A stretch of 64,000 nt of DNA from contig NZ_WLZY01000008.1 in NCBI RefSeq assembly GCF_010122465.1, positions 1 through 64,000 on the forward strand, read 5' to 3'. Below are positions 1-64,000 of this stretch, in pieces (the stretch's first letter is position 1; the number at the start of each line of letters is the position of its first letter). Under the pieces are notes generated by a model. It saw only the letters and a list, made by a program, of their open reading frames with translations, did not search any database and was not told the DNA's origin. The stretch is from Phytoactinopolyspora mesophila (lineage in GTDB: Bacteria > Actinomycetota > Actinomycetes > Jiangellales > Jiangellaceae). The translations under genes were made by a program, and so were the position numbers.

Positions 1-72
1 TGTGGTCGCGAACCCGCGACCACAACCCACTGACGATCACCTCATCACGACCACAACCCACTGACGATCACC
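1..72. repeat. Intergenic palindromic repeat cluster, copy A (left edge cut)
   Basis: Two direct copies of a roughly 25-bp motif ending CTGACGATCACC lie at 15-41 and 46-72, offset by 31 bp. Positions 1-24 fold as a hairpin (TGTGGTCGCG, loop AACC, then its complement). The left arm of the larger palindrome is probably outside the window. The cluster sits 7 bp past the stop codon of the Gfo/Idh/MocA gene, the same placement as the other three clusters (5645, 19929 and 45329). Confidence 0.85.
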
Positions 73-78
73 GCGTAG

Positions 79-1278
79 TTACACGGTGGTCCAGGCGCTG
101 TCCTTGGTAGCGCTCCGCTCGACGGCGGCCAGCACCTTCTGCACCCGGAGCCCGTCCTCGAACGACGGCTCGGGGTCGCGGTCCTCCGCAATCGCCGTGA
201 GCAGGTCAACAGCTTGGTGGGTGAACCCGTGCTCGTATCCGAGGAGATGACCAGGCGGCCACCACGCCTCGAGATAGGGGTGTTCGGGCTCGGTCACGAG
301 GATCCGGCGGAAGCCCGCGGACGACGATTCCTCATCGGCGTCGTAGAAGTGCAGCACGTTCATGTCCTCGAAGTCGAATGCCAGCGCACCGGCAGAGCCG
401 TTGATCTCGATCCGGATGGCATTCTTGCGGCCCGTGGCATACCGCGTGGCCTCGAAGGTAGCCAGCGCTCCACCGGTGAACCTGCCGAGGAAGACCGCGG
501 CGTCGTCCACGGTGACCTCACCCAACTCGGCAGACTCCGCGTCACCGACGTGGCCGCCGAGCTTGCTGCCCGTCCCCGCCGCGGGCTCGGGCTGCGGGCG
601 CTGCCGCCCAAAGGTCTCCATCATGGCGCTGACGCCGGAGATCTGTTCACCGGTGATGAACTGGGTGAGGTCGACGATGTGTGCGCCGATGTCGCCAAGT
701 GATCCGGATCCTGCCCGATCCTTCTCCAACCTCCACGACATCGGCACCTGGGGATCGACCAGCCAGTCCTGCAGGTACTGAGCTCGCACATGGCGGATCT
801 CACCGATGCGGCCCTGTGCCACCAAGGTCTGGGCCAGCTTGACAGCAGGGACGCGCCGGTAGGTGAACCCGACCATGGACCGCACGCCGCGATCACGTGC
901 CGCTTGTGCCGCCTCGACCATGGCTTCGGCCTCGGCAACCGAGTTGGCCAGCGGTTTCTCGCACAGGACGTGTTTACCCGCCTCCAACGCCGCGATGGCG
1001 ATCTCGGGATGGCTGTCGCCCGGAGTACACACGTCGACCAGTCCGATGTCGTCCCGGTTGATCAGCGCCCGCCAGTCGGTTTCGACTTGTTCCCAGCCGA
1101 ACCTCTCCGCCACCGCGTGTGCACGCTCGACCTGCCGTCCCCCGAGCACGGCCAGCCGGGGCGCCAATGGCAAGTCGAAGAAGCTGCGTGCGTTGCGCCA
1201 CCCGTGCGAGTGGGCAGTACCCATGAAGGCGTAACCCACCATGCCGATCCCCAGTATCGGCCTGCTGTCATCAGTCAT
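79..1278 (-). CDS. Gfo/Idh/MocA family NAD(P)-dependent oxidoreductase
   Basis: Cytoplasmic dehydrogenase of the inositol dehydrogenase/glucose-fructose oxidoreductase family, expected to oxidise or reduce a sugar or cyclitol with NAD(P). The 399-aa protein has an N-terminal Rossmann motif (GIGMVGYAFMG, about 10-20), the family signature EKP at about 107-109, and a D-x-x-x-H pair (GDIGAH, about 195-200) where the catalytic His is expected. The frame is open 38 codons further upstream, but ATG 1278 was chosen because AGGGGAT lies just before it and the Rossmann fold starts directly after. It neighbours a sugar dehydrogenase, a TIM-barrel isomerase and a ROK regulator, which suggests sugar or polyol catabolism. 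Its upstream region carries GTTTCG-N4-CGAAAC, matching a site before the ROK gene. The substrate cannot be named. Confidence 0.9.
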   Translation of the reverse strand: MTDDSRPILGIGMVGYAFMGTAHSHGWRNARSFFDLPLAPRLAVLGGRQVERAHAVAERFGWEQVETDWRALINRDDIGLVDVCTPGDSHPEIAIAALEAGKHVLCEKPLANSVAEAEAMVEAAQAARDRGVRSMVGFTYRRVPAVKLAQTLVAQGRIGEIRHVRAQYLQDWLVDPQVPMSWRLEKDRAGSGSLGDIGAHIVDLTQFITGEQISGVSAMMETFGRQRPQPEPAAGTGSKLGGHVGDAESAELGEVTVDDAAVFLGRFTGGALATFEATRYATGRKNAIRIEINGSAGALAFDFEDMNVLHFYDADEESSSAGFRRILVTEPEHPYLEAWWPPGHLLGYEHGFTHQAVDLLTAIAEDRDPEPSFEDGLRVQKVLAAVERSATKDSAWTTV

Positions 1279-1360
1279 AGAAGATCCCCTGTAGTTGATT
1301 ACGGTTTTCTGGTGGCGAATCGTGGCCGAGCCAGCGCGAAGCCGAACTCGCCCGACGCAG

Positions 1361-1376
1361 GTTTCGTCTCCGAAAC
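1361..1376. promoter_or_regulatory. Candidate operator GTTTCG-N4-CGAAAC
   Basis: Perfect 6-bp palindrome with a 4-nt centre, 83 bp upstream of the Gfo/Idh/MocA start codon. The same layout (TTTCG-N4-CGAAA) is found in front of the ROK regulator at 7045-7060, so the ROK protein is a candidate ligand. This is inference from shared symmetry only. Confidence 0.45.
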
Positions 1377-1450
1377 ACCTCCGTGCTGACACTATTCAAC
1401 GGCAGTGCTTGTGCGCTGGCGCGGCGACGCCCCGTCGTTCACGATGCAGA

Positions 1451-1476
1451 GTCCTCGCCGCCGGCACGGCGAGGAC
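1451..1476 (-). terminator. Hairpin after sugar dehydrogenase gene
   Basis: GTCCTCGCCG, a 6-nt loop and its exact complement form a 10-bp GC-rich stem 24 nt past the stop codon of the sugar dehydrogenase gene. No T-run follows, as is common for high-GC actinomycete terminators. Confidence 0.55.
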
Positions 1477-1499
1477 CCCGTCCTTACCCGCATGTGTCT

Positions 1500-4298
1500 T
1501 CAGCTACGCCCGCCGATGCCCGACCGCGCCGCGGCGCGAACCAGCAGCGCACGTTCGTTGCTGGTAATGACAGCGTCGGCCAGCAGGTCGCGGGTGACAC
1601 CGTCGACATGCGAGACGAACTCACCACGGTTGCGCCACTCCCGCCCGTCGTCGAGCAGTTCGCTGACGCAGGTTCCGGTCCCGGCATCCCGGTCTTCGAC
1701 TCCGGAATCGGCGACACCAAGCACAATCGTGCCCTCGCACACCTGCGACGGCGGCGGCCCCGCCACTCCTTCGCCTATCGCATCGAAGAAGTTCAGGTTG
1801 AACAGCTCCGCATCCGCGTCGGCGTCCGGGTTCGTGAACACCAGGTACGCGGTGAACGTCGTGCCCGGATCGTTCACCTCGGTCGACACGAACTCCCAAT
1901 CGCCCCCGGTGTTGGTCACCTCGGCAGCGCCGAGCAGTTCCCCGTCCGGCGCATCGCGGCGAAGCTCGATGGTTCCGCCGGCTCCCTCGGAGCGGACCCG
2001 GAACTCGATCTCGTCGATGTTCAGCAGGTGCACCGGTTCGAAGGCCACCCAATCGCCGTGGTTCACGTCGGACAGCCGCTGACCACCGCTCTCCTCCGGG
2101 TCTTGCGCGTTCTGGGTGCTCACCCCTTCGGCCGCGTCGTAGAACTGCGCCTGCTTCCGCTTCGGCTGAAGTGTCACCTGATCGGTACCGGTCAGGGTGG
2201 GCAGGCCCTCGGCGCCGCGGTCGGTGTACCGGGCCGTGAGCACCCAGTACACGTTCAGATCCGGACCGTGTCCGGAGTCGGCGGGGGTGTCGAAGGTACC
2301 CTCGCATCCTCGCTGCTCACCCATGGGATGAGCATGTTCGTCGTGACCGAGGGCGGAGTTCAGGATCACCTCGTCGCAATTGATGTCGCCGTCTTCGACG
2401 TCGGTCACGTCGATCCGATAACCGCCACCTTCGCCCCAGTCGAAGAACCCGCCGTCCACCGGCAGCGCCAGATCGACCTCGGGCGCGGTATTCCCGACGA
2501 CGATCGTCGTGCCTGCCTGTCCGGTCAGCCCATTGGTGTCGGTCACGGTCAGCGTGACCGGGTAGACGCCGTTTTCGGTGAACGTGTGCGTGGGGTGTGT
2601 CTCGGTGGATGTCGCTCCGTCGCCGAAGTTCCAGTGGTACTCGGCGATCTCCACGTCCTCGTCCGGGTGCTCCGTCCCTTCGCTGGAGAAGGCAACTTCG
2701 AGCGGGGCCTGGCCGGAGCGTACCGACGGGGTCACCCGGGCACGTGGCGAGCGGCCGTCGGCGACGTAGTCAACCCTGGACAGCTGTGCCAGCGGGTGCT
2801 CGACGAAGAACCCGCCGCCGTACTCCAGCACGTACAGTGAGCCGTCGGGTCCCCACTCCATGTCCATCGGAGCGTTCCAGTCCATATCCGGCAGCATGTC
2901 GGTGATCTCGTGCACGGCTGTGCCGTCGTCGTCGAGATGGAACTGCTTGATGTAGTTCCGGGTCCACTCGTAGAAGAGTGGCACGCCGTCGAACTCCACC
3001 GGGAACGCCGTCGGGAACTGCTCAGCCACGTCGGCGTCGTACTGGTAGGCCGGCCCGCCCATCGGCCCGCCACCGCCACTGCCCAGCTCGGGGAACTCCG
3101 GGACGACGGTGCTGTTGTGGTACCACACCTCGGCGGGGGTCATCGGGGGCAGTTGTTCTAGGCCGGTGTTGAGCGGCGACTCGTTCACCGGGGCGTCGCA
3201 GTCGAAGGTGTCTCCCGACTCACCGGTTTCGAAGTCGTAATCTACGTACGGGAACTTGTTGCCCACGCAGTACGGCCAGCCGTGGTTGCGAGGCTCGGTG
3301 ATGACCACCCATTCGATCGTCGCCCGGGGGCCGCGATCCGGATTCGGCGCGCTCGCGTCCGGGCCGTAGTCGCCGAGGTAGACCGCATCGGTCACGGGGT
3401 CGACGGAGAACCGGAACGGGTTGCGGAAACCCATCGCGTAGATCTCCGGCCGGGCCAGTTCGGGATCGTAGACCCCATCCGGGAACAGATGGTCCCACTC
3501 GCCGCTGGTGAACATGTTGTCGTCCGGAACGTCGTAGGAACCGTCCTCGTTCACGGTGATCCGCAGCAGCTTCCCCCGCAGATCAGCCGTGTTGGCCGAG
3601 GTACGTTGCGCGTCGAACCCCGGGTTGCGATACGGGCGAACGTCGATCGGCGTGTAGTTCTGCGATTGGAACGGATTGGTGTCGTCGCCGGTGGACAGGA
3701 ACAGGTTGCCCTGTGAGTCGAAACCGATATCCCCGCCGTTGTGGCAGCACAGTCCCCGGTTGATCGGCACCTCGAGAATCTCCTGCTCGGAGTCCAGGTC
3801 AATGTAGGGGTTCACCGGGTCGTCGACGAACTGGAACCGCGACAGCACGTTGTGCCCGACGTAGTCGTCGAAAATGCTCGTGTCACCACCAGGCTCGACC
3901 TCATTCGGCGCGGGCCCTTCCGGGAAGCCGGGGATCACCGGCGAGTAATACACGTACACCCAGCCGTTGTCCTCGAAATCCGGATCCAGCGCGATGCCCT
4001 GCATCCCGTCCTCGGAGAACTGGTACACCGGCAGCGACGTGATCACGCGGGTGCTTGCCGTCTGCGGATCGTAGAGGCGGAACTGGCCCTGCCGGTTCGT
4101 GTGCAGCACCCGCCGGTCCGGGAGAACCGCCATCGACATCGGCTCACCGACTTCACTCGTCAGGGTGATCTTTTCGTAGTCTTCCCAGTCGGTGTCGGGA
4201 TGGTCATGCGCGCCCGCGGGGGCCACGCCGGCAAGGCCTGCCGCGGCGACGGCGATGGCCGAGATCACGGCCGCGATTCGGGTTGATATCGACATCAT
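1500..4298 (-). CDS. Secreted GSDH-type sugar dehydrogenase with PKD and carbohydrate-binding-like domains
   Basis: Large exported protein (932 aa). A signal peptide covers about 1-30 (ends AGVAPAGA). Residues about 40-480 resemble glucose/sorbosone dehydrogenase beta-propellers, including LCCHNGGDIGFD and LFLSTGDD near 180; members of this family use PQQ to oxidise sugars outside the cell. A PKD domain follows at about 518-600 (YHWNFGDG, HTFTENGVYPVTLTVTD). A CBM6-like jelly roll lies at about 711-843, then a short Cys-containing tail. Start ATG 4298 was chosen because AAGGAG lies 9 nt upstream; the open frame extends 21 codons further without a ribosome site. It lies 153 bp behind the TIM-barrel gene and may be cotranscribed with it. 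PQQ dependence and substrate are family-level inference. Confidence 0.85.
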   Translation of the reverse strand: MMSISTRIAAVISAIAVAAAGLAGVAPAGAHDHPDTDWEDYEKITLTSEVGEPMSMAVLPDRRVLHTNRQGQFRLYDPQTASTRVITSLPVYQFSEDGMQGIALDPDFEDNGWVYVYYSPVIPGFPEGPAPNEVEPGGDTSIFDDYVGHNVLSRFQFVDDPVNPYIDLDSEQEILEVPINRGLCCHNGGDIGFDSQGNLFLSTGDDTNPFQSQNYTPIDVRPYRNPGFDAQRTSANTADLRGKLLRITVNEDGSYDVPDDNMFTSGEWDHLFPDGVYDPELARPEIYAMGFRNPFRFSVDPVTDAVYLGDYGPDASAPNPDRGPRATIEWVVITEPRNHGWPYCVGNKFPYVDYDFETGESGDTFDCDAPVNESPLNTGLEQLPPMTPAEVWYHNSTVVPEFPELGSGGGGPMGGPAYQYDADVAEQFPTAFPVEFDGVPLFYEWTRNYIKQFHLDDDGTAVHEITDMLPDMDWNAPMDMEWGPDGSLYVLEYGGGFFVEHPLAQLSRVDYVADGRSPRARVTPSVRSGQAPLEVAFSSEGTEHPDEDVEIAEYHWNFGDGATSTETHPTHTFTENGVYPVTLTVTDTNGLTGQAGTTIVVGNTAPEVDLALPVDGGFFDWGEGGGYRIDVTDVEDGDINCDEVILNSALGHDEHAHPMGEQRGCEGTFDTPADSGHGPDLNVYWVLTARYTDRGAEGLPTLTGTDQVTLQPKRKQAQFYDAAEGVSTQNAQDPEESGGQRLSDVNHGDWVAFEPVHLLNIDEIEFRVRSEGAGGTIELRRDAPDGELLGAAEVTNTGGDWEFVSTEVNDPGTTFTAYLVFTNPDADADAELFNLNFFDAIGEGVAGPPPSQVCEGTIVLGVADSGVEDRDAGTGTCVSELLDDGREWRNRGEFVSHVDGVTRDLLADAVITSNERALLVRAAARSGIGGRS

Positions 4299-4451
4299 CT
4301 GACATTTCTCCTTGTCAGGCAGGTAGTGCGGAGGGTCGGCCCACTTTGCGCGCCTGGTCACTCATGAACGCCGCAATGGGCCGGCCCTCGCGTATTGCAG
4401 TCCTCGAACGCCACAGGTGCGCAGTGCCCGGAGACCAGAGGCCGTGATCCG

Positions 4452-5405
4452 TCAGCCGCGAAGCGTCGACATCGCCTCGTAGCTGCGCTCCGCGGCGCCG
4501 AAGGCTCCGCCGAGCTCCGGCGGGGTGCCGGGAGCGTTGTCCTGCTCCCACAGCGAGATATATGCGCCGACGGCCCGGAGTTCGCGATAGAACGACGCGA
4601 AGTCGATATCACCCGCGCCGAACTCGACGATGTCGTAGCCGTTCGGGTTGTCCGGGTTGCTGGCGCCGTCCTTGGCGTGGAAAAGGGGATAGCGGCGTGG
4701 GTTCGCTTTGACGTACTCGACAGGTTCGAAGCCCGGAGCAATGTGCTGCCCGGCGTAGGCCCAGTAGATGTCCATCTCCAGGTAGACGAGCTTCGGGTCC
4801 GTCTCGGACAGGAGCAGGTCGTAGAGACGCACACCTGGATCGTCCGCGGCGAAGCGGAACTCATTGTGATGATTGTGGTGATACCACTTGAGCCCGCGCG
4901 CGGCCGCGGCGGCGCCAAAACCGTTGAACTCTTCGGCAGCCGCCTTGTAGCCGGCCACCGTGCGGTTACCTGGAGACACCGGCTCGTTGGCCGTGCCGAT
5001 GTAGGGCAACCCGAGGGTTTCGGCGATGTCTAGCTCAGCCTCCATGTTGTTGCGGAAATCGTTGATGCCGCGGTGGCCGCCGATGCCGTTGAGCCCGTTG
5101 TCGTCGAGCAGCTGCCGGATCCGCGCGGGCGTGATGCCTGGCTCGGCCGACGAGGTGTAGCCGGCGAACTCCACATGCCGGTACCCCATCCGGGAGAGCT
5201 CTTCGAACACGGCCCGGAATCCTAATTCGCTGACGAGGTTACGGATCGTGAACAGCTGGATGCCGATTCGCCCGCGTGGGATGAGCCGGGCTCTTGGCGC
5301 CGCCGAGGCCGAGAGTGAGCTTGCGATGGTGGCCGTACTGACGGCCGCCGTTGTACCTGCGACAGCGCTCAGAAACTGCCGCCGGTTGATCTCCGGACGT
5401 GCCAT
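4452..5405 (-). CDS. Exported sugar phosphate isomerase/epimerase-like TIM barrel
   Basis: 317-aa xylose-isomerase-like TIM-barrel protein. It begins with a twin-arginine-type signal (INRRQFLSAVAG, about 6-17, then a hydrophobic Ala-rich stretch), so it probably acts outside the membrane after folding in the cytoplasm. Barrel segments include IGIQLFTIRNL, YRHVEFAGY, YLEMDIYWAYAG and PLFHAKDG; the acidic and His residues in the last two fit the metal site of the family. Start ATG 5405 has CAGGAG 5 nt upstream; an open extension of 46 codons overlaps the promoter and was rejected. Family members isomerise or epimerise sugars, but many exported ones have no assigned reaction. It heads the unit with the sugar dehydrogenase. 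Confidence 0.88.
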   Translation of the reverse strand: MARPEINRRQFLSAVAGTTAAVSTATIASSLSASAAPRARLIPRGRIGIQLFTIRNLVSELGFRAVFEELSRMGYRHVEFAGYTSSAEPGITPARIRQLLDDNGLNGIGGHRGINDFRNNMEAELDIAETLGLPYIGTANEPVSPGNRTVAGYKAAAEEFNGFGAAAAARGLKWYHHNHHNEFRFAADDPGVRLYDLLLSETDPKLVYLEMDIYWAYAGQHIAPGFEPVEYVKANPRRYPLFHAKDGASNPDNPNGYDIVEFGAGDIDFASFYRELRAVGAYISLWEQDNAPGTPPELGGAFGAAERSYEAMSTLRG

Positions 5406-5514
5406 GTCGTTCTCCTGGTGAATGAGACCGAAGACGATGGGCAGTTGCGCGGGGCGCATATGCGCGAGGTTCACCACCTCCGTCCGGCGCCCGACAGTGA
5501 CTGGTTGATGTCGA

Positions 5515-5543
5515 AACATATTGTTAACCAAGCAATAGGTCAA
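5515..5543 (-). promoter_or_regulatory. Sigma-70-type promoter of the TIM-barrel/sugar dehydrogenase unit
   Basis: Reading the minus strand: -35 TTGACC (5543-5538), 17-bp spacer, -10 TATGTT (5520-5515). It lies in an unusually AT-rich stretch (5510-5580) about 110 bp before the start codon. CTTTCG (5558-5563) and CGAAAG (5575-5580) form an interrupted inverted repeat just upstream, a candidate regulator site. Confidence 0.55.
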
Positions 5544-5644
5544 TACTTTTCGTCAAACTTTCGACATAAACTTGCGAAAGAACGACGGCCGTCCGCGTTT
5601 AGTTGGGCGCATTGGTCGCATGCGGCGTAAAAGTCGCCGAATCC

Positions 5645-5733
5645 GGTGATCGTCAGTGGGTTGTGGTCGCTGTGAGGTGATCGTCAGTACGCCGTGGTCG
5701 TGGGACTACGACCACGGCGTACTGACGATCACC
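5645..5733. repeat. Intergenic palindromic repeat cluster, copy B
   Basis: Three copies of the 25-bp motif (GGTGATCGTCAGT, one variable base, then a CG-rich half ending GTGGTCG). Copies at 5645 and 5676 are direct and 31 bp apart. The second pairs perfectly over 25 bp with an inverted copy at 5709-5733 around an 8-nt loop. The cluster lies 43 bp beyond the stop codon of the ROK gene. No gene is seen in the rest of 5406-5775 apart from the promoter at 5515-5543. Confidence 0.9.
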
Positions 5734-5775
5734 GGCATTTGGGGCGCGCAAGGCAGCCCGTGCCAGGATCCGCGC

Positions 5776-7017
5776 TCAACCAGCCGCGTAGACGGCTTCG
5801 CTGATCAATGCCGCCGCACCGACGACACCGGCATCGTCGCCCATCTCACTGAGCACGATCGGCAGGTTCCCAGTGGCCAACGGCGGCGAGCGACGGTAGA
5901 CGACGCCTCGCACCTCGGCGAGCAACGGATGCCCGAGCCGGGCAACCCGGCCCCCGATGACGATCAGACCGGGGTTGAAGAATGACACGAGGCTCGCCAG
6001 CACCCAGCCCACCCGATTGCCGCCGTCCCGGATCAATTGGACGGCATGCCCGTCACCCCGGCTGACGGCTTGAGCGACGTCGGCCGCCGTCAGCTCGCCT
6101 TTCTCCTCAAGCAGTGCGGCGAGGGCGGGCGAGCGACCGTTGCGGACAGCGGCCAACGCGTCCCGCGCGAGGGCCGCGCCACCGAAATACGCTTCCAGGC
6201 ATCCAGTGTTGCCGCAGGCACACATCGGCCCGACCTCCTCTACGCGGATGTGCCCGATGTCGCCCGCGCAGCCGTCGACGCCGCGGTACAGCTGGCCGCC
6301 CACGATGATGCCGCAGCCGATTCCGGTTCCTATCTTGACGAATAGGAACGACGGCGCCGACTTCGCGACCCCCGAATGCTGCTCCCCCAACGCCATCAAG
6401 TTGACGTCGTTGTCCAGCAGAACCGGGCACCCGAGCTCGCGGGCCACCGCATCACGCACCGGATAGCCGTCCCAACCCGGCATGATCGGCGGTGCTGCCG
6501 GAATGCCGCCGTGGAAGTCCACTGGGCCGGGTACACCTATACCCACACCTGCCGGCCGGTCGATGTTCTGCTCAGCCAGCACCTCGCGAGTCAGCTCCAG
6601 GGCCGCACCGAGCACGTGTTCCGGGCCCAAGCGCACATCCATCGCCATGTGGTGACGCTCGCCCAGCACAGCCAGCCGGCCGTCGGTGATCGCCACGGAC
6701 ATCGATGTCGCGCCGATGTCGATTCCGACGAAGCGCAGGTCGGCCGAGAGGTCAACCAGGGTGGAGCGGCGCCCGCCGCGTGAAGCCGCGGGCCCAGCGG
6801 GCTCGGCGAGACCGAGCTCGGCGAGGCGGTTGATCTCACCAGCCATCGTCGTGCGGGAGACCCCCATCCGGTCCGCCAGCTGAACGCGCGACAACGGACC
6901 TTCGTCCCGCAGCAGTTTCAGAACCTTGGCCTGGGTGGGATTTTCGGCCCGGCCGGCCAGTGTGTGTGGCACGGGTTTCATCCTGCCACGCGGCCGTTTC
7001 GCCAACGGTCTCGCCAC
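5776..7017 (-). CDS. ROK family transcriptional regulator
   Basis: 413-aa sugar-responsive repressor type. A winged helix-turn-helix occupies about 28-85 (VLKLLRDEGPLSRVQLADRM), followed by a ROK sugar-kinase-like domain: phosphate motif GIDIGATS at about 98-105, and the zinc/sugar motif CACGNTGCLE at about 263-272. Known ROK regulators (XylR, NagC, Mlc types) release DNA on sugar or sugar-phosphate binding. GTG 7017 gives the longest reading; ATG 6981 (MKPVPHTLAGR) is an equally good start, since neither has a clear ribosome site. It probably controls the sugar genes to its left. A symmetric TTTTCG-N4-CGAAAA site sits upstream, suggesting autoregulation. Confidence 0.9.
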   Translation of the reverse strand: MARPLAKRPRGRMKPVPHTLAGRAENPTQAKVLKLLRDEGPLSRVQLADRMGVSRTTMAGEINRLAELGLAEPAGPAASRGGRRSTLVDLSADLRFVGIDIGATSMSVAITDGRLAVLGERHHMAMDVRLGPEHVLGAALELTREVLAEQNIDRPAGVGIGVPGPVDFHGGIPAAPPIMPGWDGYPVRDAVARELGCPVLLDNDVNLMALGEQHSGVAKSAPSFLFVKIGTGIGCGIIVGGQLYRGVDGCAGDIGHIRVEEVGPMCACGNTGCLEAYFGGAALARDALAAVRNGRSPALAALLEEKGELTAADVAQAVSRGDGHAVQLIRDGGNRVGWVLASLVSFFNPGLIVIGGRVARLGHPLLAEVRGVVYRRSPPLATGNLPIVLSEMGDDAGVVGAAALISEAVYAAG

Positions 7018-7044
7018 TCAGCAGCGTCGGTGATCGTTGTCAGC

Positions 7045-7060
7045 TTTTCGCTGTCGAAAA
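7045..7060. promoter_or_regulatory. Candidate ROK autoregulatory operator TTTTCG-N4-CGAAAA
   Basis: Perfect 6-bp inverted repeat with centre CTGT, 28 bp upstream of the ROK reading frame. It shares TTTCG-N4-CGAAA with the site before the Gfo/Idh/MocA gene at 1361-1376. Confidence 0.5.
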
Positions 7061-7145
7061 TAGCACAATCGGGACACAAAGCCGCCGGACAACAGCCTGA
7101 AACCGGCAACGATCAACGAAGGGCTGGGTACTGGATAGGACCAGT

Positions 7146-7661
7146 ATGCGGCGCACGCTGTGGCAAGCTATGCCCATGATCGATGGCCCGATACATGTCC
7201 TGACCACGGTCGCAGCCGTGGGATCCGCTGTCATGGCCGGCTGTTTCCTCATCTTCTCGGTCATGGTGATGCCCGCGCTGGCCCGGCTTTCCGCAACCCA
7301 AGGCATCGCGGCGATGCAGCAGATCAACATCGTGGCCATCCGGCCGGTCTTCATGACGACGCTGTTCGCTCCGGCGCTGATCTCGATCGTGCTGCTGATC
7401 GTCTCGATCGCTGAACTGGGCGAAACCTGGGCCGGATACGTGCTGGCGGGCAGCGTCACTTACCTCATCGCAGCGATCGTGGTGACCGCCGGCTACAACG
7501 TCCCGCGCAACAACGCGCTCGCCGAGCTGGATCCGGCCGACCCGAACGCCGAAGCCCACTGGGGGCAGTATGTCAGGGAGTGGACCAGGAGCAACCACGT
7601 CCGCGCACTCGGTTCACTGGCGGCGGCCGTCCTCTTCACCCTCGCCCTCGTTTCCCGTTGA
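7146..7661 (+). CDS. DUF1772 / anthrone-oxygenase-like membrane protein
   Basis: 171-aa integral membrane protein with about four hydrophobic segments (roughly 22-42, 68-90, 95-116 and 150-168). The segment YNVPRNNALAELDP matches the conserved N-V-P-x-N-x-x-L loop of the DUF1772 family. Fungal relatives oxidise anthrones; bacterial members have no established role. The start is uncertain: ATG 7146 has GGA about 10 nt upstream, while ATG 7170 or 7176 would still leave the first membrane span intact. It appears to be a single-gene unit closed by the hairpin at 7675. Confidence 0.75.
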   Translation: MRRTLWQAMPMIDGPIHVLTTVAAVGSAVMAGCFLIFSVMVMPALARLSATQGIAAMQQINIVAIRPVFMTTLFAPALISIVLLIVSIAELGETWAGYVLAGSVTYLIAAIVVTAGYNVPRNNALAELDPADPNAEAHWGQYVREWTRSNHVRALGSLAAAVLFTLALVSR

Positions 7662-7674
7662 TCATGCACACAGC

Positions 7675-7692
7675 GCCGCGCCACAACGCGGC
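7675..7692 (+). terminator. Hairpin terminator after DUF1772 gene
   Basis: GCCGCG, loop CCACAA, CGCGGC, followed by CTATTGTT. It begins 14 nt after the stop codon. Confidence 0.5.
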
Positions 7693-7841
7693 CTATTGTT
7701 CACAGTCCTCTGAGATGAGGGCTTGATTCGATTCATCCGGTACGATATGGCCGAAATGTCTATGTAGCTGCTCGTCAGGTCACCATTACTTGACAATGAC
7801 GTGAACCGCATAGGCCGAACATGTCATGCACGGGGGTGCAC

Positions 7842-8471
7842 ATGGCCGAGCCTGCCGGCGTGCGCGAATGGAACGGCGCACACCTGCCTCTGCCCGGAAC
7901 TTTCACCATCGACCCTACCCACACCACCGTGGGCTTCGTCGCACGCCATCTGATGGTGACGCAGGTCAGAGGCAGGTTCGAAGAGGTGGAGGGGGTCATC
8001 CACGTCGCCGAGAATCCGCTCGATTCCCGGGCCGGCGCGACCATCAAAACAGCGAGCATCGTCACCGGTGCCGCTGATCGCGACGCCCACCTCAGCAGCT
8101 CCGACTTTCTCGACGTCGAACACTTCCCCTCGATCTCCTATGTCTCACGAGAGATCATCGGCGGCGACCCCGACGCCAAGTGGGACATGGTCGATGGCAA
8201 GGTAGTACGCCGCCGTCGTGGCAGCGGGCGACTCCTGGTCACCGGCGACCTGACGATCAAGGGAATCACCCGGCCGATCACTCTCGACCTCTCCATCGAC
8301 GGCGTCACCGGCGACCCATGGGGCGGTGAACGCCTGGCGCTCAGCGCCACCGGCGAGATCGACCGAGAAGCCTACGGCATGACCTGGAACGTCGCACTCG
8401 AAACGGGCGGCTGGCTGGTGTCACAGAAGATCCGGATCGAGATCCGCGCTCAGGCCGTTCGCGCCGGCTGA
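7842..8471 (+). CDS. YceI family protein
   Basis: 209-aa lipocalin-like YceI domain protein. Typical family segments are FTIDPTHTTVGFVARHLMVTQVRGRF near the N-terminus, then SSDFLDVEHFPSISYVSRE and TGDLTIKGITRPITLDL. The barrel is known to bind polyprenoid-type lipids in some members. No signal peptide is seen, so a cytoplasmic location is likely. ATG 7842 was preferred because GGGGGTG lies directly upstream, and because the seven residues before it (from 7821) add nothing conserved. It lies between two membrane-function units with its own upstream region; a TTGACA at 7790-7795 is a possible -35 element. No operon partner is evident. Confidence 0.88.
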   Translation: MAEPAGVREWNGAHLPLPGTFTIDPTHTTVGFVARHLMVTQVRGRFEEVEGVIHVAENPLDSRAGATIKTASIVTGAADRDAHLSSSDFLDVEHFPSISYVSREIIGGDPDAKWDMVDGKVVRRRRGSGRLLVTGDLTIKGITRPITLDLSIDGVTGDPWGGERLALSATGEIDREAYGMTWNVALETGGWLVSQKIRIEIRAQAVRAG

Positions 8472-8541
8472 GCCGCGCAGCCGACGCGGGCTCCGGTCAC
8501 CCCACAACAGCACCGGCCCGGGATACGCATAAGCCCATTCA

Positions 8542-8560
8542 AGAAATGATTCTCACTCTT
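8542..8560. promoter_or_regulatory. Fur/Zur-like box 1
   Basis: Contains AATGA-N3-TCACT, one base from the AATGA-N3-TCATT core shared by Fur and actinobacterial Zur boxes. It lies upstream of the metallophore ABC operon. Confidence 0.4.
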
Positions 8561-8583
8561 GTTACGATACCCGTGCACATGGA

Positions 8584-8605
8584 ATGAACCGACCCGTCGG
8601 TTCAT
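8584..8605. promoter_or_regulatory. 22-bp perfect palindrome between the two Fur/Zur-like boxes
   Basis: ATGAACCGAC, two bases, then its exact complement GTCGGTTCAT. It may be an operator for a second regulator or an mRNA hairpin in the leader. It does not fit the DtxR/IdeR consensus. Confidence 0.5.
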
Positions 8606-8610
8606 CATAC

Positions 8611-8629
8611 GAGAATGACGATCATTTCC
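8611..8629. promoter_or_regulatory. Fur/Zur-like box 2
   Basis: AATGA-CGA-TCATT core; by my count 14 of 19 positions match the classical Fur box. It lies 22 bp before the GTG start of the permease gene, so occupancy would block transcription or initiation. Confidence 0.55.
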
Positions 8630-8650
8630 TGAACTGAGAGGCTGCCGACA

Positions 8651-9787
8651 GTGACCGTGCCTGCCGGAACACAGCAGGCCACGTCCAACGACCCCCACCA
8701 TCAGAGCACTCATACCGATGGTCGGGACGCGCCCAGAGTTCGATGGCTGAGCACCCGCGGCGGCATCGCTCTGGCGGTAGTTGTACTTACCGTCCTGCTG
8801 GTGGTGTCCGTTGTGGTAGCGATCGGCCTCGGCTCGGCCGTGGTGCCGCCGTCCGACACCGCCCGTTATCTGTGGGCGTCCGTGACCGGTGGCAGTATTC
8901 CAGCCGACGAATCCACCCGCTACCAGATCATCTGGCAGGTCCGCACCCCACGGGTGCTACTCGCGGTCATCGTCGGAGCGGGCCTGGGTGTCGTGGGCGT
9001 GGTGATTCAGGCAATGGTGCGCAACGCCCTCGCCGACCCCTTCATCCTGGGCGTCTCTTCGGGCGCTTCCGTGGGTGCGGTGACCGTCGGCGTGTTCGGA
9101 GCGCTCGCCACCGTGGGGATCTACGCCGTTTCCATCGGCGCGTTCCTGGGCGCGCTCGGAGCCACCCTGCTCGTCTTTCTGATCTCGTACTCCCGGGCAG
9201 GTGTCATGCCGTTGCGGCTGGTGCTGACCGGAGTCGCGATGTCGTTCGGCTTCCAGGCGATCATGAGCGTGATCATCTACTTCGCCCCCAGCAGCGAGGC
9301 CACGAGCACGGTGCTCTTCTGGTCGATGGGTAGCTTCGGCGCGGCGACGTGGGGCGCGCTGCCCGTCGTGGCGATCGCGGTAGCCGCCGGCCTCGTCGTA
9401 CTGCACCGGTTCAGCCGACCCCTGGACGTCATGGCGCTGGGCGACGAAACCGCCGCGAGCCTCGGAGTGGACGCCAGCGGCGTGCGCAAAGTCCTCTTCG
9501 CGCTCACCGCCGTCATGACCGGCGCGATGGTCGCGGTCAGCGGCGCCATCGGGTTCGTCGGGCTGATCATCCCGCACATCGTGCGGATCATCGTGGGCGC
9601 CAGTCATCGTCGCGTGCTCACCATCACACCCTTCGTCGGCGCCATCTTCATGGTGTGGGTCGACCTCGTGTCGCGCACGCTGGTGGCTCCCCGCGAGCTG
9701 CCTCTGGGCGCGATCACCGCGCTCGTCGGCGTCCCGGTCTTCATCACCCTGATGCGCCGCAAGAGTTACCTGTTCGGGGGCCGTTGA
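8651..9787 (+). CDS. FecCD-type metallophore/cobalamin ABC transporter permease
   Basis: 378-aa polytopic permease of the BtuC/FecCD family with about ten membrane segments starting near residue 36. Recognisable family stretches are WQVRTPRVLLAVIVGAGLGVVGV, NALADPFILGVSSGASVGA, the cytoplasmic loop GDETAASLGVD that contacts the ATPase, and GFVGLIIPHIVRIIVG. A single permease gene implies a homodimer. The start is GTG 8651, with GAGAGG about 8 nt upstream. It is translationally coupled to the ATPase gene (stop and start share TGATG) and then to the binding lipoprotein. Fur/Zur-like boxes upstream suggest metal-dependent repression. The cargo could be a siderophore, a zincophore or a corrinoid. 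Confidence 0.92.
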   Translation: MTVPAGTQQATSNDPHHQSTHTDGRDAPRVRWLSTRGGIALAVVVLTVLLVVSVVVAIGLGSAVVPPSDTARYLWASVTGGSIPADESTRYQIIWQVRTPRVLLAVIVGAGLGVVGVVIQAMVRNALADPFILGVSSGASVGAVTVGVFGALATVGIYAVSIGAFLGALGATLLVFLISYSRAGVMPLRLVLTGVAMSFGFQAIMSVIIYFAPSSEATSTVLFWSMGSFGAATWGALPVVAIAVAAGLVVLHRFSRPLDVMALGDETAASLGVDASGVRKVLFALTAVMTGAMVAVSGAIGFVGLIIPHIVRIIVGASHRRVLTITPFVGAIFMVWVDLVSRTLVAPRELPLGAITALVGVPVFITLMRRKSYLFGGR

Positions 9788-10578
9788 TGGACCTCAACCT
9801 TGATCTGCTCTCGGTGCGCCTGAACGGCACAGACCTGGTCCGCGAGCTCTCACTCGACGTCCGCTCCGAGCACGTCGTAGGGCTCGTCGGGCCGAATGGG
9901 TCCGGCAAGTCCACTGCGCTGCGGTGCGTGTATCGGGCGCTGAAACCGAGCTCCGGCGCCGTGTGGATCGGCGACCACGATCTCAGCACTCTCAGTCTGA
10001 GGCAGAGCGCGCAGCTGGTAGCCGCGCTGAGCCAGGAGAGCGGGACCGACCTCGATTTCACCGTCGAGGAAGTGATCGCCCTCGGACGCACCCCCCACCT
10101 GCGTGGCAATCAGCCGCTCAGCGCACGGGAGCGGGAGCTGTGCCGGCGCGCGATGAAGCAACTCGATGTGACCCACCTGGCGCACCGCGGAGTGCTCGAA
10201 CTCTCCGGTGGAGAACGTCAGCGTGTGCTGGTGGCACGCGCCCTTGTGCAGGAGCCGCGCGTGCTGGTGCTCGACGAACCCACGAACCACCTCGACGTGC
10301 GCCACCAAATCGAGCTGCTCTCACTGCTCAAGGGGTCCGGCCTGACCGTGCTCATCGTCTTGCACGACCTCAACCTCGCAGCAGCAGCCTGCGACCACCT
10401 GGGCGTGCTCGCCGGCGGCCGGCTGGTGGCATCCGGAACTCCGCGCGAAATCCTGACCACTGCGCTGATCCGGAACGTCTTCGGCGTCGACGCCGAGATC
10501 ATCGCCCATCCCCTCACCGGCGACCCCCAGCTCTTGTATTCGCTGGACCCGGATCTTGTGAAAGGAACCCCGTCATGA
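9787..10578 (+). CDS. FecE-type metallophore ABC transporter ATPase
   Basis: 263-aa nucleotide-binding subunit that powers the adjacent permease. Walker A GPNGSGKS is at about 35-42, the ABC signature LSGGERQRV at about 139-147, Walker B VLVLDEPTNHLDV at about 159-171, and a switch His follows (LIVLHDLNLA). ATG 9787 overlaps the permease stop. A longer upstream reading of the same frame runs through the permease gene and is a shadow. The gene ends four bases into the next one (ATGA). Confidence 0.93.
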   Translation: MDLNLDLLSVRLNGTDLVRELSLDVRSEHVVGLVGPNGSGKSTALRCVYRALKPSSGAVWIGDHDLSTLSLRQSAQLVAALSQESGTDLDFTVEEVIALGRTPHLRGNQPLSARERELCRRAMKQLDVTHLAHRGVLELSGGERQRVLVARALVQEPRVLVLDEPTNHLDVRHQIELLSLLKGSGLTVLIVLHDLNLAAAACDHLGVLAGGRLVASGTPREILTTALIRNVFGVDAEIIAHPLTGDPQLLYSLDPDLVKGTPS

Positions 10579-11561
10579 CCCCGACCCGCAAAACGCTCGC
10601 TGTCCTGACCGCCGGCACACTGCTCGCCGGCTGCGGCGCGGATATCGAGAACGACGACAACACCACCGAAGCGGTCACCGTCAAACGGTGTGGTGAAGAC
10701 GTCGAATACACCACACCTCAGCGAGCTGTGGTGTACGAAGGCGGCAGCGCGGACAAGATGTTCGCCCTGGGGCTCACCGATCACGTGCACGGATACGTGA
10801 TGCCTCCGGCCAATCCGCCGGTGGAGGATTCGCCATGGGCATCGGAGTACGAGAAGGTGGAATTTCTCAGCGACGACCTGCTGAACCGGGAACTCGTGGT
10901 CGACGCGGAAGCGGATTTCGTCGTCGCCGGCTGGAATTCGGGCTTCAGCGACCAACGCGGCATCACCCCCGAGATCCTCGACGGACTCGGGATTCAGAGT
11001 TTCATGCACACCGAGTCGTGCTTCAACTATCCAGGCTTTCCCGAACGGGTGGACCCATTCGACGGGCTCTACGCGGACCTAGAGCGGCTGGGCCAGATCT
11101 TCGGCGTCGAGGACCGCGCGGACGAGTTGGTCGAAGAAATGCAGGCGCGCGTCGAAGCCGTCCAGGAACAGCTTCCCGAGGCTGACCAGTTGCGGGTGTT
11201 CCTTTACGATTCCGGCACCGACCAGCCGTTCACGGCCGGCAACCAGGTGCCTCCGAACGACATCATCCGTTTTGCCGGCGGCGAGAACATCTTCGCCGAT
11301 CTCGATGAGCGCTGGGTGCAGGTCGGATGGGAGTCGGTCGTCGCCGCGGACCCTGAGGTGATCGTCATCCTCGACTACGGCGACCAGCCCGCGGACGAGA
11401 AGATCGAATTCCTGAAGACGTCATCGGTCACCAGCGAACTGCCGGCGGTGGTCGAGGACAATTTCTTCGTTCTCGACTACAACGAAGGGATCAGCAGTCC
11501 GCGTAATATCGACGGTCTGGAAAAGTTCGCTGGCTACCTACGCGATCTCCAGGATTCCTGA
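10575..11561 (+). CDS. FecB/BtuF-type substrate-binding lipoprotein
   Basis: 328-aa extracellular binding protein anchored by lipid at Cys20 (lipobox LLAGC). The rest has the two-lobed TroA-like layout. RAVVYEGGSADKMFALGLTDHVHGYV begins lobe 1, VDAEADFVVAGWNSGFSDQRG is the bridging region, and WVQVGWESVVAADPEVIVILDYGD is in lobe 2. ATG 10575 overlaps the ATPase stop by four bases, with AAAGGAA upstream. It is the last gene of the three-gene uptake operon and is followed by a hairpin. The specific metallophore cannot be read from the sequence. Confidence 0.92.
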   Translation: MTPTRKTLAVLTAGTLLAGCGADIENDDNTTEAVTVKRCGEDVEYTTPQRAVVYEGGSADKMFALGLTDHVHGYVMPPANPPVEDSPWASEYEKVEFLSDDLLNRELVVDAEADFVVAGWNSGFSDQRGITPEILDGLGIQSFMHTESCFNYPGFPERVDPFDGLYADLERLGQIFGVEDRADELVEEMQARVEAVQEQLPEADQLRVFLYDSGTDQPFTAGNQVPPNDIIRFAGGENIFADLDERWVQVGWESVVAADPEVIVILDYGDQPADEKIEFLKTSSVTSELPAVVEDNFFVLDYNEGISSPRNIDGLEKFAGYLRDLQDS

Positions 11562-11615
11562 CAGGATCGGCTCGAAATAGTCACCTAGAGTTATTAGTGC
11601 TGCTCCGAGACGGGT

Positions 11616-11647
11616 TGGGGGATGAATGAAGAGTCATGATTCCCCCA
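11616..11647 (+). terminator. Imperfect hairpin after the metallophore operon
   Basis: TGGGGGATGAATGA pairs with TCATGATTCCCCCA (11 of 14 positions). It lies 55 nt past the binding-protein stop codon. The following stretch, 11650-11700, is AT-rich (GATAAGTATAGTAAAC) and could hold the promoter of the next small gene. Confidence 0.4.
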
Positions 11648-11818
11648 GTCCGGAGAATAAACGACCCTACTCATTGCGCGATAAGTATAGTAAACTCTGA
11701 CTTCCTGCCAGGTGTACTTCCACCTCGCCCCATTCGATTTGCACCGCATACACATAGCCCGCTTCGGCTGCCCCGCTGGGACCGAGGCGGGTTTCGACGC
11801 GCATGTAAAGGGGGGTTG

Positions 11819-12076
11819 ATGACTGAACAGCCAGACGACGACGCCGTGGCCGGACTCTATGTCTCACCGCAAGTATTCACCGCCGCCTTGCTCGGCGCTC
11901 TTATTCGCCAAGCGGGTGGCCGGGTCACCGTCTCAGAGCGGGCTTACAAGAAAGAAGCCGCGCGGGTCATGGAGGGCCTACGTACCGGTCTGACCGTCGA
12001 GCGGAGCCCGAAGAAGGGACACTTCTCCGTCCGGATGATCTCCGATCAGCACACAACAGACACACCACGCGAGTGA
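11819..12076 (+). CDS. Small hypothetical protein (85 aa)
   Basis: I do not recognise this protein. It is soluble and basic in its second half. LYVSPQVFTAALLGALIRQAGGRVTVSERAYKKEAARVMEGL could form helices, with a possible small DNA- or RNA-binding character, and TVERSPKKGHFSVRMIS is strand-like. ATG 11819 has a strong AAAGGGGGG ribosome site five bases upstream, which argues for real translation. The open frame upstream of it is not needed. It stands alone between the metallophore operon and a convergent peptidase gene. The protein could be a late addition to this locus, but no mobile element is visible. Confidence 0.6.
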   Translation: MTEQPDDDAVAGLYVSPQVFTAALLGALIRQAGGRVTVSERAYKKEAARVMEGLRTGLTVERSPKKGHFSVRMISDQHTTDTPRE

Positions 12077-12149
12077 GACAGTAGCCCACCATCATGATGA
12101 CCGCGGGCCGTCGAGACACGACGGCCATCACGATCGCCGGGCACGTCAT

Positions 12150-14003
12150 TCAGGCGCGCCGCCGCAGCAGCATGGAGAGCGCGGCACCGAGCAGCAGACC
12201 CACCAAGCCGGCGGCCACTGCCCATCCCCACACCATGCCGTTGGCCCCAGATGCCTCGGCACGGAAATCCGGAACATCGTCGGGGTCGCCATAGGCGCCC
12301 TGCCGGTCGAGCGTGTTGCCGTCGGTCCAGCCGCCGCCCACGTCACAGTTCACCCGGTCTCGGGCCGACACGCCGTCGAGCTCCATGCTCAGCGATCGAG
12401 CCGAAGCGGTGGTGCCTTCAGGAACTTCCACGTCGGGTTGCCGCAGCCCACCGTCCTGCCGCAACTGATCCAGTACCGACTCCAGCAGATGGTTGGCCAG
12501 CGTCAGCCCGTCCATGGCCTGAGCGGCGGTGTAGGCGGTCAGAACTCGCGCGCCGTCGCCGCCGTTGGAGTACGCGTCCGATGCCTCCTGCAGTACGTCC
12601 GGCCACTCCTCGAGGATTCCGGCTTCGAATCCTTCGAGCGCATCGGTGACGTTCGCCAGATGAGCCTCGGGCCGAGCACACGTGGCATACATCAGGCGTT
12701 TGAAGGTCTGGGTCGCGTACTCGGTCGCCTCTTGTTCGGCATACTCCGGATTCAGATAGCTCGACGCCGCACCCGACGTCAGGTACCGGTGCTGGGTGTA
12801 CTCGACCGGAACGGCCTCGGTCCCGATGGCGATCGGAATGTACGGAGCGGTGGCCGCCGCCGTAGACGCCACCCAGAGGGTCGCGAGCTCGGGGTGGTCG
12901 AGATCATCACGCAGCTCGGCGACGTGGCCGTAGCCGGCGCGGTCGTCGGACCATCGCGGATCACGGACCAGCCGCATCATGTCCTGCAGAGTGACCGGCG
13001 CGAGCTCTGCCAGCTCGGCTTCCAGTGATACCGGGTTCCGGTAAGGTGCGGGATCCTCAGGGTCGGCGACTTGTCCGATATCGAACTCGCCGGTCGGAAA
13101 CTCCTGCTGGTATACCTCCTGGATATTGAACGGCTCGCCAGCGTCGGGGTCGTACCACTCCTGCTCCACCGCGAAGTCGATCAGCTTGGCTGAGCCGAGG
13201 TAGTCCGGATGTTCGCCATCGACCGCCTCGACCGGAAACTCGTGCATATAACCGGGATACGAAACCCTGATGTCGTCGGAGCCGAGGCGCTCGGCGGCCC
13301 AGAGACCTTCCCCGCCGGAAAACTCGATAAAGATCCACCCCTCGTTCTCGTCGGCGAACAAGTGCGAGTTGCCGCCGTAGGTGGTGTAGCCGTAGGTGTC
13401 GATGAGATCGCCGAGGATCTCGACCGCTTCGCGGGCACTCGTGGCGCGCTCCATCGCGATGCGCGAGAGATCCGAGTAACTCGGCCCGGTCTGGTCCTCG
13501 GGTGTCATGTCCCACAGTTCCTCGCGGGAGTTGGACCACACGTCGCGAGCGGCGACGTTGTGCTCATTCAGGCCGCCGTTCGTCAGCGGGGCGGGGAAAC
13601 CGGCGAACTCGGAGTAATTGGAGGTGATGTAACGCGCGGTCTCCGGCACCTGCGGGATCTCGGTCAGCTGACCAGGCATGTCCGCCTCCTCGGTGGCCCC
13701 GACAGTGATCGTCGAACCCTCCGGGTGGGTCTGCCGTGGCACCACTTCGACCCAGTGGCTCGAGGGCTCGTGCCCGAAGCCACCGAGCAGCACGTGACCA
13801 TCAGCGGTCAGGTCTTTGCCGACGTAGAAGGCGATGCTCTTGTCCGGATCGGCAGCACGCTGGCCAGCGGCGACACTACTTTCGCCAGCATGTGCGCCGG
13901 GCTCTGCCGGGGCGGCCGACGCGGGCACCGCCAGCGCCGCGAGCGAGAGTGCGCTCAACGGAATCAGTGCAGGCACAAGGACAAGAGACAGACATCGACG
14001 CAT
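12150..14003 (-). CDS. Secreted, membrane-anchored C69-type peptidase homologue
   Basis: 617-aa protein related to the C69 dipeptidase family (Ntn-hydrolase fold). A signal peptide spans about 1-30 (ends VPASAA). The mature start reads DKSIAFYVGKDLTADGHVLLGG, where classical members have CTT-x-LVGK; the nucleophilic Cys is thus replaced by Ser. Other family segments remain: GGLNEHNVAARDV, YGYTTYGGNSHLFADENEGWIFIEFSGG. The C-terminus has a Gly/Ala/Leu membrane span and Arg-rich stop (LLRRRA), so the enzyme faces outward but stays attached. ATG 14003 was preferred over 14027 because GAGGAG precedes only the former. It converges on the small gene at 11819. Activity with Ser is plausible but unproven. 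Confidence 0.85.
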   Translation of the reverse strand: MRRCLSLVLVPALIPLSALSLAALAVPASAAPAEPGAHAGESSVAAGQRAADPDKSIAFYVGKDLTADGHVLLGGFGHEPSSHWVEVVPRQTHPEGSTITVGATEEADMPGQLTEIPQVPETARYITSNYSEFAGFPAPLTNGGLNEHNVAARDVWSNSREELWDMTPEDQTGPSYSDLSRIAMERATSAREAVEILGDLIDTYGYTTYGGNSHLFADENEGWIFIEFSGGEGLWAAERLGSDDIRVSYPGYMHEFPVEAVDGEHPDYLGSAKLIDFAVEQEWYDPDAGEPFNIQEVYQQEFPTGEFDIGQVADPEDPAPYRNPVSLEAELAELAPVTLQDMMRLVRDPRWSDDRAGYGHVAELRDDLDHPELATLWVASTAAATAPYIPIAIGTEAVPVEYTQHRYLTSGAASSYLNPEYAEQEATEYATQTFKRLMYATCARPEAHLANVTDALEGFEAGILEEWPDVLQEASDAYSNGGDGARVLTAYTAAQAMDGLTLANHLLESVLDQLRQDGGLRQPDVEVPEGTTASARSLSMELDGVSARDRVNCDVGGGWTDGNTLDRQGAYGDPDDVPDFRAEASGANGMVWGWAVAAGLVGLLLGAALSMLLRRRA

Positions 14004-14144
14004 GGTGGTACGTGGCTCCTCACTCATGGGACGTGACGGCGCTCAGAGGCCGCTCACACCTTCGGGCCCGCTGCTGGGCGGGCACCCTTCTCAACTCATC
14101 TGATCATGCCAGCCACGTCCGTCTGGGCGCAGGTCGTCGCCTAT

Positions 14145-14915
14145 CTAATGCTGCTCGCCGGCGTAGATCACCTCGACTTCGAGCTCGGCCAGCGCCGCCT
14201 CGAAGTCTTCAGCCAGCGGACGATCGGTGACCAGCGCCGATACACGTTCGAGCGGCGCTGATGCGAACTGAGCCACGATGCCTATCTTCGTGTGATCGGC
14301 GACGACCACCACCGAGCCCAAGGTGCCGGCGATCATCAACCGGGCGATCTCACTCTCGCCCTCGTTCGGGGTGGTCAATCCGTATCTGAGGCTGATGCCG
14401 TCGACCCCGATGAAACAGCGGTCGGCATGCATCGACCGGATTGCTTGCGCGGCCAGTGGGCCGACGTAGGAATTCGACCGTTGCCTGTACCGCCCCCCGG
14501 ACAGGACGAGTTCATTGCCCTCACGCCATGCTTCGAGGGCCGCGGCGTTGTTGGTGATAACGCGCACGCCCTGCTTCAACGCCAGATGCCGCAGCACCTG
14601 CAGGTTGGTGGATCCGCTGTTGACGAAGATGATCTCGCCCGGCTCGACGAGGTCGGCAGCGGCCTGACCGATGGATCTCTTCGCACCGACCTCCAACTCG
14701 TCCTTGTCGTCATAGCGCGGCTCGGAACTCATCCGCCGCGTCAGGATGGAGCCGCCGTGGGTGCGTTCGAGCACCCCTTTGGCTTCCATGCGGGCCATGT
14801 CCCGGCGGATCGTCGTTTCCGAAGCACCGAGCTCCTTGCTCAGGTCGGATACGCGCACCGCGCCCGCCTCGATGAGCCGATCGTAGATACGTTGCCGGCG
14901 CTCCTCGGGTATCAC
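14145..14915 (-). CDS. DeoR family transcriptional regulator
   Basis: 256-aa repressor with the DeoR/GlpR winged helix at about 1-60 (RRQRIYDRLIEAGAVRVSDLSKELGASETTIRRDM) and a DeoRC sensor domain that usually binds a sugar phosphate. Sensor landmarks are IFVNSGSTNLQVLRHL, VISNN-type VITNNAAALEAW and the GVDG box in RCFIGVDGISLRYGLTTP. Start GTG 14915. It is the last gene of a unit with a HAD phosphatase and a phosphate-ester-type ABC transporter, which fits a GlpR-like role in sensing glycerol phosphate. The ligand is inferred. Confidence 0.9.
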   Translation of the reverse strand: MIPEERRQRIYDRLIEAGAVRVSDLSKELGASETTIRRDMARMEAKGVLERTHGGSILTRRMSSEPRYDDKDELEVGAKRSIGQAAADLVEPGEIIFVNSGSTNLQVLRHLALKQGVRVITNNAAALEAWREGNELVLSGGRYRQRSNSYVGPLAAQAIRSMHADRCFIGVDGISLRYGLTTPNEGESEIARLMIAGTLGSVVVVADHTKIGIVAQFASAPLERVSALVTDRPLAEDFEAALAELEVEVIYAGEQH

Positions 14916-14947
14916 GATGATTCTGCCTGTTGGTTCATGGCTGCCTC

Positions 14948-15745
14948 TTAGTGCGTCTGAGATCCAGCTCCGTCGGTGAGCACCCTGGCGAACTCGGATA
15001 GGTCGTCACACACGATAGTCGGTTTCAATGCCGAGGCCTCGGCAGCTGCCAGCGATGTCGCGCCGCTGAGCAAGAGCGCGGAGTTGGCGCCACAGTCCAG
15101 CGCCATCCGCACATCCGTTTCGAGGCGGTCCCCGACCACCCAGCAGTCGTCCGTCGTTCCGCCATAGCGGGCCAGCGCCAGCTCGACCATTCTGACCGAC
15201 GGCTTACCGACAACCTCGTCGATCGGCCAGCCCGTAGCTGTCTCGATCGCGGCGATCAGGGCGCCGCAGTCAGGCACCTGCCCGTCCACGAGGGGGCAGG
15301 TGGGATCAGGGTTGGTGGCGTAGACGGGTATCCCGTCCCAGCGGGCCGCGCAAATGGCGTCGAGCTTGGCATAGGTGAAGTCGCGGTCCCAGCCCAGCCC
15401 CACGACGTCGGCCATCCGGTGGTCTTCGACCGGGCGGAGGCCGGCCGAGGCGATCTCATCGTGTAACGCCTCCGCTCCGACCACGTACACCGCGGCTCCG
15501 GCGCCGAAGACGTCCAGCAGCCGCGTCGAGAGCGCCTCGCTGGCCGTCAGCATCTGGGTGGGCTCCAGCTTGACGCCGAGGCGTTCGAGCTTCTTGACGT
15601 ACGCCGACGTCGGCGACAACGAATTGTTGGTGACGAACACACATTGGTGACCACGTTCGGCCAGCAGTTCCAGGGCCTCGACCGCGCCCGGAATCGCCTC
15701 GTCCCCCCGATAGACCGTGCCATCGAGATCAACAACGATATACAT
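14948..15745 (-). CDS. HAD superfamily IIA phosphatase (NagD-like)
   Basis: 265-aa cytoplasmic phosphatase. Motif I DLDGTVYRG (about 6-14) supplies the nucleophilic Asp6 and Asp8, motif II is TNN (39-41), and motif IV is VVGDRLETDVRMALDCG near 203. The cap placed between motifs II and III is the C2a type of NagD-like enzymes. Family members dephosphorylate glycerol phosphate, pyridoxal phosphate, nucleotides or p-nitrophenyl phosphate. The gene sits between a phosphate-ester-type transporter and a DeoR regulator, so glycerol 3-phosphate is a reasonable candidate. AAGGG precedes ATG 15745. A hairpin lies between it and the permease gene. Confidence 0.88.
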   Translation of the reverse strand: MYIVVDLDGTVYRGDEAIPGAVEALELLAERGHQCVFVTNNSLSPTSAYVKKLERLGVKLEPTQMLTASEALSTRLLDVFGAGAAVYVVGAEALHDEIASAGLRPVEDHRMADVVGLGWDRDFTYAKLDAICAARWDGIPVYATNPDPTCPLVDGQVPDCGALIAAIETATGWPIDEVVGKPSVRMVELALARYGGTTDDCWVVGDRLETDVRMALDCGANSALLLSGATSLAAAEASALKPTIVCDDLSEFARVLTDGAGSQTH

Positions 15746-15786
15746 CCATCAACCCTTGTCGTGTCATGAGCGCATGACGCTCGTCG

Positions 15787-15807
15787 GTGGCCCCTGGCCG
15801 GGGCCAC
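15787..15807 (-). terminator. Intra-operon hairpin between permease and HAD genes
   Basis: GTGGCCCC, loop TGGCC, GGGGCCAC: a perfect 8-bp stem in the 96-bp gap. It may attenuate transcription into the phosphatase and regulator genes or stabilise the upstream message. A second small palindrome (GTCATG, AGCG, CATGAC) lies at 15763-15778. Confidence 0.4.
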
Positions 15808-15841
15808 ACGTGGATAGGTGCGGGAATCGGTGACGGCCATC

Positions 15842-17632
15842 TCAGCGATTCGGAGACATGCCGCCACTGAGCCGGTAGGCGATCTGCTGCAGCAGCACCA
15901 CGATCACCACCAGTAGGACGGACAGCGCCGAAGCGGTGAAAATCTCGCCTCGATGTAGTGCTTCGAAGATGCGGTAACTCATGGGTTGCCAGGCGGCCGG
16001 AGCCATCAGCACGGTGATACTCGTCTCCTTGATCACCGTGACGAACACCAGGATCGACCCGGCAAGCAAGCCCGGTGCCAGCAGCGGGAAGATCACCGTC
16101 GACACGGCGGTGAACCGGGACGCGCCGAGGCTGCTGGCCGCCTCCTCGACGTCGTTGCCGATCGCCTGCATGCTCCCGGCCGTCGACCGCAGCATGTACG
16201 GAAGCCGGCGGATCGCATACCCGACAACCAGCAGGAACGCACTCCCGGTCAGCACGAGGGGGCCCGCGTTGAAGGATTGGATGAGCGCGATGCCGAGCGC
16301 GATTCCCGGAACGATCAGCGGGATGGTGGTCAAGAAATCCAGACCGGTGGACTTGTGACGGTGCACGAAATAGGTGATGAACGTCCCGGCCACCAGGCAG
16401 ATCAGCAACGCTCCGGCGCCGAGGATCAGGCTGTTGATCACGTTGTCGAAACCCCGGCCGAAGACCCGCTCATAGTGGGCGAGGGTCCACTCCTGCGGAG
16501 CCAGGCTCGCGCTCCAGCGCCGCGAGAACGACATCACGAACACCGACAGCAACACCAGCGTCGGCAGCAGCACGACGATCGAGCTGTACACGGCCAGCCC
16601 GCGGCACAGCCCCTTGGACCGGTTGAGCTCGATGGTCGCACCTCTGCCGGTCAGTGTGCCGTACCCCTTGCCGCGCAGCACCAGCCGCTGGAGCCCGAAG
16701 AACGCCGCCACGACGGCCGTCATCACGATCACCAGAACCGAGGCGCCGGCCCAGTTGAAGAAACCCGCGATCTCGCGATAAGCCTGTACGACGATCAGGT
16801 TGAGGTCGGGCGGCGCGAGCACGATCGCCGCGCCGAAGTCGGAGAACGCGATCGCGAAGATCAGCAGGGCACTGGAGATCACCCCAGGCAGTGCCAGCGG
16901 CAGTGTCGCGGTGAAGAACGGCGTCATGCCGCGGGCGCCGAGGTTCATCGCCGCGTTCTCCACCGATACGTCAGCTACCCGGAAGGCCGCCACCATGGGC
17001 CAGAGGACGAACGGGAACAGGAAGAACACCATGGCCAGCACGATTCCGGTCATGGAATTGACGTTGAAGATCGTCCCGTCGCCGCCCAGGCGTTGATACA
17101 GAGCGGTCGCCCAGCCGGACCGGCCGAACATGATGATCAGGCCGCCGGCGCCGACCATCGTCGGGATCACGATCGGTACCGTGCACAACACCATGAGGGT
17201 GCGCTTGAACGGCATGGCCGTGCGCGCGATCCCGTACGCGATCGGCATCGCCATCAAGGTCGTGATCAGCGCCACCCAGGTCGCCAGCACCAGGCTGTTG
17301 CCCAGAGCCGAGACATAGGCCGGGCGGGTCACCGTGTCGATGAACGTGCCGAAGGACGCGTCGGCCAGCCGCTCCAGATTGGTGGTGCGCAGCTGCCCGT
17401 CGAAGACGGCGCCGAGCAGGTTGGCCGGCTGCCCGGTGAGGCTCACCACCACCAGCGAGATCAGCGGGATGAGCAGGAAGACGGCGAAGAACGTCCAGAT
17501 CAGTACGCGGACGACCCCTAGTGTGTCGAGATGGCGGCGCAACCAGCCGCGCGGCCCGGATCGCCCGGGGGCCGAATCGGCTTGCGGCCCCGTCTCCGGG
17601 GCGGCCGGCTCGCGGGTGCCCACGCCACTCAC
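15842..17632 (-). CDS. Double-module ABC transporter permease (FbpB/ThiP/PhnV type)
   Basis: 596-aa membrane protein containing two fused permease modules, about 40-310 and 345-590, each with about six spans. Each module ends in an EAA loop that docks the ATPase: VENAAMNLGARGMTPFFTATLPLALPG and VEEAASSLGASRFTAVSTVIFPLLAPG (shown here as homologous blocks). This layout is known for ferric iron, thiamine, 2-aminoethylphosphonate and related transporters. It overlaps the ATPase stop by four bases (ATGA), so subunits are made together. With a phosphodiesterase upstream and a phosphatase downstream, an organophosphate cargo is likely, though iron cannot be excluded. Confidence 0.9.
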   Translation of the reverse strand: MSGVGTREPAAPETGPQADSAPGRSGPRGWLRRHLDTLGVVRVLIWTFFAVFLLIPLISLVVVSLTGQPANLLGAVFDGQLRTTNLERLADASFGTFIDTVTRPAYVSALGNSLVLATWVALITTLMAMPIAYGIARTAMPFKRTLMVLCTVPIVIPTMVGAGGLIIMFGRSGWATALYQRLGGDGTIFNVNSMTGIVLAMVFFLFPFVLWPMVAAFRVADVSVENAAMNLGARGMTPFFTATLPLALPGVISSALLIFAIAFSDFGAAIVLAPPDLNLIVVQAYREIAGFFNWAGASVLVIVMTAVVAAFFGLQRLVLRGKGYGTLTGRGATIELNRSKGLCRGLAVYSSIVVLLPTLVLLSVFVMSFSRRWSASLAPQEWTLAHYERVFGRGFDNVINSLILGAGALLICLVAGTFITYFVHRHKSTGLDFLTTIPLIVPGIALGIALIQSFNAGPLVLTGSAFLLVVGYAIRRLPYMLRSTAGSMQAIGNDVEEAASSLGASRFTAVSTVIFPLLAPGLLAGSILVFVTVIKETSITVLMAPAAWQPMSYRIFEALHRGEIFTASALSVLLVVIVVLLQQIAYRLSGGMSPNR

Positions 17633-18858
17633 GGCCGGTCCTCCGGGGCGAGCAGGCGCACCCGCGACGGATGAACGCCGAGCACGACGTTGTCGCCGAC
17701 CTCCATCAACGACGACGGCCCGCCGAAGGAATGCTCGGCGAGAACCAGCCCGGCCGGCGTCTCGACCTCGTACTGCACGATGGCGCCCAGGAAACCGACG
17801 TGGCGCACCCTGCCCAGCAACTGGTTAGGCTCTCTCGTGCCGCCGCCGGCAGCGGAGCCACCATTGTCCGGCGCCCGCGACACGTTGATCGCCTCCGGCC
17901 GGATGAGCACCTTGCACTGCTTGTCAGCGGCGTCCCAGCTGTCTTCGGAGCGAAAGCCCAGGCCGCCGACGTCAACGCGTGACCCCACGCCGTCCGATCG
18001 CCCGGCGATCTGACCGTCCAGCAGGTTGGACGTCCCCACGAAGTCAGCCGCCCACGGCGTGGCTGGGCGTTCGTAGAGTTCCGATGGCTTGGCGACCTGG
18101 ACGATCTTGCCGTCTCGCATCAGCGCGATCCGGTCGGCCATGCTCATGGCCTCTTCCTGATCGTGGGTCACGAAGATCGTCGTGATGCCGACCCGCTGCT
18201 GGATGTCGCGGATCGTGTACCGCATCTGATTGCGCAGCTTGCGGTCCAGATTAGACAGCGGCTCGTCCATGAGCAGCACCGACGGCTGTTTGACCAATGC
18301 CCGCGCCAGGGCCACTCGCTGTTGCTGCCCGCCGGAGAGCTGGCTGATCTTGCGGCGTTCGTATCCGGCCAGATCCACCTGTTCCAGGGCCCGCGCCACC
18401 TCGTCGCGCACCTCCGCCTGCCGATGGGCGATCCGGCCGTTCAGCAGGCTGCCGATGGCTCCCGCCCGGCGGCCCACGCCCCCGTGCAGGCGGTCCATGA
18501 GCAGGCCGTAGGCCACATTGCGGAAGACGTCGTAATGCGGGAAGAGGGCGTAGTTCTGGAAGACCATGCCGGTGTCGCGTTGCGCGGGCGACAGCCCGGC
18601 GACCGCACGCCCGGCGATCTCCACGTGCCCTGACGTCGGCTGCTCGAAGCCGGCGATACACCGCATCGTGGTGGTTTTGCCGCATCCCGAGGGTCCGAGC
18701 AGCGCGAAGAACTCGCCCTGCTCGATGCCGACGCTGACGCCCTGGACAGCGACGGTGTCGTTGAACTTCTTCGTCAGGTCCCGGAGCACGAGGAAGCCGT
18801 CGCCGCCGGTAGCCGACGCCTGATCGGCCGTCTCGGCCAGCATGTTGTCAGCTGCCAT
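17629..18858 (-). CDS. ABC transporter ATPase (FbpC/PotA-like)
   Basis: 409-aa ATPase. Walker A GPSGCGKT is at about 55-62, the Q-loop is [13 protein letters not shown], the signature is LSGGQQQRV, Walker B is [12 protein letters not shown], and the switch His is in [14 protein letters not shown]. The C-terminal part is a TOBE-type regulatory domain. About 20 extra residues (roughly [19 protein letters not shown]) lie in the helical domain before the signature. ATG 18858 overlaps the binding-protein gene by 11 bp; ATG 18843 is an alternative. The open frame upstream of 18858 is inside the neighbour and was dropped. Confidence 0.9.
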
Positions 18859-19900
18859 AACGGTCTGCCCACTCCGTCCGGGTGCTGTCGTAGTTCTCCG
18901 AGACCCAGTCGACGTCGAGATCCATGGCGAAATCGACAACGTCCTCCGGAGACAGCGGGATCCGCATGTCGACCTCGTCATTGGCGACCAGGTAGTGCCA
19001 GTCGGCGCGGATCTGCTGGCCCTCAGGGCTCAGGAACCATTCGATGAACTGCTGCGCACCCTCCGGGTTGGGTCCGTCGGCGATCAGCGTGATCGGGTTG
19101 ACCAGCACGGGAGTGTTCTCGGGAATGTGGAACTCGACCGGCGCGCCCTGCTGCTCCTGCAACTGGTAGGGCATGAACTCGAAGGCCACGCCGAGCGAGG
19201 CCTCGCCCTGGGCCACCGCCTGGGTGGGCCCGGCCCCGGAGTCGGGGATGGCGCTGGCGTTCTCGACGATCTGATCGAAGTAGTCCCAGGCCGCGTCCTC
19301 GCCCTGCGACATCACCTGGCTGAGCACGAATAGCGTGGCGGTACCGGACGCCGCCGGGTTGGGCAGCTGGATCTCGCCGTGCCAGCGCTCGTCGGCCAGC
19401 TCCTCCCAGGTCTGTGGGAGCTCGTCCTCGCTGACCAGTTCGGTGTTGTAGGCCAGGCCGAGCACGAAGATGTCTGCCCCGATCCAGTACCACTCGTCGT
19501 CGCGCATCTGGATCGGTCCCTCGAACAGCTCCCAATCCGAGACGACGTCCGGGGTGTAGGACTCGAGGAGGCCGTTCTCCTTGGCGAACTCGAACGGCAT
19601 GAACCCGCCGCCGCCGTACCAGACGTCGCCACGCGGATTGTCCTGCTCGGCGAGCATCTGGTTGACGATCTCGTTGGTGCCGCCGGAGGTCACCGTCACG
19701 TTACCGCCGACCTGGTCCTCGAACGCCGACGCGATCTCCTCGGTCATGTCCGCGGTCTCGGGTGAATAGAAGTTGATCGTGCCGATGCCGCCGTCGTCGT
19801 TCGACCCGCCACACGAGGCGAGAAGCAGCGCGGCTGTCGCGAGCACGGCCGTCGTCCCCAGCGCTCTACGTGATCTCCGCCAGTTGTTCGTCGTACCCAT
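18848..19900 (-). CDS. ABC substrate-binding lipoprotein (Fe3+/phosphonate/organophosphate class)
   Basis: 350-aa extracellular binding protein with lipobox LLLASC (Cys30). The mature N-terminus INFYSPETADMTEEIASAFE and the block GGTNEIVNQMLAEQDNPRGDVWYGGGG match the family that serves iron, thiamine and phosphonate importers. GGAAGGAA precedes ATG 19900 by about 10 nt. It is the first gene of the transporter unit; only about 30 bp separate it from repeat cluster C, so the promoter must be within the repeat, within the phosphodiesterase gene, or shared with that gene. The cargo is inferred from neighbours, not from binding residues. Confidence 0.88.
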   Translation of the reverse strand: MGTTNNWRRSRRALGTTAVLATAALLLASCGGSNDDGGIGTINFYSPETADMTEEIASAFEDQVGGNVTVTSGGTNEIVNQMLAEQDNPRGDVWYGGGGFMPFEFAKENGLLESYTPDVVSDWELFEGPIQMRDDEWYWIGADIFVLGLAYNTELVSEDELPQTWEELADERWHGEIQLPNPAASGTATLFVLSQVMSQGEDAAWDYFDQIVENASAIPDSGAGPTQAVAQGEASLGVAFEFMPYQLQEQQGAPVEFHIPENTPVLVNPITLIADGPNPEGAQQFIEWFLSPEGQQIRADWHYLVANDEVDMRIPLSPEDVVDFAMDLDVDWVSENYDSTRTEWADRYGS

Positions 19901-19928
19901 ATCGATTTAGTTCCTTCCGTGAGTCCTC

Positions 19929-20017
19929 GGTGATCGTCAGTGCGTTGTGGTCGCTGTGGGGTGATCATCAGTACGCCGTGGTCGTTGGGTTACGACCACA
20001 ACGCACTGACGATCACC
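19929..20017. repeat. Intergenic palindromic repeat cluster, copy C
   Basis: Direct copies at 19929 and 19960 (31 bp apart) and an inverted copy at 19993-20017. The first copy is an exact 25-bp complement of the inverted copy, while the middle copy pairs with it imperfectly. So two alternative hairpins are possible. The stop codon of the phosphodiesterase gene (20013-20015) lies inside the repeat. Confidence 0.9.
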
Positions 20018-21890
20018 GGAGGGCGTGGGCGTCCGCCGCGATGAGCTCACCGGGATGAGCTCCGAGGTCACCCCGGTTCACGGCCTGCTCCGCCAGCCGC
20101 GCCGTACGGCTCCAGTCCTGCTGATCGATCGCGGCCAGCAACTGGTCGCGGATGTGTTTGGGGACCTCGGGCCCGGTGGCCAGCCGGACCAGACCCTCTG
20201 CCGACGCCTCCACGGTGACCACCGCCGACGCCTCGGCTTCTCCGGCCACACCGGTCACCACCGCAAACAATGTGTGCTCGCCCAGTTCCAGGCTGTCGGC
20301 GTCAATGACGCTGCCCTGTTCGACGGGCTCGCCGTCGAAGGTGATCTGGATGTCGTGCGCCCGCTCGGTGACGACCGCGGGGACGATGACGTCGCCGCGG
20401 CGCAGCACCGCGCCGTCGGCCGGAGAGACAATCTGCACGGTCGGCTCCTCGGGCACGGTCTGCACATGCCGCGCGTTCCATCCGACCAGCCGGCCCGGAT
20501 GGTCGGTGATCACGCCGTCCACGCCGAGGTCGCGCAGGATCTCCCACTGATCGGGATCGTTGACGGTGTACGGCATCACGGCGATGCCGGCGTCGTGCAG
20601 TTCTGCGATCGCCTCCGGGCGATCTTGGAGCCGCGCCCAGGACGGGTTGTAGGAGACAACGTCGAAATCCCGGGCGACCGCGGCCGGATCGGAGTCGATC
20701 GTCGAACGCAGCAACGCCAGGCGCAGGTCCGGCTCGATCTCACGCGCGTCACGAAGGACCTGCTCGTCGAAGCTCTGCAGGATCACCTGGTCGAGTTGGT
20801 CTCGCTCGCGGATCACATCGATCGTGGTCACCATCTCGTCATAGGTCTCCGGCCCCTTGATCTCGAGCAACAGTTCCGGGGCCCGGCCCTTCATCAGATC
20901 GAGGACGTCGGCCAGGGTGGGAACCGGCTGCCCGGCGAAGGCCGCCGAGAACCATGAGCCCGCGTCCAGGCCCGAGACATAGTCGGCGGTCACGTCCCGC
21001 AATGCGCCGGTGCCGTCGGTGGTGCGGTCGAGCGTGCTGTCATGTAGGACGATCGGCACCCCGTCGGTACTGCTGTGAACGTCGATTTCGATGTACTCCG
21101 CACCGGTGCGCATACCGGCTTCCACCGCCGCCAAGGTGTTCTCGGGCGCAACTCCGGAGTAACCCCGATGCGCGATCACCGCCGGAACCGAGTCCGGCCC
21201 GATCGGGCGGGTGATCGGGTCGTCGTCGATCTCAACGACCAGGACGTCATCAAAGGACACTGTTGCTCCGTTCGCTATCAGGCCGAGAACTCCTTCGTCA
21301 GAACGATGCAACGCGGCCGTGCTCACGACCACCTCATCGTCGAAAATCCAGGTGGCCCGGCTGCCCCGAACCTCGATCGCGACCCGCACATCGTTCCCCG
21401 TGCCGGCGTCGTACGGTGCGGGAGCGGTATCAGTCACGTTCCAGGAGTTCGAGGCCGTGCGCTGGGCGAATTCCAGGCCGTTGTGCGCTGAGGTGCCACT
21501 GCGCATGGTCGCGATCCACCACGGCGTCGAGCCGTCGGCGGCGATGTCGAGCGCCACGGCGGCCCAGCGTGCGCTGTTGACCACCTCATCGAACCGGACC
21601 GTTACCTCGACGCGGTAGTTACGCAGGTTCGGTCCGAAGGTGATCCGCGATTGCTGCGACGACGATTCGCTCGCGCCGACCAGCCGGCCGTCCTCGACGC
21701 TCCAGGCACCTTCGACGGCATTCCAGCCATCCGGGATCTCACCCCCGGAGAAGTCCTCACTGAGCACCACCCGAGGCTCGTCCGGCCCGGCCGCGGCGGG
21801 CACGTCGGAGGTGGCCGGCGCTGTGACAAGCAGGGCGGATGCCAGCGGCATGACCGCCAACGCCGAGACGGTGAGTTGGGCCAGCCGCAC
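20013..21890 (-). CDS. Secreted glycerophosphodiester phosphodiesterase, multidomain
   Basis: 625-aa exported enzyme expected to split glycerophosphodiesters into glycerol 3-phosphate and an alcohol. The signal peptide ends near residue 30. A beta-sandwich domain at about 45-225 (EDFSGGEIPDGWNAVEGAWSVEDGRLVG) resembles concanavalin-like carbohydrate-binding modules. The GDPD TIM barrel at about 238-485 has AHRGYSGVAPENT, EYIEIDVHSSTDGVPIVLHD and LLLEIKGP, giving the catalytic His pair and the metal acidic residues. An Ig-like domain follows (about 495-575), then a helical tail of the kind seen in extracellular actinomycete enzymes. GTG 21890 has AGGAGG 7 nt upstream. It precedes the organophosphate-type ABC unit, separated only by repeat C. 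Confidence 0.92.
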   Translation of the reverse strand: MRLAQLTVSALAVMPLASALLVTAPATSDVPAAAGPDEPRVVLSEDFSGGEIPDGWNAVEGAWSVEDGRLVGASESSSQQSRITFGPNLRNYRVEVTVRFDEVVNSARWAAVALDIAADGSTPWWIATMRSGTSAHNGLEFAQRTASNSWNVTDTAPAPYDAGTGNDVRVAIEVRGSRATWIFDDEVVVSTAALHRSDEGVLGLIANGATVSFDDVLVVEIDDDPITRPIGPDSVPAVIAHRGYSGVAPENTLAAVEAGMRTGAEYIEIDVHSSTDGVPIVLHDSTLDRTTDGTGALRDVTADYVSGLDAGSWFSAAFAGQPVPTLADVLDLMKGRAPELLLEIKGPETYDEMVTTIDVIRERDQLDQVILQSFDEQVLRDAREIEPDLRLALLRSTIDSDPAAVARDFDVVSYNPSWARLQDRPEAIAELHDAGIAVMPYTVNDPDQWEILRDLGVDGVITDHPGRLVGWNARHVQTVPEEPTVQIVSPADGAVLRRGDVIVPAVVTERAHDIQITFDGEPVEQGSVIDADSLELGEHTLFAVVTGVAGEAEASAVVTVEASAEGLVRLATGPEVPKHIRDQLLAAIDQQDWSRTARLAEQAVNRGDLGAHPGELIAADAHALR

Positions 21891-22110
21891 GGGGCACCTC
21901 CTGGACGAGGATCAGGGCAGGGACCAAACCGATCGAGACCGAGCAGAAACGTTCAGGCATACCCGAATTCCCGGGAGTCTAGGTGCCGCATTACGCTCGG
22001 TCAAGAGATGATCAAGGAGTAATCGGGCAGAAACCGCCATCTTGCGCCACTCTTGCTTCAAACTCGTGGACCGCGACTACTCTTCCAGCGCAGACCGCAC
22101 CGGCCCGCTG

Positions 22111-22220
22111 AGTCGAGGTGGTGGTTGTCGCCTCCATCCGGGGAGTGGTCGGGCGCGCGGAGGGGCGACGAAGGAGCGCCGCAGCGGGCGGGGATGGCGG
22201 CGACAACCACCACCTCGACT
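22111..22220. terminator. Long inverted repeat after endonuclease-like gene
   Basis: Arms 22111-22139 and 22192-22220 match over 29 bp with one mismatch, around a 52-nt loop. It lies just past the stop of the minus-strand gene at 22237 and upstream of the phosphodiesterase gene; a strong transcription end is likely. Confidence 0.7.
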
Positions 22221-22236
22221 CCCCCTGCCGGCTTCA

Positions 22237-23799
22237 TCACTCGTAGGGAATCAGTTCGGCGGCCGACGAGTACCCCGCAACGCCTGCCTCGATGACCAGC
22301 CGCAGATACCGGGCGCGCACCCCGGGCAGGCTGACGTCCTTGGGCAGCGAATCGCGGTCCCATTCCCCCGCCGCGGCGCGCTCGAACGACACACCGTCAA
22401 GACTCACCAGGTAGGTGTAGCGGAAGGCGATACCGCCGTATCCATTGATCCGCGGCTGGTACCGAACCGCTGTCAGTGTCCGCTCCCGGCTCAGGTCGAG
22501 GGTGAGCTGGTGCGGGTGGGCGTCCGGAGTTCCCGGTTCCGTACGCGAATGCCAGTACGTGCGCGGATCACCATCGACCACCAGCTCGGGGCCGTACCCC
22601 GCCGCGCTACTCGATGCGCTCGCGGTCATCTCCGCGGGCGGCACGGGCACACCGCCCGGATGACCGGGCAGCTCCGGCCATGCCCCAGCCTCCGGCTCGT
22701 CGACTGCTGGTCTCGCGGGAGAGTAGCCCGCGCCGCCAGCGGTGTCGCCGGCGAATCGCAGCCGGGAGACGACGGCGCCGTGGTCGGAGTAGAAGGGATA
22801 CAGGTCGTCGAGGTCGCCGCCTCGATGCTCGGGCAGCCGGCGGGTGCGCGTCGACGACGCGAGGACCTCCACGTCACCTTTGGCGAGCACGTAGTCCAGG
22901 CGCAGCGGGGCATACATGAACGAGTGACCGGCCGTCCAGGTTCGTCCCGGGTACCGGGCGACGTCGGGATGGGCGGACCGGAAAGTATCGACGAATCCCG
23001 CCTCGGCGAACATCGACATCACCGGCCATTGGAGAACCAGTCCTTCACGCCGCGGCGCCGCGGCCGCCGCTTCGGTCCAGTCCAAGTGCGACTGGGTGTT
23101 GAAGTCACCGCCCAGCAGCACCGGAGCGTCGTCGTCGACGTATCGCGGCAACCGGTCTTCGAGGATGAGCTTGGCCATCTCGATCCGGCGAGCGTGGTCG
23201 CTGGCCACCAGCTGAGCCTCGGTGTGTGTGCGTTCGATGCCTAGGGCTGTCTCCATGGCCGCCTGGTTGAGCGGCCCCCACGAACTGTCCAAATGCGAGA
23301 TCCACGTGGTGAACGCATGAAAGTGCCCGCCCGAGGGCAACCCGATCCGCGCACCGCCGAAGTGAAACGACGTCACCGGGAGCTCGCTGATGGCCGGGTA
23401 GATCTCCTGCACCGGCAGCCAGGTGAACAACCAGAGGTTGTCCCGGTCGAACGCCTGTTGAGGCTCGCGAGTGATCTGCACGCCGCGGAATACCCGGCCG
23501 TCGGAGGTGTCTCGATTGAGCGCTTCCTCGATCCGTTTCCCGAGTCCGTACGTCTCCACGAGGAAGATCAGATCCGGCCGCTCGCGGGCGAGGTAAGCGA
23601 GCAACTCGTTCTTGTTCTGCTCCTCGAAGCCGTGGGCATGCTGTTTGTCGAGGTTTCCGCCATGCCAAATGTTGAAAGCCATGACGTCGAGAACGGTTTC
23701 TCCGGGCGAGCTCACAGGGCCTCCTACATCGGCAATCGGAAATGAGCACGATGCGAGAACAAGTATGCACGGTACTGCTCGCTTTACGGAAGATCCCAT
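22237..23799 (-). CDS. Endonuclease/exonuclease/phosphatase-family lipoprotein with F5/8 type C domain
   Basis: 520-aa surface protein. Lipobox LVLASC places the lipid on about Cys18. The catalytic DNase I-like domain (about 35-375) has DVMAFNIWHGG, LIFLVETYG, LLGGDFNTQSHLDW and FYSDHGAVV; these give the metal Glu, the Asp-Asn pair and the terminal Asp-His of the family, so activity looks intact. A discoidin-like F5/8C sugar-binding domain covers about 385-520 (LVVDGDPRTYWHSR, YLRLVIEAG). Start ATG 23799 was chosen because the lipid signal begins there; the ribosome site is weak. The substrate could be extracellular DNA, a phosphodiester lipid or a phosphosugar. It is divergent from a family-5 ABC operon, possibly sharing a nutrient theme. 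Confidence 0.85.
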   Translation of the reverse strand: MGSSVKRAVPCILVLASCSFPIADVGGPVSSPGETVLDVMAFNIWHGGNLDKQHAHGFEEQNKNELLAYLARERPDLIFLVETYGLGKRIEEALNRDTSDGRVFRGVQITREPQQAFDRDNLWLFTWLPVQEIYPAISELPVTSFHFGGARIGLPSGGHFHAFTTWISHLDSSWGPLNQAAMETALGIERTHTEAQLVASDHARRIEMAKLILEDRLPRYVDDDAPVLLGGDFNTQSHLDWTEAAAAAPRREGLVLQWPVMSMFAEAGFVDTFRSAHPDVARYPGRTWTAGHSFMYAPLRLDYVLAKGDVEVLASSTRTRRLPEHRGGDLDDLYPFYSDHGAVVSRLRFAGDTAGGAGYSPARPAVDEPEAGAWPELPGHPGGVPVPPAEMTASASSSAAGYGPELVVDGDPRTYWHSRTEPGTPDAHPHQLTLDLSRERTLTAVRYQPRINGYGGIAFRYTYLVSLDGVSFERAAAGEWDRDSLPKDVSLPGVRARYLRLVIEAGVAGYSSAAELIPYE

Positions 23800-23992
23800 C
23801 TTGACCGCGCAACTAGCCGAGTCAATACTTCGCCTTGGGTCCAGTCGGCCAACGCCGCAGGTCATGACCGATCTCAACATACGGTCCCCTGCGGTGCAGT
23901 AATCGTGTCACCTGAGGTTCAGCCTGCCGCCACTCGTCGATCGCATGTTGCTCACTTTCTGAGCGTTTTTGCATGAAATTCTCTCCAAACGA

Positions 23993-24021
23993 TTGACAAT
24001 CAGCACACAGACCAGATACCA
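23993..24021 (+). promoter_or_regulatory. Candidate promoter of family-5 ABC operon
   Basis: TTGACA at 23993-23998 is followed after about 16 bp by a weak -10-like AGATACC stretch. It lies in the 291-bp divergent region 23800-24090, about 70 bp before the lipoprotein start. Nothing else in that region was recognised. Confidence 0.35.
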
Positions 24022-24090
24022 CAGGCAACACAGAGTCATCGCTTCCCTGAACTGCCCCGTGACGGACCTCGGCCTAGGAGCATGCTCATC

Positions 24091-26106
24091 ATGACCACCT
24101 TCCCCGCTCACCCGCCCTCCCGCTCTCGCCGCTTGACGAACCATCGAAACCGGTTCCTCGGCCTCGCGTCCTGCGCAGCACTACTGCTCGCCGCCTGCAG
24201 CCCCGGAACCGACGGCGGCACCACTCCCGATGAAGGCGCGGCGTTGCCCGACGCACCGGACGACGCCGTGACCGAGTCGCGTGGTGAAGCGCCGGAGCTG
24301 GCCGAGATGGTCGACGCCGGCGAGCTTCCGCCACTGGAGGAGCGGCTACCGGTCGAGCCGCTCGTCGTGGACGTCGTCGACCGCATCGGAGTGTACGGCG
24401 GAACCTGGCGGCGCGCGGAGTCCGACGTCGCCGAACTGGAAGCCACCGAGCGCCGGCATATCGGCTACGAGCGCCTGTTCAACTGGACGCCCGAGTGGGA
24501 AGGCGGCAGCGAGACCACCCCCAACATCGCGACGGATGTCGAGGTGAACGACGAGGGCACCGAGTTCATCTTCCAGCTGCGGGAAGGAATCCGCTGGTCG
24601 GACGGTGAGCCGTTCACCGCTGACGACATCGTCTTCGCCGTGGAGGACTACTACTTCCACGACGATCTGACCGCCGAAGCCGATCCGCGTCACCTCGACA
24701 GCGGCGGACCGCCGGAGGTCGAGGCGCTTGATGACTACACGGTGAAGTTCACGTTCAGCCAGCCACACGGGCTCTTTCTGCAAGGCATCGCCGAATGGGC
24801 CACTCAGCGCCTCACCGCGACACCCCGCCATTACCTGGAGCAGTTCCACCCGGACTACAACGACGACGACCTCGATGAACTGGTCGAAGAGTCCGGACTC
24901 GGCAGCTGGGTCGACAACTTCGTCGACAAGGCCGACCCGATGCGCAACCCGGACCTTCCGGTGATCTACGCCTGGCAAGTGACCCAGCCGTTCGGCCAGG
25001 GCACCCAGGTGGTCTTCGAGCGCAATCCGTACTACTGGAAGGTGGACCCGGAAGGCAACCAGCTGCCCTACATCGACCGCCACGTCGTCAACCTGGTCGA
25101 GGACAGCGAGCTGATCAAGCTGCAGGCGATGAACGGCGAGCTCGACTACCAGCGCACCGTGGGCGCCCCGGCCGACCGCGCGCTCATCATGGACAACGCC
25201 GAACAAGGTGGTTATCGCACCGTCACCACCGAGCCGGACCACATGAACACCATGGCCATCCACCTCAACCAGACGACGCCGGACGAGACCAAGCGGGAGA
25301 TCTTCCAGAACAAGGACTTCCGGATCGGGCTGTCGCACGCCATCAACCGCGAGGAGATCATCGACCTCGTCTACTACGGCCAGGGCGAGCCGTACCAGAT
25401 GTCCCCCACCACCGAACTCTTCTACGACGAGGAACTCGCCAAGCAGTACACCGAGTACGACGTCGACCTCGCCAACCAGTACCTGGACGACGCCGGCTAC
25501 GAAATGGACTCCAACGGCCGCCGCATCGGCCCGGATGGCAACCCGATCTCGATCACCATGGACTATGCCAGCGACGTCACGGACTCGTGGACCGACGCCC
25601 TGGAGCTCATCGAAGGTTACTGGGAGGAGGTCGGTGTCAACCTCGAGCTGAACGGCATCAGCCGCTCGCTACACGCCGAGCGGGTCCGCGAGAACGGCGA
25701 GCACGAGGCCACCGTCTGGACCGGCAGCGGCGGGCTGGTGCCGTTCATGCAGACCCACTGGTACTTCCCGTCGACGCTGGCCGCCGACTTCGGCTCGGCC
25801 TGGGGCGAGTGGTACATGAACCCGGACAACCCGAACGCCGAGGAGCCGCCGGAGGGCCCGCGGCGGCAGATGGAGCTCTACGACCAGATCCTGTCCACCG
25901 TCGACCCGGACGAGCAGGTCGCGTTGATGCAGGAACTGCTGGACATCCTCAAAGAGGAGTTCTATTCGATCGGCGTCAGCACACCGCCTGAGGGCCTCGG
26001 CGTGGTCACGAACAAGATGCACAACGTCCCCGATCACATGTACAACTCCACCTCCTGGCCGTCGCCAGGACCGACCAACACCATCCAGTACTTCATCGAG
26101 GAATGA
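24091..26106 (+). CDS. Family-5 ABC substrate-binding lipoprotein (oligosaccharide/peptide type)
   Basis: 671-aa extracellular binding protein, lipobox LLAAC with Cys36. Family-5 landmarks are EFIFQLREGIRWSDGEPFTADDIVFAVEDYYF, VVFERNPYYWKVDPEGNQLPYIDRHV and GLSHAINREEIIDLVYYGQG. The block VVDVVDRIGVYGGTWRR before the domain and the large size are seen in members linked to plant oligosaccharides rather than dipeptides, but this is not decisive. ATG 24091 has AGGAG at a good distance; ATG 24082 is too close to it. It starts a five-gene transporter operon. The very acidic composition is typical of the exported proteins in this window. Confidence 0.88.
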   Translation: MTTFPAHPPSRSRRLTNHRNRFLGLASCAALLLAACSPGTDGGTTPDEGAALPDAPDDAVTESRGEAPELAEMVDAGELPPLEERLPVEPLVVDVVDRIGVYGGTWRRAESDVAELEATERRHIGYERLFNWTPEWEGGSETTPNIATDVEVNDEGTEFIFQLREGIRWSDGEPFTADDIVFAVEDYYFHDDLTAEADPRHLDSGGPPEVEALDDYTVKFTFSQPHGLFLQGIAEWATQRLTATPRHYLEQFHPDYNDDDLDELVEESGLGSWVDNFVDKADPMRNPDLPVIYAWQVTQPFGQGTQVVFERNPYYWKVDPEGNQLPYIDRHVVNLVEDSELIKLQAMNGELDYQRTVGAPADRALIMDNAEQGGYRTVTTEPDHMNTMAIHLNQTTPDETKREIFQNKDFRIGLSHAINREEIIDLVYYGQGEPYQMSPTTELFYDEELAKQYTEYDVDLANQYLDDAGYEMDSNGRRIGPDGNPISITMDYASDVTDSWTDALELIEGYWEEVGVNLELNGISRSLHAERVRENGEHEATVWTGSGGLVPFMQTHWYFPSTLAADFGSAWGEWYMNPDNPNAEEPPEGPRRQMELYDQILSTVDPDEQVALMQELLDILKEEFYSIGVSTPPEGLGVVTNKMHNVPDHMYNSTSWPSPGPTNTIQYFIEE

Positions 26107-26147
26107 GCCGGCCGGTAACCAGAACGACTGTCCCTGGAGGTCGGTAG

Positions 26148-27149
26148 ATGCTCAAATACATCGCCCGGCGGTTGCTGGTGATGCTTCCGACGCTGTTCCT
26201 GATCTCAGTAGCGTCGTTTTTCATCATCCAACTGCCGCCGGGTGACTTCCTGAGCACGTACGCCGCGGGCATGAGCGCGCAGGACGCGGTCGTCGCGCGC
26301 GAGCAGCTGGCAGCGCTGGAGGCACGCTACGGGCTGGATCAGCCGTTCCACGTGCAGTACTGGCGATGGATCTCCAACATCGTCTGCTGTGGCGACTTCG
26401 GCCAGTCTTTCGAGTGGAACCGCCCGGTCTCCAGCCTGATCTGGGACCGCCTGACCCTCACGATGCTGCTGGCCGTGGTGTCCACGCTGGTCACCTGGTT
26501 CGTCGCGTTCCTGATCGGCACCTACTCGGCCGTCCGGCAGTACTCGGTCGGCGACTACTTCTGGACCTTCGTCGGGTTCATCGGACTGGCCACGCCGAAC
26601 TTCCTGCTGGCGCTGGTCCTGATGTACATCTCATTCCGGTATTTCGGGCAAAGCGTCGGCGGCCTGTTCTCACCGGAGTACGAGGACGCGCCGTGGAGCA
26701 TCGGACGGGTCTGGGATCTGTTCCAGCACCTGTGGATCCCTGTGTTCATCATCGCCACCGCCGGGGCCGCAAGCACCATCCGGATCATGCGCGCGAACCT
26801 GCTCGACGAACTGCACCGCCCCTACACGACGACGGCGCGGGCCAAGGGCATGCAGGAGTGGCGGCTGATCGCGAAGTACCCGGTGCGGCTGGCGCTCAAC
26901 CCATTCATCAGCACGGTCGGCTGGACGTTGCCGACTTTGATCTCCGGCGAGATCATCGTCTCGGTCGTGCTCAACCTGCCGACCACCGGACCGCTGCTCT
27001 TACGGTCACTACAGAGCCAGGACATGTACTTGGCGGGCAGCTTCATCCTCATGCTCGGCGTGCTGACCCTGATCGGCACTTTGCTGTCCGACATTCTCCT
27101 GGCCTGGTTGGACCCACGCATCCAGTACGAAAAGGTGGGCAGCCGATGA
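26148..27149 (+). CDS. ABC transporter permease (DppB/OppB-like)
   Basis: 333-aa permease with six predicted spans, starting YIARRLLVMLPTLFLISVASFFII. The EAA loop appears as TTARAKGMQEWRLIAKYPVRLALNPFIS. GGAGGTCGG precedes ATG 26148. Its stop codon overlaps the start of the next permease (ATGA). It pairs with the following permease to form the membrane channel for the cargo of the family-5 binding protein. Confidence 0.92.
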   Translation: MLKYIARRLLVMLPTLFLISVASFFIIQLPPGDFLSTYAAGMSAQDAVVAREQLAALEARYGLDQPFHVQYWRWISNIVCCGDFGQSFEWNRPVSSLIWDRLTLTMLLAVVSTLVTWFVAFLIGTYSAVRQYSVGDYFWTFVGFIGLATPNFLLALVLMYISFRYFGQSVGGLFSPEYEDAPWSIGRVWDLFQHLWIPVFIIATAGAASTIRIMRANLLDELHRPYTTTARAKGMQEWRLIAKYPVRLALNPFISTVGWTLPTLISGEIIVSVVLNLPTTGPLLLRSLQSQDMYLAGSFILMLGVLTLIGTLLSDILLAWLDPRIQYEKVGSR

Positions 27150-28312
27150 CACACGTGGAAACATCTGCCGAACCCACGAGCCCGCCGAGCGCGCCGGACC
27201 CCGAGCCGCGCCGGAAGAACCTGTACACAGCATCGCAGTGGCGCCTGATGTGGCTACGGTTCCGCAAGCACAAGCTGGCCATGGGTGGAGCGATCTTCCT
27301 CCTGCTGGTCTACCTCGTGGTGGCCTTCGCCGAGTTCCTGGCACCGTTCAGCCCGTCGGCCCACAACGCCGACTACCAGCACGCGCCGCCACAGCGGGTG
27401 CATCTATTCGAAGACACCGGCGACGGCACCCGGTTCAATCCGCACGTGAAGGGTTTCGACTACGAAGTCGACGAGGACACGTGGCGGCGCACATTCAGCA
27501 CCGACGAGACCGAGATCTATCCGATCCGCTTCTTCGTCCGTGGCCACGAATACAAACTGTTCGGCCTGGTCAGCACCGACATCCACCTGTTCGGCCCGGT
27601 GGATCCGGAGGCGCCGATGTACCTGCTCGGCGCTGACCGGATGGGCCGCGACGTGCTGAGCCGGGCCCTGTACGGCACCCGGATATCCATGTCGATCGGA
27701 CTGATCGGCGTCGTCCTGGCGCTGGTGCTGGGCATCATCCTGGGTGGCATCTCCGGATACTTCGGCGGCGTCATCGACTCCGTGATCCAGCGAGTCATCG
27801 AGTTCCTGCGTTCGATCCCGGAAATCCCGCTGTGGATGGCGCTGACGGCCGCGCTACCGAGGTCGTGGTCACAAGTGCAGATCTACTTCGGTATCACGGT
27901 GATCTTGTCGATCGTCGGCTGGACCACCCTGGCTCGCGTCGTCCGCGGGCGGTTCTTCTCACTGCGCGAGGAGGACTTCGTGACGGCGGCCGCCCTCGAC
28001 GGCGTCAGCAAGCCGCGGATCATCTTCCGGCACATGCTGCCGTCGTTCACCAGTCACATCATCGCGGCGGTCACCCTCGCCATCCCCGCGATGATTCTTG
28101 CCGAAACCGCGCTCAGCTTCCTGGGGCTCGGCTTGCGCGAACCCACGGTCAGCTGGGGCGTCCTGCTCCGCGAGGCGCAGAACATCCCGTCCATCGCGCA
28201 AACGCCGTGGGTACTGATCGTGCCCGCGTTCGCCGTGGTCTCGACCGTCCTGGCGTTGAACTTCGTCGGCGACGGACTGCGCGACGCCGCCGACCCGTAC
28301 AACAAGAGATGA
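27146..28312 (+). CDS. ABC transporter permease (DppC/OppC-like) with large external loop
   Basis: 388-aa permease. After the first span (about 46-66) there is a hydrophilic insert of about 90 residues before GADRMGRDVLSRALYGTR, bigger than in typical dipeptide permeases and common in carbohydrate-type members. The remaining five spans include an EAA loop (VTAAALDGVSKPRIIFRHMLPSF). ATG 27146 is coupled to the previous stop. A longer frame through the upstream permease gene is a shadow. It ends four bases inside the following ATPase gene. Confidence 0.92.
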   Translation: MTHVETSAEPTSPPSAPDPEPRRKNLYTASQWRLMWLRFRKHKLAMGGAIFLLLVYLVVAFAEFLAPFSPSAHNADYQHAPPQRVHLFEDTGDGTRFNPHVKGFDYEVDEDTWRRTFSTDETEIYPIRFFVRGHEYKLFGLVSTDIHLFGPVDPEAPMYLLGADRMGRDVLSRALYGTRISMSIGLIGVVLALVLGIILGGISGYFGGVIDSVIQRVIEFLRSIPEIPLWMALTAALPRSWSQVQIYFGITVILSIVGWTTLARVVRGRFFSLREEDFVTAAALDGVSKPRIIFRHMLPSFTSHIIAAVTLAIPAMILAETALSFLGLGLREPTVSWGVLLREAQNIPSIAQTPWVLIVPAFAVVSTVLALNFVGDGLRDAADPYNKR

Positions 28313-29418
28313 TTGGTGATCCGGCCATGGTGACCCGCACCGCCCAGGCTCCGGCCGATGCCGAGCTCGCGCACGACACGCTGCTGTCCGTGCGGAACCT
28401 GAAGACACATTTCGCCCTTGACCAGGGCCTGGTCAAGGCGGTCGACGGCGCCAGCTTCGACGTCCGCCGGGGCAAGACGCTGTGCGTCGTGGGCGAGAGC
28501 GGGTGCGGCAAGAGTGTCACCGCCCGGTCGATCCTGCAGATCGTCGACCGGCCGGGCCGCGTCGTCGGTGGTCAGCTGTTGTTCCGCAAACCCGGGCGCG
28601 GGCCCGGAGGGCAGGAGGAGGTGGTCGATCTCGCGACAATGAACCCGAAAGGTGCCGACATCCGGTCGATCCGCGGCCGGGACATCGCCATGATCTTCCA
28701 GGAGCCGATGTCCTCGCTGAGCCCGGTGCACACCATCGGCAACCAGATCGTCGAGGCGGTCCACCTGCACGAGAACGTATCCAAGCAGGCGGCCAAGGAC
28801 CGCGCCGTCGACGTCCTGCAGAAAGTCGGCGTGCCGAAGCCGAAGCAGCGCTTCGACTCGTACCCGTTCCAACTGAGCGGCGGACTACGGCAGCGGGCCA
28901 TGATCGCCATGGCGCTGGTCTGCAACCCCACACTGCTCATCGCGGACGAACCGACGACGGCGCTGGATGTCACCACCCAGGCGCAGATCCTGGAGCTGAT
29001 GCGTGAGCTGCAGGACGACTATGGCATGGCGATCATGTTCATCACTCATGACCTGGGTGTGGTGGCCGAGCTCGCCGACGACGTCGTCGTCATGTATCTG
29101 GGTCTCGCGGTGGAACGCGGCGACGTCGTCTCGGTCTTCCACGATCCGCAGCATCCGTACACCCGCGCCTTGCTGCGGGCAATCCCGAAGGTGGGCGGTG
29201 GCACCCGGGCCAGGCTGGACACGATCCGCGGCATGGTGCCCGACCCGTACAACCGGCCCGACGGGTGCCCCTTCCACAACCGGTGCGACGACTACATGCC
29301 CGGCTCGTGCGACCGGGTCGTCCCACCACCGATCGATCTCGCCGACGACCGTCAGGTGCGCTGTCTACTGCACGGCGGCGCGGACGATGTGGTTCCCGGA
29401 AACGGAGAGGTGCGATGA
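28309..29418 (+). CDS. ABC transporter ATPase (DppD/OppD-like)
   Basis: 369-aa ATPase. Walker A is GESGCGKS, the Q-loop [11 protein letters not shown], the signature LSGGLRQRA (with L in place of the usual Q/E), Walker [14 protein letters not shown], and the switch His is in FITHDLGVV. The C-terminal oligopeptide-transporter region has Cys residues in [15 protein letters not shown] and CLLHG, which fit the iron-sulfur or zinc site seen in this family. ATG 28309 is coupled to the upstream stop (ATGA); ATG 28327 is an alternative with no better ribosome site. Confidence 0.9.
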
Positions 29419-30464
29419 GCGTGGCCGGTGATGCCCAGCGGAAACGTGTCCTGCTCGACGTCAAAGACCTCCAGCTGCACTTCCCGATCCGGCACGGCTT
29501 CCTGCGCCGCACCATCGGGCACATACGCGCGGTGGACGGGCTTGACTTCTCCATCCGCGAAGGTGAGACGCTCGGGCTCGTCGGCGAATCCGGATGTGGC
29601 AAGACGTCCACCGGCCGCTGCATCGTGCGCTCACACGACCCCACCGGCGGGCAGATCCTGTACCACCGCGACGGATCTGAGCCGGCTGACATCGCGGCGG
29701 TGCACGGAAACGCGCTCAAGCCGTACCGTCGCGAGATCCGGATGGTCTTCCAGGATCCGCAGTCTTCGCTCAACCCGAGGATGACACTGCAAGACATCAT
29801 CGGTGAACCGCTGAAAGCCCATGGTGTCGCATCCGGCAGCGAACTCGAGGACCGAGTGGCCGCGCTGCTGCGCGACGTGGGACTGCGCCCGGAATACCGC
29901 AGCCGCTACCCGCACGCGTTCTCCGGTGGTGAGCGGCAGCGAGTCGGGATCGCCCGCGCGCTGAGCCTGGACCCCAGGCTGGTGGTGGCCGACGAAGCGG
30001 TGTCCGCACTCGATGTCTCGGTACGGGCGCAGATCCTGAACCTGCTGCAGGATCTGCAGGCCGAGCACCACCTGACCTACCTGTTCATCTCGCACGACCT
30101 GTCTGTCGTGGAGTATCTCTGCGACCGGGTAGCGGTCATGTACGTCGGCAAGATGGTCGAGATGGCCGACACTGCCGCGCTTTTCACCCGGCCGCGGCAT
30201 CCGTACACCGAGGCGTTGCTGTCCGCGGTGCCCAAGCCGGACCCGTTGCTGCGCGACCGGCGCGAGCGGATCGTGCTCTCCGGAGACGTCGCCGACCCGT
30301 CCGACCCACCCAGCGGCTGCTACTTCCACCCCCGCTGCCGGTATGCCCAGCCGATTTGCGCCGAGGAACAGCCGCCGCTGCGCGACGTCGGCGACGGCAC
30401 TACCACCGCATGTCATTTCGCCGAGGAGCTCAACCTGCGCGGCGTCGCCACCCCCGCTTCCTAA
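29415..30464 (+). CDS. ABC transporter ATPase (DppF/OppF-like)
   Basis: 349-aa partner ATPase. Walker [10 protein letters not shown]-loop [12 protein letters not shown], signature FSGGERQRV, Walker [14 protein letters not shown] (Ala where Pro-Thr is usual, as in many DppF), switch His in [10 protein letters not shown], and the C-terminal Cys-containing segment [21 protein letters not shown] lies 4 nt before ATG 29415, which also overlaps the upstream stop. It is the last gene of the transporter operon; the next 600 bp are non-coding. Confidence 0.93.
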
Positions 30465-30598
30465 ATGTGGCGCTTCGGTCGTGTCCGTGGCTGGGTCGGG
30501 TGTTGTGGCACATGTCCGAGCCCTTTGGGTATGGGTGGCGTGCCTGCTCGAACCGCCAGGGCCGCTGGGCTGCTCGGGCGGCCAGCGGGCCGGGCGCC

Positions 30599-30880
30599 GG
30601 CGGCCGGTCGTGGTTCACACGACGAGCTTCACGACCGGTGTGTGCCTACTCGTGTGAGTTCTAACGGCGTATAGCGGCATTGGCTGGCACGACGATCTTC
30701 ACGACCCCGCATACCGCCCCGGCGGCCGGTCGTGGTTCACACGACGAGCTTCACGACCGGTGTGTGCCTACTCGTGTGAGTTCTAACGGCGCATGGCGGC
30801 ATTGGCTGGCACGACGATCTCCACGACCCCGAATACCTCCCCGCCGACCCGTCGTGGTTCACACGACGATCTTCACAACC
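30599..30880. repeat. 122-bp tandem repeat (about 2.3 copies) with an embedded 19-bp motif
   Basis: The stretch beginning GGCGGCCGGTCGTGG at 30599 recurs at 30721, and its core again at 30851, each offset by exactly 122 bp. A motif close to CACGACGAnCTTCACGACC appears five times (30618, 30688, 30740, 30810, 30862) with alternating spacing of 70 and 52 bp. It sits in the 619-bp gene-free gap 30465-31083. The small frames that cross it have no homology I recognise. Confidence 0.9.
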
Positions 30881-31002
30881 AGCGGCAACCACCCCGCGAA
30901 CAGGGCACACCACAGCTGGACCCCGCCGAAAGCCCCCGGGGGAACAACGCGCCTGCAGCGGCCTCCCATGAACTCACCCACGGATAGGTCACCAGAGCCC
31001 TA

Positions 31003-31088
31003 AATGATCATGTTTGGTGGGTTCTCTCGTGCGTCACCATGGCTGCAGGCATGGTGACGCACGAGAGAACCCACCAAACATGATCATT
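31003..31088. terminator. Perfect 38-bp inverted repeat between convergent units
   Basis: Arms 31003-31040 and 31051-31088 are exact complements over 38 bp around a 10-nt loop. The stop codon of the AraC gene (31084-31086) is inside the right arm. It separates the ABC operon from the AraC gene, so it most likely ends transcripts from both sides. Confidence 0.85.
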
Positions 31089-31905
31089 CGGATGGACGGG
31101 GATGGGACCGGACTTTGGGGAGGTCGGCCCGGAACCGTGACGGCGGAACGCCGAACACTTCCTTGAACCGGCGCGAGAAGGCGTACTCGTCGTAGAAGCC
31201 GAGTTCTCGCGCGATCGCGCGGATGGTCCAGCCGCCCTGCTGGAGCATCCTTGCCGCCTCGTCCATCCGGCGCCGGTTGCGCCAGCGGCCTGGTGATTCG
31301 CCCGCTATCTCGGCGAATCGTTTGCGGAACCGCTCGTAGGGCAGCCCCACCGCCGCCGCGACCCCGGTCAAATGCAGCGCCGGCTCGTGAGCCAACAACA
31401 GGCATGCCTCTTCGAACCACGACGAAGACTCCGTCGTCTTCTCGCCCGCACCGGCATGCACGGCGGCGAGCAACACCTGCAGCCGCGACCATTCGATCAG
31501 CGCGCAGCGCGCACCGCCCGGCACAGGGTCGGTCACCCCGGCTACCAGCGGCAACCATGCCTCTACCGGGGATAGATTGCCCACCGGGCGGGAACGGTCG
31601 AGAATCCCGCGTTCTTCGAGCAGCCGAGGCAGGGCGCCGTCGAACAGGATGTACCGCTCCGTCCAGCTCTCCCCCGGCCCCGGGCCGTAGTCATGTTCGA
31701 GGCCGGGAAATACGACGACGACGCTGCCGGCGCCGAGCCGGTGCTCAGCACCGTTCTCGTCCCGGTACCGGCCGCTGCCGCTGACCAGATAAACCAGCGC
31801 GTACACGTCCAAGATCCTGGAGCCGCCCAGGCCGGCACCGTCGGCGATCGCCCCGGCGTACAGAACCCGGCCGAGCGAGGCGTCGTCGCCTGCCCCACGG
31901 ACCAC
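31084..31905 (-). CDS. AraC family transcriptional regulator
   Basis: 273-aa regulator. The N-terminal half is a cupin-like sensor (VYLVSGSGRYRDENGAEHRLGAGSVVVVFPGLEHDY, about 38-73) and the C-terminal half an AraC double helix-turn-helix (LTGVAAAVGLPYERFRKRFAEI and IRAIARELGFYDEYAFSRRFKEVFGVPPSRFR). The start is uncertain: GTG 31905 has no clear ribosome site, and the frame stays open upstream toward the dioxygenase stop at 31941. The two genes lie 35 bp apart and are probably cotranscribed, so the dioxygenase may be its target. The ligand is unknown. Confidence 0.88.
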   Translation of the reverse strand: MVRGAGDDASLGRVLYAGAIADGAGLGGSRILDVYALVYLVSGSGRYRDENGAEHRLGAGSVVVVFPGLEHDYGPGPGESWTERYILFDGALPRLLEERGILDRSRPVGNLSPVEAWLPLVAGVTDPVPGGARCALIEWSRLQVLLAAVHAGAGEKTTESSSWFEEACLLLAHEPALHLTGVAAAVGLPYERFRKRFAEIAGESPGRWRNRRRMDEAARMLQQGGWTIRAIARELGFYDEYAFSRRFKEVFGVPPSRFRADLPKVRSHPRPSE

Positions 31906-31940
31906 TCGGACGCCCGTGAGGGACTGGTCGGAGACGTCGT

Positions 31941-32858
31941 TCAGCAGATGAAGGCTCGTTTCGCGTCGGGACCGTGGGCGATGGGTTCGGGGCCGATCCA
32001 GCGCTCGTCGGCCGGCTCGCTCGCCGGCTGATAACGCGAGTCGGTGGACATCCGGACCTGGTCGGATGTGTTGTCGAGGCTGCCGTGCACCGTGAACATG
32101 CCGAAGACGATGATGTCACCAGCCCGGAAGTCGGCGGTGAGCCAGCGGCCGCCGAGCTTCTCCCGCAACGCGGCGGGATCGTGTGACAGGGAACCGTCCC
32201 ATGAGCCTGGGGTCTCGCCCTTGTTCTCGCAGTAGGCGTCCACGTCGCGGCGGCCGTAGTCTTCGGTGATCTCCGGCAGCTGGTGGCTTCCTTCGAGAAT
32301 GATCAGCCCTCCGACCTCGAAGCCCGCGTCCGACAGCGGAGTCCAGGTGGTGCGCAGCCGCTGAGAACCCCGGTTCATGAACACCCCGTCCCCGTGCGGG
32401 GCGGTTCCCAGCCCGGGCGGCACCACCCGGAGCCAGGTGTACTCGAAATGCACGATCGGCTCACCCAGCAGGGCCTCGTGCAACGCCGCCGTGCGGCCAC
32501 CGTAGAGCAGTTCGGTCAGCGGTGCGCTTGCCCGGGCCAGGTCGGCGCGTACCCGGGGACCGGTCAACGCCTCGGTCGGCATCAGCCGCTCGGGCAGCGC
32601 CCCGGAATCGAGCAGGCCCTCGGCTGCGAAGCGGGTGGCGACATCGGCCCGTACCGCACGAACCTCGTCCGGATGGTGGAACTCGGGCAGGTACAGGTAT
32701 CCGTCGTCGCCGAGCCTGCGCAGCATCTCGGTCACACCGGCAGCCGGGTCGGTACGGCGTAGCTCCCCGAGGTGAGCGTTCTGCAGCGTCACCTCCCGCG
32801 CATGCAAGGTCCCGGCGGAAGCGACCGGTTCACGGCCGGTCAGGCTCGGTGCGCTCAT
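31941..32858 (-). CDS. Phytanoyl-CoA dioxygenase (PhyH) family protein
   Basis: 305-aa member of the Fe(II)/2-oxoglutarate oxygenases. The iron triad appears as H-x-D in APHGDGVFM (about 154-156) and a distal His in VHGSLDN (about 256); RMSTDSRYQ nearby could bind 2-oxoglutarate. Actinomycete relatives hydroxylate diverse small molecules. GAGGAG precedes ATG 32858; the upstream open frame was dropped. It is followed by an AraC regulator whose gene may be in the same unit. The substrate cannot be inferred. Confidence 0.85.
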   Translation of the reverse strand: MSAPSLTGREPVASAGTLHAREVTLQNAHLGELRRTDPAAGVTEMLRRLGDDGYLYLPEFHHPDEVRAVRADVATRFAAEGLLDSGALPERLMPTEALTGPRVRADLARASAPLTELLYGGRTAALHEALLGEPIVHFEYTWLRVVPPGLGTAPHGDGVFMNRGSQRLRTTWTPLSDAGFEVGGLIILEGSHQLPEITEDYGRRDVDAYCENKGETPGSWDGSLSHDPAALREKLGGRWLTADFRAGDIIVFGMFTVHGSLDNTSDQVRMSTDSRYQPASEPADERWIGPEPIAHGPDAKRAFIC

Positions 32859-32937
32859 CGGCGTCTCCTCTCGACTTCTCCCCCGCATAGAGAATCTGGA
32901 GATCACACTAAGAGGACCGCAGGTATTTTCCCATGGC

Positions 32938-34632
32938 CTATCTGGAGCTGGCTTGTAGATTCTGGTCACGGGCGATCGCCGAGTCGAGCGCACCGGCGCC
33001 CGCTTGCCGGGCCGCCTGCTCCGCGTCTACCTGAGCCTGGTACCGCGCTACCTCGTCCGCGACGGTGGTCCGGTCCCAGCCGAGATGCGCCGCGATGAGG
33101 TCCGCGACGGCGGGGGCAGCACTCACCCCGCCGTCGGGAGTCTCGAATGCCATCCGGGTGCGCCGGCTGAGCACGTCGTCGAGATGCTGCGCGCCTTCAT
33201 GGGTGACGGCGTAGACCGCTTCGACGCATAGATATCCGGCGCCACCGGGAATCGGCGCGGCCATCGCGGCGTCGTTCCCGATCATGTCCAGCAGATCCGT
33301 CACCGCCGATCCGTAACGGCCGAGCAGGCGCTCGAGCTCCGCTCCCGTGAGATTCGCCCGGTGGGCCACACTCAGCCGGTCCTCCCACAACTCGTGGTAA
33401 CCCACCGCGCCGAGGATGGGCAGCCGATCGGTCAACGACGGCGCGACGACGCGTCCCAGACCCGGAGCCGCGGCGTCGACCACGTCGGCGGCCATGACCC
33501 GGTACGTCGTGTACTTGCCACCGGCAATCACGAACAAACCCGGGGCCGGTTCGGCGACCGCATGCTCCCGGGAGAGCTGAGCGGTCTGGTCCGACTCTCC
33601 GGCGAGCAGCGGGCGCAGGCCCGCATACACCCCGGTCACATCGGCGACGGTCAGCGGGTCACGCAGGACAGCGTTGACATGATCGAGCAGATAGTCGACG
33701 TCGGCCCGGCTGGCCGTGGGCTGGGCGCGGTCGTGATCCCACGGCGTGTCCGTCGTTCCGACGATCCAATGCTCACCCCAAGGAATGACGAACAGCACGC
33801 TCTTTTCCGTGCGGGTGATCAGCCCCGTGGCCAATCGGATGCGGTCCCGGGGCACGAGCAGATGCACACCCTTGGACATGCGCACGCGGAACGGGCGCGG
33901 AGTGGCGGCCAGGGCATGGATCTCGTCGGCCCAGACACCGGTCGCGGCGATCACCCTGCGGGCCCGCACTTCGAACTGGTCGCCGCTCTGGTCGTCACGC
34001 ACCCACGCGCCGGTGACCCGGTTGCCGTCACGTCTCAGCTCGGTCGCCGCGACGCGGGTGAGCACGGTGGCCCCGTGCTGGGCGGCGGTGCGAGCGAGCA
34101 TCATCGTGTGCCGCGCGTCGTCGACCTGCGCGTCGTAGTACCGGATCGCCCCGGTCAGCGCCTCCGGCTTCAACGACGGCGCGAGGCGCAGCGCCCGGCG
34201 CCGGGAGAGGTGCCGGTGCCGCGGCAGCGCCCGGGCACCCCCGAGGGTGTCGTACAACAGCACGCCGGCGCCGACGTATGCGCGCTCCCAGCCGCGTCGG
34301 CGAAGCGGATAGAGGAACGGGACCGGCCGCACGAGGTGCGGCGCCAGCCGGTGCAGGAGCAGGCGGCGCTCCCGGAGCGCCTCACGTACCAGCGAGAAGT
34401 CGCGTTGCTCGAGGTAACGCAGCCCGCCATGGATGAGCTTGCTCGACCGGCTGGAGGTTCCGGCCGCCCAGTCCCGAGCTTCGACGAGCGCTACCGAGAG
34501 ACCCCGCGACGCCGCGTCCAGGGCGGCGCCCGCGCCCACCACACCACCACCGATGACCAGCACGTCGAACTCGGTCTCGGTCAACGTGCGCAGGGCCGCT
34601 TCCCGGTAAGACGGATCCAAACGAGAATGCAC
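32938..34632 (-). CDS. glpD: Aerobic glycerol-3-phosphate dehydrogenase
   Basis: 564-aa FAD enzyme that oxidises glycerol 3-phosphate to dihydroxyacetone phosphate at the membrane, feeding electrons to quinone. The FAD motif is VLVIGGGVVGAGAALDAASRG (split here: GGGVVGAG at about 28-35). SSKLIHGGLRYLEQ and VDDARHTMMLARTA are family signatures, and GKYTTYR lies near the end of the catalytic part. A C-terminal helical domain follows. GTG 34632 has GGAGGACC upstream. Third gene of glpF-glpK-glpD, 84 bp behind glpK. Confidence 0.95.
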   Translation of the reverse strand: MHSRLDPSYREAALRTLTETEFDVLVIGGGVVGAGAALDAASRGLSVALVEARDWAAGTSSRSSKLIHGGLRYLEQRDFSLVREALRERRLLLHRLAPHLVRPVPFLYPLRRRGWERAYVGAGVLLYDTLGGARALPRHRHLSRRRALRLAPSLKPEALTGAIRYYDAQVDDARHTMMLARTAAQHGATVLTRVAATELRRDGNRVTGAWVRDDQSGDQFEVRARRVIAATGVWADEIHALAATPRPFRVRMSKGVHLLVPRDRIRLATGLITRTEKSVLFVIPWGEHWIVGTTDTPWDHDRAQPTASRADVDYLLDHVNAVLRDPLTVADVTGVYAGLRPLLAGESDQTAQLSREHAVAEPAPGLFVIAGGKYTTYRVMAADVVDAAAPGLGRVVAPSLTDRLPILGAVGYHELWEDRLSVAHRANLTGAELERLLGRYGSAVTDLLDMIGNDAAMAAPIPGGAGYLCVEAVYAVTHEGAQHLDDVLSRRTRMAFETPDGGVSAAPAVADLIAAHLGWDRTTVADEVARYQAQVDAEQAARQAGAGALDSAIARDQNLQASSR

Positions 34633-34716
34633 GAGCAGGTCCTCCAGGCGTTCGGTGGCTGGTCCCCCGTGCCGGTGATCCCGGGTGGGGGCGGGGATGG
34701 CGGGTGTGACGGCGGG

Positions 34717-36234
34717 CTACTCGACGTCGTCGTCCACCCAGTCGAAGGTCTTGGTGACGGCCTTCTTCCACGTGCGGTAGGTACGTTCCCGCTCACCCGC
34801 GTCGAGCTTGGGCTCCCACCGCTTGTCCTCCGCCCAGTTGACCCGCAGGTCGTCGAGCCCGTCCCAGTAGCCGACGGCGAGTCCGGCCGCGTACGCGGCG
34901 CCGAGCGCCGTCGTCTCCGCCACCTGGGGGCGGACCACCGGCACGTCGAGAATGTCCGCCTGGAACTGCATGAGCAGTTCGTTCTGGACCATGCCGCCGT
35001 CTACCTTGAGCTCGGTCAGATCGACTCCGGAGTCGGCGTTCATCGCGTCGAGCACTTCCCGGGTCTGGAAGGCGGTCGCCTCCAGCACCGCTCGCGCCAG
35101 GTGGCCCTTGTCGACGAACCTGGTCAGCCCGACCAGGGCACCACGAGCGTCCGCCCGCCAGTAGGGCGCGAACAGGCCGGAGAACGCGGGAACGAAGTAG
35201 GCACCGCCGTTGTCGTCCACGGTGGCGGCCAACTGCTCGATCTCAGGTGCGGAGCCGATGATCCCGAGATTGTCCCGCAACCACTGCACCAGGGCGCCGG
35301 TGATGGCGATCGAGCCTTCCAGCGCATAGATCGGCGCCGCGTCGCCGAGTTTGTAGCACACGGTGGTCAGCAGCCCGTTTTCGCTGGCGACCTTCTCTTC
35401 ACCGGTGTTGAGCAGCATGAAGTTGCCGGTGCCGTAGGTGTTCTTGGCCGTTCCGATCTCGTAGCAGATCTGGCCGAAGGTGGCGGCCTGCTGGTCACCC
35501 AGGATTCCCGCGATCGGCACCCCCTTCAGCACACCTCCGGGACCACCCGCGCCGTAGACCTCCGACGACGAGCGGATCTCCGGCAACATGGACAGCGGAA
35601 TCCGCATCTCCGCGGCAATCTCCTCGTCCCAGGCCAGCGTGTCCAGGTCCATCAGCATGGTCCGAGACGCGTTGGTGACGTCGGTGATGTGCACGCCGCC
35701 GTTCACTCCGCCGGTGAGGTTCCACAACGTCCAGGTATCCATGTTGCCGAACAGCAGATCACCGTTCTCGGCCTTCTCCCGGGCGCCCTCGACGTTCTCG
35801 AGGATCCAGGTGACTTTCGGTCCGGAGAAGTAGGTGGCCAGCGGCAATCCGACCTTGGCCTTGTACCGCTCGGCTCCTCCGCCGAGAGCGCCGAGCCGTT
35901 CGACGATCGGCTGCGTCCGGGTGTCCTGCCAGACAATCGCGTTGTAGACCGGCTCACCCGTGTGCCGGTCCCACACCACGACGGTCTCGCGCTGATTCGT
36001 GATGCCGACGGCCGCGAGGTCGCCGATGTTGAGGTTGGCTTTGGCCAGCGCCTGACCGATCACGTCGCGGGTGTTCACGGTGATCTCCGCCGGGTTGTGC
36101 TCGACCCAGCCGGCCCGCGGAAAGATCTGCTCATGCTCCTTCTGACCGACGGAGACGATCGTGCCGGCACGGTCGAAGATGATGGCGCGGGTGCTCGTCG
36201 TTCCCTGATCGACAGCGAGGACGTACTGGGACAT
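34717..36234 (-). CDS. glpK: Glycerol kinase
   Basis: 505-aa FGGY-family kinase that phosphorylates glycerol to glycerol 3-phosphate. The phosphate motif DQGTTSTR is at about 9-16; substrate residues sit in [14 protein letters not shown] and IVWQDTRT; the C-terminal ATP signature is [17 protein letters not shown]. Length and motifs are standard. GGAG lies 4 nt before ATG 36234. Lies 60 bp behind glpF. A second kinase (38138) is in the divergent unit. Confidence 0.96.
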
Positions 36235-36294
36235 GATGCTCCATTCGACGAAGGTGGTTCTGGAATCGGGGACGGGTTCAGGATCGGAGAAGGG

Positions 36295-37101
36295 TCAGAA
36301 GACAACCTGTGAGAGCAGCCCGGCAAGAACGCCGCCCACTATCGGGCCGGCCACCGGTACCCAGGCATACGACCAGTCGCTGGAGCTCCTACGCCCAGCC
36401 GGGCGGGGCGGATCGGCGATGCCCTCGGTTCCCGGTCCCACGCTCACCGGCGAGGCCGTGGTTATTCTGCGTCCGGCGACAAGGACCGCATGAGCGATCC
36501 GGGGGCCGAGGTCACGGGCGGGGTTGATGGCGTACCCAGTCGGCCCACCCAGTGAGGCGCCGATTCCGACGACGAGCAACGCCACGGCCACCGGGCCGAG
36601 CTCGTGTGGCGTGCTGGCGAGCGACAGCACCACGATCACCAGCACGAAAGTGCCGATGACCTCGGTGGCGAAGTTCCAGCCGTAGCTGCGGATCGCCGGG
36701 CCGGTGGAAAAGACCGCGAGCTTCTTGCCTTCGTCGGCCTCCGCGTCGAAGTGTTTCTTGTACGCGACGTAGGCGACGCATGCGCCGAGGAACGCACCGA
36801 GGAACTGCCCGGCCACATACGTCATCGTCGAACCGATAGTGATGTCGACACCGGGCGCGTACTCGTCGGCGCCGCTGGCCCAGATGCCGAAGGTGACGGC
36901 GGGGTTGATGTGACCCCCCGACTTGAAGGCGACGAACACACCCGCCATAACCGCGAGGCCCCACCCGAAGTTGATCAACAGCCAGCCGCCGTCGAACCCC
37001 TTCGACTTGGCCAGCAGCACATTCGCGACAACGCCAGCACCGAGCAAGATCAACATGCCGGTGCCCAGCACCTCACTCACAAAAACCGAGCCGAGATCCA
37101 C
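36295..37101 (-). CDS. glpF: Glycerol facilitator (aquaglyceroporin) with extra loop
   Basis: 268-aa channel with six spans and the two half-helix motifs GGHINPAVTFG and GYAINPARDLGPR; the Asp after the second NPAR is typical of glycerol-conducting members. Between this motif and the last span there is an insert of roughly 25 residues rich in Pro, Arg and Ser (after HAVLVAGRR) that standard GlpF lacks. GTG 37101 was chosen because GGAG lies 5 nt upstream and the first span begins right after; the longer frame covers the regulatory region. First gene of the glycerol operon. Confidence 0.92.
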   Translation of the reverse strand: MDLGSVFVSEVLGTGMLILLGAGVVANVLLAKSKGFDGGWLLINFGWGLAVMAGVFVAFKSGGHINPAVTFGIWASGADEYAPGVDITIGSTMTYVAGQFLGAFLGACVAYVAYKKHFDAEADEGKKLAVFSTGPAIRSYGWNFATEVIGTFVLVIVVLSLASTPHELGPVAVALLVVGIGASLGGPTGYAINPARDLGPRIAHAVLVAGRRITTASPVSVGPGTEGIADPPRPAGRRSSSDWSYAWVPVAGPIVGGVLAGLLSQVVF

Positions 37102-37194
37102 TTCTACTCCATTCGCCGTTGAATGTCGTGCCGGATATCCGCGCGTGGATGTCGCAGAAACTACGCAGTCGGCTGGGCCGCCACAACACTCGGC

Positions 37195-37211
37195 GGTCGG
37201 CATTGTCGAAC
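37195..37211. promoter_or_regulatory. IclR-type operator candidate 1 (degenerate)
   Basis: Matches 13 of 17 positions of the perfect palindrome at 37306 and keeps the half CATTGTCGAA. It lies in the glpF/IclR divergent region, closer to glpF. Confidence 0.45.
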
Positions 37212-37305
37212 GAGACCGACAGTCGGTCGGCGAGTATGCCGCGAACCTGCGGTTGGTCCATCGTGGCTCACGGCCGTCAAGCCGCGTACGGACACACCCG
37301 TGGCC

Positions 37306-37322
37306 ATTCGACATTGTCGAAT
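37306..37322. promoter_or_regulatory. IclR-type operator candidate 2 (perfect)
   Basis: ATTCGACATTGTCGAAT, an 8-bp perfect inverted repeat with a one-base centre, 29 bp before the IclR start codon. With the copy at 37195 it would allow the IclR protein to control both divergent units. Confidence 0.6.
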
Positions 37323-37350
37323 CCGCACGCGATGGGATAGTTTCCAGCAC

Positions 37351-38115
37351 ATGCCGGGTCCGATTCAGGCGATCGAACGAGCGGCGGCCGTGCTGCGGCT
37401 GCTGGCCCGTGGCTCCGGCCGGCTGGGCCTCGGCGAGATCGCGGCGTCGCTGGACCTGCCCAAGGGCACGGCCCACGGCATTCTCCGCACCTTACACGGC
37501 GTGGGATTCGTCGAACAGGACCAGAGTACCGGCCAGTACCGCCTCGGCGCGGCGCTTCTCCATCTCGGCACCAGCTACCTGGACGCCAACGAACTGCGCT
37601 CACGATCGATCAACTGGGCGGACACCCTGGCGGCCCGCAGCGGCGAAGCCGTCCGGATCGGCACTCCGCTCGAGAGCAGCGTTCTCGTCGTCCACCACGT
37701 GTTCCGCCCGGACGACACACCTCAGACCCTGGACGTCGGCGCGATGCTGCCGCTGCACGCCACCGCCCTGGGCAAGGTCCTCCTCGCTTACGACGCCGAG
37801 CTCGCCTCGGTGATCCAGCGCGGCACGCTCACCTCACTCACCCGGCGGACCATCGTCCGGCCCGCCGCGCTCGCCCGCATACTGGCCGATGTCCGCCGCA
37901 CCGGCTGGGCGAACGAAACGGAAGAATGTATGCCCGGCGAAGCGAGCATCGCCGCTCCGATCCGGGCGCCTGGCGGCCTCGTAGTAGCCGCGATCGGTAT
38001 CTCCGGGCCGGTGGACCGGTTGTGCGGCGCGACGTTGACCCCTAAACCCGCGCTCGTCCGTGACGTTCAAGACGCCGCACGTGCGGTGTCCCGTGATCTC
38101 ATGACCGCAGGTTAA
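37351..38115 (+). CDS. IclR family regulator of glycerol genes (GylR-like)
   Basis: 254-aa regulator: winged helix at about 5-65 ([37 protein letters not shown]) and an IclR effector domain ([39 protein letters not shown]). Related GylR proteins in Streptomyces repress glycerol operons and respond to glycerol 3-phosphate. ATG 37351 was chosen since homology starts there; no good ribosome site is seen, so the message may have a very short leader. It is divergent from glpF and 22 bp ahead of a second glycerol kinase. Confidence 0.9.
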
Positions 38116-38137
38116 GCCCGACCGAGGATCGCTGAAG

Positions 38138-39637
38138 ATGGCCCAACGCTATGTCATGTCCATCGACCAAGGGACCACATCCACCCGCTGTATCCTCTTC
38201 GATCAACGTGGCCGGCTGGCCGCCGTGTCACAACGGGAACACCACCAGTACTTTCCCAAACCCGGATGGGTCGAGCAGGATGCGGTGGAGATCTGGCGCA
38301 ACGTCGACCGGATCGTGCCGCGGGCGCTGAGCGAAGCAGGGATCTCAGGAACCGACGTCGTCGCGCTCGGAATCGCCAACCAGCGTGAGACCTCTGTCAT
38401 CTGGGACCGTCACACCGGCGCACCCGTGGGGCACGCGATCGTGTGGCAGGACATTCGCACCGAGGAATTGGTGCGTGAACTCGCACATAAGCCGGGAGCG
38501 GAGAAGATCCGTGAGCGGTGCGGCTTGCCGCTGGCAACCTATTTCAGCGCACCCCGTATCCGGTGGATGCTCGATACCATTCCCCGGCTGCGAGAGCGGG
38601 CCGAACGCGGCGATGTGCTGTTCGGAACCATGGAAACCTGGCTGATCTGGAACCTCACCGGTGGCACCGACGGCGGCGTCCATGTCACCGACGTCACGAA
38701 CGCCAGCCGCACACTCCTGATGAACCTGGCCACGCTCTCCTGGGACGACGACCTCCTGGCCTTCTTCGACGTGCCGCGGCAAATGCTGCCCGAGATCCGG
38801 CCGTCCACGCAGATCTACGGCAAGACCCGTCGCGTCGTCCCCGGCATCAAGATCGCCGCCGCGCTCGGCGACCAGCACGCTGCCTTGTTCGGTCAGACCT
38901 GTTTCTCGCGGGGCGAGACCAAGTGCACCTACGGCACGGGCAGCTTCCTGCTGATGAATACCGGCACCACACTCGTGCGCTCCACCCACGGCTTGCTCAC
39001 CACCATCGGCTATCAGGTGGCCGGTGAGCGTGTGGTCTATGCGCTGGAAGGATCGATCGCGGTCACCGGCTCCCTGGTGCAATGGTTCCGGGACAGCCTG
39101 GGCCTGATCAACAGTGCACCGGAGATCGAGACTCTCGCGCGGACCGTCGAAGACAACGGCGGCTGCTACATCGTGCCGGCGTTCTCGGGCTTGTTCGCAC
39201 CGCATTGGCGTAGTGAAGCCCGTGGCGTCATCGCCGGCCTGACGTCGTACATCACCAAGGGCCACTTGGCCCGCGCAGTCCTGGAGTCCACGGCGTGGCA
39301 GACCAGGGAGGTGGTCGATGCGATGAACGCCGACTCCGGGTTGCGTTCGACAACCCTGAAGGTCGACGGGGGCATGACCGCCGACCACCTGTTGATGCAG
39401 CTCATCGCCGATGTCCTCGACATTCCGGTGATGCGCCCGATGGTGGCCGAAACGGTCTCGCTGGGCGCGGCCTATGCGGCCGGGCTCGCGGTGGGCTACT
39501 GGCCGGATCTCGAAGGGTTACGGCGCAACTGGCATCTAGCAGCCCGCTGGAATCCACAAATGGACGCCGGGCACCGGGAGGCAGAGTTCACCAACTGGAA
39601 GCGCGCGGTGGAACTCACCTTCAACTGGATCAAATGA
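38138..39637 (+). CDS. glpK: Second glycerol kinase
   Basis: 499-aa FGGY kinase, clearly paralogous to the product of 34717-36234. Motifs are the same: DQGTTSTR at about 10-17, [23 protein letters not shown], and [17 protein letters not shown]. All expected active-site segments are present, so it should be functional, yet it differs throughout from the first kinase. That argues for an old duplication or separate acquisition rather than recent copying. It is cotranscribed with the IclR regulator. It ends at a TGA that begins the left arm of an inverted repeat. Confidence 0.93.
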
Positions 39638-39718
39638 CGCCGACTTCAATACCGTCAGGTCGGACTGGGAGGCGGAATCCGGCCTGAACGCCATCTGGCG
39701 GTATTGAAGTGGGCGTCA
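39635..39718. terminator. Bidirectional inverted repeat capped by two stop codons
   Basis: Arms 39635-39660 and 39693-39718 pair over 26 bp with 3 mismatches. The left arm starts with the kinase stop TGA, and the right arm ends with the complementary stop of the LysR gene. Likely a shared terminator for convergent genes. Confidence 0.75.
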
Positions 39719-40624
39719 ACGCTCCGTCGCACGGTCCGCCGCCACTCGGAGTGCGTCCAGGCCAGCTTGGATCGACGGCCGGCGATCGGAGTCCGCCCGC
39801 CAGATGGCGAAGATGTTCCGTTGCATCGTGGCGTGCACCGGGGCCACCCGGACCCCCGCCGGCACCGGGCCCCGGCCCAGCCGAGGGGTCACGCAGATAC
39901 CCTGCCCGGCCGCGACCAGCGCGAGCTGGGTGTGGTGTTCACCGGCCACGTGCATTACCTTCGGCTCGATCCCGGCCTCACGCAATGTCAGCATCAGCCA
40001 TTCGTGGCAGTACTCGCCTTCGGGCCAGACCACCCACTCGTCGTCGGCGAAGTCCTCGAGTTTCACCTCGGGCTGCTGGGCCAGCGGATGAGCCGCGGGC
40101 ATGGCTAGGTCGGTGGGGTCCTCGAGCAGAATCTGCCGCGACAGACCCTCGGGCAGGACAAGCCGCTGGCTCTCCCAGTCGTTGACAACGGCGAGATCGA
40201 GATCGCCGCGGACCACACGAGGCACGATCTCATGCGGTTCGAGCTCCTGCAGCCGGGTCCGCAACTGCGGGTGCCGCTCGCCCAGCTCCACTAGAGCATC
40301 CGGCATCAGCCCACGTGCCGCCGTGGGGAACGCAGCGACGTCAAGCTCACCCACGGCCAGCCCTCGGCGCGCCTCCAGCTCGGATTGGGCTCGCTCCACC
40401 GACGCGATGATGTCGACGGCGCGTTCGGCCAGCAACCGGCCGGCGTCTGTGAGACGTACCCCGCGTCCACTCTTGGCCAGCAGCGGCTGCCCGACGTCGC
40501 GCTCCAACCTGGCCAGCTGCTGCGAGACCGCCGAGGTGGTGATGTGCAAACCGGAAGCCGCGCGGGTGACGGAACCATGCCGGGCGAGCGCGCTCAGGGT
40601 ACGCAAGTGCTCGAGATTCAACAC
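39716..40624 (-). CDS. LysR family transcriptional regulator
   Basis: 302-aa regulator with the LysR winged helix at about 3-60 (LEHLRTLSALARHGSVTRAASGLHITTSAVSQQLARLE) and a periplasmic-binding-like sensor domain (FPTAARGLMPDALVELGERHPQLR, GDLDLAVVNDW). GTG 40624 is preferred: AGGA lies 8 nt upstream and the helix-turn-helix begins directly; the longer frame adds a non-conserved stretch. It is divergent from an EamA exporter 76 bp away, the usual LysR-target layout. Confidence 0.9.
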   Translation of the reverse strand: MLNLEHLRTLSALARHGSVTRAASGLHITTSAVSQQLARLERDVGQPLLAKSGRGVRLTDAGRLLAERAVDIIASVERAQSELEARRGLAVGELDVAAFPTAARGLMPDALVELGERHPQLRTRLQELEPHEIVPRVVRGDLDLAVVNDWESQRLVLPEGLSRQILLEDPTDLAMPAAHPLAQQPEVKLEDFADDEWVVWPEGEYCHEWLMLTLREAGIEPKVMHVAGEHHTQLALVAAGQGICVTPRLGRGPVPAGVRVAPVHATMQRNIFAIWRADSDRRPSIQAGLDALRVAADRATER

Positions 40625-40699
40625 ATAAGCAATCCTAAACAATAGACTCCGTGAATTCTCGCTTGTGCTACGACGTTGTGCACCCGCATCGTGGACCAT

Positions 40700-41722
40700 A
40701 TGCGGGCTTCCCCACCCACCCAGCGCCCTGACACCGTCGGCAGACGGCTCGAACCATCCACCACCGCCCCGCTCTCGACGCGAACGGAACCGTACGGCCG
40801 CTCGAACTCCAACAGCCGGCGCCGGATCGTCCTCGACTGGCGCATCCGCTTCGTCCTCCTTTCCCTCATCTGGGGATTCAGCTTCCTGTTCATCAAGGTC
40901 GGCACGGACGGTTACGCGCCACTTCAGGTCACATTCGGGCGGATGGTGTTCGGCACCGCGATCCTCGCGGCCGTGCTGCTCATCAGAGGCGACCGGCTGC
41001 CTCGATCACGGCGCACGTGGGCGCACCTGATGGTCTCGGCATTCTTCCTCAACGCACTGCCGTTCACGCTCTTCGCGTACGCCGGGACGATGATCCCGTC
41101 CGCGGTGTCAGGCATCTGCAATGCGACCTCCCCGCTGTGGGGGATGGCGCTGTCGCTCGTCGCCTTGTCCGAGGACCGCCCCACCCGGCGCCGTGTCGCG
41201 GGGCTCGGGCTCGGTTTCATCGGCGTGCTCACCGTCCTCGGGGCATGGCAGGGCTTCTCCGGTACCGACCCAACGGGCACCGCGCTGGCCCTGGCCGCAT
41301 CCCTGAGCTACCCGATCGGCTGGATCTACGTCCGCCGCCACCTGGCCGGATGCCCCGAGTCGAACGTGTCGATCGCGGGGTCGCAACTGCTGCTCGGCAC
41401 GGTTCAGCTCACGGTCGTGACCGTCGCTTTCACATCCGTGCCGTCGTCGTTCCCCGTTGTTCCGCTGCTGGCCGTCGTCGCCCTGGGAGCTCTCGGCACC
41501 GGCATCGCGTTCCTGATCCAGTTCGGCATCGTCGCAGAGGTGGGGCCGACGACGGCCCAAATGGTCACCTACTTCATTCCGGTGATCGCAACGGCGGCAG
41601 GCGTCGTCGTTCTCGGCGAGACACTGCGCTGGTCGACGCCCGTCGGCGCGGTGATCATCCTGGCCGGAGCCGCGCTGACCCAGACGAAGCGCCGCCGCGC
41701 CAAACCTGGCGTCGTCGGGTGA
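40700..41722 (+). CDS. EamA family (DMT) transporter
   Basis: 340-aa membrane protein with ten predicted spans in two EamA repeats: WGFSFLFIKVG and the first repeat at about 55-180, then a second repeat ending ATAAGVVVLGETLRWSTPVGAVIILAGAALT. Such proteins usually export amino acids or metabolites. The start is unsure: ATG 40700 was taken; TTG 40676 is in frame but lacks a ribosome site. The first 40 residues are hydrophilic and Arg-rich. It is probably controlled by the divergent LysR gene. Confidence 0.85.
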   Translation: MRASPPTQRPDTVGRRLEPSTTAPLSTRTEPYGRSNSNSRRRIVLDWRIRFVLLSLIWGFSFLFIKVGTDGYAPLQVTFGRMVFGTAILAAVLLIRGDRLPRSRRTWAHLMVSAFFLNALPFTLFAYAGTMIPSAVSGICNATSPLWGMALSLVALSEDRPTRRRVAGLGLGFIGVLTVLGAWQGFSGTDPTGTALALAASLSYPIGWIYVRRHLAGCPESNVSIAGSQLLLGTVQLTVVTVAFTSVPSSFPVVPLLAVVALGALGTGIAFLIQFGIVAEVGPTTAQMVTYFIPVIATAAGVVVLGETLRWSTPVGAVIILAGAALTQTKRRRAKPGVVG

Positions 41723-41731
41723 GGCACCAAC

Positions 41732-41744
41732 CCGCGAAGCGCGG
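41732..41744. terminator. Short hairpin between convergent EamA and pyc genes
   Basis: CCGCG, loop AAG, CGCGG in the 28-bp gap between two convergent stop codons. Short, so only a weak candidate. Confidence 0.3.
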
Positions 41745-41750
41745 TCCGAA

Positions 41751-44700
41751 TCAGCGTTCGATGACCGCGATCAGGTCTCCTGCCTCCACCCGGCGCGGGC
41801 CGGGAACGACGAGCCGGGCTACCGTTCCGCCCACCGGTGCGGTGATCGAGGCTTCGAGCTTCATCGCCTCGATGGTCGCGATCGTCTGCCCGGCCTCGAC
41901 GACGTCGCCCTCGGCCACGGATGCGGTCACGACTCCGGCGAAGGGCACCGGAACATGGCCGGCCTTGGCGGGGTCGGCCTTCTCCGTCTCGGGGACGGCA
42001 GCGGCGATCGACTGGTCGCGCACCCACACCGGACGCAGCTGGCCGTTCAGGGTGCACATGACCGTGCGGATGCCGCGTTCGTCGGCATCGCCAACAGCTT
42101 CGAGGCGGGCGATCAGCCGCACGCCCTTACCGAGGTCGACGACCGACTCCGTGCCGGCCCGGAGCCCGTACAAGTAGTCGATGGTGTCGAGCACCGAGAC
42201 GTCGCCGTAGGTCTGGCGGACCTCCCCGAATTGCGCCGCCGGGCCGGCGAAGAGCAGCCGGTTGAGCGTCTCCTGTCGCTCGCGTCCCGGTTCACGCAGT
42301 GTTTTAAGATCGTCGCCGCCGACATCCGCTGCCTTGGACACGACGCTGCGCCCTTCCAGCGCCCGGGTGCGCAGCGGCTCCGGCCATCCGCCCGGCGGAG
42401 TCCCGAGCTCACCGCCAAGGAAGCCGATCACCGAGTCGGGAATGTCGAACCGCCCGGGGTCGGCGGCGAATTCGTCCGGATCAGCGTCCAGGGCGACCAG
42501 ATGCAGCGCCAGATCACCCACGACTTTGCTCGACGGAGTCACCTTGACCAACCGGCCCAGAATCCGGTCGGCGGCGGCGTACATGTCCTCGATCTGCTCG
42601 AACTTCTCCCCAAGACCCAGCGCGATGGCCTGCTGGCGCAGGTTGCTCAGCTGACCACCGGGGATCTCATGGTGATAGATGCGTCCTGTGGGGCCGGGCA
42701 CCCCGGACTCGAACGGCGCGTACATGCGGCGTACGGCCTCCCAGTACGGCTCGTACTCCTGGGCGGCGAGCAGATCGAGGCCGGTTTCCTCTTCAGTGTG
42801 CTTCAGTGCCGCGATCAGCGCGGACATCGGAGGCTGACTGGTGGTTCCGGCCATGGACGCGCAGGCGGCGTCCACGGCATCCACGCCGGCCTCGACAGCG
42901 CTGGTCAGGGTGGCCAGCTGGCCTCCCGCGGTGTCGTGGGTATGCAGGTGGACCGGAAGGTCGAAACGCTCCCGCAATGCTGTGACCAGGCGCCGCGCGG
43001 CAGGCGGGCGGAGCAGGCCGGCCATGTCCTTGATCGCGAGGATGTGTGCGCCCGCCTCGGCGATCCGCTCAGCCAGGTTCAGGTAGTAGTCGAGGGTGTA
43101 GAGCTGTTCGGACGGATCGGACAGGTCTCCGGTGTAGCACAGCGCCACCTCCGCGACGGCCGTACCCGTCTCCCGGACAGCATCGATGGCGGGCCGCATC
43201 TGCTCGACGTCGTTGAGCGCGTCGAAGATCCGGAAGACATCGATACCGGTGACCACCGCCTCGTCCACGAAAGCTCTGGTCACTTGCTCCGGGTAGGGCG
43301 TGTAACCGACCGTGTTCCGGCCGCGCAGCAGCATTTGCAGGGCGACATTGGGCACCGCCTCCCGCAGCGCGGCCAGCCGCTCCCAGGGGTCTTCGCCGAG
43401 GAAGCGCAGCGCGACGTCGTACGTGGCGCCACCCCAGGCTTCGAGGCTCCACAGCCCGGACAACCGGTGCGCGACGTAAGGCGCGGCGATCAGCAGGTCC
43501 TTGGTGCGCACCCGCGTGGCCAGCAGCGACTGATGCGCGTCGCGGAAGGTCGTATCGGTCACGGCGACGGCTGTTTGCTCCCGTAGCTCTCTGGCGAACG
43601 CCTCCGGCCCGATCTCACGCAGCCGTTGGCGGGTACCGTCCGGCGCAACCGTGGAGGTGTCGACTTCCGGCAGTTTGTCGCTCGGGCGAACCGTCACCGG
43701 CGCCTCGCCATGCGGCCGGTTGACGGTGACGTCCGCCAGCCATTGCAGCAGCCGCGTGCCACGGTCGGCGCTGGTGCGGGCCTGCAGCAGGTGCGGGCGC
43801 TCCTCGATGAACGCGGTGGTCACCCGCCCGGCCATGAAGTCATCTTCGTCCAGCACGGCCTGCAGGAACGGGATGTTGGTGGACACACCCCGGATCCGGA
43901 ACTCGGCCAGCGCGCGCCGGGCTCGCCGCACCGCCGTCTCCAGATCCGCGCCCCGGCAGCTGAGTTTGACCAGCATCGAATCGAAGTGGGCGCTGATCTC
44001 GGCATTCGCGTGAGCGGTGCCGCCGTCGAGCCGGACACCCGCACCGCCAGGAGAACGGTACGCGGTGATCCGGCCGGTGTCAGGGCGGAAACCGTTGGCG
44101 GGGTCTTCGGTGGTGATCCGGGTCTGCATGGCCGTGCCGTTGCAGTGGATCCTCTCCTGCGCCAGGCCCAGGTCGCGTAGTGTCTCCCCGGCCGCGATCC
44201 GCAGCTGTGACTGAACGAGATCGACGTCGGTGACCTCCTCGGTCACGGTGTGCTCGACCTGGATGCGCGGATTCATCTCGATGAAGACGTGTTCGCCGGC
44301 CCGGTCCCCGGCGGTGTCGACGAGGAACTCGACGGTGCCGGCGTTGACGTAGCCGATGGAACGCGCAAATGCCAGCGCGTCGGCATGCAGCCGCTGGCGA
44401 ATGGCGTCGTCGAGGTTGGGCGCCGGAGCGATCTCGATGACCTTCTGGTGGCGGCGCTGCACCGAGCAGTCGCGCTCGAAGAGGTGGATGGTGTCACCGG
44501 TCGCATCGGCGAGAACCTGCACCTCGATGTGGCGCGGCCGGAGAACGGCTTGCTCGCAGAAGACCGTCGGGTCACCGAACGCCGCCTCGGCCTCTCGCAT
44601 AGCGGCCGCAAGGGCGTCGGCCAGCTCGGCCGGATCATCCACCCGGCGCATGCCCCGCCCGCCGCCACCCGCTACCGCTTTGACGAAGATCGGGAAACCG

Positions 44701-45152
44701 ACGTCGGCGGCCGCGGCCACCAGCTCATCCACGTCGGCCGACGGGGCTGTGGAACGTAGGACGGGCACACCGGCCTCGCGCGCGGCGCCGACGGCCCGGA
44801 CCTTGTTGCCCGCGAGTTCAAGCACCTCCGGCGGCGGCCCGACGAAGGTGATGCCGGCGGCCTCGCAGGCCCGCGCCAGCTCCGGATTCTCCGACAGGAA
44901 CCCGTATCCGGGGTAGATGGCGTCGGCGCCGCAGGCGGTGGCCACCCGGATGACCTCATCCACGTCGAGGTACGCCCGGACCGGCCGCCCTGGTTCCCCG
45001 ATCAAGTAGGCTTCGTCGGCCTTCAACCGGTGAACGGAGTCGCGGTCCTCGTGTGGGAAGACCGCGACGGTGCGCGCGCCCAACTCGTATGACGCGCGGA
45101 ACGCCCGCACGGCGATCTCACCGCGATTGGCAACCAGCACCTTGGCGAACAA
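41751..45152 (-). CDS. pyc: Pyruvate carboxylase
   Basis: 1133-aa single-chain biotin enzyme that converts pyruvate and bicarbonate to oxaloacetate with ATP. The biotin carboxylase half (about 1-450) has KVLVANRGEIAVRAFRA, the ATP loop KAVAGGGGRGMRRV and EMNPRIQVEHTVTEEV. The carboxyltransferase part starts near 530 (VTDTTFRDAHQSLLATRVRT), with metal ligands in VHLHTHDTAGGQ. The biotinyl domain ends the protein with the acceptor Lys near 1097 in EAMKLEAS. Start TTG 45152 has GGAGG 5 nt upstream. It probably has its own promoter in 45153-45328, where nothing else was recognised. Confidence 0.95.
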   Translation of the reverse strand: MFAKVLVANRGEIAVRAFRASYELGARTVAVFPHEDRDSVHRLKADEAYLIGEPGRPVRAYLDVDEVIRVATACGADAIYPGYGFLSENPELARACEAAGITFVGPPPEVLELAGNKVRAVGAAREAGVPVLRSTAPSADVDELVAAAADVGFPIFVKAVAGGGGRGMRRVDDPAELADALAAAMREAEAAFGDPTVFCEQAVLRPRHIEVQVLADATGDTIHLFERDCSVQRRHQKVIEIAPAPNLDDAIRQRLHADALAFARSIGYVNAGTVEFLVDTAGDRAGEHVFIEMNPRIQVEHTVTEEVTDVDLVQSQLRIAAGETLRDLGLAQERIHCNGTAMQTRITTEDPANGFRPDTGRITAYRSPGGAGVRLDGGTAHANAEISAHFDSMLVKLSCRGADLETAVRRARRALAEFRIRGVSTNIPFLQAVLDEDDFMAGRVTTAFIEERPHLLQARTSADRGTRLLQWLADVTVNRPHGEAPVTVRPSDKLPEVDTSTVAPDGTRQRLREIGPEAFARELREQTAVAVTDTTFRDAHQSLLATRVRTKDLLIAAPYVAHRLSGLWSLEAWGGATYDVALRFLGEDPWERLAALREAVPNVALQMLLRGRNTVGYTPYPEQVTRAFVDEAVVTGIDVFRIFDALNDVEQMRPAIDAVRETGTAVAEVALCYTGDLSDPSEQLYTLDYYLNLAERIAEAGAHILAIKDMAGLLRPPAARRLVTALRERFDLPVHLHTHDTAGGQLATLTSAVEAGVDAVDAACASMAGTTSQPPMSALIAALKHTEEETGLDLLAAQEYEPYWEAVRRMYAPFESGVPGPTGRIYHHEIPGGQLSNLRQQAIALGLGEKFEQIEDMYAAADRILGRLVKVTPSSKVVGDLALHLVALDADPDEFAADPGRFDIPDSVIGFLGGELGTPPGGWPEPLRTRALEGRSVVSKAADVGGDDLKTLREPGRERQETLNRLLFAGPAAQFGEVRQTYGDVSVLDTIDYLYGLRAGTESVVDLGKGVRLIARLEAVGDADERGIRTVMCTLNGQLRPVWVRDQSIAAAVPETEKADPAKAGHVPVPFAGVVTASVAEGDVVEAGQTIATIEAMKLEASITAPVGGTVARLVVPGPRRVEAGDLIAVIER

Positions 45153-45328
45153 TTCGGCCTCCAGTCTCGGCTCTGCAGCGTGTCGACACGAGCGACTCGG
45201 CTACGGGGTAGCCCGACCCCTACGTGGCCCGATCATGCACTGCCACAGCAAACTCGGACGCGGCGTTCCACCATCCGGATCAGCACAGGTTCCTCCTCCC
45301 GGGTGCACAGGGTGCCGTCCCCCTCCCC

Positions 45329-45417
45329 GGTGATCGTCAGTACGTTGTGGCTGCGAACCCGCAACCACAACGTACTGACGATCACCCTAAAGCGACCGCA
45401 GCGTACTGACGATCACC
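45329..45417. repeat. Intergenic palindromic repeat cluster, copy D
   Basis: GGTGATCGTCAGTACGTTGTGG at 45329-45350 (written here as two adjoining blocks, GGTGATCGTCAGT and ACGTTGTGG) pairs perfectly over 22 bp with 45365-45386. A second direct copy of the right arm ends at 45417, again 31 bp on. The cluster lies 8 bp past the stop codon of the FadR gene. Confidence 0.9.
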
Positions 45418-45425
45418 ACAGGCGT

Positions 45426-46214
45426 TCAGGTGGCAAACGAGGGTGGAGGCGGGGCGTCGTCCTCGAGCAGGGCCTCGAGCAGCGGCTGCTCCGCGTCGGA
45501 GACGTATTCGGCGTAGTAGGCGTAGAGTGCCTGCCGGGCGAGCCTGGCGGCGCGCTCGCCGTCCCGGTCACGTACGGCCTCCAGGACCTCCGCATGGTGA
45601 CTCAGCGACTTACGCATCAGTGCCTGCTGATCCGGGCTGTCCGCTATCTTCTGCGTGATCAGACTCAAGACCACACCGCGGACCACGTCACTGCAGACCT
45701 GGATCAGCGTGCTCCGGCTCGCGCGCGCCACCGCGTCGTGGAACTCGAGATCGGCCTGACTGAACTGGACATAACCATCACCGATGGTGCTCTCCATCCG
45801 AGCCAACGCGATGTCCATCTCGGCGATCTCGGCATCCGTGGCGAGTTTCGCCGCGAGCAGGTTCGCCGAGCCGTCGAGCAGCATCCGGAACTGAACCAGC
45901 TCCCCCAGTCCCACCTGGTCGGTGCGGACCAGCCGGGTCACCGACTTGTGCAGCGTGGTGGGCGAGAAAGGAAGAATCTCCGGGCCCCCCGGGTCGCCGT
46001 GCCGGGAACGGACCAAACCGTTGCTCTCCAGGACCCGCAGCGCCTCCCTGATCGTCGACCGGCTGACGCCGAACTGTTCCATGAGCGTGCGCTCGCTCGG
46101 CAACCGGTCGCCCGGCTTCAGCTGGCCGCGTAGCACGTGTTCCTCGATCTGCTCCACGACACGCTCATACGCGCGTACCGGACGGACCCGCTCGAACGTC
46201 ACCTCGTCTGCCAT
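45426..46214 (-). CDS. FadR/GntR family transcriptional regulator
   Basis: 262-aa repressor. The winged helix covers about 14-80 (LKPGDRLPSERTLMEQFGVSRSTIREALRVLESNGL), followed by an all-helical FCD effector domain (FRMLLDGSANLLAAKLATDAEIAEMD, DLEFHDAVARAS, SHHAEVLEAVRDRDGERAARLARQ) whose Asp and His residues usually bind a metal and a carboxylate ligand. GGAG precedes ATG 46214. It is divergent from a nine-gene catabolic operon and has a FadR-type operator between. Its ligand is therefore likely the substrate or an acid intermediate of that operon. Confidence 0.92.
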   Translation of the reverse strand: MADEVTFERVRPVRAYERVVEQIEEHVLRGQLKPGDRLPSERTLMEQFGVSRSTIREALRVLESNGLVRSRHGDPGGPEILPFSPTTLHKSVTRLVRTDQVGLGELVQFRMLLDGSANLLAAKLATDAEIAEMDIALARMESTIGDGYVQFSQADLEFHDAVARASRSTLIQVCSDVVRGVVLSLITQKIADSPDQQALMRKSLSHHAEVLEAVRDRDGERAARLARQALYAYYAEYVSDAEQPLLEALLEDDAPPPPSFAT

Positions 46215-46246
46215 CCCATGCTCCGCTCTCCTCGGATCCCCACACC

Positions 46247-46252
46247 TTGACA
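46247..46252 (+). promoter_or_regulatory. Candidate -35 element of the catabolic operon
   Basis: TTGACA, 42 bp before the FadR-type operator centre. A matching -10 box is not clear in the following 20 bases. Confidence 0.3.
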
Positions 46253-46294
46253 GCCGGTGCCAGCCGTGTCACCGTACCTACCCATACTTAGAGT

Positions 46295-46309
46295 ACTGGT
46301 CCGACCAGT
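46295..46309. promoter_or_regulatory. FadR-type operator ACTGGTCCGACCAGT
   Basis: Perfect 7-bp inverted repeat with a one-base centre, containing TGGTCCGACCA, which fits the known FadR-subfamily consensus (T-n-G-T-N3-A-C-n-A). It lies 17 bp before the start codon of the first operon gene, where binding would block transcription. Confidence 0.7.
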
Positions 46310-46325
46310 GAGCGAGGCCCTCCCG

Positions 46326-47387
46326 ATGCAGATCCGTCTCGTGTCCATCCCCGGCGACGGTGTTGGTCCTGAAGTGGTGGCGGCCACGCTACCCGTCATT
46401 CAGGACGCTGCGCTCATGCACGGCGCCGGGCTCGATGTGCTCGAGGTCGACTGGGGCGGTGAGCGGCACCTCCGCACCGGCGCTCCGATGCCCGACGACG
46501 CCGCCGAGCTGGTCCGCAGCCACGACGCCGTCCTGTTCGGCGCCGTCGGCCGGCCCGACGTCCCCGATCACGAACTGGTCTGGGGTCTGATCATCGCACT
46601 GCGCCAGCAGCTCGATCTGGCCGTCAACCTCCGCCCGGTACGCAGCTGGGAGAACGTGCCGTCCGTGGTCACCTCGGCACCGGGGACCGACCTGCTCATC
46701 GTCCGGGAGAACACCGAAGGTGAGTACACCGGCGTCGGCGGCCGGACTCATCGCGGCAGAGAGGCCGAGCTGGGCATCGAAGTAGCCGTGCATTCCCGGC
46801 CGGCGATCGAGCGAGCGGCCCGGTACGCCTTCGAACAGGCCGGCCGCAGGCGGGGCCAGGTCGCTCTGGTCACGAAATCCAACGCCATGCGCCACGGCTA
46901 TACCCTCTGGGACGAGATCGTCGCGGAAGTCGCCGCCGAGTTCCCAGCTGTGGAGTGCCAGCCGGTGCTCGTCGACGCGATGGCGGCCCAGATGATCCAG
47001 CGCCCGGCCGAGCTGGACGTGTTGCTGTGCAGCAATCTGTTCGGAGACATCCTGGCTGATCTGGCGGCCGTCCTGGCAGGCGGAATGGGGATGGCGCCCA
47101 GCGCCAACGTCAGTCCGGCCACCACTCCCGGGCTGTTCGAGCCGATTCACGGCTCCGCTCCGGACATCGCAGGTCAGGGCATCGCCAATCCGACCGCCTG
47201 CATGCTCTCCGGCGCCATGATGTTCGACCATGTGGGCCTGCCCGCAGCGGGCGACTCGATCCGCAACGCCATCGCCGTCGCTCTACTGGACTCCTCCAAC
47301 CACACCCCTGATCTGGGCGGCACCGGCACCACCGACGGGCTGGCCGCAGCCGTCCGTTCCGCGCTGAATCGCGAGAGGAATACTTGA
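46326..47387 (+). CDS. Isocitrate/isopropylmalate dehydrogenase family protein (tartrate/D-malate type)
   Basis: 353-aa NAD-dependent beta-decarboxylating dehydrogenase. Family segments: IPGDGVGPEVV near the N-terminus, NLRPVRSW, the signature LLIVRENTEGEYTGVGGR, the Lys in VTKSNAMRHGYTLWDEI, the metal Asps in NLFGDILADLAAVLAGGMGMAPSAN, and FEPIHGSAPDIAGQGIANPTA. Such enzymes act on isopropylmalate, isocitrate, tartrate or D-malate. The context is catabolic, not leucine biosynthesis. GAGG lies 9 nt upstream of ATG 46326. It shares TGATG with the next gene, so it is the head of the operon. Confidence 0.88.
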   Translation: MQIRLVSIPGDGVGPEVVAATLPVIQDAALMHGAGLDVLEVDWGGERHLRTGAPMPDDAAELVRSHDAVLFGAVGRPDVPDHELVWGLIIALRQQLDLAVNLRPVRSWENVPSVVTSAPGTDLLIVRENTEGEYTGVGGRTHRGREAELGIEVAVHSRPAIERAARYAFEQAGRRRGQVALVTKSNAMRHGYTLWDEIVAEVAAEFPAVECQPVLVDAMAAQMIQRPAELDVLLCSNLFGDILADLAAVLAGGMGMAPSANVSPATTPGLFEPIHGSAPDIAGQGIANPTACMLSGAMMFDHVGLPAAGDSIRNAIAVALLDSSNHTPDLGGTGTTDGLAAAVRSALNRERNT

Positions 47388-48949
47388 TGAGACGATCTCT
47401 GCGCTACACCACCGCGGCGGCAGCCGCCGGTGTCCTTCTGCTGGCCGGATGCGGCGCCGGCAGTGGAGACGACGCTGCCGACAGCACCGACGACACCGGC
47501 CAGTCCGGTGAGGGAACCGGCGAAGACACACCCGCAGGTGAGCCCACCGCGCTGACGGTCGGATTCACCGCCGAGCCGGCCAACCTCGACTTCACCACCA
47601 CCGATGGCGCCGCCATCCCCGAGGCGCTGCTGGTCAACGTCTACGAAGGGCTGGTCAAGCTCGACCAGGACACCGGCGAGATCGTGCCACTGCTGGCCGA
47701 GTCCTGGGAGGTCAGCGAGGACCGCACCACCTACGACTTCGCCCTGCGCGAGGGCGTGACCTTCAGCAACGGCGAAGAGTTCACCGCCGACGACGTCAAG
47801 TTCAGCATCGAACGGGTGCAGTCCGACGACTGGACGGTCTCGCTGAAGTCCGGCATGGACGTCGTGGAGTCGGTGGAGGTCCTGTCGCCGACTGACGTCC
47901 GCGTCGAACTGTCCGAACCCAGCAACCGGTGGCTGTTCAGCATGACCACCCGGATCGGCGCGATGTTCACCCCCACCGGGGTCGACGACCTCGCCAACGA
48001 ACCGGTCGGCACCGGGCCGTACGTGGTCGACGAGTGGAACCGCGGTGACTCGATCGCGCTGGCGGCCAACGACGACTACTGGGGTGAAACGCCGGCCATC
48101 GAGGCCGTCACACTGCGGTATTTCGCCGACCCCACCGCGGCGAACAATGCCCTGCTGACCGGCGACATCGACGTCATCGGCACCGTCCAGGCGCCGGAGG
48201 CGCTCGGCCAGTTCGAAGGCGACGAGCGTTTCCAGGTCATCGAAGGCACCACCAACGGCCAGGTCACCCTCTCGTTCAACAACGAGTCCGGCCCGATGTC
48301 CGATGTCCGGGTCCGGCAGGCCGTCAAACACGCCATCGACCACGATGCCCTGCTGGAGACCGCCTGGGCCGGACGTGGCTATCTGATCGGCAGCCACGTC
48401 CCGCCGACCGACCCCTGGTACGAGGACCTCACGGATCTGTACCCGTACGACCCCGAGCGCGCTCGCGACCTGCTGGCCGACGCCGACGCCGAGAACCTCA
48501 CCCTGGATTTCCGGATCGCCAACCTGCCCTACGCGGTGGCTTCGGCGCAGGTCGTGGCCTCACAGCTGGCCGAGGTCGGTATCACCGCCGAGATCGAGCC
48601 CCTGGAGTTCCCGGCCCGCTGGCTGGACGAGGTGTTCACCAACGCCGACTACGACATGTCGATCGTCGCGCATGTCGAGCCGCGTGACATCGGCATCTTC
48701 GCCGACCCGGACTACTACTTCCGCTACGACAGCGGGGAGTTCCAGGATCTGCTCGCCGAGGCCGACGCCGGCACCGAGGACGAACAGGTCGAGGCAATGC
48801 GGGAAGCCGCCCGGCTCCTCGCCGAGGACGCGGCCGCCGACTGGCTGTTCCTGCAGCCGAACCTCGTGGTCGCGGCCGCGGACGTGGCCGGCCTGCCGGA
48901 GAACCGCGTCGGCGAGCCGTTCGACCTGACCGGCATCTCCCGTTCCTGA
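47387..48949 (+). CDS. Family-5 ABC substrate-binding lipoprotein (peptide type)
   Basis: 520-aa extracellular binding protein; lipobox LLLAGC gives Cys22. Landmarks: TVGFTAEPANLDFTTTDGAAIPEALLVNVYEGLVKLD, YDFALREGVTFSNGEEFTADDVKFSIERV, VRVRQAVKHAIDHDALLETAW. It captures the cargo for the following four transporter genes. ATG 47387 overlaps the dehydrogenase stop; TTG 47384 is in frame but unneeded. The cargo is probably the operon substrate: an acylated or peptide-like compound, judging by the M20 hydrolase downstream. Confidence 0.92.
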   Translation: MRRSLRYTTAAAAAGVLLLAGCGAGSGDDAADSTDDTGQSGEGTGEDTPAGEPTALTVGFTAEPANLDFTTTDGAAIPEALLVNVYEGLVKLDQDTGEIVPLLAESWEVSEDRTTYDFALREGVTFSNGEEFTADDVKFSIERVQSDDWTVSLKSGMDVVESVEVLSPTDVRVELSEPSNRWLFSMTTRIGAMFTPTGVDDLANEPVGTGPYVVDEWNRGDSIALAANDDYWGETPAIEAVTLRYFADPTAANNALLTGDIDVIGTVQAPEALGQFEGDERFQVIEGTTNGQVTLSFNNESGPMSDVRVRQAVKHAIDHDALLETAWAGRGYLIGSHVPPTDPWYEDLTDLYPYDPERARDLLADADAENLTLDFRIANLPYAVASAQVVASQLAEVGITAEIEPLEFPARWLDEVFTNADYDMSIVAHVEPRDIGIFADPDYYFRYDSGEFQDLLAEADAGTEDEQVEAMREAARLLAEDAAADWLFLQPNLVVAAADVAGLPENRVGEPFDLTGISRS

Positions 48950-48997
48950 TCCCGCCCGCCACGACCAGACTCCGCACGGAAAGGGGGCCACGGACCA

Positions 48998-49945
48998 GTG
49001 CTGTTACAGCTCGCCAGGCGGACGCTGGTGTTCGCACTCAGCCTGCTGCTGGCCTCAGCCGTGGTCTTCGCCTTCATGGCCGTGCTGCCGGGTGACCCGG
49101 CACGGGTGGCCTTGGGCGTCCAGGCGACGCCTGAGGCCCTTGCGGCCACCCGCGCCGAGTTCGGCCTCGACCAGCCGCTCGTGGCGCAGTACCTCGACTG
49201 GATAGGCGGCCTCATCAGAGGCGACCTGGGCCGGTCTTACGTGACCCGAGCCGACATCGGACCACAGGTCTTCGACCGGCTACAGGTGACAGCGTGGCTC
49301 GTGCTCGCCGGGATGCTGGTGGCACTGGTCGTCGCGCTGCCGGTCGGCATCCTGGCGGCGGTACGGCACCGCCGGGTCAGCGGCATGATGCTCTCCGGCG
49401 CCAGTCAGATCGGCATGGCCGTACCCAGCTTCCTTGCCGGAATCCTGCTCGTGTCCGTGGTCTCGGTTCAGCTCGGATGGCTGCCGTCGGGCGGCTGGGT
49501 GGTGCCGGCCGAAGACCCGGTGCAGTTCCTGCGGCGGCTCATCCTGCCGGCGCTGGCGCTCGGGATCGTGCAGGGGGCGGTAGTCACCCGGTACGTTCGC
49601 TCGGCCGTCCTGGACGTCATGCGGGAGGACTATCTGCGAACGGCCCGGGCGAAAGGCCTGGGCCCCTACCGCGCGCTGATCAAACACGGCCTGCGCAACG
49701 CCGCGATCCCGGTCGTGACAGTGCTGGCGCTCCAGCTCGCGACGCTACTCATCGGCGCGGTCGTGGTCGAGCGGGTCTTCGTGATCCCCGGGCTGGGCAG
49801 CCTGCTGCTGGACGGTGTCGGCAACCGGGACCTGCTGCTGGTGCAGAGCGTGGTGATGGTGCTCGTCATCGCGGTGCTGCTCGTCAACTACCTGGTGGAC
49901 GTGCTGTACGCGGTCTTGGATCCCCGACTGCGGAGGGCCGGATGA
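48998..49945 (+). CDS. ABC transporter permease (DppB-like)
   Basis: 315-aa permease with six spans and the EAA loop YLRTARAKGLGPYRALIKHGLRNAAIPVV. The segment VLPGDPARVALGVQATPEALAATRAEFGLDQPL after the first span is standard. GTG 48998 has AAAGGGGG about 10 nt upstream. It pairs with the next permease (overlap ATGA). Confidence 0.93.
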   Translation: MLLQLARRTLVFALSLLLASAVVFAFMAVLPGDPARVALGVQATPEALAATRAEFGLDQPLVAQYLDWIGGLIRGDLGRSYVTRADIGPQVFDRLQVTAWLVLAGMLVALVVALPVGILAAVRHRRVSGMMLSGASQIGMAVPSFLAGILLVSVVSVQLGWLPSGGWVVPAEDPVQFLRRLILPALALGIVQGAVVTRYVRSAVLDVMREDYLRTARAKGLGPYRALIKHGLRNAAIPVVTVLALQLATLLIGAVVVERVFVIPGLGSLLLDGVGNRDLLLVQSVVMVLVIAVLLVNYLVDVLYAVLDPRLRRAG

Positions 49946-50811
49946 GCGCTCACGTGGACACGGCCCCGGAGGCGGTTAGCCGTTCGGGAAGGGCCGGCCG
50001 GCTCAACCCCAGCCTCGTCGTCGGCGGCACCGTGGTGGCGCTGATCATCGGTGCGGCCCTCGTCTCGTTCATCTGGACCCCGCACGACCCCACCCGTATC
50101 GACGCCGCGGCCCGGCTGTCCGGCTCGACCGGCGAGTACTGGCTGGGCACCGACAAGTTCGGCCGCGACGTCTTCAGCCAGCTGCTGGTCGGGGCCCGCA
50201 CCACTCTCTTCGTGGGGATCGTCGCCGTCGGGATCGCCGCCCTGATCGGAACGCCGCTCGGCATCTTCGCCGGTATGGGGTCAGGGTGGGCCAGCGAGAT
50301 CGTCATGCGGGCCAACGACCTGCTGCTCGCGTTCCCCGCGCTGCTGATGGCCATCATGTTCGCCGCCGTCTACGGGCCCAGCACCCTGACCGCGATGGCC
50401 GCCATCGGCATCGCGACCATCCCGTCGTTCGCCCGGCTGGCCCGCAGCGGAACGCTGAACGTGATGCGCACCGAATACGTCCTGGCCGCCCGGGCAGCCG
50501 GGCGATCACGCCGGGCGATCGCCGTGCGGCACGTGCTGCCCAACATCTCCGGGCTGGTCATCGTGCAAAGTTCAGTGGCCTTCGCCATCGCCATCCTGGC
50601 CGAGGCGGCCCTCTCCTTCCTCGGGTTCGGCACCCGCCCACCCACCCCGTCGTGGGGGCGCATGCTCCAGGAGTCACAGGAGATGCTGCACTCCGCTCCG
50701 CTGCTGGCGCTGTGGCCAGGCCTGGCCATCGCCCTCGCGGTGCTCGGTTTCAACCTGCTCGGTGACGGACTCCGGGACCGTCTCGACCCCCGTCTGGAGG
50801 TCCGCAGGTGA
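49942..50811 (+). CDS. ABC transporter permease (DppC-like)
   Basis: 289-aa permease. The first span is at about 24-45, then WLGTDKFGRDVFSQLLVGARTTLFVG, and the EAA loop is YVLAARAAGRSRRAIAVRHVLPNIS. Compact, without the large loop of the homologue at 27146, which fits a peptide-type rather than sugar-type system. ATG 49942 is coupled to the upstream stop, and its own stop overlaps the GTG of the next gene. Confidence 0.93.
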   Translation: MSAHVDTAPEAVSRSGRAGRLNPSLVVGGTVVALIIGAALVSFIWTPHDPTRIDAAARLSGSTGEYWLGTDKFGRDVFSQLLVGARTTLFVGIVAVGIAALIGTPLGIFAGMGSGWASEIVMRANDLLLAFPALLMAIMFAAVYGPSTLTAMAAIGIATIPSFARLARSGTLNVMRTEYVLAARAAGRSRRAIAVRHVLPNISGLVIVQSSVAFAIAILAEAALSFLGFGTRPPTPSWGRMLQESQEMLHSAPLLALWPGLAIALAVLGFNLLGDGLRDRLDPRLEVRR

Positions 50812-51824
50812 CTCAGATACCACTCGCGCGACCGGCCGGAGCCACGTCCGCCGACGACAACGGCCACGCCCTGAGCGTGCGTGGCCTCGACGTCGGCACC
50901 GACAACCTTGACCTGATCCGCGACGTCTCGTTCTCGGTCGCCGCCGGGGAACGCGTCGGCCTGATCGGCGAATCCGGATCGGGTAAGTCGCTCACCGCGC
51001 TGGCTCTGCTGGGCCTCCTGCCGGAAGGGGTGCGAGCCGGCGGCTCGGTCCGGCTGGCCGGAGCCGGCTTCGACCTGGTCGGGGCAAGCGAGCGGCAGAT
51101 GTCCAAAGTCCGGGGCAACCGGATGGCGATGGTCTTCCAGGAGCCGATGACCGCGTTGAACCCGGTCATGCAGGTGGGTGACCAGGTGGCGGAGGTCATG
51201 TTGCTGCACGGCCGGCAACCGGACCGGCGCACCGCCCGCCGGACGGCCGTCGAGATGCTGGCCAAAGTGCGGCTGCCGGATCCGCAGCGAGCCGCCCGCG
51301 CGTATCCCCACCAGCTCTCCGGCGGCCAGCGCCAGCGAGTGGTCCTCGCCATCGCGCTGGCCAACGACCCCGCCGTGCTCCTGTGCGACGAGCCGACGAC
51401 GGCGCTCGACGTCACCGTGCAAGCACACATGCTGGATCTCATCCTGACCGGTGTCACCGAACGGGACGCCGCCCTGCTCTTCATCACTCATGACCTCGCG
51501 GTCGTGGCCACGGTCTGCCAGCGGGTGATGGTCATGTACGGTGGCCGGATCGTCGAGTCCGGCCCGATCGACGAGGTGTTCACCCGTCCGCGGCATCCGT
51601 ACACCCGCGGGCTGCTCGACGCCTCGGACATGGAGGCCGTCGACGCCCGGGGTCGGCTGCACACCATCCCGGGCACGGTCCCGGCGGCCGGCCGGTTCCC
51701 CGACGGGTGTGTCTTCCGCAACCGATGCGCACACGCCACCCAGCAGTGTGTGCACGTGCCGTCGCTGGAGAGCCAGGGGCCGCGGGCACACGCCTGCTGG
51801 CACCCGGTGGAGGATCCCGCATGA
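50808..51824 (+). CDS. ABC transporter ATPase (DppD-like)
   Basis: 338-aa ATPase: Walker A GESGSGKS, Q-loop VFQEPMTALNPV, signature LSGGQRQRV, Walker [14 protein letters not shown], switch His in FITHDLAVV, and a C-terminal Cys cluster (CVFRNRCAHATQQC). Start GTG 50808 overlaps the previous stop (GTGA). Confidence 0.93.
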   Translation: MTQIPLARPAGATSADDNGHALSVRGLDVGTDNLDLIRDVSFSVAAGERVGLIGESGSGKSLTALALLGLLPEGVRAGGSVRLAGAGFDLVGASERQMSKVRGNRMAMVFQEPMTALNPVMQVGDQVAEVMLLHGRQPDRRTARRTAVEMLAKVRLPDPQRAARAYPHQLSGGQRQRVVLAIALANDPAVLLCDEPTTALDVTVQAHMLDLILTGVTERDAALLFITHDLAVVATVCQRVMVMYGGRIVESGPIDEVFTRPRHPYTRGLLDASDMEAVDARGRLHTIPGTVPAAGRFPDGCVFRNRCAHATQQCVHVPSLESQGPRAHACWHPVEDPA

Positions 51825-52687
51825 GCCAGCCGAGCACCCCCGTCCTCCGGGTCCGTGACGTCCATCGCCGGTACCGGCGGGCCCGCACGTCGCTGTTCAA
51901 ACCACCCAGCGAAGTGCCGGCGGTACGCGATGTGTCCTTCGACATCTTCCCAGGCCAGCGGTTCGGGCTGGTGGGAGAATCCGGCTCCGGCAAGTCCACG
52001 CTCATCCGGCTCCTTTCCGCGCTGGACCATCCGACGTCGGGAAGCATCGAGTTCGACGGCCGGGAGATAACCGGTCAGCCGGAACGCCGGCTCCGTTTCC
52101 TGCGCGAGCGACTGCAGGTGGTCTTCCAGGATCCGATGGGATCTCTCGACCCCCGCATGCGAGTGCGCGACATCATCGCCGAGCCGCTGGTGGCGATGGA
52201 CCAGCCCAGCCCGCCCGGGCGGATCCATGAGTTGCTCAGCGCGGTGGGACTGCCCGAGGACGCCGGAGACCGCTACCCGCACCAGTTCTCCGGCGGACAA
52301 CGTCAGCGGATCTCGATCGCCCGCGCGTTGTCCACCCGCCCGTCGGTCCTCGTCGCCGACGAGGCGGTGAGCGCCCTGGACGTCTCGGTGCGCGCGCAGA
52401 TCCTCAACCTGCTCGCCGACCTGGCCGACGAGTACTCGCTCACGCTCGTGTTCGTCTCGCACGACCTGGCTGTGGTCCGGCACGTGTGCGACACGATCGC
52501 CGTGATGCACAAGGGAGAGCTCGTGGAGATCGGTCCCACGGAGCAGATCTACAACGACCCCCAGCATCCGTACACCAAACGGCTGGTCGCCGCCGTGCCG
52601 ACGCTGCGCCGGGCCCTCGCGGGCGTCAGCGCCGCCGAGTTGGCCCGAGCCGTCGCCGATGCCACCGACACAAAGGAGGACGAGTAA
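51821..52687 (+). CDS. ABC transporter ATPase (DppF-like)
   Basis: 288-aa ATPase: Walker A GESGSGKS, Q-loop VFQDPMGSLDPR, signature FSGGQRQRI, Walker [14 protein letters not shown], switch His in VFVSHDLAVV. It is shorter than usual because the C-terminal Cys-containing domain of DppF is missing; it ends soon after HPYTKRLVAAVP. ATG 51821 overlaps the previous stop. Two bases separate it from the M20 gene, so transporter and enzymes are one unit. Confidence 0.92.
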   Translation: MSQPSTPVLRVRDVHRRYRRARTSLFKPPSEVPAVRDVSFDIFPGQRFGLVGESGSGKSTLIRLLSALDHPTSGSIEFDGREITGQPERRLRFLRERLQVVFQDPMGSLDPRMRVRDIIAEPLVAMDQPSPPGRIHELLSAVGLPEDAGDRYPHQFSGGQRQRISIARALSTRPSVLVADEAVSALDVSVRAQILNLLADLADEYSLTLVFVSHDLAVVRHVCDTIAVMHKGELVEIGPTEQIYNDPQHPYTKRLVAAVPTLRRALAGVSAAELARAVADATDTKEDE

Positions 52688-52689
52688 CA

Positions 52690-53898
52690 GTGGTCCAGGG
52701 CCAAGGCTTCCCTGTCGACGAGCAGGGCGTCGTCGACTTCACCCGCGACCTGGTGCGGATCCGCAGCGTCCACGAGGCTGGGCACGAGCGGGCCGAGGAA
52801 GCCGTGGCTGCGCTCGTCGCGGCCAGGATGCGCGATTTCGGCTGGGAGCCGGAGGTCGTGGAGGTGGCCCCGGGGCGGCCCAATGTGGTCGCCGTCGTCG
52901 AGGGTGGTGGCGGCGACGGGCCGACGCTGGCCTTCGAAGGACACACCGACGTCGTCACCGAAGGCGACCTGGACACCTGGACGGTGGACCCGTACGGCGC
53001 GCAGATCCGCGACGGCCGTCTCTACGGCCGTGGCTCGGCGGACATGAAATCCGGTGTGGCCGCGATGCTCTACGGCGTGCGAGCACTGCAGCAGGCCGGG
53101 CCGTTCCCAGGCCGGATCAAACTCTGCGTCCTCGCCGACGAGGAAGGGCTCATGCTCGGCGCCAAGCACTTCGCCGCCTCCCCCGCCGCCCGTGACGTCG
53201 ACGCCGCCATCATCTGCGAACCCGAAGAGGGCGAGATCTGCGTCGCCGCCAAGGGGGCGATCCGGCTGCGGGTGGACTTCGCCGGGAAGATGGCGCACGG
53301 GGCGATGCCTCAGCACGGCCGCAACCCGGTGGCGCCGGCCGGCTCGCTGCTCATGGCGCTGGCCGAACGGGAACATCAATGGCAGTCCGAACTCGGCGCC
53401 CACGAACATCTCGGGCTGCCCTACGTCACACCCACCGTCCTGGAGGCGGGCTCACCCGACCAGATCAACGTCATCCCCGCCCGGGCCAGTGTCTGCGTCG
53501 ACATCCGCACCGTCCCCGCCCTCGATCATGCCCAGGTGATCACAGAGGTAGCCAAACTGGCCGAAGCCGCGGGCGCGCCGTATGGCGTCACAGCGGAGGT
53601 GAGCGTCGTCGACGACCGTCCGGCGGTGGAGATCGATGCCGCCGATCCCGTTGTCACCGCACTCGCCCAGGCGCACGAGGCGGTGACCGGTGAACCCGCG
53701 CGCTACGGCGGTGTCCCCGGCGCCACCGACGGCACGATCCTCACCCGCGACGCCGGCATCCCCACCGTCGTGTACGGGCCGGGCGGGAAGTGGATCGCGC
53801 ACCAGGCCGACGAGTTCGTGGAGGTGGACGACATCATCCGGTGCGCCCACGTCTACGCCGAGGCCGCACATCGTTTCCAGCACGGAGCGGCCCAGTGA
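52690..53898 (+). CDS. M20 family metallohydrolase (ArgE/DapE/ACY1 type)
   Basis: 402-aa cytoplasmic amidohydrolase with two metals. Ligands and catalytic residues are in FEGHTDVV (His about 85), GRGSADMKSG (Asp about 118), ADEEGLML (Glu pair about 151-152) and IAHQADEFVEV near the end. The lid/dimerisation domain lies between (GAIRLRVDFAGKMAHGAMPQHGRNPV). Members remove acyl groups from amino acids or split dipeptides. GTG 52690 has AGGAGG about 10 nt upstream. Its GTGA overlap with the aldehyde dehydrogenase and its position after the transporter suggest it hydrolyses the imported compound first. Confidence 0.92.
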   Translation: MVQGQGFPVDEQGVVDFTRDLVRIRSVHEAGHERAEEAVAALVAARMRDFGWEPEVVEVAPGRPNVVAVVEGGGGDGPTLAFEGHTDVVTEGDLDTWTVDPYGAQIRDGRLYGRGSADMKSGVAAMLYGVRALQQAGPFPGRIKLCVLADEEGLMLGAKHFAASPAARDVDAAIICEPEEGEICVAAKGAIRLRVDFAGKMAHGAMPQHGRNPVAPAGSLLMALAEREHQWQSELGAHEHLGLPYVTPTVLEAGSPDQINVIPARASVCVDIRTVPALDHAQVITEVAKLAEAAGAPYGVTAEVSVVDDRPAVEIDAADPVVTALAQAHEAVTGEPARYGGVPGATDGTILTRDAGIPTVVYGPGGKWIAHQADEFVEVDDIIRCAHVYAEAAHRFQHGAAQ

Positions 53899-55334
53899 CC
53901 GCGTCGTACCCGGCCGGGCTCCCGATCGGCGATTCGTGGGTCGACACCGGCGAGACCAGCCAGGTCAGGTTCCCGTACGACGGCTCGTGGGTCGACGACG
54001 CACCCGTCGGCTCGGCCGAGCACGCCCGCGCCGCGATCGATCACGCCTCGGAACTTGCACCGGTGGTCGCCGAGCTGCCGTCGAGAGTCCGGCGCGACAC
54101 ACTGCTCGCCGCCCGGGACGCCCTGGCTGATCGCCGGGACGACATGGAGCAGCTACTCGTCCTCGAGACCGGGAAACCGCTGCGGGACTGCCGGGTCGAG
54201 GTCGAGCGCACCTTGGTGACGCTGGCCGCGTCGGCCGAGGAGGTTTCCCGGCTGCACGGTGAGACGGTCCCGCTGGACCTGTTGCCGTCCGGCGACGGGA
54301 TGCTGGGATTCTGGGTTCGCCGCCCGATCGGCGTCGTCGTCGGCATCGCGGGGTTCAACTACCCCCTCCTGCTGGCCACCCACAAGATCGGACCGGCGAT
54401 CGCCGCCGGTTGCCCCGTTATCTGCAAACCCGCTCCGCAGACACCGCTGGCCACCCTCTGGCTCGTACACCTGATCCGGAACGCCGCGGCCGCCTCGGGC
54501 GCCCCACCCGGCATGGTGCAGCTGGTCACCGGTGATGTGCCCGTGGGCTCCGCCCTGGTCACCGACCCACGGGTGGCGGCGGTATCGTTCACCGGCTCGG
54601 CCGCCGTCGGGCACCGGATCGCCCGCGACGCCGCGCCGCGCAAGGTGCTGTTGGAGCTCGGTTCCAATGCCGCGCTGTGCGTCGCCGCCGACGCCGATCT
54701 CGACGCGGCCGCCTCGGCCGTACTCCGGGGCGGGTTCTACGCCTCGGGCCAAGCGTGTATCTCGGTGCAGCGGGTGCTCGTGGAACGCCCCGTGGCCGAC
54801 GAGTTTCTGGAACGGCTGAGGACAGGCCTGGCCGGCGTCGTCGTCGGCGATCCACGCGACGAGGCGACACACGTCTCGGCTCTGATCGACGAACACTCCG
54901 CCAAGCGCGTCGCCGAATGGGTCGAGGCGGCGGAGACGGCGGGAGCCCGGCGACTCGCGACCGCGCCCAGCCCGATCGAGCCAGCTCCCACCGTCCTCGT
55001 GAACGTGCCGGACACAGCGGACGTGTGGCGCGAGGAGGTCTTCGGGCCCGTGGTGTGCGTGCGCACCGTCGATTCGATGGACGAGGCGTTCGATCTCGTC
55101 AACGCCTCCCGCTACGGCCTGCACGCCGGCGTGTTCACCCGCTCGCTCGCCACGACGATGGCCGCGCTGCGGCGGCTCGAGGTGGGCGGCGTCGTCGTCA
55201 ACGACGTTCCGGGGTTCCGCTCGGACACCATGCCATACGGCGGCGTCAAAGACTCGGGAATCGGCCGGGAAGGCCCGCGCTTCGCCGCTGAAGAGCTGAC
55301 CGTCACCCGCATGGCCGTCATCCGACCGATGTAG
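53895..55334 (+). CDS. NAD(P)-dependent aldehyde dehydrogenase
   Basis: 479-aa ALDH. Segments: FNYPLLLATHKIGPAIAAGCPVICKPA (cofactor site), FTGSAAVGHRIA, the Glu in LELGSNAALCV (about 254; family usually has GGNAP), and the nucleophilic Cys in SGQACISVQRV (about 288). The C-terminal EVFGPVVCVRTVDSMDEAFDLVNASRYGLHAGVFT is typical. GTG 53895 overlaps the M20 stop by four bases, with GGAG upstream. It would oxidise a semialdehyde formed from the imported compound. Similar enzymes act on glyceraldehyde phosphate or succinate semialdehyde; I cannot pick one. Confidence 0.92.
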   Translation: MTASYPAGLPIGDSWVDTGETSQVRFPYDGSWVDDAPVGSAEHARAAIDHASELAPVVAELPSRVRRDTLLAARDALADRRDDMEQLLVLETGKPLRDCRVEVERTLVTLAASAEEVSRLHGETVPLDLLPSGDGMLGFWVRRPIGVVVGIAGFNYPLLLATHKIGPAIAAGCPVICKPAPQTPLATLWLVHLIRNAAAASGAPPGMVQLVTGDVPVGSALVTDPRVAAVSFTGSAAVGHRIARDAAPRKVLLELGSNAALCVAADADLDAAASAVLRGGFYASGQACISVQRVLVERPVADEFLERLRTGLAGVVVGDPRDEATHVSALIDEHSAKRVAEWVEAAETAGARRLATAPSPIEPAPTVLVNVPDTADVWREEVFGPVVCVRTVDSMDEAFDLVNASRYGLHAGVFTRSLATTMAALRRLEVGGVVVNDVPGFRSDTMPYGGVKDSGIGREGPRFAAEELTVTRMAVIRPM

Positions 55335-55345
55335 AGGGATTCACC

Positions 55346-56116
55346 ATGGACTATTCCGATCTGTTCCGGCTCGACGGCCGCCGCGCGGTCGTCATCGGCG
55401 CGGGCAGCGGCATCGGCCGCGAAGCGGCGCTCGCTCTCGCGGCTCACGGCGCCGCGGTCACCGCCGTCGACCGGGATCTACCAGCCGCGAAAGACACGGC
55501 GTCGGCTCTCGGCGCGGCCGGTTCGGCGCACGAGCTCGACGTTCTCGACCCGGACGCGATCGACGCCACCGCCGGCTCCCTCGGGCCCGTCGACGTACTT
55601 GTCTTCACCCCGGCGATGAACGTGCGCAAGCGGCTGCTCGATTACACCCACGAAGACTTCGATCGGGTGGTGGGGCTGAATCTGCGGGCGTCGTTCGATC
55701 TGATCCGTGCCTTTGGCGCTCCGATGGCGCAGCGCGGCACCGGCTCGATCATCGGCTTCTCCTCCATCCGGGCCGTGAGTGTCGAGCCCGGGCAGGGCGT
55801 CTACGCGGCCACGAAGGCCGGGCTGGTGCAGTTGATGCGCACGGCCGCCGCCGAGCTCGGCGCCTCCGGCGTGCGGGCGAACACGATCTCCCCCGGCGTG
55901 GTCGACACTCCGCTGACCGCGCCTATCAAGGCCCAGCCCGAGTGGTACGACGCGTACTCGGCCAAGAGTGCGCTGGGTCGCTGGGCGGCGCCGCACGAGC
56001 TGGCCGGGGCCGTTGTCTACCTCGCGTCAGACGCGTCCAGTTTCGTCACCGGCAGCGTGATCGCCGTCGACGGCGGGTGGACAGCCGTCGACGGCCGCTT
56101 CGAACCACCCGCCTGA
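55346..56116 (+). CDS. Short-chain dehydrogenase/reductase
   Basis: 256-aa SDR, last gene of the catabolic operon. Cofactor motif GAGSGIG at about 18-24; catalytic Ser in GFSSIRAVS, and Tyr153/Lys157 in YAATK. The usual NNAG strand motif is replaced by VFTPAMN. Charged residue Asp in VDRD at the end of strand 2 favours NAD. GAGGG lies upstream of ATG 55346. It could oxidise a hydroxy acid to a keto acid before decarboxylation by the first operon gene. Confidence 0.9.
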   Translation: MDYSDLFRLDGRRAVVIGAGSGIGREAALALAAHGAAVTAVDRDLPAAKDTASALGAAGSAHELDVLDPDAIDATAGSLGPVDVLVFTPAMNVRKRLLDYTHEDFDRVVGLNLRASFDLIRAFGAPMAQRGTGSIIGFSSIRAVSVEPGQGVYAATKAGLVQLMRTAAAELGASGVRANTISPGVVDTPLTAPIKAQPEWYDAYSAKSALGRWAAPHELAGAVVYLASDASSFVTGSVIAVDGGWTAVDGRFEPPA

Positions 56117-56141
56117 CCAGCTTCATCGACATAGTTGCGGG

Positions 56142-56210
56142 CATGGCACGCTGAGTACACGTTGAGGAACCGGTATCTGGCACCGGTGCACGTGTACTCA
56201 GCGTGCCATG
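56142..56210. terminator. Perfect 21-bp inverted repeat after the catabolic operon
   Basis: CATGGCACGCTGAGTACACG begins the left arm (56142-56162), and 56190-56210 is its exact complement. It starts 25 bp past the SDR stop codon. Confidence 0.8.
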
Positions 56211-56311
56211 ACTCGGCCGACACCCCCTAGGATGCTCGAATGAGGCGCTGTCGGCACCGAGAAACGGCCGCCCACCCACCGAGCCGGCGCGTAGGGCTCC
56301 AGGGGTAGGCC

Positions 56312-57415
56312 ATGGCGGAACCACTGAAGAACAGCTATGGCCCCGAGATCCCCGAGCGGATCGCCAAGATGATCGAGGCTGTCCATCCGGACTTTCCTAC
56401 CGCCGAGTTCCTGGCCTTCACCTTGGATGGTTATGACGAGCTCGAGCTGACCCCACGGGCCCGCCGGATCGCCGACGGCCTGGCCCGGCACCTGCCGCCG
56501 GATCCGCGCGAGGCGATCGGCATCCTGGTCGCCTCGCTGGGTTCCCCCAGCGAGCAGCTGCGAGGAATGGAGCCGTTCGTCTACCTGCCGCACGTGCTGT
56601 TCGTCGCCGAGCACGGCCTCGATTGTCTCGAGGAGTCGTTCCGGGCCCAGTACGAACTCACTCAGCGGTTCACCGCCGAGTTCAGCATTCGCGCCTTCAT
56701 CGAACGCCATCCGGAACAGACGCTGACCCAGCTCAAGCAATGGGCCACGGATCCCAGCATGCACGTTCGACGCCTGGTGTCCGAAGGAACCCGCCCGCGG
56801 CTGCCCTGGGCTGCGCGGCTGCGCCGGTTCCAGGTGGACCCGTCGCCGGTTATCGAGCTGCTCGAGATGCTGAAGGACGACCCCGAGGAGTACGTGCGGC
56901 GCTCGGTGGCCAACAACCTCAACGACATCGCCAAGGACCACCCCGACGTCGTCGTCGAGGTCTGCCGGTCCTGGCTGCCAGGCGCATCCGAACAACGTCA
57001 GCGGCTGATCCGACATGCGCTACGCACGCTGATCAAGAAGGGTCACCCGGGTGCGCTGGCGCTTCTCGGTTTCGAGCCGGGCTCTCCAGCCACCATCAAA
57101 GAGCTAGCGATCACACCTGCGCGGGCCCGGATCGGTGACACACTCATCATCGAGGGCACCATCCACAACGGCACCGACCAGACTCTCGCGGTGCTCGTGG
57201 ACCTGCGCGTCCATTTCGTCAAAGCCAACGGGTCCACTAGTCCCAAGGTGTTCAAAGGCGCGACGTTCCACCTCGCGCCCGGCGAAACCGGCTCGGTATC
57301 CAAACGCATATCGCTGGCCCAGCAGAGCACCAGGACGCACCATCCCGGCGAGCACAGCGTGGAGGTTCTGGTGAACGGCCAAACCAAGACCAGCACCACG
57401 TTCACTGTCGAGTGA
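56312..57415 (+). CDS. AlkC-like DNA alkylation repair protein with Ig-like tail
   Basis: 367-aa HEAT-repeat protein related to AlkD/AlkC DNA glycosylases. Helical repeats run from about 1 to 260 (WATDPSMHVRRLVSEGTRPRLPWAARL, DDPEEYVRRSVANNLNDIAKDHPDVVVEVCRSWL). The C-terminal 95 residues form a beta domain (ARIGDTLIIEGTIHNGTDQTLAVLVDLRVHFVKANG), as in the AlkC subgroup that has an Ig-like domain. AlkC proteins excise N3-alkylated bases such as 3-methyladenine without flipping the base. No neighbour is linked to repair. Start ATG 56312 follows AGGGGTAGGCC. Confidence 0.85.
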   Translation: MAEPLKNSYGPEIPERIAKMIEAVHPDFPTAEFLAFTLDGYDELELTPRARRIADGLARHLPPDPREAIGILVASLGSPSEQLRGMEPFVYLPHVLFVAEHGLDCLEESFRAQYELTQRFTAEFSIRAFIERHPEQTLTQLKQWATDPSMHVRRLVSEGTRPRLPWAARLRRFQVDPSPVIELLEMLKDDPEEYVRRSVANNLNDIAKDHPDVVVEVCRSWLPGASEQRQRLIRHALRTLIKKGHPGALALLGFEPGSPATIKELAITPARARIGDTLIIEGTIHNGTDQTLAVLVDLRVHFVKANGSTSPKVFKGATFHLAPGETGSVSKRISLAQQSTRTHHPGEHSVEVLVNGQTKTSTTFTVE

Positions 57416-57430
57416 TCACACCACCGGCGC

Positions 57431-57486
57431 GTTGATCAAGTACGGATTGTGGGCGTTATAGCACCCATATTCCGTACTTGATCAAC
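57431..57486. terminator. Inverted repeat after AlkC-like gene
   Basis: GTTGATCAAGTACGGA (57431-57446) and its exact complement (57471-57486), with a further partly paired inner segment. It lies 15 bp past the stop codon. Confidence 0.75.
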
Positions 57487-57600
57487 ACCCGTGCTTGACC
57501 AACGATGTCTAACTCGCGTCCAACGACTTAGGATGCTACAGATGACGCGATACCGGCGACGGCTGACAGTCGCCCGTCTACCGATCAACTGCCGGCCGCG

Positions 57601-58878
57601 ATGAGCGAGATGCTCCGGATCGGACATTCCACCGCCGTCGGCGCACTGCCGCTCACGCTCACCACCGGCGGGCTCACATCGCTGCTTCTCGCGTTCCCCG
57701 CATCCAACCTCTTCGACGGCAGCCCAGCGCCGTATCTGTTCGCGCTCGGGTGTTTGCTCGCCGTCGTGCCGGGTGGCATCTTCCTTTTCCTCACGCTCAC
57801 CTACCGGCCCGTCGCGTTCGACCCGCGGACCGGAACCGCCCGGCTGGGCCGCAAGACCGTGCCGCTAGCTACCGTCACCAAGGCGTGGCGTCAGATCAGC
57901 AACGCCGGGCACAACACCTCCTACGTCAGCTACCGCTTCGAGTCGACCGACGGCGCGTGGGGGCGCGTCCTCATCGCAGGAAGCCCGCTGCGGGGTCTCG
58001 ACGCCGAAGGCCTCGCCCGCCTCGAACGGTTCATCGACGCGATCCCGCTCGAAGAACCTCACGACGACGGTCTCAGCCCCGCACAGCGGCAGATCGCCGA
58101 CTCAGCCGCCCAGTACGGCTCGAAGACACCTGTCGGCCGGGCCGCGATGCTCGCCGAACTCCGCGGTTCGCCGCCATCGGCTCCGACTGCTGCCAGGTTG
58201 TCCGTTTCACAGCTCAGACGTCTTGAACGGCAATGGGATCACGACGACGCCGCCGCCGAGCAATTCTTCGCCAGTCGCCCGGCATCACCACGCGGTACCC
58301 GGCGGATAGCCGGTCGGCTTGCGGCCGCAGCGGTGTCCCTGGCAGCTCTCGTGATCGCGGTGGCCGCGGTGGGTGAACAGGTCGCCGGCGGAGACCTGCC
58401 AGACAACGTGAACCGGGCGGCCGGAATCGGTGTCGGTGCCGCCTTCGCACTCGGCCTGGCATCCGGACTCGTATACTGCATCGCCGCCGACGCCGCGGGG
58501 CGCCGCCGCCAGCAGGAGGCGCTCAGCTGGCTGGAGACGCGCGACTCGTTCCAACGCACCCGCGGCCTGCCGCCCCGCCTGCTGGCCGCCTTCACCGGCA
58601 CACCGCCAGGCGAGCGGACCGTGTCATTTGCCGTCGCCGTCTGTGCTGTCCTCGGCACGGGGTGCCTCATCGCCGGCCCCGTGGTGTGGTCCACCGAACC
58701 CGACTGGCCGTTCGCGGTCGGCCTCGCGCTTCTGTGCGCCGGAATCGTTTTCAGCTCGCTGGCGGCGGCACTCATCGTGAGAGCGAACCGGAGCCGGCGT
58801 CACCAGCAGTTGCTCGGCGCGCGGCTCGGCGGGCAACGGCTCCTCGCGCACCACGGCGAGCTGGACTCGGCGGGTTGA
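57601..58878 (+). CDS. Hypothetical membrane protein, six predicted spans
   Basis: I do not recognise this 425-aa protein. Hydrophobic spans come in three pairs: about 13-33 and 43-66; about 237-257 and 270-293; about 340-362 and 370-392. A soluble region between the first and second pair (about 67-235) has FDPRTGTARLGRKTVPLATVTKAWRQI and a strand-rich block VSYRFESTDGAWGRVLIAG, resembling a PH-like fold; this is weak. A basic tail follows the last span (RSRRHQQLL). ATG 57601 lacks a visible ribosome site; ATG 57610 is possible. It is a stand-alone gene. Confidence 0.7.
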   Translation: MSEMLRIGHSTAVGALPLTLTTGGLTSLLLAFPASNLFDGSPAPYLFALGCLLAVVPGGIFLFLTLTYRPVAFDPRTGTARLGRKTVPLATVTKAWRQISNAGHNTSYVSYRFESTDGAWGRVLIAGSPLRGLDAEGLARLERFIDAIPLEEPHDDGLSPAQRQIADSAAQYGSKTPVGRAAMLAELRGSPPSAPTAARLSVSQLRRLERQWDHDDAAAEQFFASRPASPRGTRRIAGRLAAAAVSLAALVIAVAAVGEQVAGGDLPDNVNRAAGIGVGAAFALGLASGLVYCIAADAAGRRRQQEALSWLETRDSFQRTRGLPPRLLAAFTGTPPGERTVSFAVAVCAVLGTGCLIAGPVVWSTEPDWPFAVGLALLCAGIVFSSLAAALIVRANRSRRHQQLLGARLGGQRLLAHHGELDSAG

Positions 58879-58883
58879 GCTTG

Positions 58884-59290
58884 TCACAGCCGCGCTTCGA
58901 GAACCACGAACGACGCCGTCTCGGCCGCCCGGCGGAAGGTGGTGAAGCCGGCGCCCTCAACCACCTGCCGCAATGCCGTCACCGGCCTGGGTGGCCGAGT
59001 ACGTCATCGCTTCCCTGCGTCGGCGTCTGCGACTTCGAACGTCAGCCGGTCGCTCACGCCTGCCTGGGCCGCCGCCCCACGCGCCGCCTCATCCGAGGGC
59101 ACGTGATGGTCGACGCCGACGAACGTCGAGGCGGGATAAGCCCGCGCCAGCAGGATCAGGGGCGCGCCGTGCCCGCAGCCGATATCGGCCAAGCGTGCAT
59201 CCCTCTCCAGCTTCGCTGCCAGGCGGGACGGTGAGTACCCGCGGCGAGCACGCGTCTCGATGCTGAATAGAAGGCAGTCCAGTGTCCACC
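58884..59290 (-). pseudogene. Decayed SAM-dependent methyltransferase
   Basis: Two pieces of one methyltransferase remain in the same minus-strand frame. The first (about 59290-59004) has SPSRLAAKLERDARLADIGCGHGAPLILLARAYPASTFVGVD, a clear SAM-binding motif I, then a stop after EVADADAGKR. The second (about 58990-58884) reads ALRQVVEGAGFTTFRRAAETASFVVLEARL, the usual C-terminus of the family. The central roughly 200 residues and the N-terminal winged-helix part are missing. It lies behind the TetR gene. No start codon with a ribosome site was found. Confidence 0.75.
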
Positions 59291-59311
59291 GGAGATCCCT
59301 GCTCCGATCAG

Positions 59312-59932
59312 CTACCGGAGACCGCCGGAAGAGCGCAGCCCAGCGAGCGTCACGTCGACGAGCCGGCTGACCGCCGCCGCGGACGGCAGAGCACCGGCAG
59401 CGGAAAGAGCATGCAGACAATAATTCGCGAGCTCGTCCGCCCCGATGTCGTCGCGGACGTCCCCGGTTGCCGCGGCCTCGGCCAGCAGATCCCGGATCAT
59501 GCCGCTCAGCTCTCGACGCGCTCCGGTGACCTGGCCGTGCTCGTCTCGATGCAGGAACGCCGCCAACTCCGGATTGTGGTGCCGGATGCCGTGTTCGGCG
59601 ATTCCGCGCGAGATGTGCGCGTAAGCCTCGAGCACAGCTCTCACCCGCTGACCGGCGTCGTTCACCCCGTCTCTGACAGCGGCGAGATGTTCGAGGTGGT
59701 TGGTGATCTGCCGCTCGTGCCAGGCGAGCACGATCGTTTCGACATCTGGGAAGTACTTGTACAGCGTGGCGCGTCCGATGCCAGCCCCCTCGGCGATCTG
59801 CGACATCGTCACCGACAGCAGGCCTTGTTCGGCCACTAATGCGGCAGTGGTGTCCAAGACGGCGTCCCGGACCTCGCGGCGGTGCGCCTCGATGGTCTCC
59901 GTCCACAGCTTTGGCACCGCACTAGCATACAT
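59312..59932 (-). CDS. TetR family transcriptional regulator
   Basis: 206-aa repressor. The N-terminal helix-turn-helix is at about 18-64 (REVRDAVLDTTAALVAEQGLLSVTMSQIAEGAGIGRATLYKYF), followed by a helical ligand domain. It is divergent from the two-gene membrane operon at 60022, and two 15-bp palindromes lie between them. ATG 59932 has no ribosome site, so the message may be leaderless. Its downstream neighbour is a decayed methyltransferase, perhaps once a target. Confidence 0.9.
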   Translation of the reverse strand: MYASAVPKLWTETIEAHRREVRDAVLDTTAALVAEQGLLSVTMSQIAEGAGIGRATLYKYFPDVETIVLAWHERQITNHLEHLAAVRDGVNDAGQRVRAVLEAYAHISRGIAEHGIRHHNPELAAFLHRDEHGQVTGARRELSGMIRDLLAEAAATGDVRDDIGADELANYCLHALSAAGALPSAAAVSRLVDVTLAGLRSSGGLR

Positions 59933-59944
59933 CGCGACGTGACC

Positions 59945-59959
59945 GATACATTATGTATC
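59945..59959. promoter_or_regulatory. TetR operator candidate 1
   Basis: GATACATTATGTATC: perfect 7-bp inverted repeat with a one-base centre, 13 bp from the TetR start codon. Confidence 0.65.
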
Positions 59960-59963
59960 TACA

Positions 59964-59978
59964 GAGACATTGTGTCTC
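59964..59978. promoter_or_regulatory. TetR operator candidate 2
   Basis: GAGACATTGTGTCTC: same ACATT centre and symmetry as site 1 with one mismatch. The centres are 19 bp apart. Confidence 0.6.
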
Positions 59979-60021
59979 GATAAACAGATGGCCGAGAACC
60001 GACTCAGACCGAGGAGCGCAG

Positions 60022-60267
60022 ATGAGCGACCTTCCACCGCGTCCTGACCACGAAGACGAACCCGGCGTGCGCCTCGCCCCACAGGCGGGCACGCCACGCT
60101 GGGCATGGATCGTCGGGATCGTCTTCGTCGTCGCAGCGCTGGCGGTAGCTGCCGTCATGGTGTTCGGCGGCGAAGAACACGGACCCCAGCAACACACGCC
60201 GGAGGAGAACCAGGAGCAGGACGTGGATCCCGAACACGACGGCGATCACGATCAGATGGACCACTGA
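60022..60267 (+). CDS. Small single-span membrane protein with His/Asp-rich tail
   Basis: 81-aa protein. A hydrophilic N-terminus (about 1-27) is followed by one span (about 28-49, WAWIVGIVFVVAALAVAAVMVF) and a tail rich in His, Glu, Asp and Gln (EEHGPQQHTPEENQEQ, then DPEHDGDHDQMDH). The tail could bind a divalent metal on the outside; this is inference. GAGGAG precedes ATG 60022. Its stop overlaps the start of the next membrane gene (TGATG). Divergent TetR control is likely. Confidence 0.8.
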   Translation: MSDLPPRPDHEDEPGVRLAPQAGTPRWAWIVGIVFVVAALAVAAVMVFGGEEHGPQQHTPEENQEQDVDPEHDGDHDQMDH

Positions 60268-60806
60268 TGCTCATGCCACCGCGCGTGCGCAGGTTCGTGC
60301 TCGCCGCGCACATCACGACCACCGTGGGCTGGCTCGGTGCGGTGGCCGCCTTCATCGCCCTCAGCGTCATCGGCCTCACCAGCCAGGACACCCAAACGGT
60401 GCGCGCGGTCTATCTTGTGATGGAACCGGCCGCCTGGTACGTCCTGGTTCCGCTCGCCTTCGCCGCGCTGTTGAGCGGACTCGTCCAGTCGCTCGGCACC
60501 AGGTGGGGACTCTTCCGGCACTATTGGGTGTTGTTCAAGCTCCTGATCGTGGTCGTAGCGACCTCATACCTGTTGATGTACACCCAGACGTTCGGCGCTA
60601 TGGCCGGCCTCGCCGCGAACCCGGAGGCCGAGCTTGGTGTGGTTCGCAACACCTCACCGTTCCTACATGCCGTCCTCGCCCTACTGATACTGCTCACCGC
60701 CGTGGCACTCTCGGTCTACAAGCCGCGCGGGCTGACCCCGTACGGCCGGCGCAAGCAGGCCGAGGCGCAAACAGCGACTCGCAGAAGACGACAACCCTCA
60801 GGATGA
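60267..60806 (+). CDS. DUF2269-like integral membrane protein
   Basis: 179-aa protein with four predicted spans (about 12-34, 50-72, 82-104 and 126-148). LAAHITTTVGWLGAVAAFIALSVIGL and LVQSLGTRWGLFRHYWVLFKLLIVVVATSYLL are widespread in actinomycete DUF2269-type proteins of unknown role. Conserved His residues at spans could hold heme, but this is unproven. ATG 60267 is coupled to the small His-rich protein. The region 60807-60988 after it shows no gene I can support. Confidence 0.82.
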   Translation: MLMPPRVRRFVLAAHITTTVGWLGAVAAFIALSVIGLTSQDTQTVRAVYLVMEPAAWYVLVPLAFAALLSGLVQSLGTRWGLFRHYWVLFKLLIVVVATSYLLMYTQTFGAMAGLAANPEAELGVVRNTSPFLHAVLALLILLTAVALSVYKPRGLTPYGRRKQAEAQTATRRRRQPSG

Positions 60807-60988
60807 CGAACCCGTCGGTCTCGGCCAGTTCGGTATGCGCGGCACGTACCCGGAACCCGTCACCCCTGGGCCGGCGCATCGTCTGGGCTCCCTGCCAGGT
60901 CGCGCCGGCAGCCCTCGACCTCAAGCTCCGTCGGCGCCTCCGACCCGGCGCCCAGGCGGTGCGCCGCGGCTGGGTCTAACCCGGACCA

Positions 60989-61013
60989 CTACTTGACAAT
61001 TACTGTCAAGTAG
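60989..61013. promoter_or_regulatory. 25-bp palindrome overlapping a -35 box
   Basis: CTACTTGACA, five bases, TGTCAAGTAG: perfect 10-bp arms. The left arm contains the -35 hexamer TTGACA (60993-60998), and TAGAGT at 61018-61023 is a likely -10. This is an operator/promoter overlap for the HTH gene at 61032, so autorepression is likely. Confidence 0.65.
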
Positions 61014-61031
61014 TTGCTAGAGTCACTGCTC

Positions 61032-61571
61032 GTGCCGACCGAAATCCCGCCACGGCCGCGTGACGCCACTGGCGCGCACGTCGAGCTCGTGGAAGATCTA
61101 ATCCAGCAGGTGACCACCCGGCTGCTCGATCCGCTGGCGATCCTGCTCGACGACGACGCCATCACCGGCATCTGTGAGCGCACGCGCATCGATGCCGAGG
61201 TGTGGGCCGCTCAGCTCCTCGGCGGCGACGAGCACCGCGCCACCGAGACTGCAACTCGCCTGATCGCTGCCCTGTTCGCGGACGACCAGGTCTTCGACCC
61301 ACAGCCGCGCTGGTGGGCAACGCCGTTCGGCCGCGCCGTCCTGCACAGCATCGGCCACCCGGCTCGCGAGCATGTGACGTTCGCGGCCGCTGGCGCGATG
61401 CTCGGCATCAGCCGGCAAGGAGTCCATGACCTGCTCACTCGCGACAAACTCCAGCGTCACCCGGATGGGGGGGTCACCACAGCGTCGATTCGCGCCCGCT
61501 CGATCCAACGGAACCCGCCACACGCGAAACCCGCCCCCGCATCGAGGAGCAGCACATGCCCGAGTCCATGA
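61032..61571 (+). CDS. Helix-turn-helix protein, probable regulator
   Basis: 179-aa protein. The C-terminal part holds a helix-turn-helix, HVTFAAAGAMLGISRQGVHDLLTRDKL (about 114-140), and the N-terminal two thirds are helical (VELVEDLIQQVTTRLLDPLAILLDDDAITGICERT). I do not know the family. GTG 61032 lies only about nine bases past the -10 box, so the transcript is probably leaderless. It overlaps the hydrolase start by 16 bp, implying cotranscription. A palindromic operator covers its promoter. The last 25 residues are basic and Pro-rich. Confidence 0.75.
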   Translation: MPTEIPPRPRDATGAHVELVEDLIQQVTTRLLDPLAILLDDDAITGICERTRIDAEVWAAQLLGGDEHRATETATRLIAALFADDQVFDPQPRWWATPFGRAVLHSIGHPAREHVTFAAAGAMLGISRQGVHDLLTRDKLQRHPDGGVTTASIRARSIQRNPPHAKPAPASRSSTCPSP

Positions 61572-62500
61572 CCGACCGGATCGTCCAGACCGGGAAGATC
61601 GGCATCGCCGCACGGGAGTACGGCGGCAGCGGTCACCCAGTGCTGTTGCTGCATGGCGCGGGCGGCAACCTGGCCGCGTGGGACGTCGTCGGCCCTATGC
61701 TCAGCGCTCGGCATCGGGCGGTGGCGGTAGATCTGCGCGGCCACGGCCAGTCAGGCGACGGGCCGTGGAACTGGGAGACAGTCCTCTCGGACCTGGAAGC
61801 CGTCAGCAACGAACTAGACCTTCGTCGCGCCGTCGTCGTCGGCCATTCGCTCGGGGGTGTGCTGGGAGCGCGCTGGGCGCGCCGGAACCCGGACTGTCCT
61901 GCTGTCGTCAGTCTCGATGGTCACCGGTCGCCGGTCCCGGCCCCGCAGAATTACGACGCCGACGCGGCCGGACTCACCCCCGGCGAGCTCAGCCGCCAGG
62001 TCGCGCAGCTGTCTGCCATGTTCGACGGCCAAGCCGCGGCGGCCTCGGCACCGCTGAGCGACGACCACGTCGAAGCCATGCTCACCGCGCAACGCTCGAT
62101 CGCCGTGCAGCATGGGGCAGATCCGGAACTCGCGGCCGCCGCCGCCCGCCGGGGGCTGGTCCTCCGCGACGGCGCGACCTTCGTCCGGCCGGGTCCCGAG
62201 ACGGCCAACGCGCTACGCGACAGTGTCCAGACCGACAGCCTGCCGGTGTTCGCGGAGCTCACGATGCCGGTCTTGCTGGTGCTCGCCACCAACAGCGTGC
62301 CGCAGGTACCAGCCGAGCTGGAACCGCTGATGACCGCCTTCCGCGCGGGCTTGCGCCGCGACGTCGATGTCCTGATTGCGGCGAACCCGTCCATCTCGAT
62401 CCACGAGATGGACGCGAGCCACGCCATGCTGTCCGAGAAGCCCGCCGATGTCGCCGAGAGCATCACATCCTTCGTTGCCCGGGTCCTAGGAACTCGTTGA
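61556..62500 (+). CDS. Alpha/beta hydrolase
   Basis: 314-aa serine hydrolase. Oxyanion region LLLHGAGGNLAAW (about 29-41), nucleophile elbow GHSLGG with Ser near 97, and the catalytic His in MDASHAMLSEKP near 285. A cap of helices covers about 130-225. The substrate is unknown; esterases, lactonases and haloperoxidase-like members look alike at this level. GAGGAG precedes ATG 61556; ATG 61568 is a second candidate. It is controlled with the upstream HTH gene. Confidence 0.88.
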   Translation: MPESMTDRIVQTGKIGIAAREYGGSGHPVLLLHGAGGNLAAWDVVGPMLSARHRAVAVDLRGHGQSGDGPWNWETVLSDLEAVSNELDLRRAVVVGHSLGGVLGARWARRNPDCPAVVSLDGHRSPVPAPQNYDADAAGLTPGELSRQVAQLSAMFDGQAAAASAPLSDDHVEAMLTAQRSIAVQHGADPELAAAAARRGLVLRDGATFVRPGPETANALRDSVQTDSLPVFAELTMPVLLVLATNSVPQVPAELEPLMTAFRAGLRRDVDVLIAANPSISIHEMDASHAMLSEKPADVAESITSFVARVLGTR

Positions 62501-62519
62501 GGCCGCCAGTGGGAGCGCC

Positions 62520-63749
62520 CTAGATGTCCAGCTCGTCAGCGCGGTCGAGCAGCGCGCGGCGTTCGGGCTCGGAGTGGGCAAGCGCGGCGGCCTGCCTGAA
62601 CAAGGTGGCTGCCCGGCCGGATTCGCCGGCATGGGCGGTGAGATCGGCCTCCGCGGCCACCGCGAGCGGGTGCTCGTCCAGCGCGCCCCCGGCGCGGGCG
62701 GCTTGCAGGAGCGCCAGCCCGGCCGCAGGACCGTGCGCGTAACCATGCGCGACTGCACGGTTCAGCTCGATCACCGGTGACGGCTGGATCCGGGCGAGGT
62801 CGTCGTACGATCGGGCGATCGTCGCCCAATCGGTGGTATCGGACGACGGCGCCACGGCATGGCAGGCAGCGATCCGGGCCTGCAGCGTGTACGGACCGCC
62901 CTCCCGCTGTATCCCGGCGAGGATGTTGAGGCCTTCGGCGATGGCATCGTGGTCCCAGCGGCTGCGGTCCTGCTTGTCGAGCGTCGTCAGATTGCCGCCG
63001 GGGTCGCGCCGGGCGTCGCGCCGTGAGTGCTGGAAGAGAAACAGGGCCAGTAATCCGGAGACCTCGGATTGACCCGGCATCAGCCGCTCGAGCAACCTGG
63101 CCAGGCGGATTGCCTCGTCGGCGAACGCGGGCTCGCCGTCGGCGTCGTAGCCACGAGTGAACAGCAGGTACAGCACGGCCAGCACGCCGGGCAGGCGCTC
63201 GTCGAGCTCTGTGCCCTGGGGGACCCGATACGGGATCCCTGCCTGTGCGATCTTCGCCTTTGCCCTGGTCAGGCGGCGAGTCATGGTCGACTCAGTGACC
63301 AGCAGCGCGTGCGCGATGTCAGCGGTCGCCACACCACAGATCGTGCGCAGCGTCAGCGCCACCCGCGCTTCGAGCGTGAGCGCGGGGTGGCAGCAGGTGA
63401 AGATGAGCCTCAGGCGGTCGTCCACGACCTCTCCCCTGCCTGGATCGGGACTCGAAGCCACAAAGGTGACCGCGGCCAGCTCCTCCAGCTTGCGACGTTC
63501 CACGGACGCGCGCCGCAGCACGTCGACGGCGCGGTTACGGGCCACCGTCATCAACCAGCCACCGGGGTTACCCGGGACACCGTCCGCCGGCCATTTCTCG
63601 AGGGCGACGGTAAGTGCATCCTGGGCGCAGTCTTCGGCCAGCGTCCAGTCGCCGGTGACACGAATCAGCGCGGCGACGATCCTTGGGTAGTAATCCGTGC
63701 ACGCGGCCGCGACAGCCGCAGCCGTCGCGGCCGGGTGCGAATCGGACAC
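62520..63749 (-). CDS. ECF sigma factor with C-terminal TPR-like domain (ECF42 type)
   Basis: 409-aa sigma factor. Region 2 is at about 18-85 (YYPRIVAALIRVTGDWTLAEDCAQDALTVALEKWP, GWLMTVARNRAVDVLRR), and region 4 at about 115-175 (LTLRTICGVATADIAHALLVTESTMTRRLTRAKAKI). A long helical C-terminal extension follows (LLFTRGYDADGEPAFADEAIRLARLL, IQPSPVIELNRAVAHGYAHGPAAGLALL), characteristic of the ECF42 group, where it controls activity and no anti-sigma factor is needed. GTG 63749 was chosen because it directly follows the DGPF stop with GGACGG upstream. The partner DGPF gene precedes it by 4 bp. Confidence 0.9.
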   Translation of the reverse strand: MSDSHPAATAAAVAAACTDYYPRIVAALIRVTGDWTLAEDCAQDALTVALEKWPADGVPGNPGGWLMTVARNRAVDVLRRASVERRKLEELAAVTFVASSPDPGRGEVVDDRLRLIFTCCHPALTLEARVALTLRTICGVATADIAHALLVTESTMTRRLTRAKAKIAQAGIPYRVPQGTELDERLPGVLAVLYLLFTRGYDADGEPAFADEAIRLARLLERLMPGQSEVSGLLALFLFQHSRRDARRDPGGNLTTLDKQDRSRWDHDAIAEGLNILAGIQREGGPYTLQARIAACHAVAPSSDTTDWATIARSYDDLARIQPSPVIELNRAVAHGYAHGPAAGLALLQAARAGGALDEHPLAVAAEADLTAHAGESGRAATLFRQAAALAHSEPERRALLDRADELDI

Positions 63750-63753
63750 TCGA

Positions 63754-64000
63754 TCAACCGTCCAGATCGCCGAACGGGCGCAATTCCAGCCGCCCCTCCC
63801 GCGCCATCGGGTGCGCGCGAGCGATCTCGATCGCCTCATCCAGGTCAGCACACTCGAGAACGTCGTAGCCGACGATCACCTCTTTGGTCTCCGTGAACGG
63901 CCCGTCGGAGACCAGCAGCTCCCCGTTTCGCACGCGGACTGTCGTGGCCGCCGACGTCGGCGCCAGCGCATCGCCGTCCAGTCGCCGCCCTCGCGCATCG
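63754..64000 (-). CDS. DGPF/YCII-domain protein, partial at window edge
   Basis: C-terminal 81 residues of a small YCII-related protein, cut by the right edge. The diagnostic DGPFTETKEVIVGYDVLEC is present, followed by LDEAIEIARAHP and a strand ending ELRPFGDLDG. Such proteins are regularly encoded just before ECF42 sigma factors. The N-terminus is outside the window. Confidence 0.85.
   Translation of the reverse strand, partial: DARGRRLDGDALAPTSAATTVRVRNGELLVSDGPFTETKEVIVGYDVLECADLDEAIEIARAHPMAREGRLELRPFGDLDG

Follow-up and report, generated by a model that had tools for sequence, protein, structure and literature searches.

A dispersed 19-bp motif family in Phytoactinopolyspora mesophila and its association with a gene for a predicted AbiEi-Vsr-type nuclease fusion

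The analyzed window, a stretch of 64,000 nucleotides from Phytoactinopolyspora mesophila, contains a 122-bp tandem repeat which is one member of a dispersed repeat family typified by a 19-bp motif (M, CACGACGATCTTCACGACC). In several genomes the motif is associated with a gene whose product is predicted to combine a DNA-binding half with a nuclease half. We consider it probable that M belongs to a family whose repeats are spread by this AbiEi-nuclease partner, with the capture of M in a 531-bp element, as seen in the window, forming a second layer.

The tandem array and the dispersed motif

The array stands out in the window, with 2.3 copies of the 122-bp period (93% matches, no indels) and a Tandem Repeats Finder score of 498, the second-ranked tandem array scoring just 97. 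This bears out the original prediction of a 122-bp repeat in which five copies of a 19-bp motif alternate in spacing, as the motif starts at 30618, 30688, 30740, 30810 and 30862 give intervals of 70/52/70/52 bp (Table 1). Three of the five copies fit CACGACGAnCTTCACGACC exactly, while those at 30810 and 30862 carry one change each, and the sequence GTCGTGGTT was likewise recovered directly before the copies at 30618, 30740 and 30862. The small hairpins also predicted are unremarkable, in that 60 of 200 shuffled sequences match or surpass the 122-nt unit in folding (z -0.47). By eye, GATC is the only palindrome within M, and a GTAG end is lacking.

Table 1. Coordinates of the array, the inserted element and their surroundings in the window
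Feature	Position	Strand	Basis or remark
Upstream gene, presumably an oligopeptide ABC transporter ATP-binding protein	29265..30464	+	longest frame, true start further in
Left copy of 8-bp flanking repeat, CTAAATGT	30461..30468		holds stop codon of upstream transporter gene
531-bp inserted element with array; ends GGCGCTTC... and ...AGAGCC	30469..30999	+	ends common to relatives in the same genome
Left terminal inverted repeat, consensus GGCGCTTCTGTCGTGTCCGTGGGTGG	30469..30494	+	imperfect; P. mesophila loci compared by eye
122-bp tandem array, 2.3 copies	30597..30880	+	Tandem Repeats Finder
Motif M (19 bp), copy 1	30618..30636	+	motif scan
Motif M, copy 2, exactly the family consensus	30688..30706	+	TATAGCGGCA upstream at 30670
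Motif M, copy 3	30740..30758	+	motif scan
Motif M, copy 4, one change	30810..30828	+	motif scan
Motif M, copy 5, one change	30862..30880	+	motif scan
Right terminal inverted repeat, minus strand GGCTCTGGTGACCTATCCGTGGGTGA	30974..30999	-	P. mesophila loci compared
Right copy of 8-bp flanking repeat, CTAAATGA	31000..31007		7 of 8 bases as in left copy
84-bp palindrome of another dispersed family, element inserted at its edge	31004..31087		-51.5 kcal/mol, z -16
Downstream convergent gene, AraC-family regulator	31084..31905	-	Pfam HTH_18, AraC_binding
Copies of palindrome family GGTGATCGTCAGT...	1-72, 5645-5733, 19929-20017, 45329-45386		same family flanks a paralogous nuclease gene

The original prediction proposed a search for the motif elsewhere in the genome, and such a search, allowing up to two mismatches, recovered 78 places in the 6.5-Mb P. 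mesophila genome (G000) versus 1 for the reversed control; with up to one mismatch there are 53 places. This confirms that the five-motif array is real and not a product of chance. Six of the 78 lie alone outside the arrays, with two mismatches each, and are possibly background; the remaining ones form about 20 loci situated in gaps between called genes, two of them overlapping the end of a called gene, and several hold other motif arrangements, including inverted copies. The number of 122-bp units differs between loci, with about three at L021 and one each at L016 and L018, and slippage or unequal recombination is probably behind the local doubling of the unit in the window. To this extent the earlier suggestion of replication slippage is likely to be true for local copy number; as the whole story it is refuted by the recurrence of the motif at some 20 distinct loci and outside the genus, and we assign it next to no probability in that form.

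A neighboring gene common to the arrays was sought and rejected, as the largest cluster among 400 called genes covers only 6 of 56 loci. At L021 (G000 C4:493000-502000) an M array follows, at a distance of about 120 bp, a gene of roughly 1370 codons whose product has an MTES_1575 domain, which may be a coincidence. With genes called by a crude GC-position method, the 19 M loci with a called gene on both sides comprise 9 convergent, 9 co-directional and 1 divergent gap, versus 40, 114 and 52, respectively, among 206 reference gaps of 100-1000 bp from a sample of the genome. Convergent gaps are thus enriched (9/19 vs 40/206, P 0.009) and divergent ones avoided (1/19).

Beyond P. mesophila, M at up to one mismatch is present in few genomes (7 of 60, P. 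mesophila included). In addition to the 53 places of the latter, there are 170 in G009 (MAG DX1.bin79), 7 in G007, 5 in G004 (Phytoactinopolyspora alkaliphila, a member of the same genus of the Jiangellaceae), 4 in G008 (the Jiangellaceae MAG Co-bin20), 1 in G005 and 1 in a more distant genome. Its distribution is patchy even within the genus, with three of the four other species lacking it. A scan of 84,980 species genomes for exact M recovered 75 stretches, in which all those with multiple matches come from MAG DX1.bin79, and the single-match ones from P. alkaliphila (2), MAG Co-bin20 (3), Brachybacterium halotolerans (2) and other organisms (1 each). No exact M was found in viral contigs, and no plasmid or phage relatives of the 401 bp around the array were recovered. 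The single M-like match of G005 (L051, C59) lies close to a GTGGAGTTTCCGC sequence; the nuclease homolog of that genome (L262, C43) is flanked by this sequence as well.

The copies in G009 are particularly informative regarding what is conserved. Their basic unit consists of two inverted copies of M, separated by exactly 33 bp in all 21 pairs (from 20 stretches). Across the pairs M is 96-97% identical and the spacer 47% (26% when shuffled). Strong conservation is seen in M alone, with weaker signals close by. An exact CTATAG was counted by eye in 6 of the 21 spacers; the same hexamer occurs 15 times in 0.8 Mb of the P. mesophila genome. Eleven substitutions affect one arm only and two affect both, i.e. 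the arms do not covary, a pattern better explained by recognition of M itself than by base pairing. Around the arrays of G009 the signal of target duplication is at best a weak one (lowest P 0.009, at k=6, among five k-mer lengths tried).

These observations bear on two further readings of the motif. One is a structured RNA or transcription terminator at gene ends, with which the avoidance of divergent and enrichment of convergent gaps would agree, as would the compensatory changes in one palindrome family of the paralogs (see below). Against this, there is no Rfam match at the gathering threshold within the window, the 122-nt unit folds like its shuffles, the substitutions in the G009 pairs are predominantly one-armed (11 vs 2), and an insertion tolerated at gene ends alone would yield an equal placement. 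We regard this reading as improbable, and the earlier suggestion that the array is a small-RNA source finds no support in the Rfam and folding results. The other is a binding array for a chromosome-organizing or regulatory protein, for which the strong conservation of M, the scattered clusters and the spacings, some of which would be near whole helical turns, might speak. To us it appears equally improbable, given that three of the four other species of the genus lack M, that the locus in the window is an insertion and that the gene between arrays in four genomes is a nuclease fusion. In its general form, the protein-binding array was still the best of the three original suggestions, in light of the contrast between the conserved 19-mer and the divergent spacers in the G009 pairs, and of the occurrence of the motif, in four species, on both sides of a gene whose product has a DNA-binding half by prediction.

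The inserted element carrying the array

In the window the array is part of a 531-bp inserted element, whose relatives in the same genome share the end GGCGCTTC... and, in inverted orientation, GGCTCT.... The 8-mers flanking the element were read by eye at 12 of 18 loci, the other 6 being without one or both recognizable ends. Three of the 12 pairs are identical, four, including that in the window, match at 7 of 8 positions, and five match at 5 or fewer. Overall 67 of 96 bases match, versus a permuted mean of 50.6 (P 0.0009); as the right end of L015 had been chosen by its match, the statistic was repeated without this locus, giving 60 of 88 (P 0.002). The orthologous site contains only a hairpin in P. 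alkaliphila and about 50 bp in G005, with no element in either, and is occupied by other DNA without M in G001 and G002. The original prediction was to fall if the motif were absent elsewhere and the array unconserved in relatives; this does not apply to the family, although neither G004 nor G005 has the array of the window at its orthologous site. The hairpin in P. alkaliphila corresponds, in diverged form, to the 84-bp palindrome at the edge of which the element is inserted. In a pool covering 1.0 Mb of the P. mesophila genome and enriched for element loci, this near-perfect palindrome occurs at 19 places, with no nuclease gene between its copies in the one pair viewed (L236).

The presence of inverted ends and 8-bp target duplications suggests that a transposase rather than a nuclease moved the 531-bp element. 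We take its ends to resemble those of the ISL3 family. The ISL3 transposase domain (PF01610) is absent from the P. mesophila genome, with 4 of 14 control genomes being positive; an autonomous partner may have been lost, or may belong to another family.

It is conceivable that nothing more is involved, with the elements being ordinary MITEs copied by an IS transposase, the motifs their passengers, and the nuclease using M only for its own regulation. AbiEi antitoxins do self-regulate via repeats at their promoters, and the inverted ends (GGCKCTT...), the 8-bp target duplications, the lack of the element at the site in G004 and G005 and the presumed likeness of the ends to ISL3 are all as this reading would have them. 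A 531-bp element with such ends and duplications is indeed like an IS-derived MITE, but unlike typical ones it carries M arrays and has no matching transposase for the one candidate family searched (ISL3). Several further observations are at odds with it: PF01610 is absent from the genome (the transposase families checked being ISL3 and Y1), G009 as the genome richest in copies is strongly conserved in M only, the array loci for the most part share no neighboring gene family (6 of 56 for the largest neighbor cluster), and the dispersed palindromes of other sequence at the paralogs described below would be left unexplained. We therefore consider it a minority possibility, though one of some substance.

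The gene flanked by M and its relatives

Between inverted copies of M the P. mesophila genome encodes a 323-aa protein (L027:4663-5634, C11), and two homologous genes are found between M elements in G007 and G009. Clear orthologs of this partner gene are present in 6 of 22 genomes of the family, namely G000 itself, G004 (68% identity), G002 (65%), G001 (62%), G009 (58%) and G007 (43%), all other matches listed having 36% identity or less. Repeats of the M type, differing from the consensus at no more than three positions, are found on both sides of the gene in G000, G004, G009 and G007, i.e. in four species from three genera. In G001 and G002 the gene is present and not flanked by M, and M at up to one mismatch is absent genome-wide. 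With presence of M taken as at least four places, a cut-off chosen after the counts were seen, the 22 genomes divide into 4 with both gene and motif, 2 with the gene only, 1 with M only and 15 with neither (Fisher P 0.009), demonstrating an association of M with the partner gene. No partner gene was found in the genome with M only (G008), the assembly of which is 75% complete. At the site that holds the partner gene in G000, which we take to be lipoprotein-YceI, G003 has only about 130 bp, representing a site without the gene. Clusters of CACACGAC/GTCGTG half-sites were observed upstream of the orthologs of the M nuclease in G002 (L158) and G001 (L159), and are perhaps a changed or decayed target; across the gene-positive, M-negative genomes the half-site pattern is at most slightly above its control (29 vs 14 and 11 vs 9).

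Pfam searches with the P. mesophila protein recovered the MTES_1575 and DUF559 nuclease domains above the cut-off and AbiEi_4 just below it; the G009 protein passes for all three, and that of G007 for DUF559 only. The MTES_1575 domain is described as a Vsr-type REase in PMC3710099. The PADLOC AbiEi models matched the P. mesophila protein with an E-value of 7e-24. In its predicted structural model (pLDDT 87), residues 18-209 superimpose on the AbiEi antitoxin 6y8q (Z 13.2, rmsd 4.8, 184 aligned residues), a match for which Foldseek gave an E-value of 2.5e-8, while residues ~209-317 superimpose on the catalytic domain of I-Bth0305I (3r3p; Z 13.8, rmsd 2.3, 96 aligned) and on Vsr (1cw0; Z 11.7, rmsd 2.6, 103 aligned). 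The match to I-Bth0305I is weak at the level of sequence (E 0.0023). E217, D248, E259 and H266 are invariant in an alignment of 12 rows (A2), with H266 varying in a 9-row alignment (A1). Accordingly, the model predicts a protein with an AbiEi-like DNA-binding half fused to a nuclease half of the Vsr/I-Bth0305I type.

A profile of nine such proteins detected homologs in 209 of 246 actinomycete genomes, often as several paralogs, with at most nine candidates per genome being scored; for P. mesophila there were nine matches, of which the eight listed ones were examined. All eight have inverted repeats in both flanks, with scores of 18-49 (scored without gaps at +1/-2, the flank windows varying somewhat from one comparison to another); the median score of 60 random genes is 10. 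Excluded, as belonging to a different protein, was the 735-aa frame of L198 (score 9), part of a larger helicase-like protein; L200 (score 10, read out of frame) was counted with L170 (score 43), both being the same gene. Among the called genes of a sample, a score of at least 17 was reached by 4 of 4 homologs versus 5 of 551 other genes, the remaining homologs having been missed by the caller or being outside the sample or near the ends of its stretches; 2 of these 5 non-homologous genes have in their flanks the palindromes of a family that belongs to another nuclease (L220).

In a comparison with one locus per genome, 16 of 30 loci had a score of at least 15, versus 6 of 150 swapped pairs. 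These 30 loci, 21 from the family and 9 from outside it, include that of P. mesophila and the four M genes; without the latter, 12 of 26 loci reach this score, as do 5 of the 9 from outside the family. No such flanking repeat was found at 14 of the 30.

The flanking repeats are mostly palindromes particular to each homolog, several of them dispersed. For four of six paralogs the palindrome occurs at 23, 10, 10 and 6 places in the 1.0-Mb pool, the two flanks included, with none for the reversed controls; for the other two only the two flanking copies are present. The family with 23 places, GGTGATCGTCAGT..., flanks the paralogous nuclease gene at C2:324076 and also has copies in the window (Table 1). 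In the one paralog palindrome family assessed for covariation, represented by six sequences, changes on both sides were seen in 6 of 21 pairs, a value reached by 0 of 500 shuffles. The palindrome centers tend to CTATAG or CATAG, and the arms differ between orthologs. At one site, presumably adjoining a glycogen-metabolism gene (the names being glgP and glgX), G000, G009 and G011 carry a homologous nuclease gene with different palindromes of a similar CTATAG/CATAG center, only the upstream palindrome being visible in G009; a homolog is also present there in G010 and absent in G004, G002 and G001. In another actinomycete family, a nuclease homolog is flanked by a AAGGGGCCCCTT palindrome (L268).

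Proposed mechanism and parallels

The best reading of this partnership is a functional analog of REPIN-RAYT driven by a homing-type nuclease. The AbiEi half would bind M, or in the case of a paralog its own palindrome, and the nuclease half would then cut in or near the repeat, with repair copying the repeat and its flanks to new places or empty sites. Such a spread would resemble that of a homing endonuclease or of a REP/RAYT pair. In P. mesophila, M would additionally have been captured within the 531-bp element with its inverted ends and 8-bp duplications, which was probably moved by a transposase, and in which the M unit would have been doubled locally by slippage or unequal recombination. 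More tentatively, and with the odds somewhat against so broad a claim, such repeat systems, selfish or domesticated, might form a general class in actinobacteria, with every family of dispersed palindromes paired to an AbiEi-Vsr fusion nuclease of its own. The nuclease would recognize the flanking palindrome and spread both the repeats and its own gene by cut-and-repair, with no transposase.

Several known systems offer partial parallels. The REPIN/REP-RAYT systems (REPtrons) similarly have short dispersed intergenic repeats, inverted pairs and a partner gene flanked by the repeats. Regular tandem arrays of REPs with an alternating 112/72-bp spacing are reported by Bertels and Rainey (PMC3116915), which constitutes a close parallel to the 70/52 array. 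In contrast to REP-RAYT, the partner here is an AbiEi-Vsr-type nuclease fusion and M is no palindrome. A RAYT as partner was rejected, with the Y1 (HUH) tyrosine transposase domain (PF01797) absent from all 22 genomes of the family and present in 5 of 14 control genomes. The TIRtrons/TIRYT, according to PMC3733652, likewise place an enzyme gene between inverted repeats, part of them belonging to dispersed families, but their enzyme is an HUH tyrosine transposase. The EDxHD (Vsr-like) homing endonuclease I-Bth0305I, treated among group I intron homing endonucleases in PMC3943268, has the predicted fold of the catalytic half, and a nuclease gene embedded in repeats recalls homing; it differs in that the DNA-binding half here resembles AbiEi and a dispersed repeat is the target proposed. 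The AbiEi antitoxins of type IV toxin-antitoxin systems share the fold predicted for the N-terminal half, but the protein described here is fused to a nuclease.

In literature searches to which subscription papers were mostly external, no paper was recovered that names both AbiEi and DUF559, that deals with DUF559 together with actinobacteria and endonuclease, or that deals with repetitive extragenic palindromic sequences together with Actinobacteria and RAYT; nor did the listed titles and abstract openings describe a repeat family with such a nuclease. The above observations point to a system of repeat spreading in actinobacteria that appears to be of a kind not yet described. If the tie of these nucleases to cognate repeats is true, it would provide a function for an abundant and unexplained protein family (209 of 246 genomes) and an origin for palindromic repeats in Actinobacteria, and would furnish a directly testable pair of enzyme and target.
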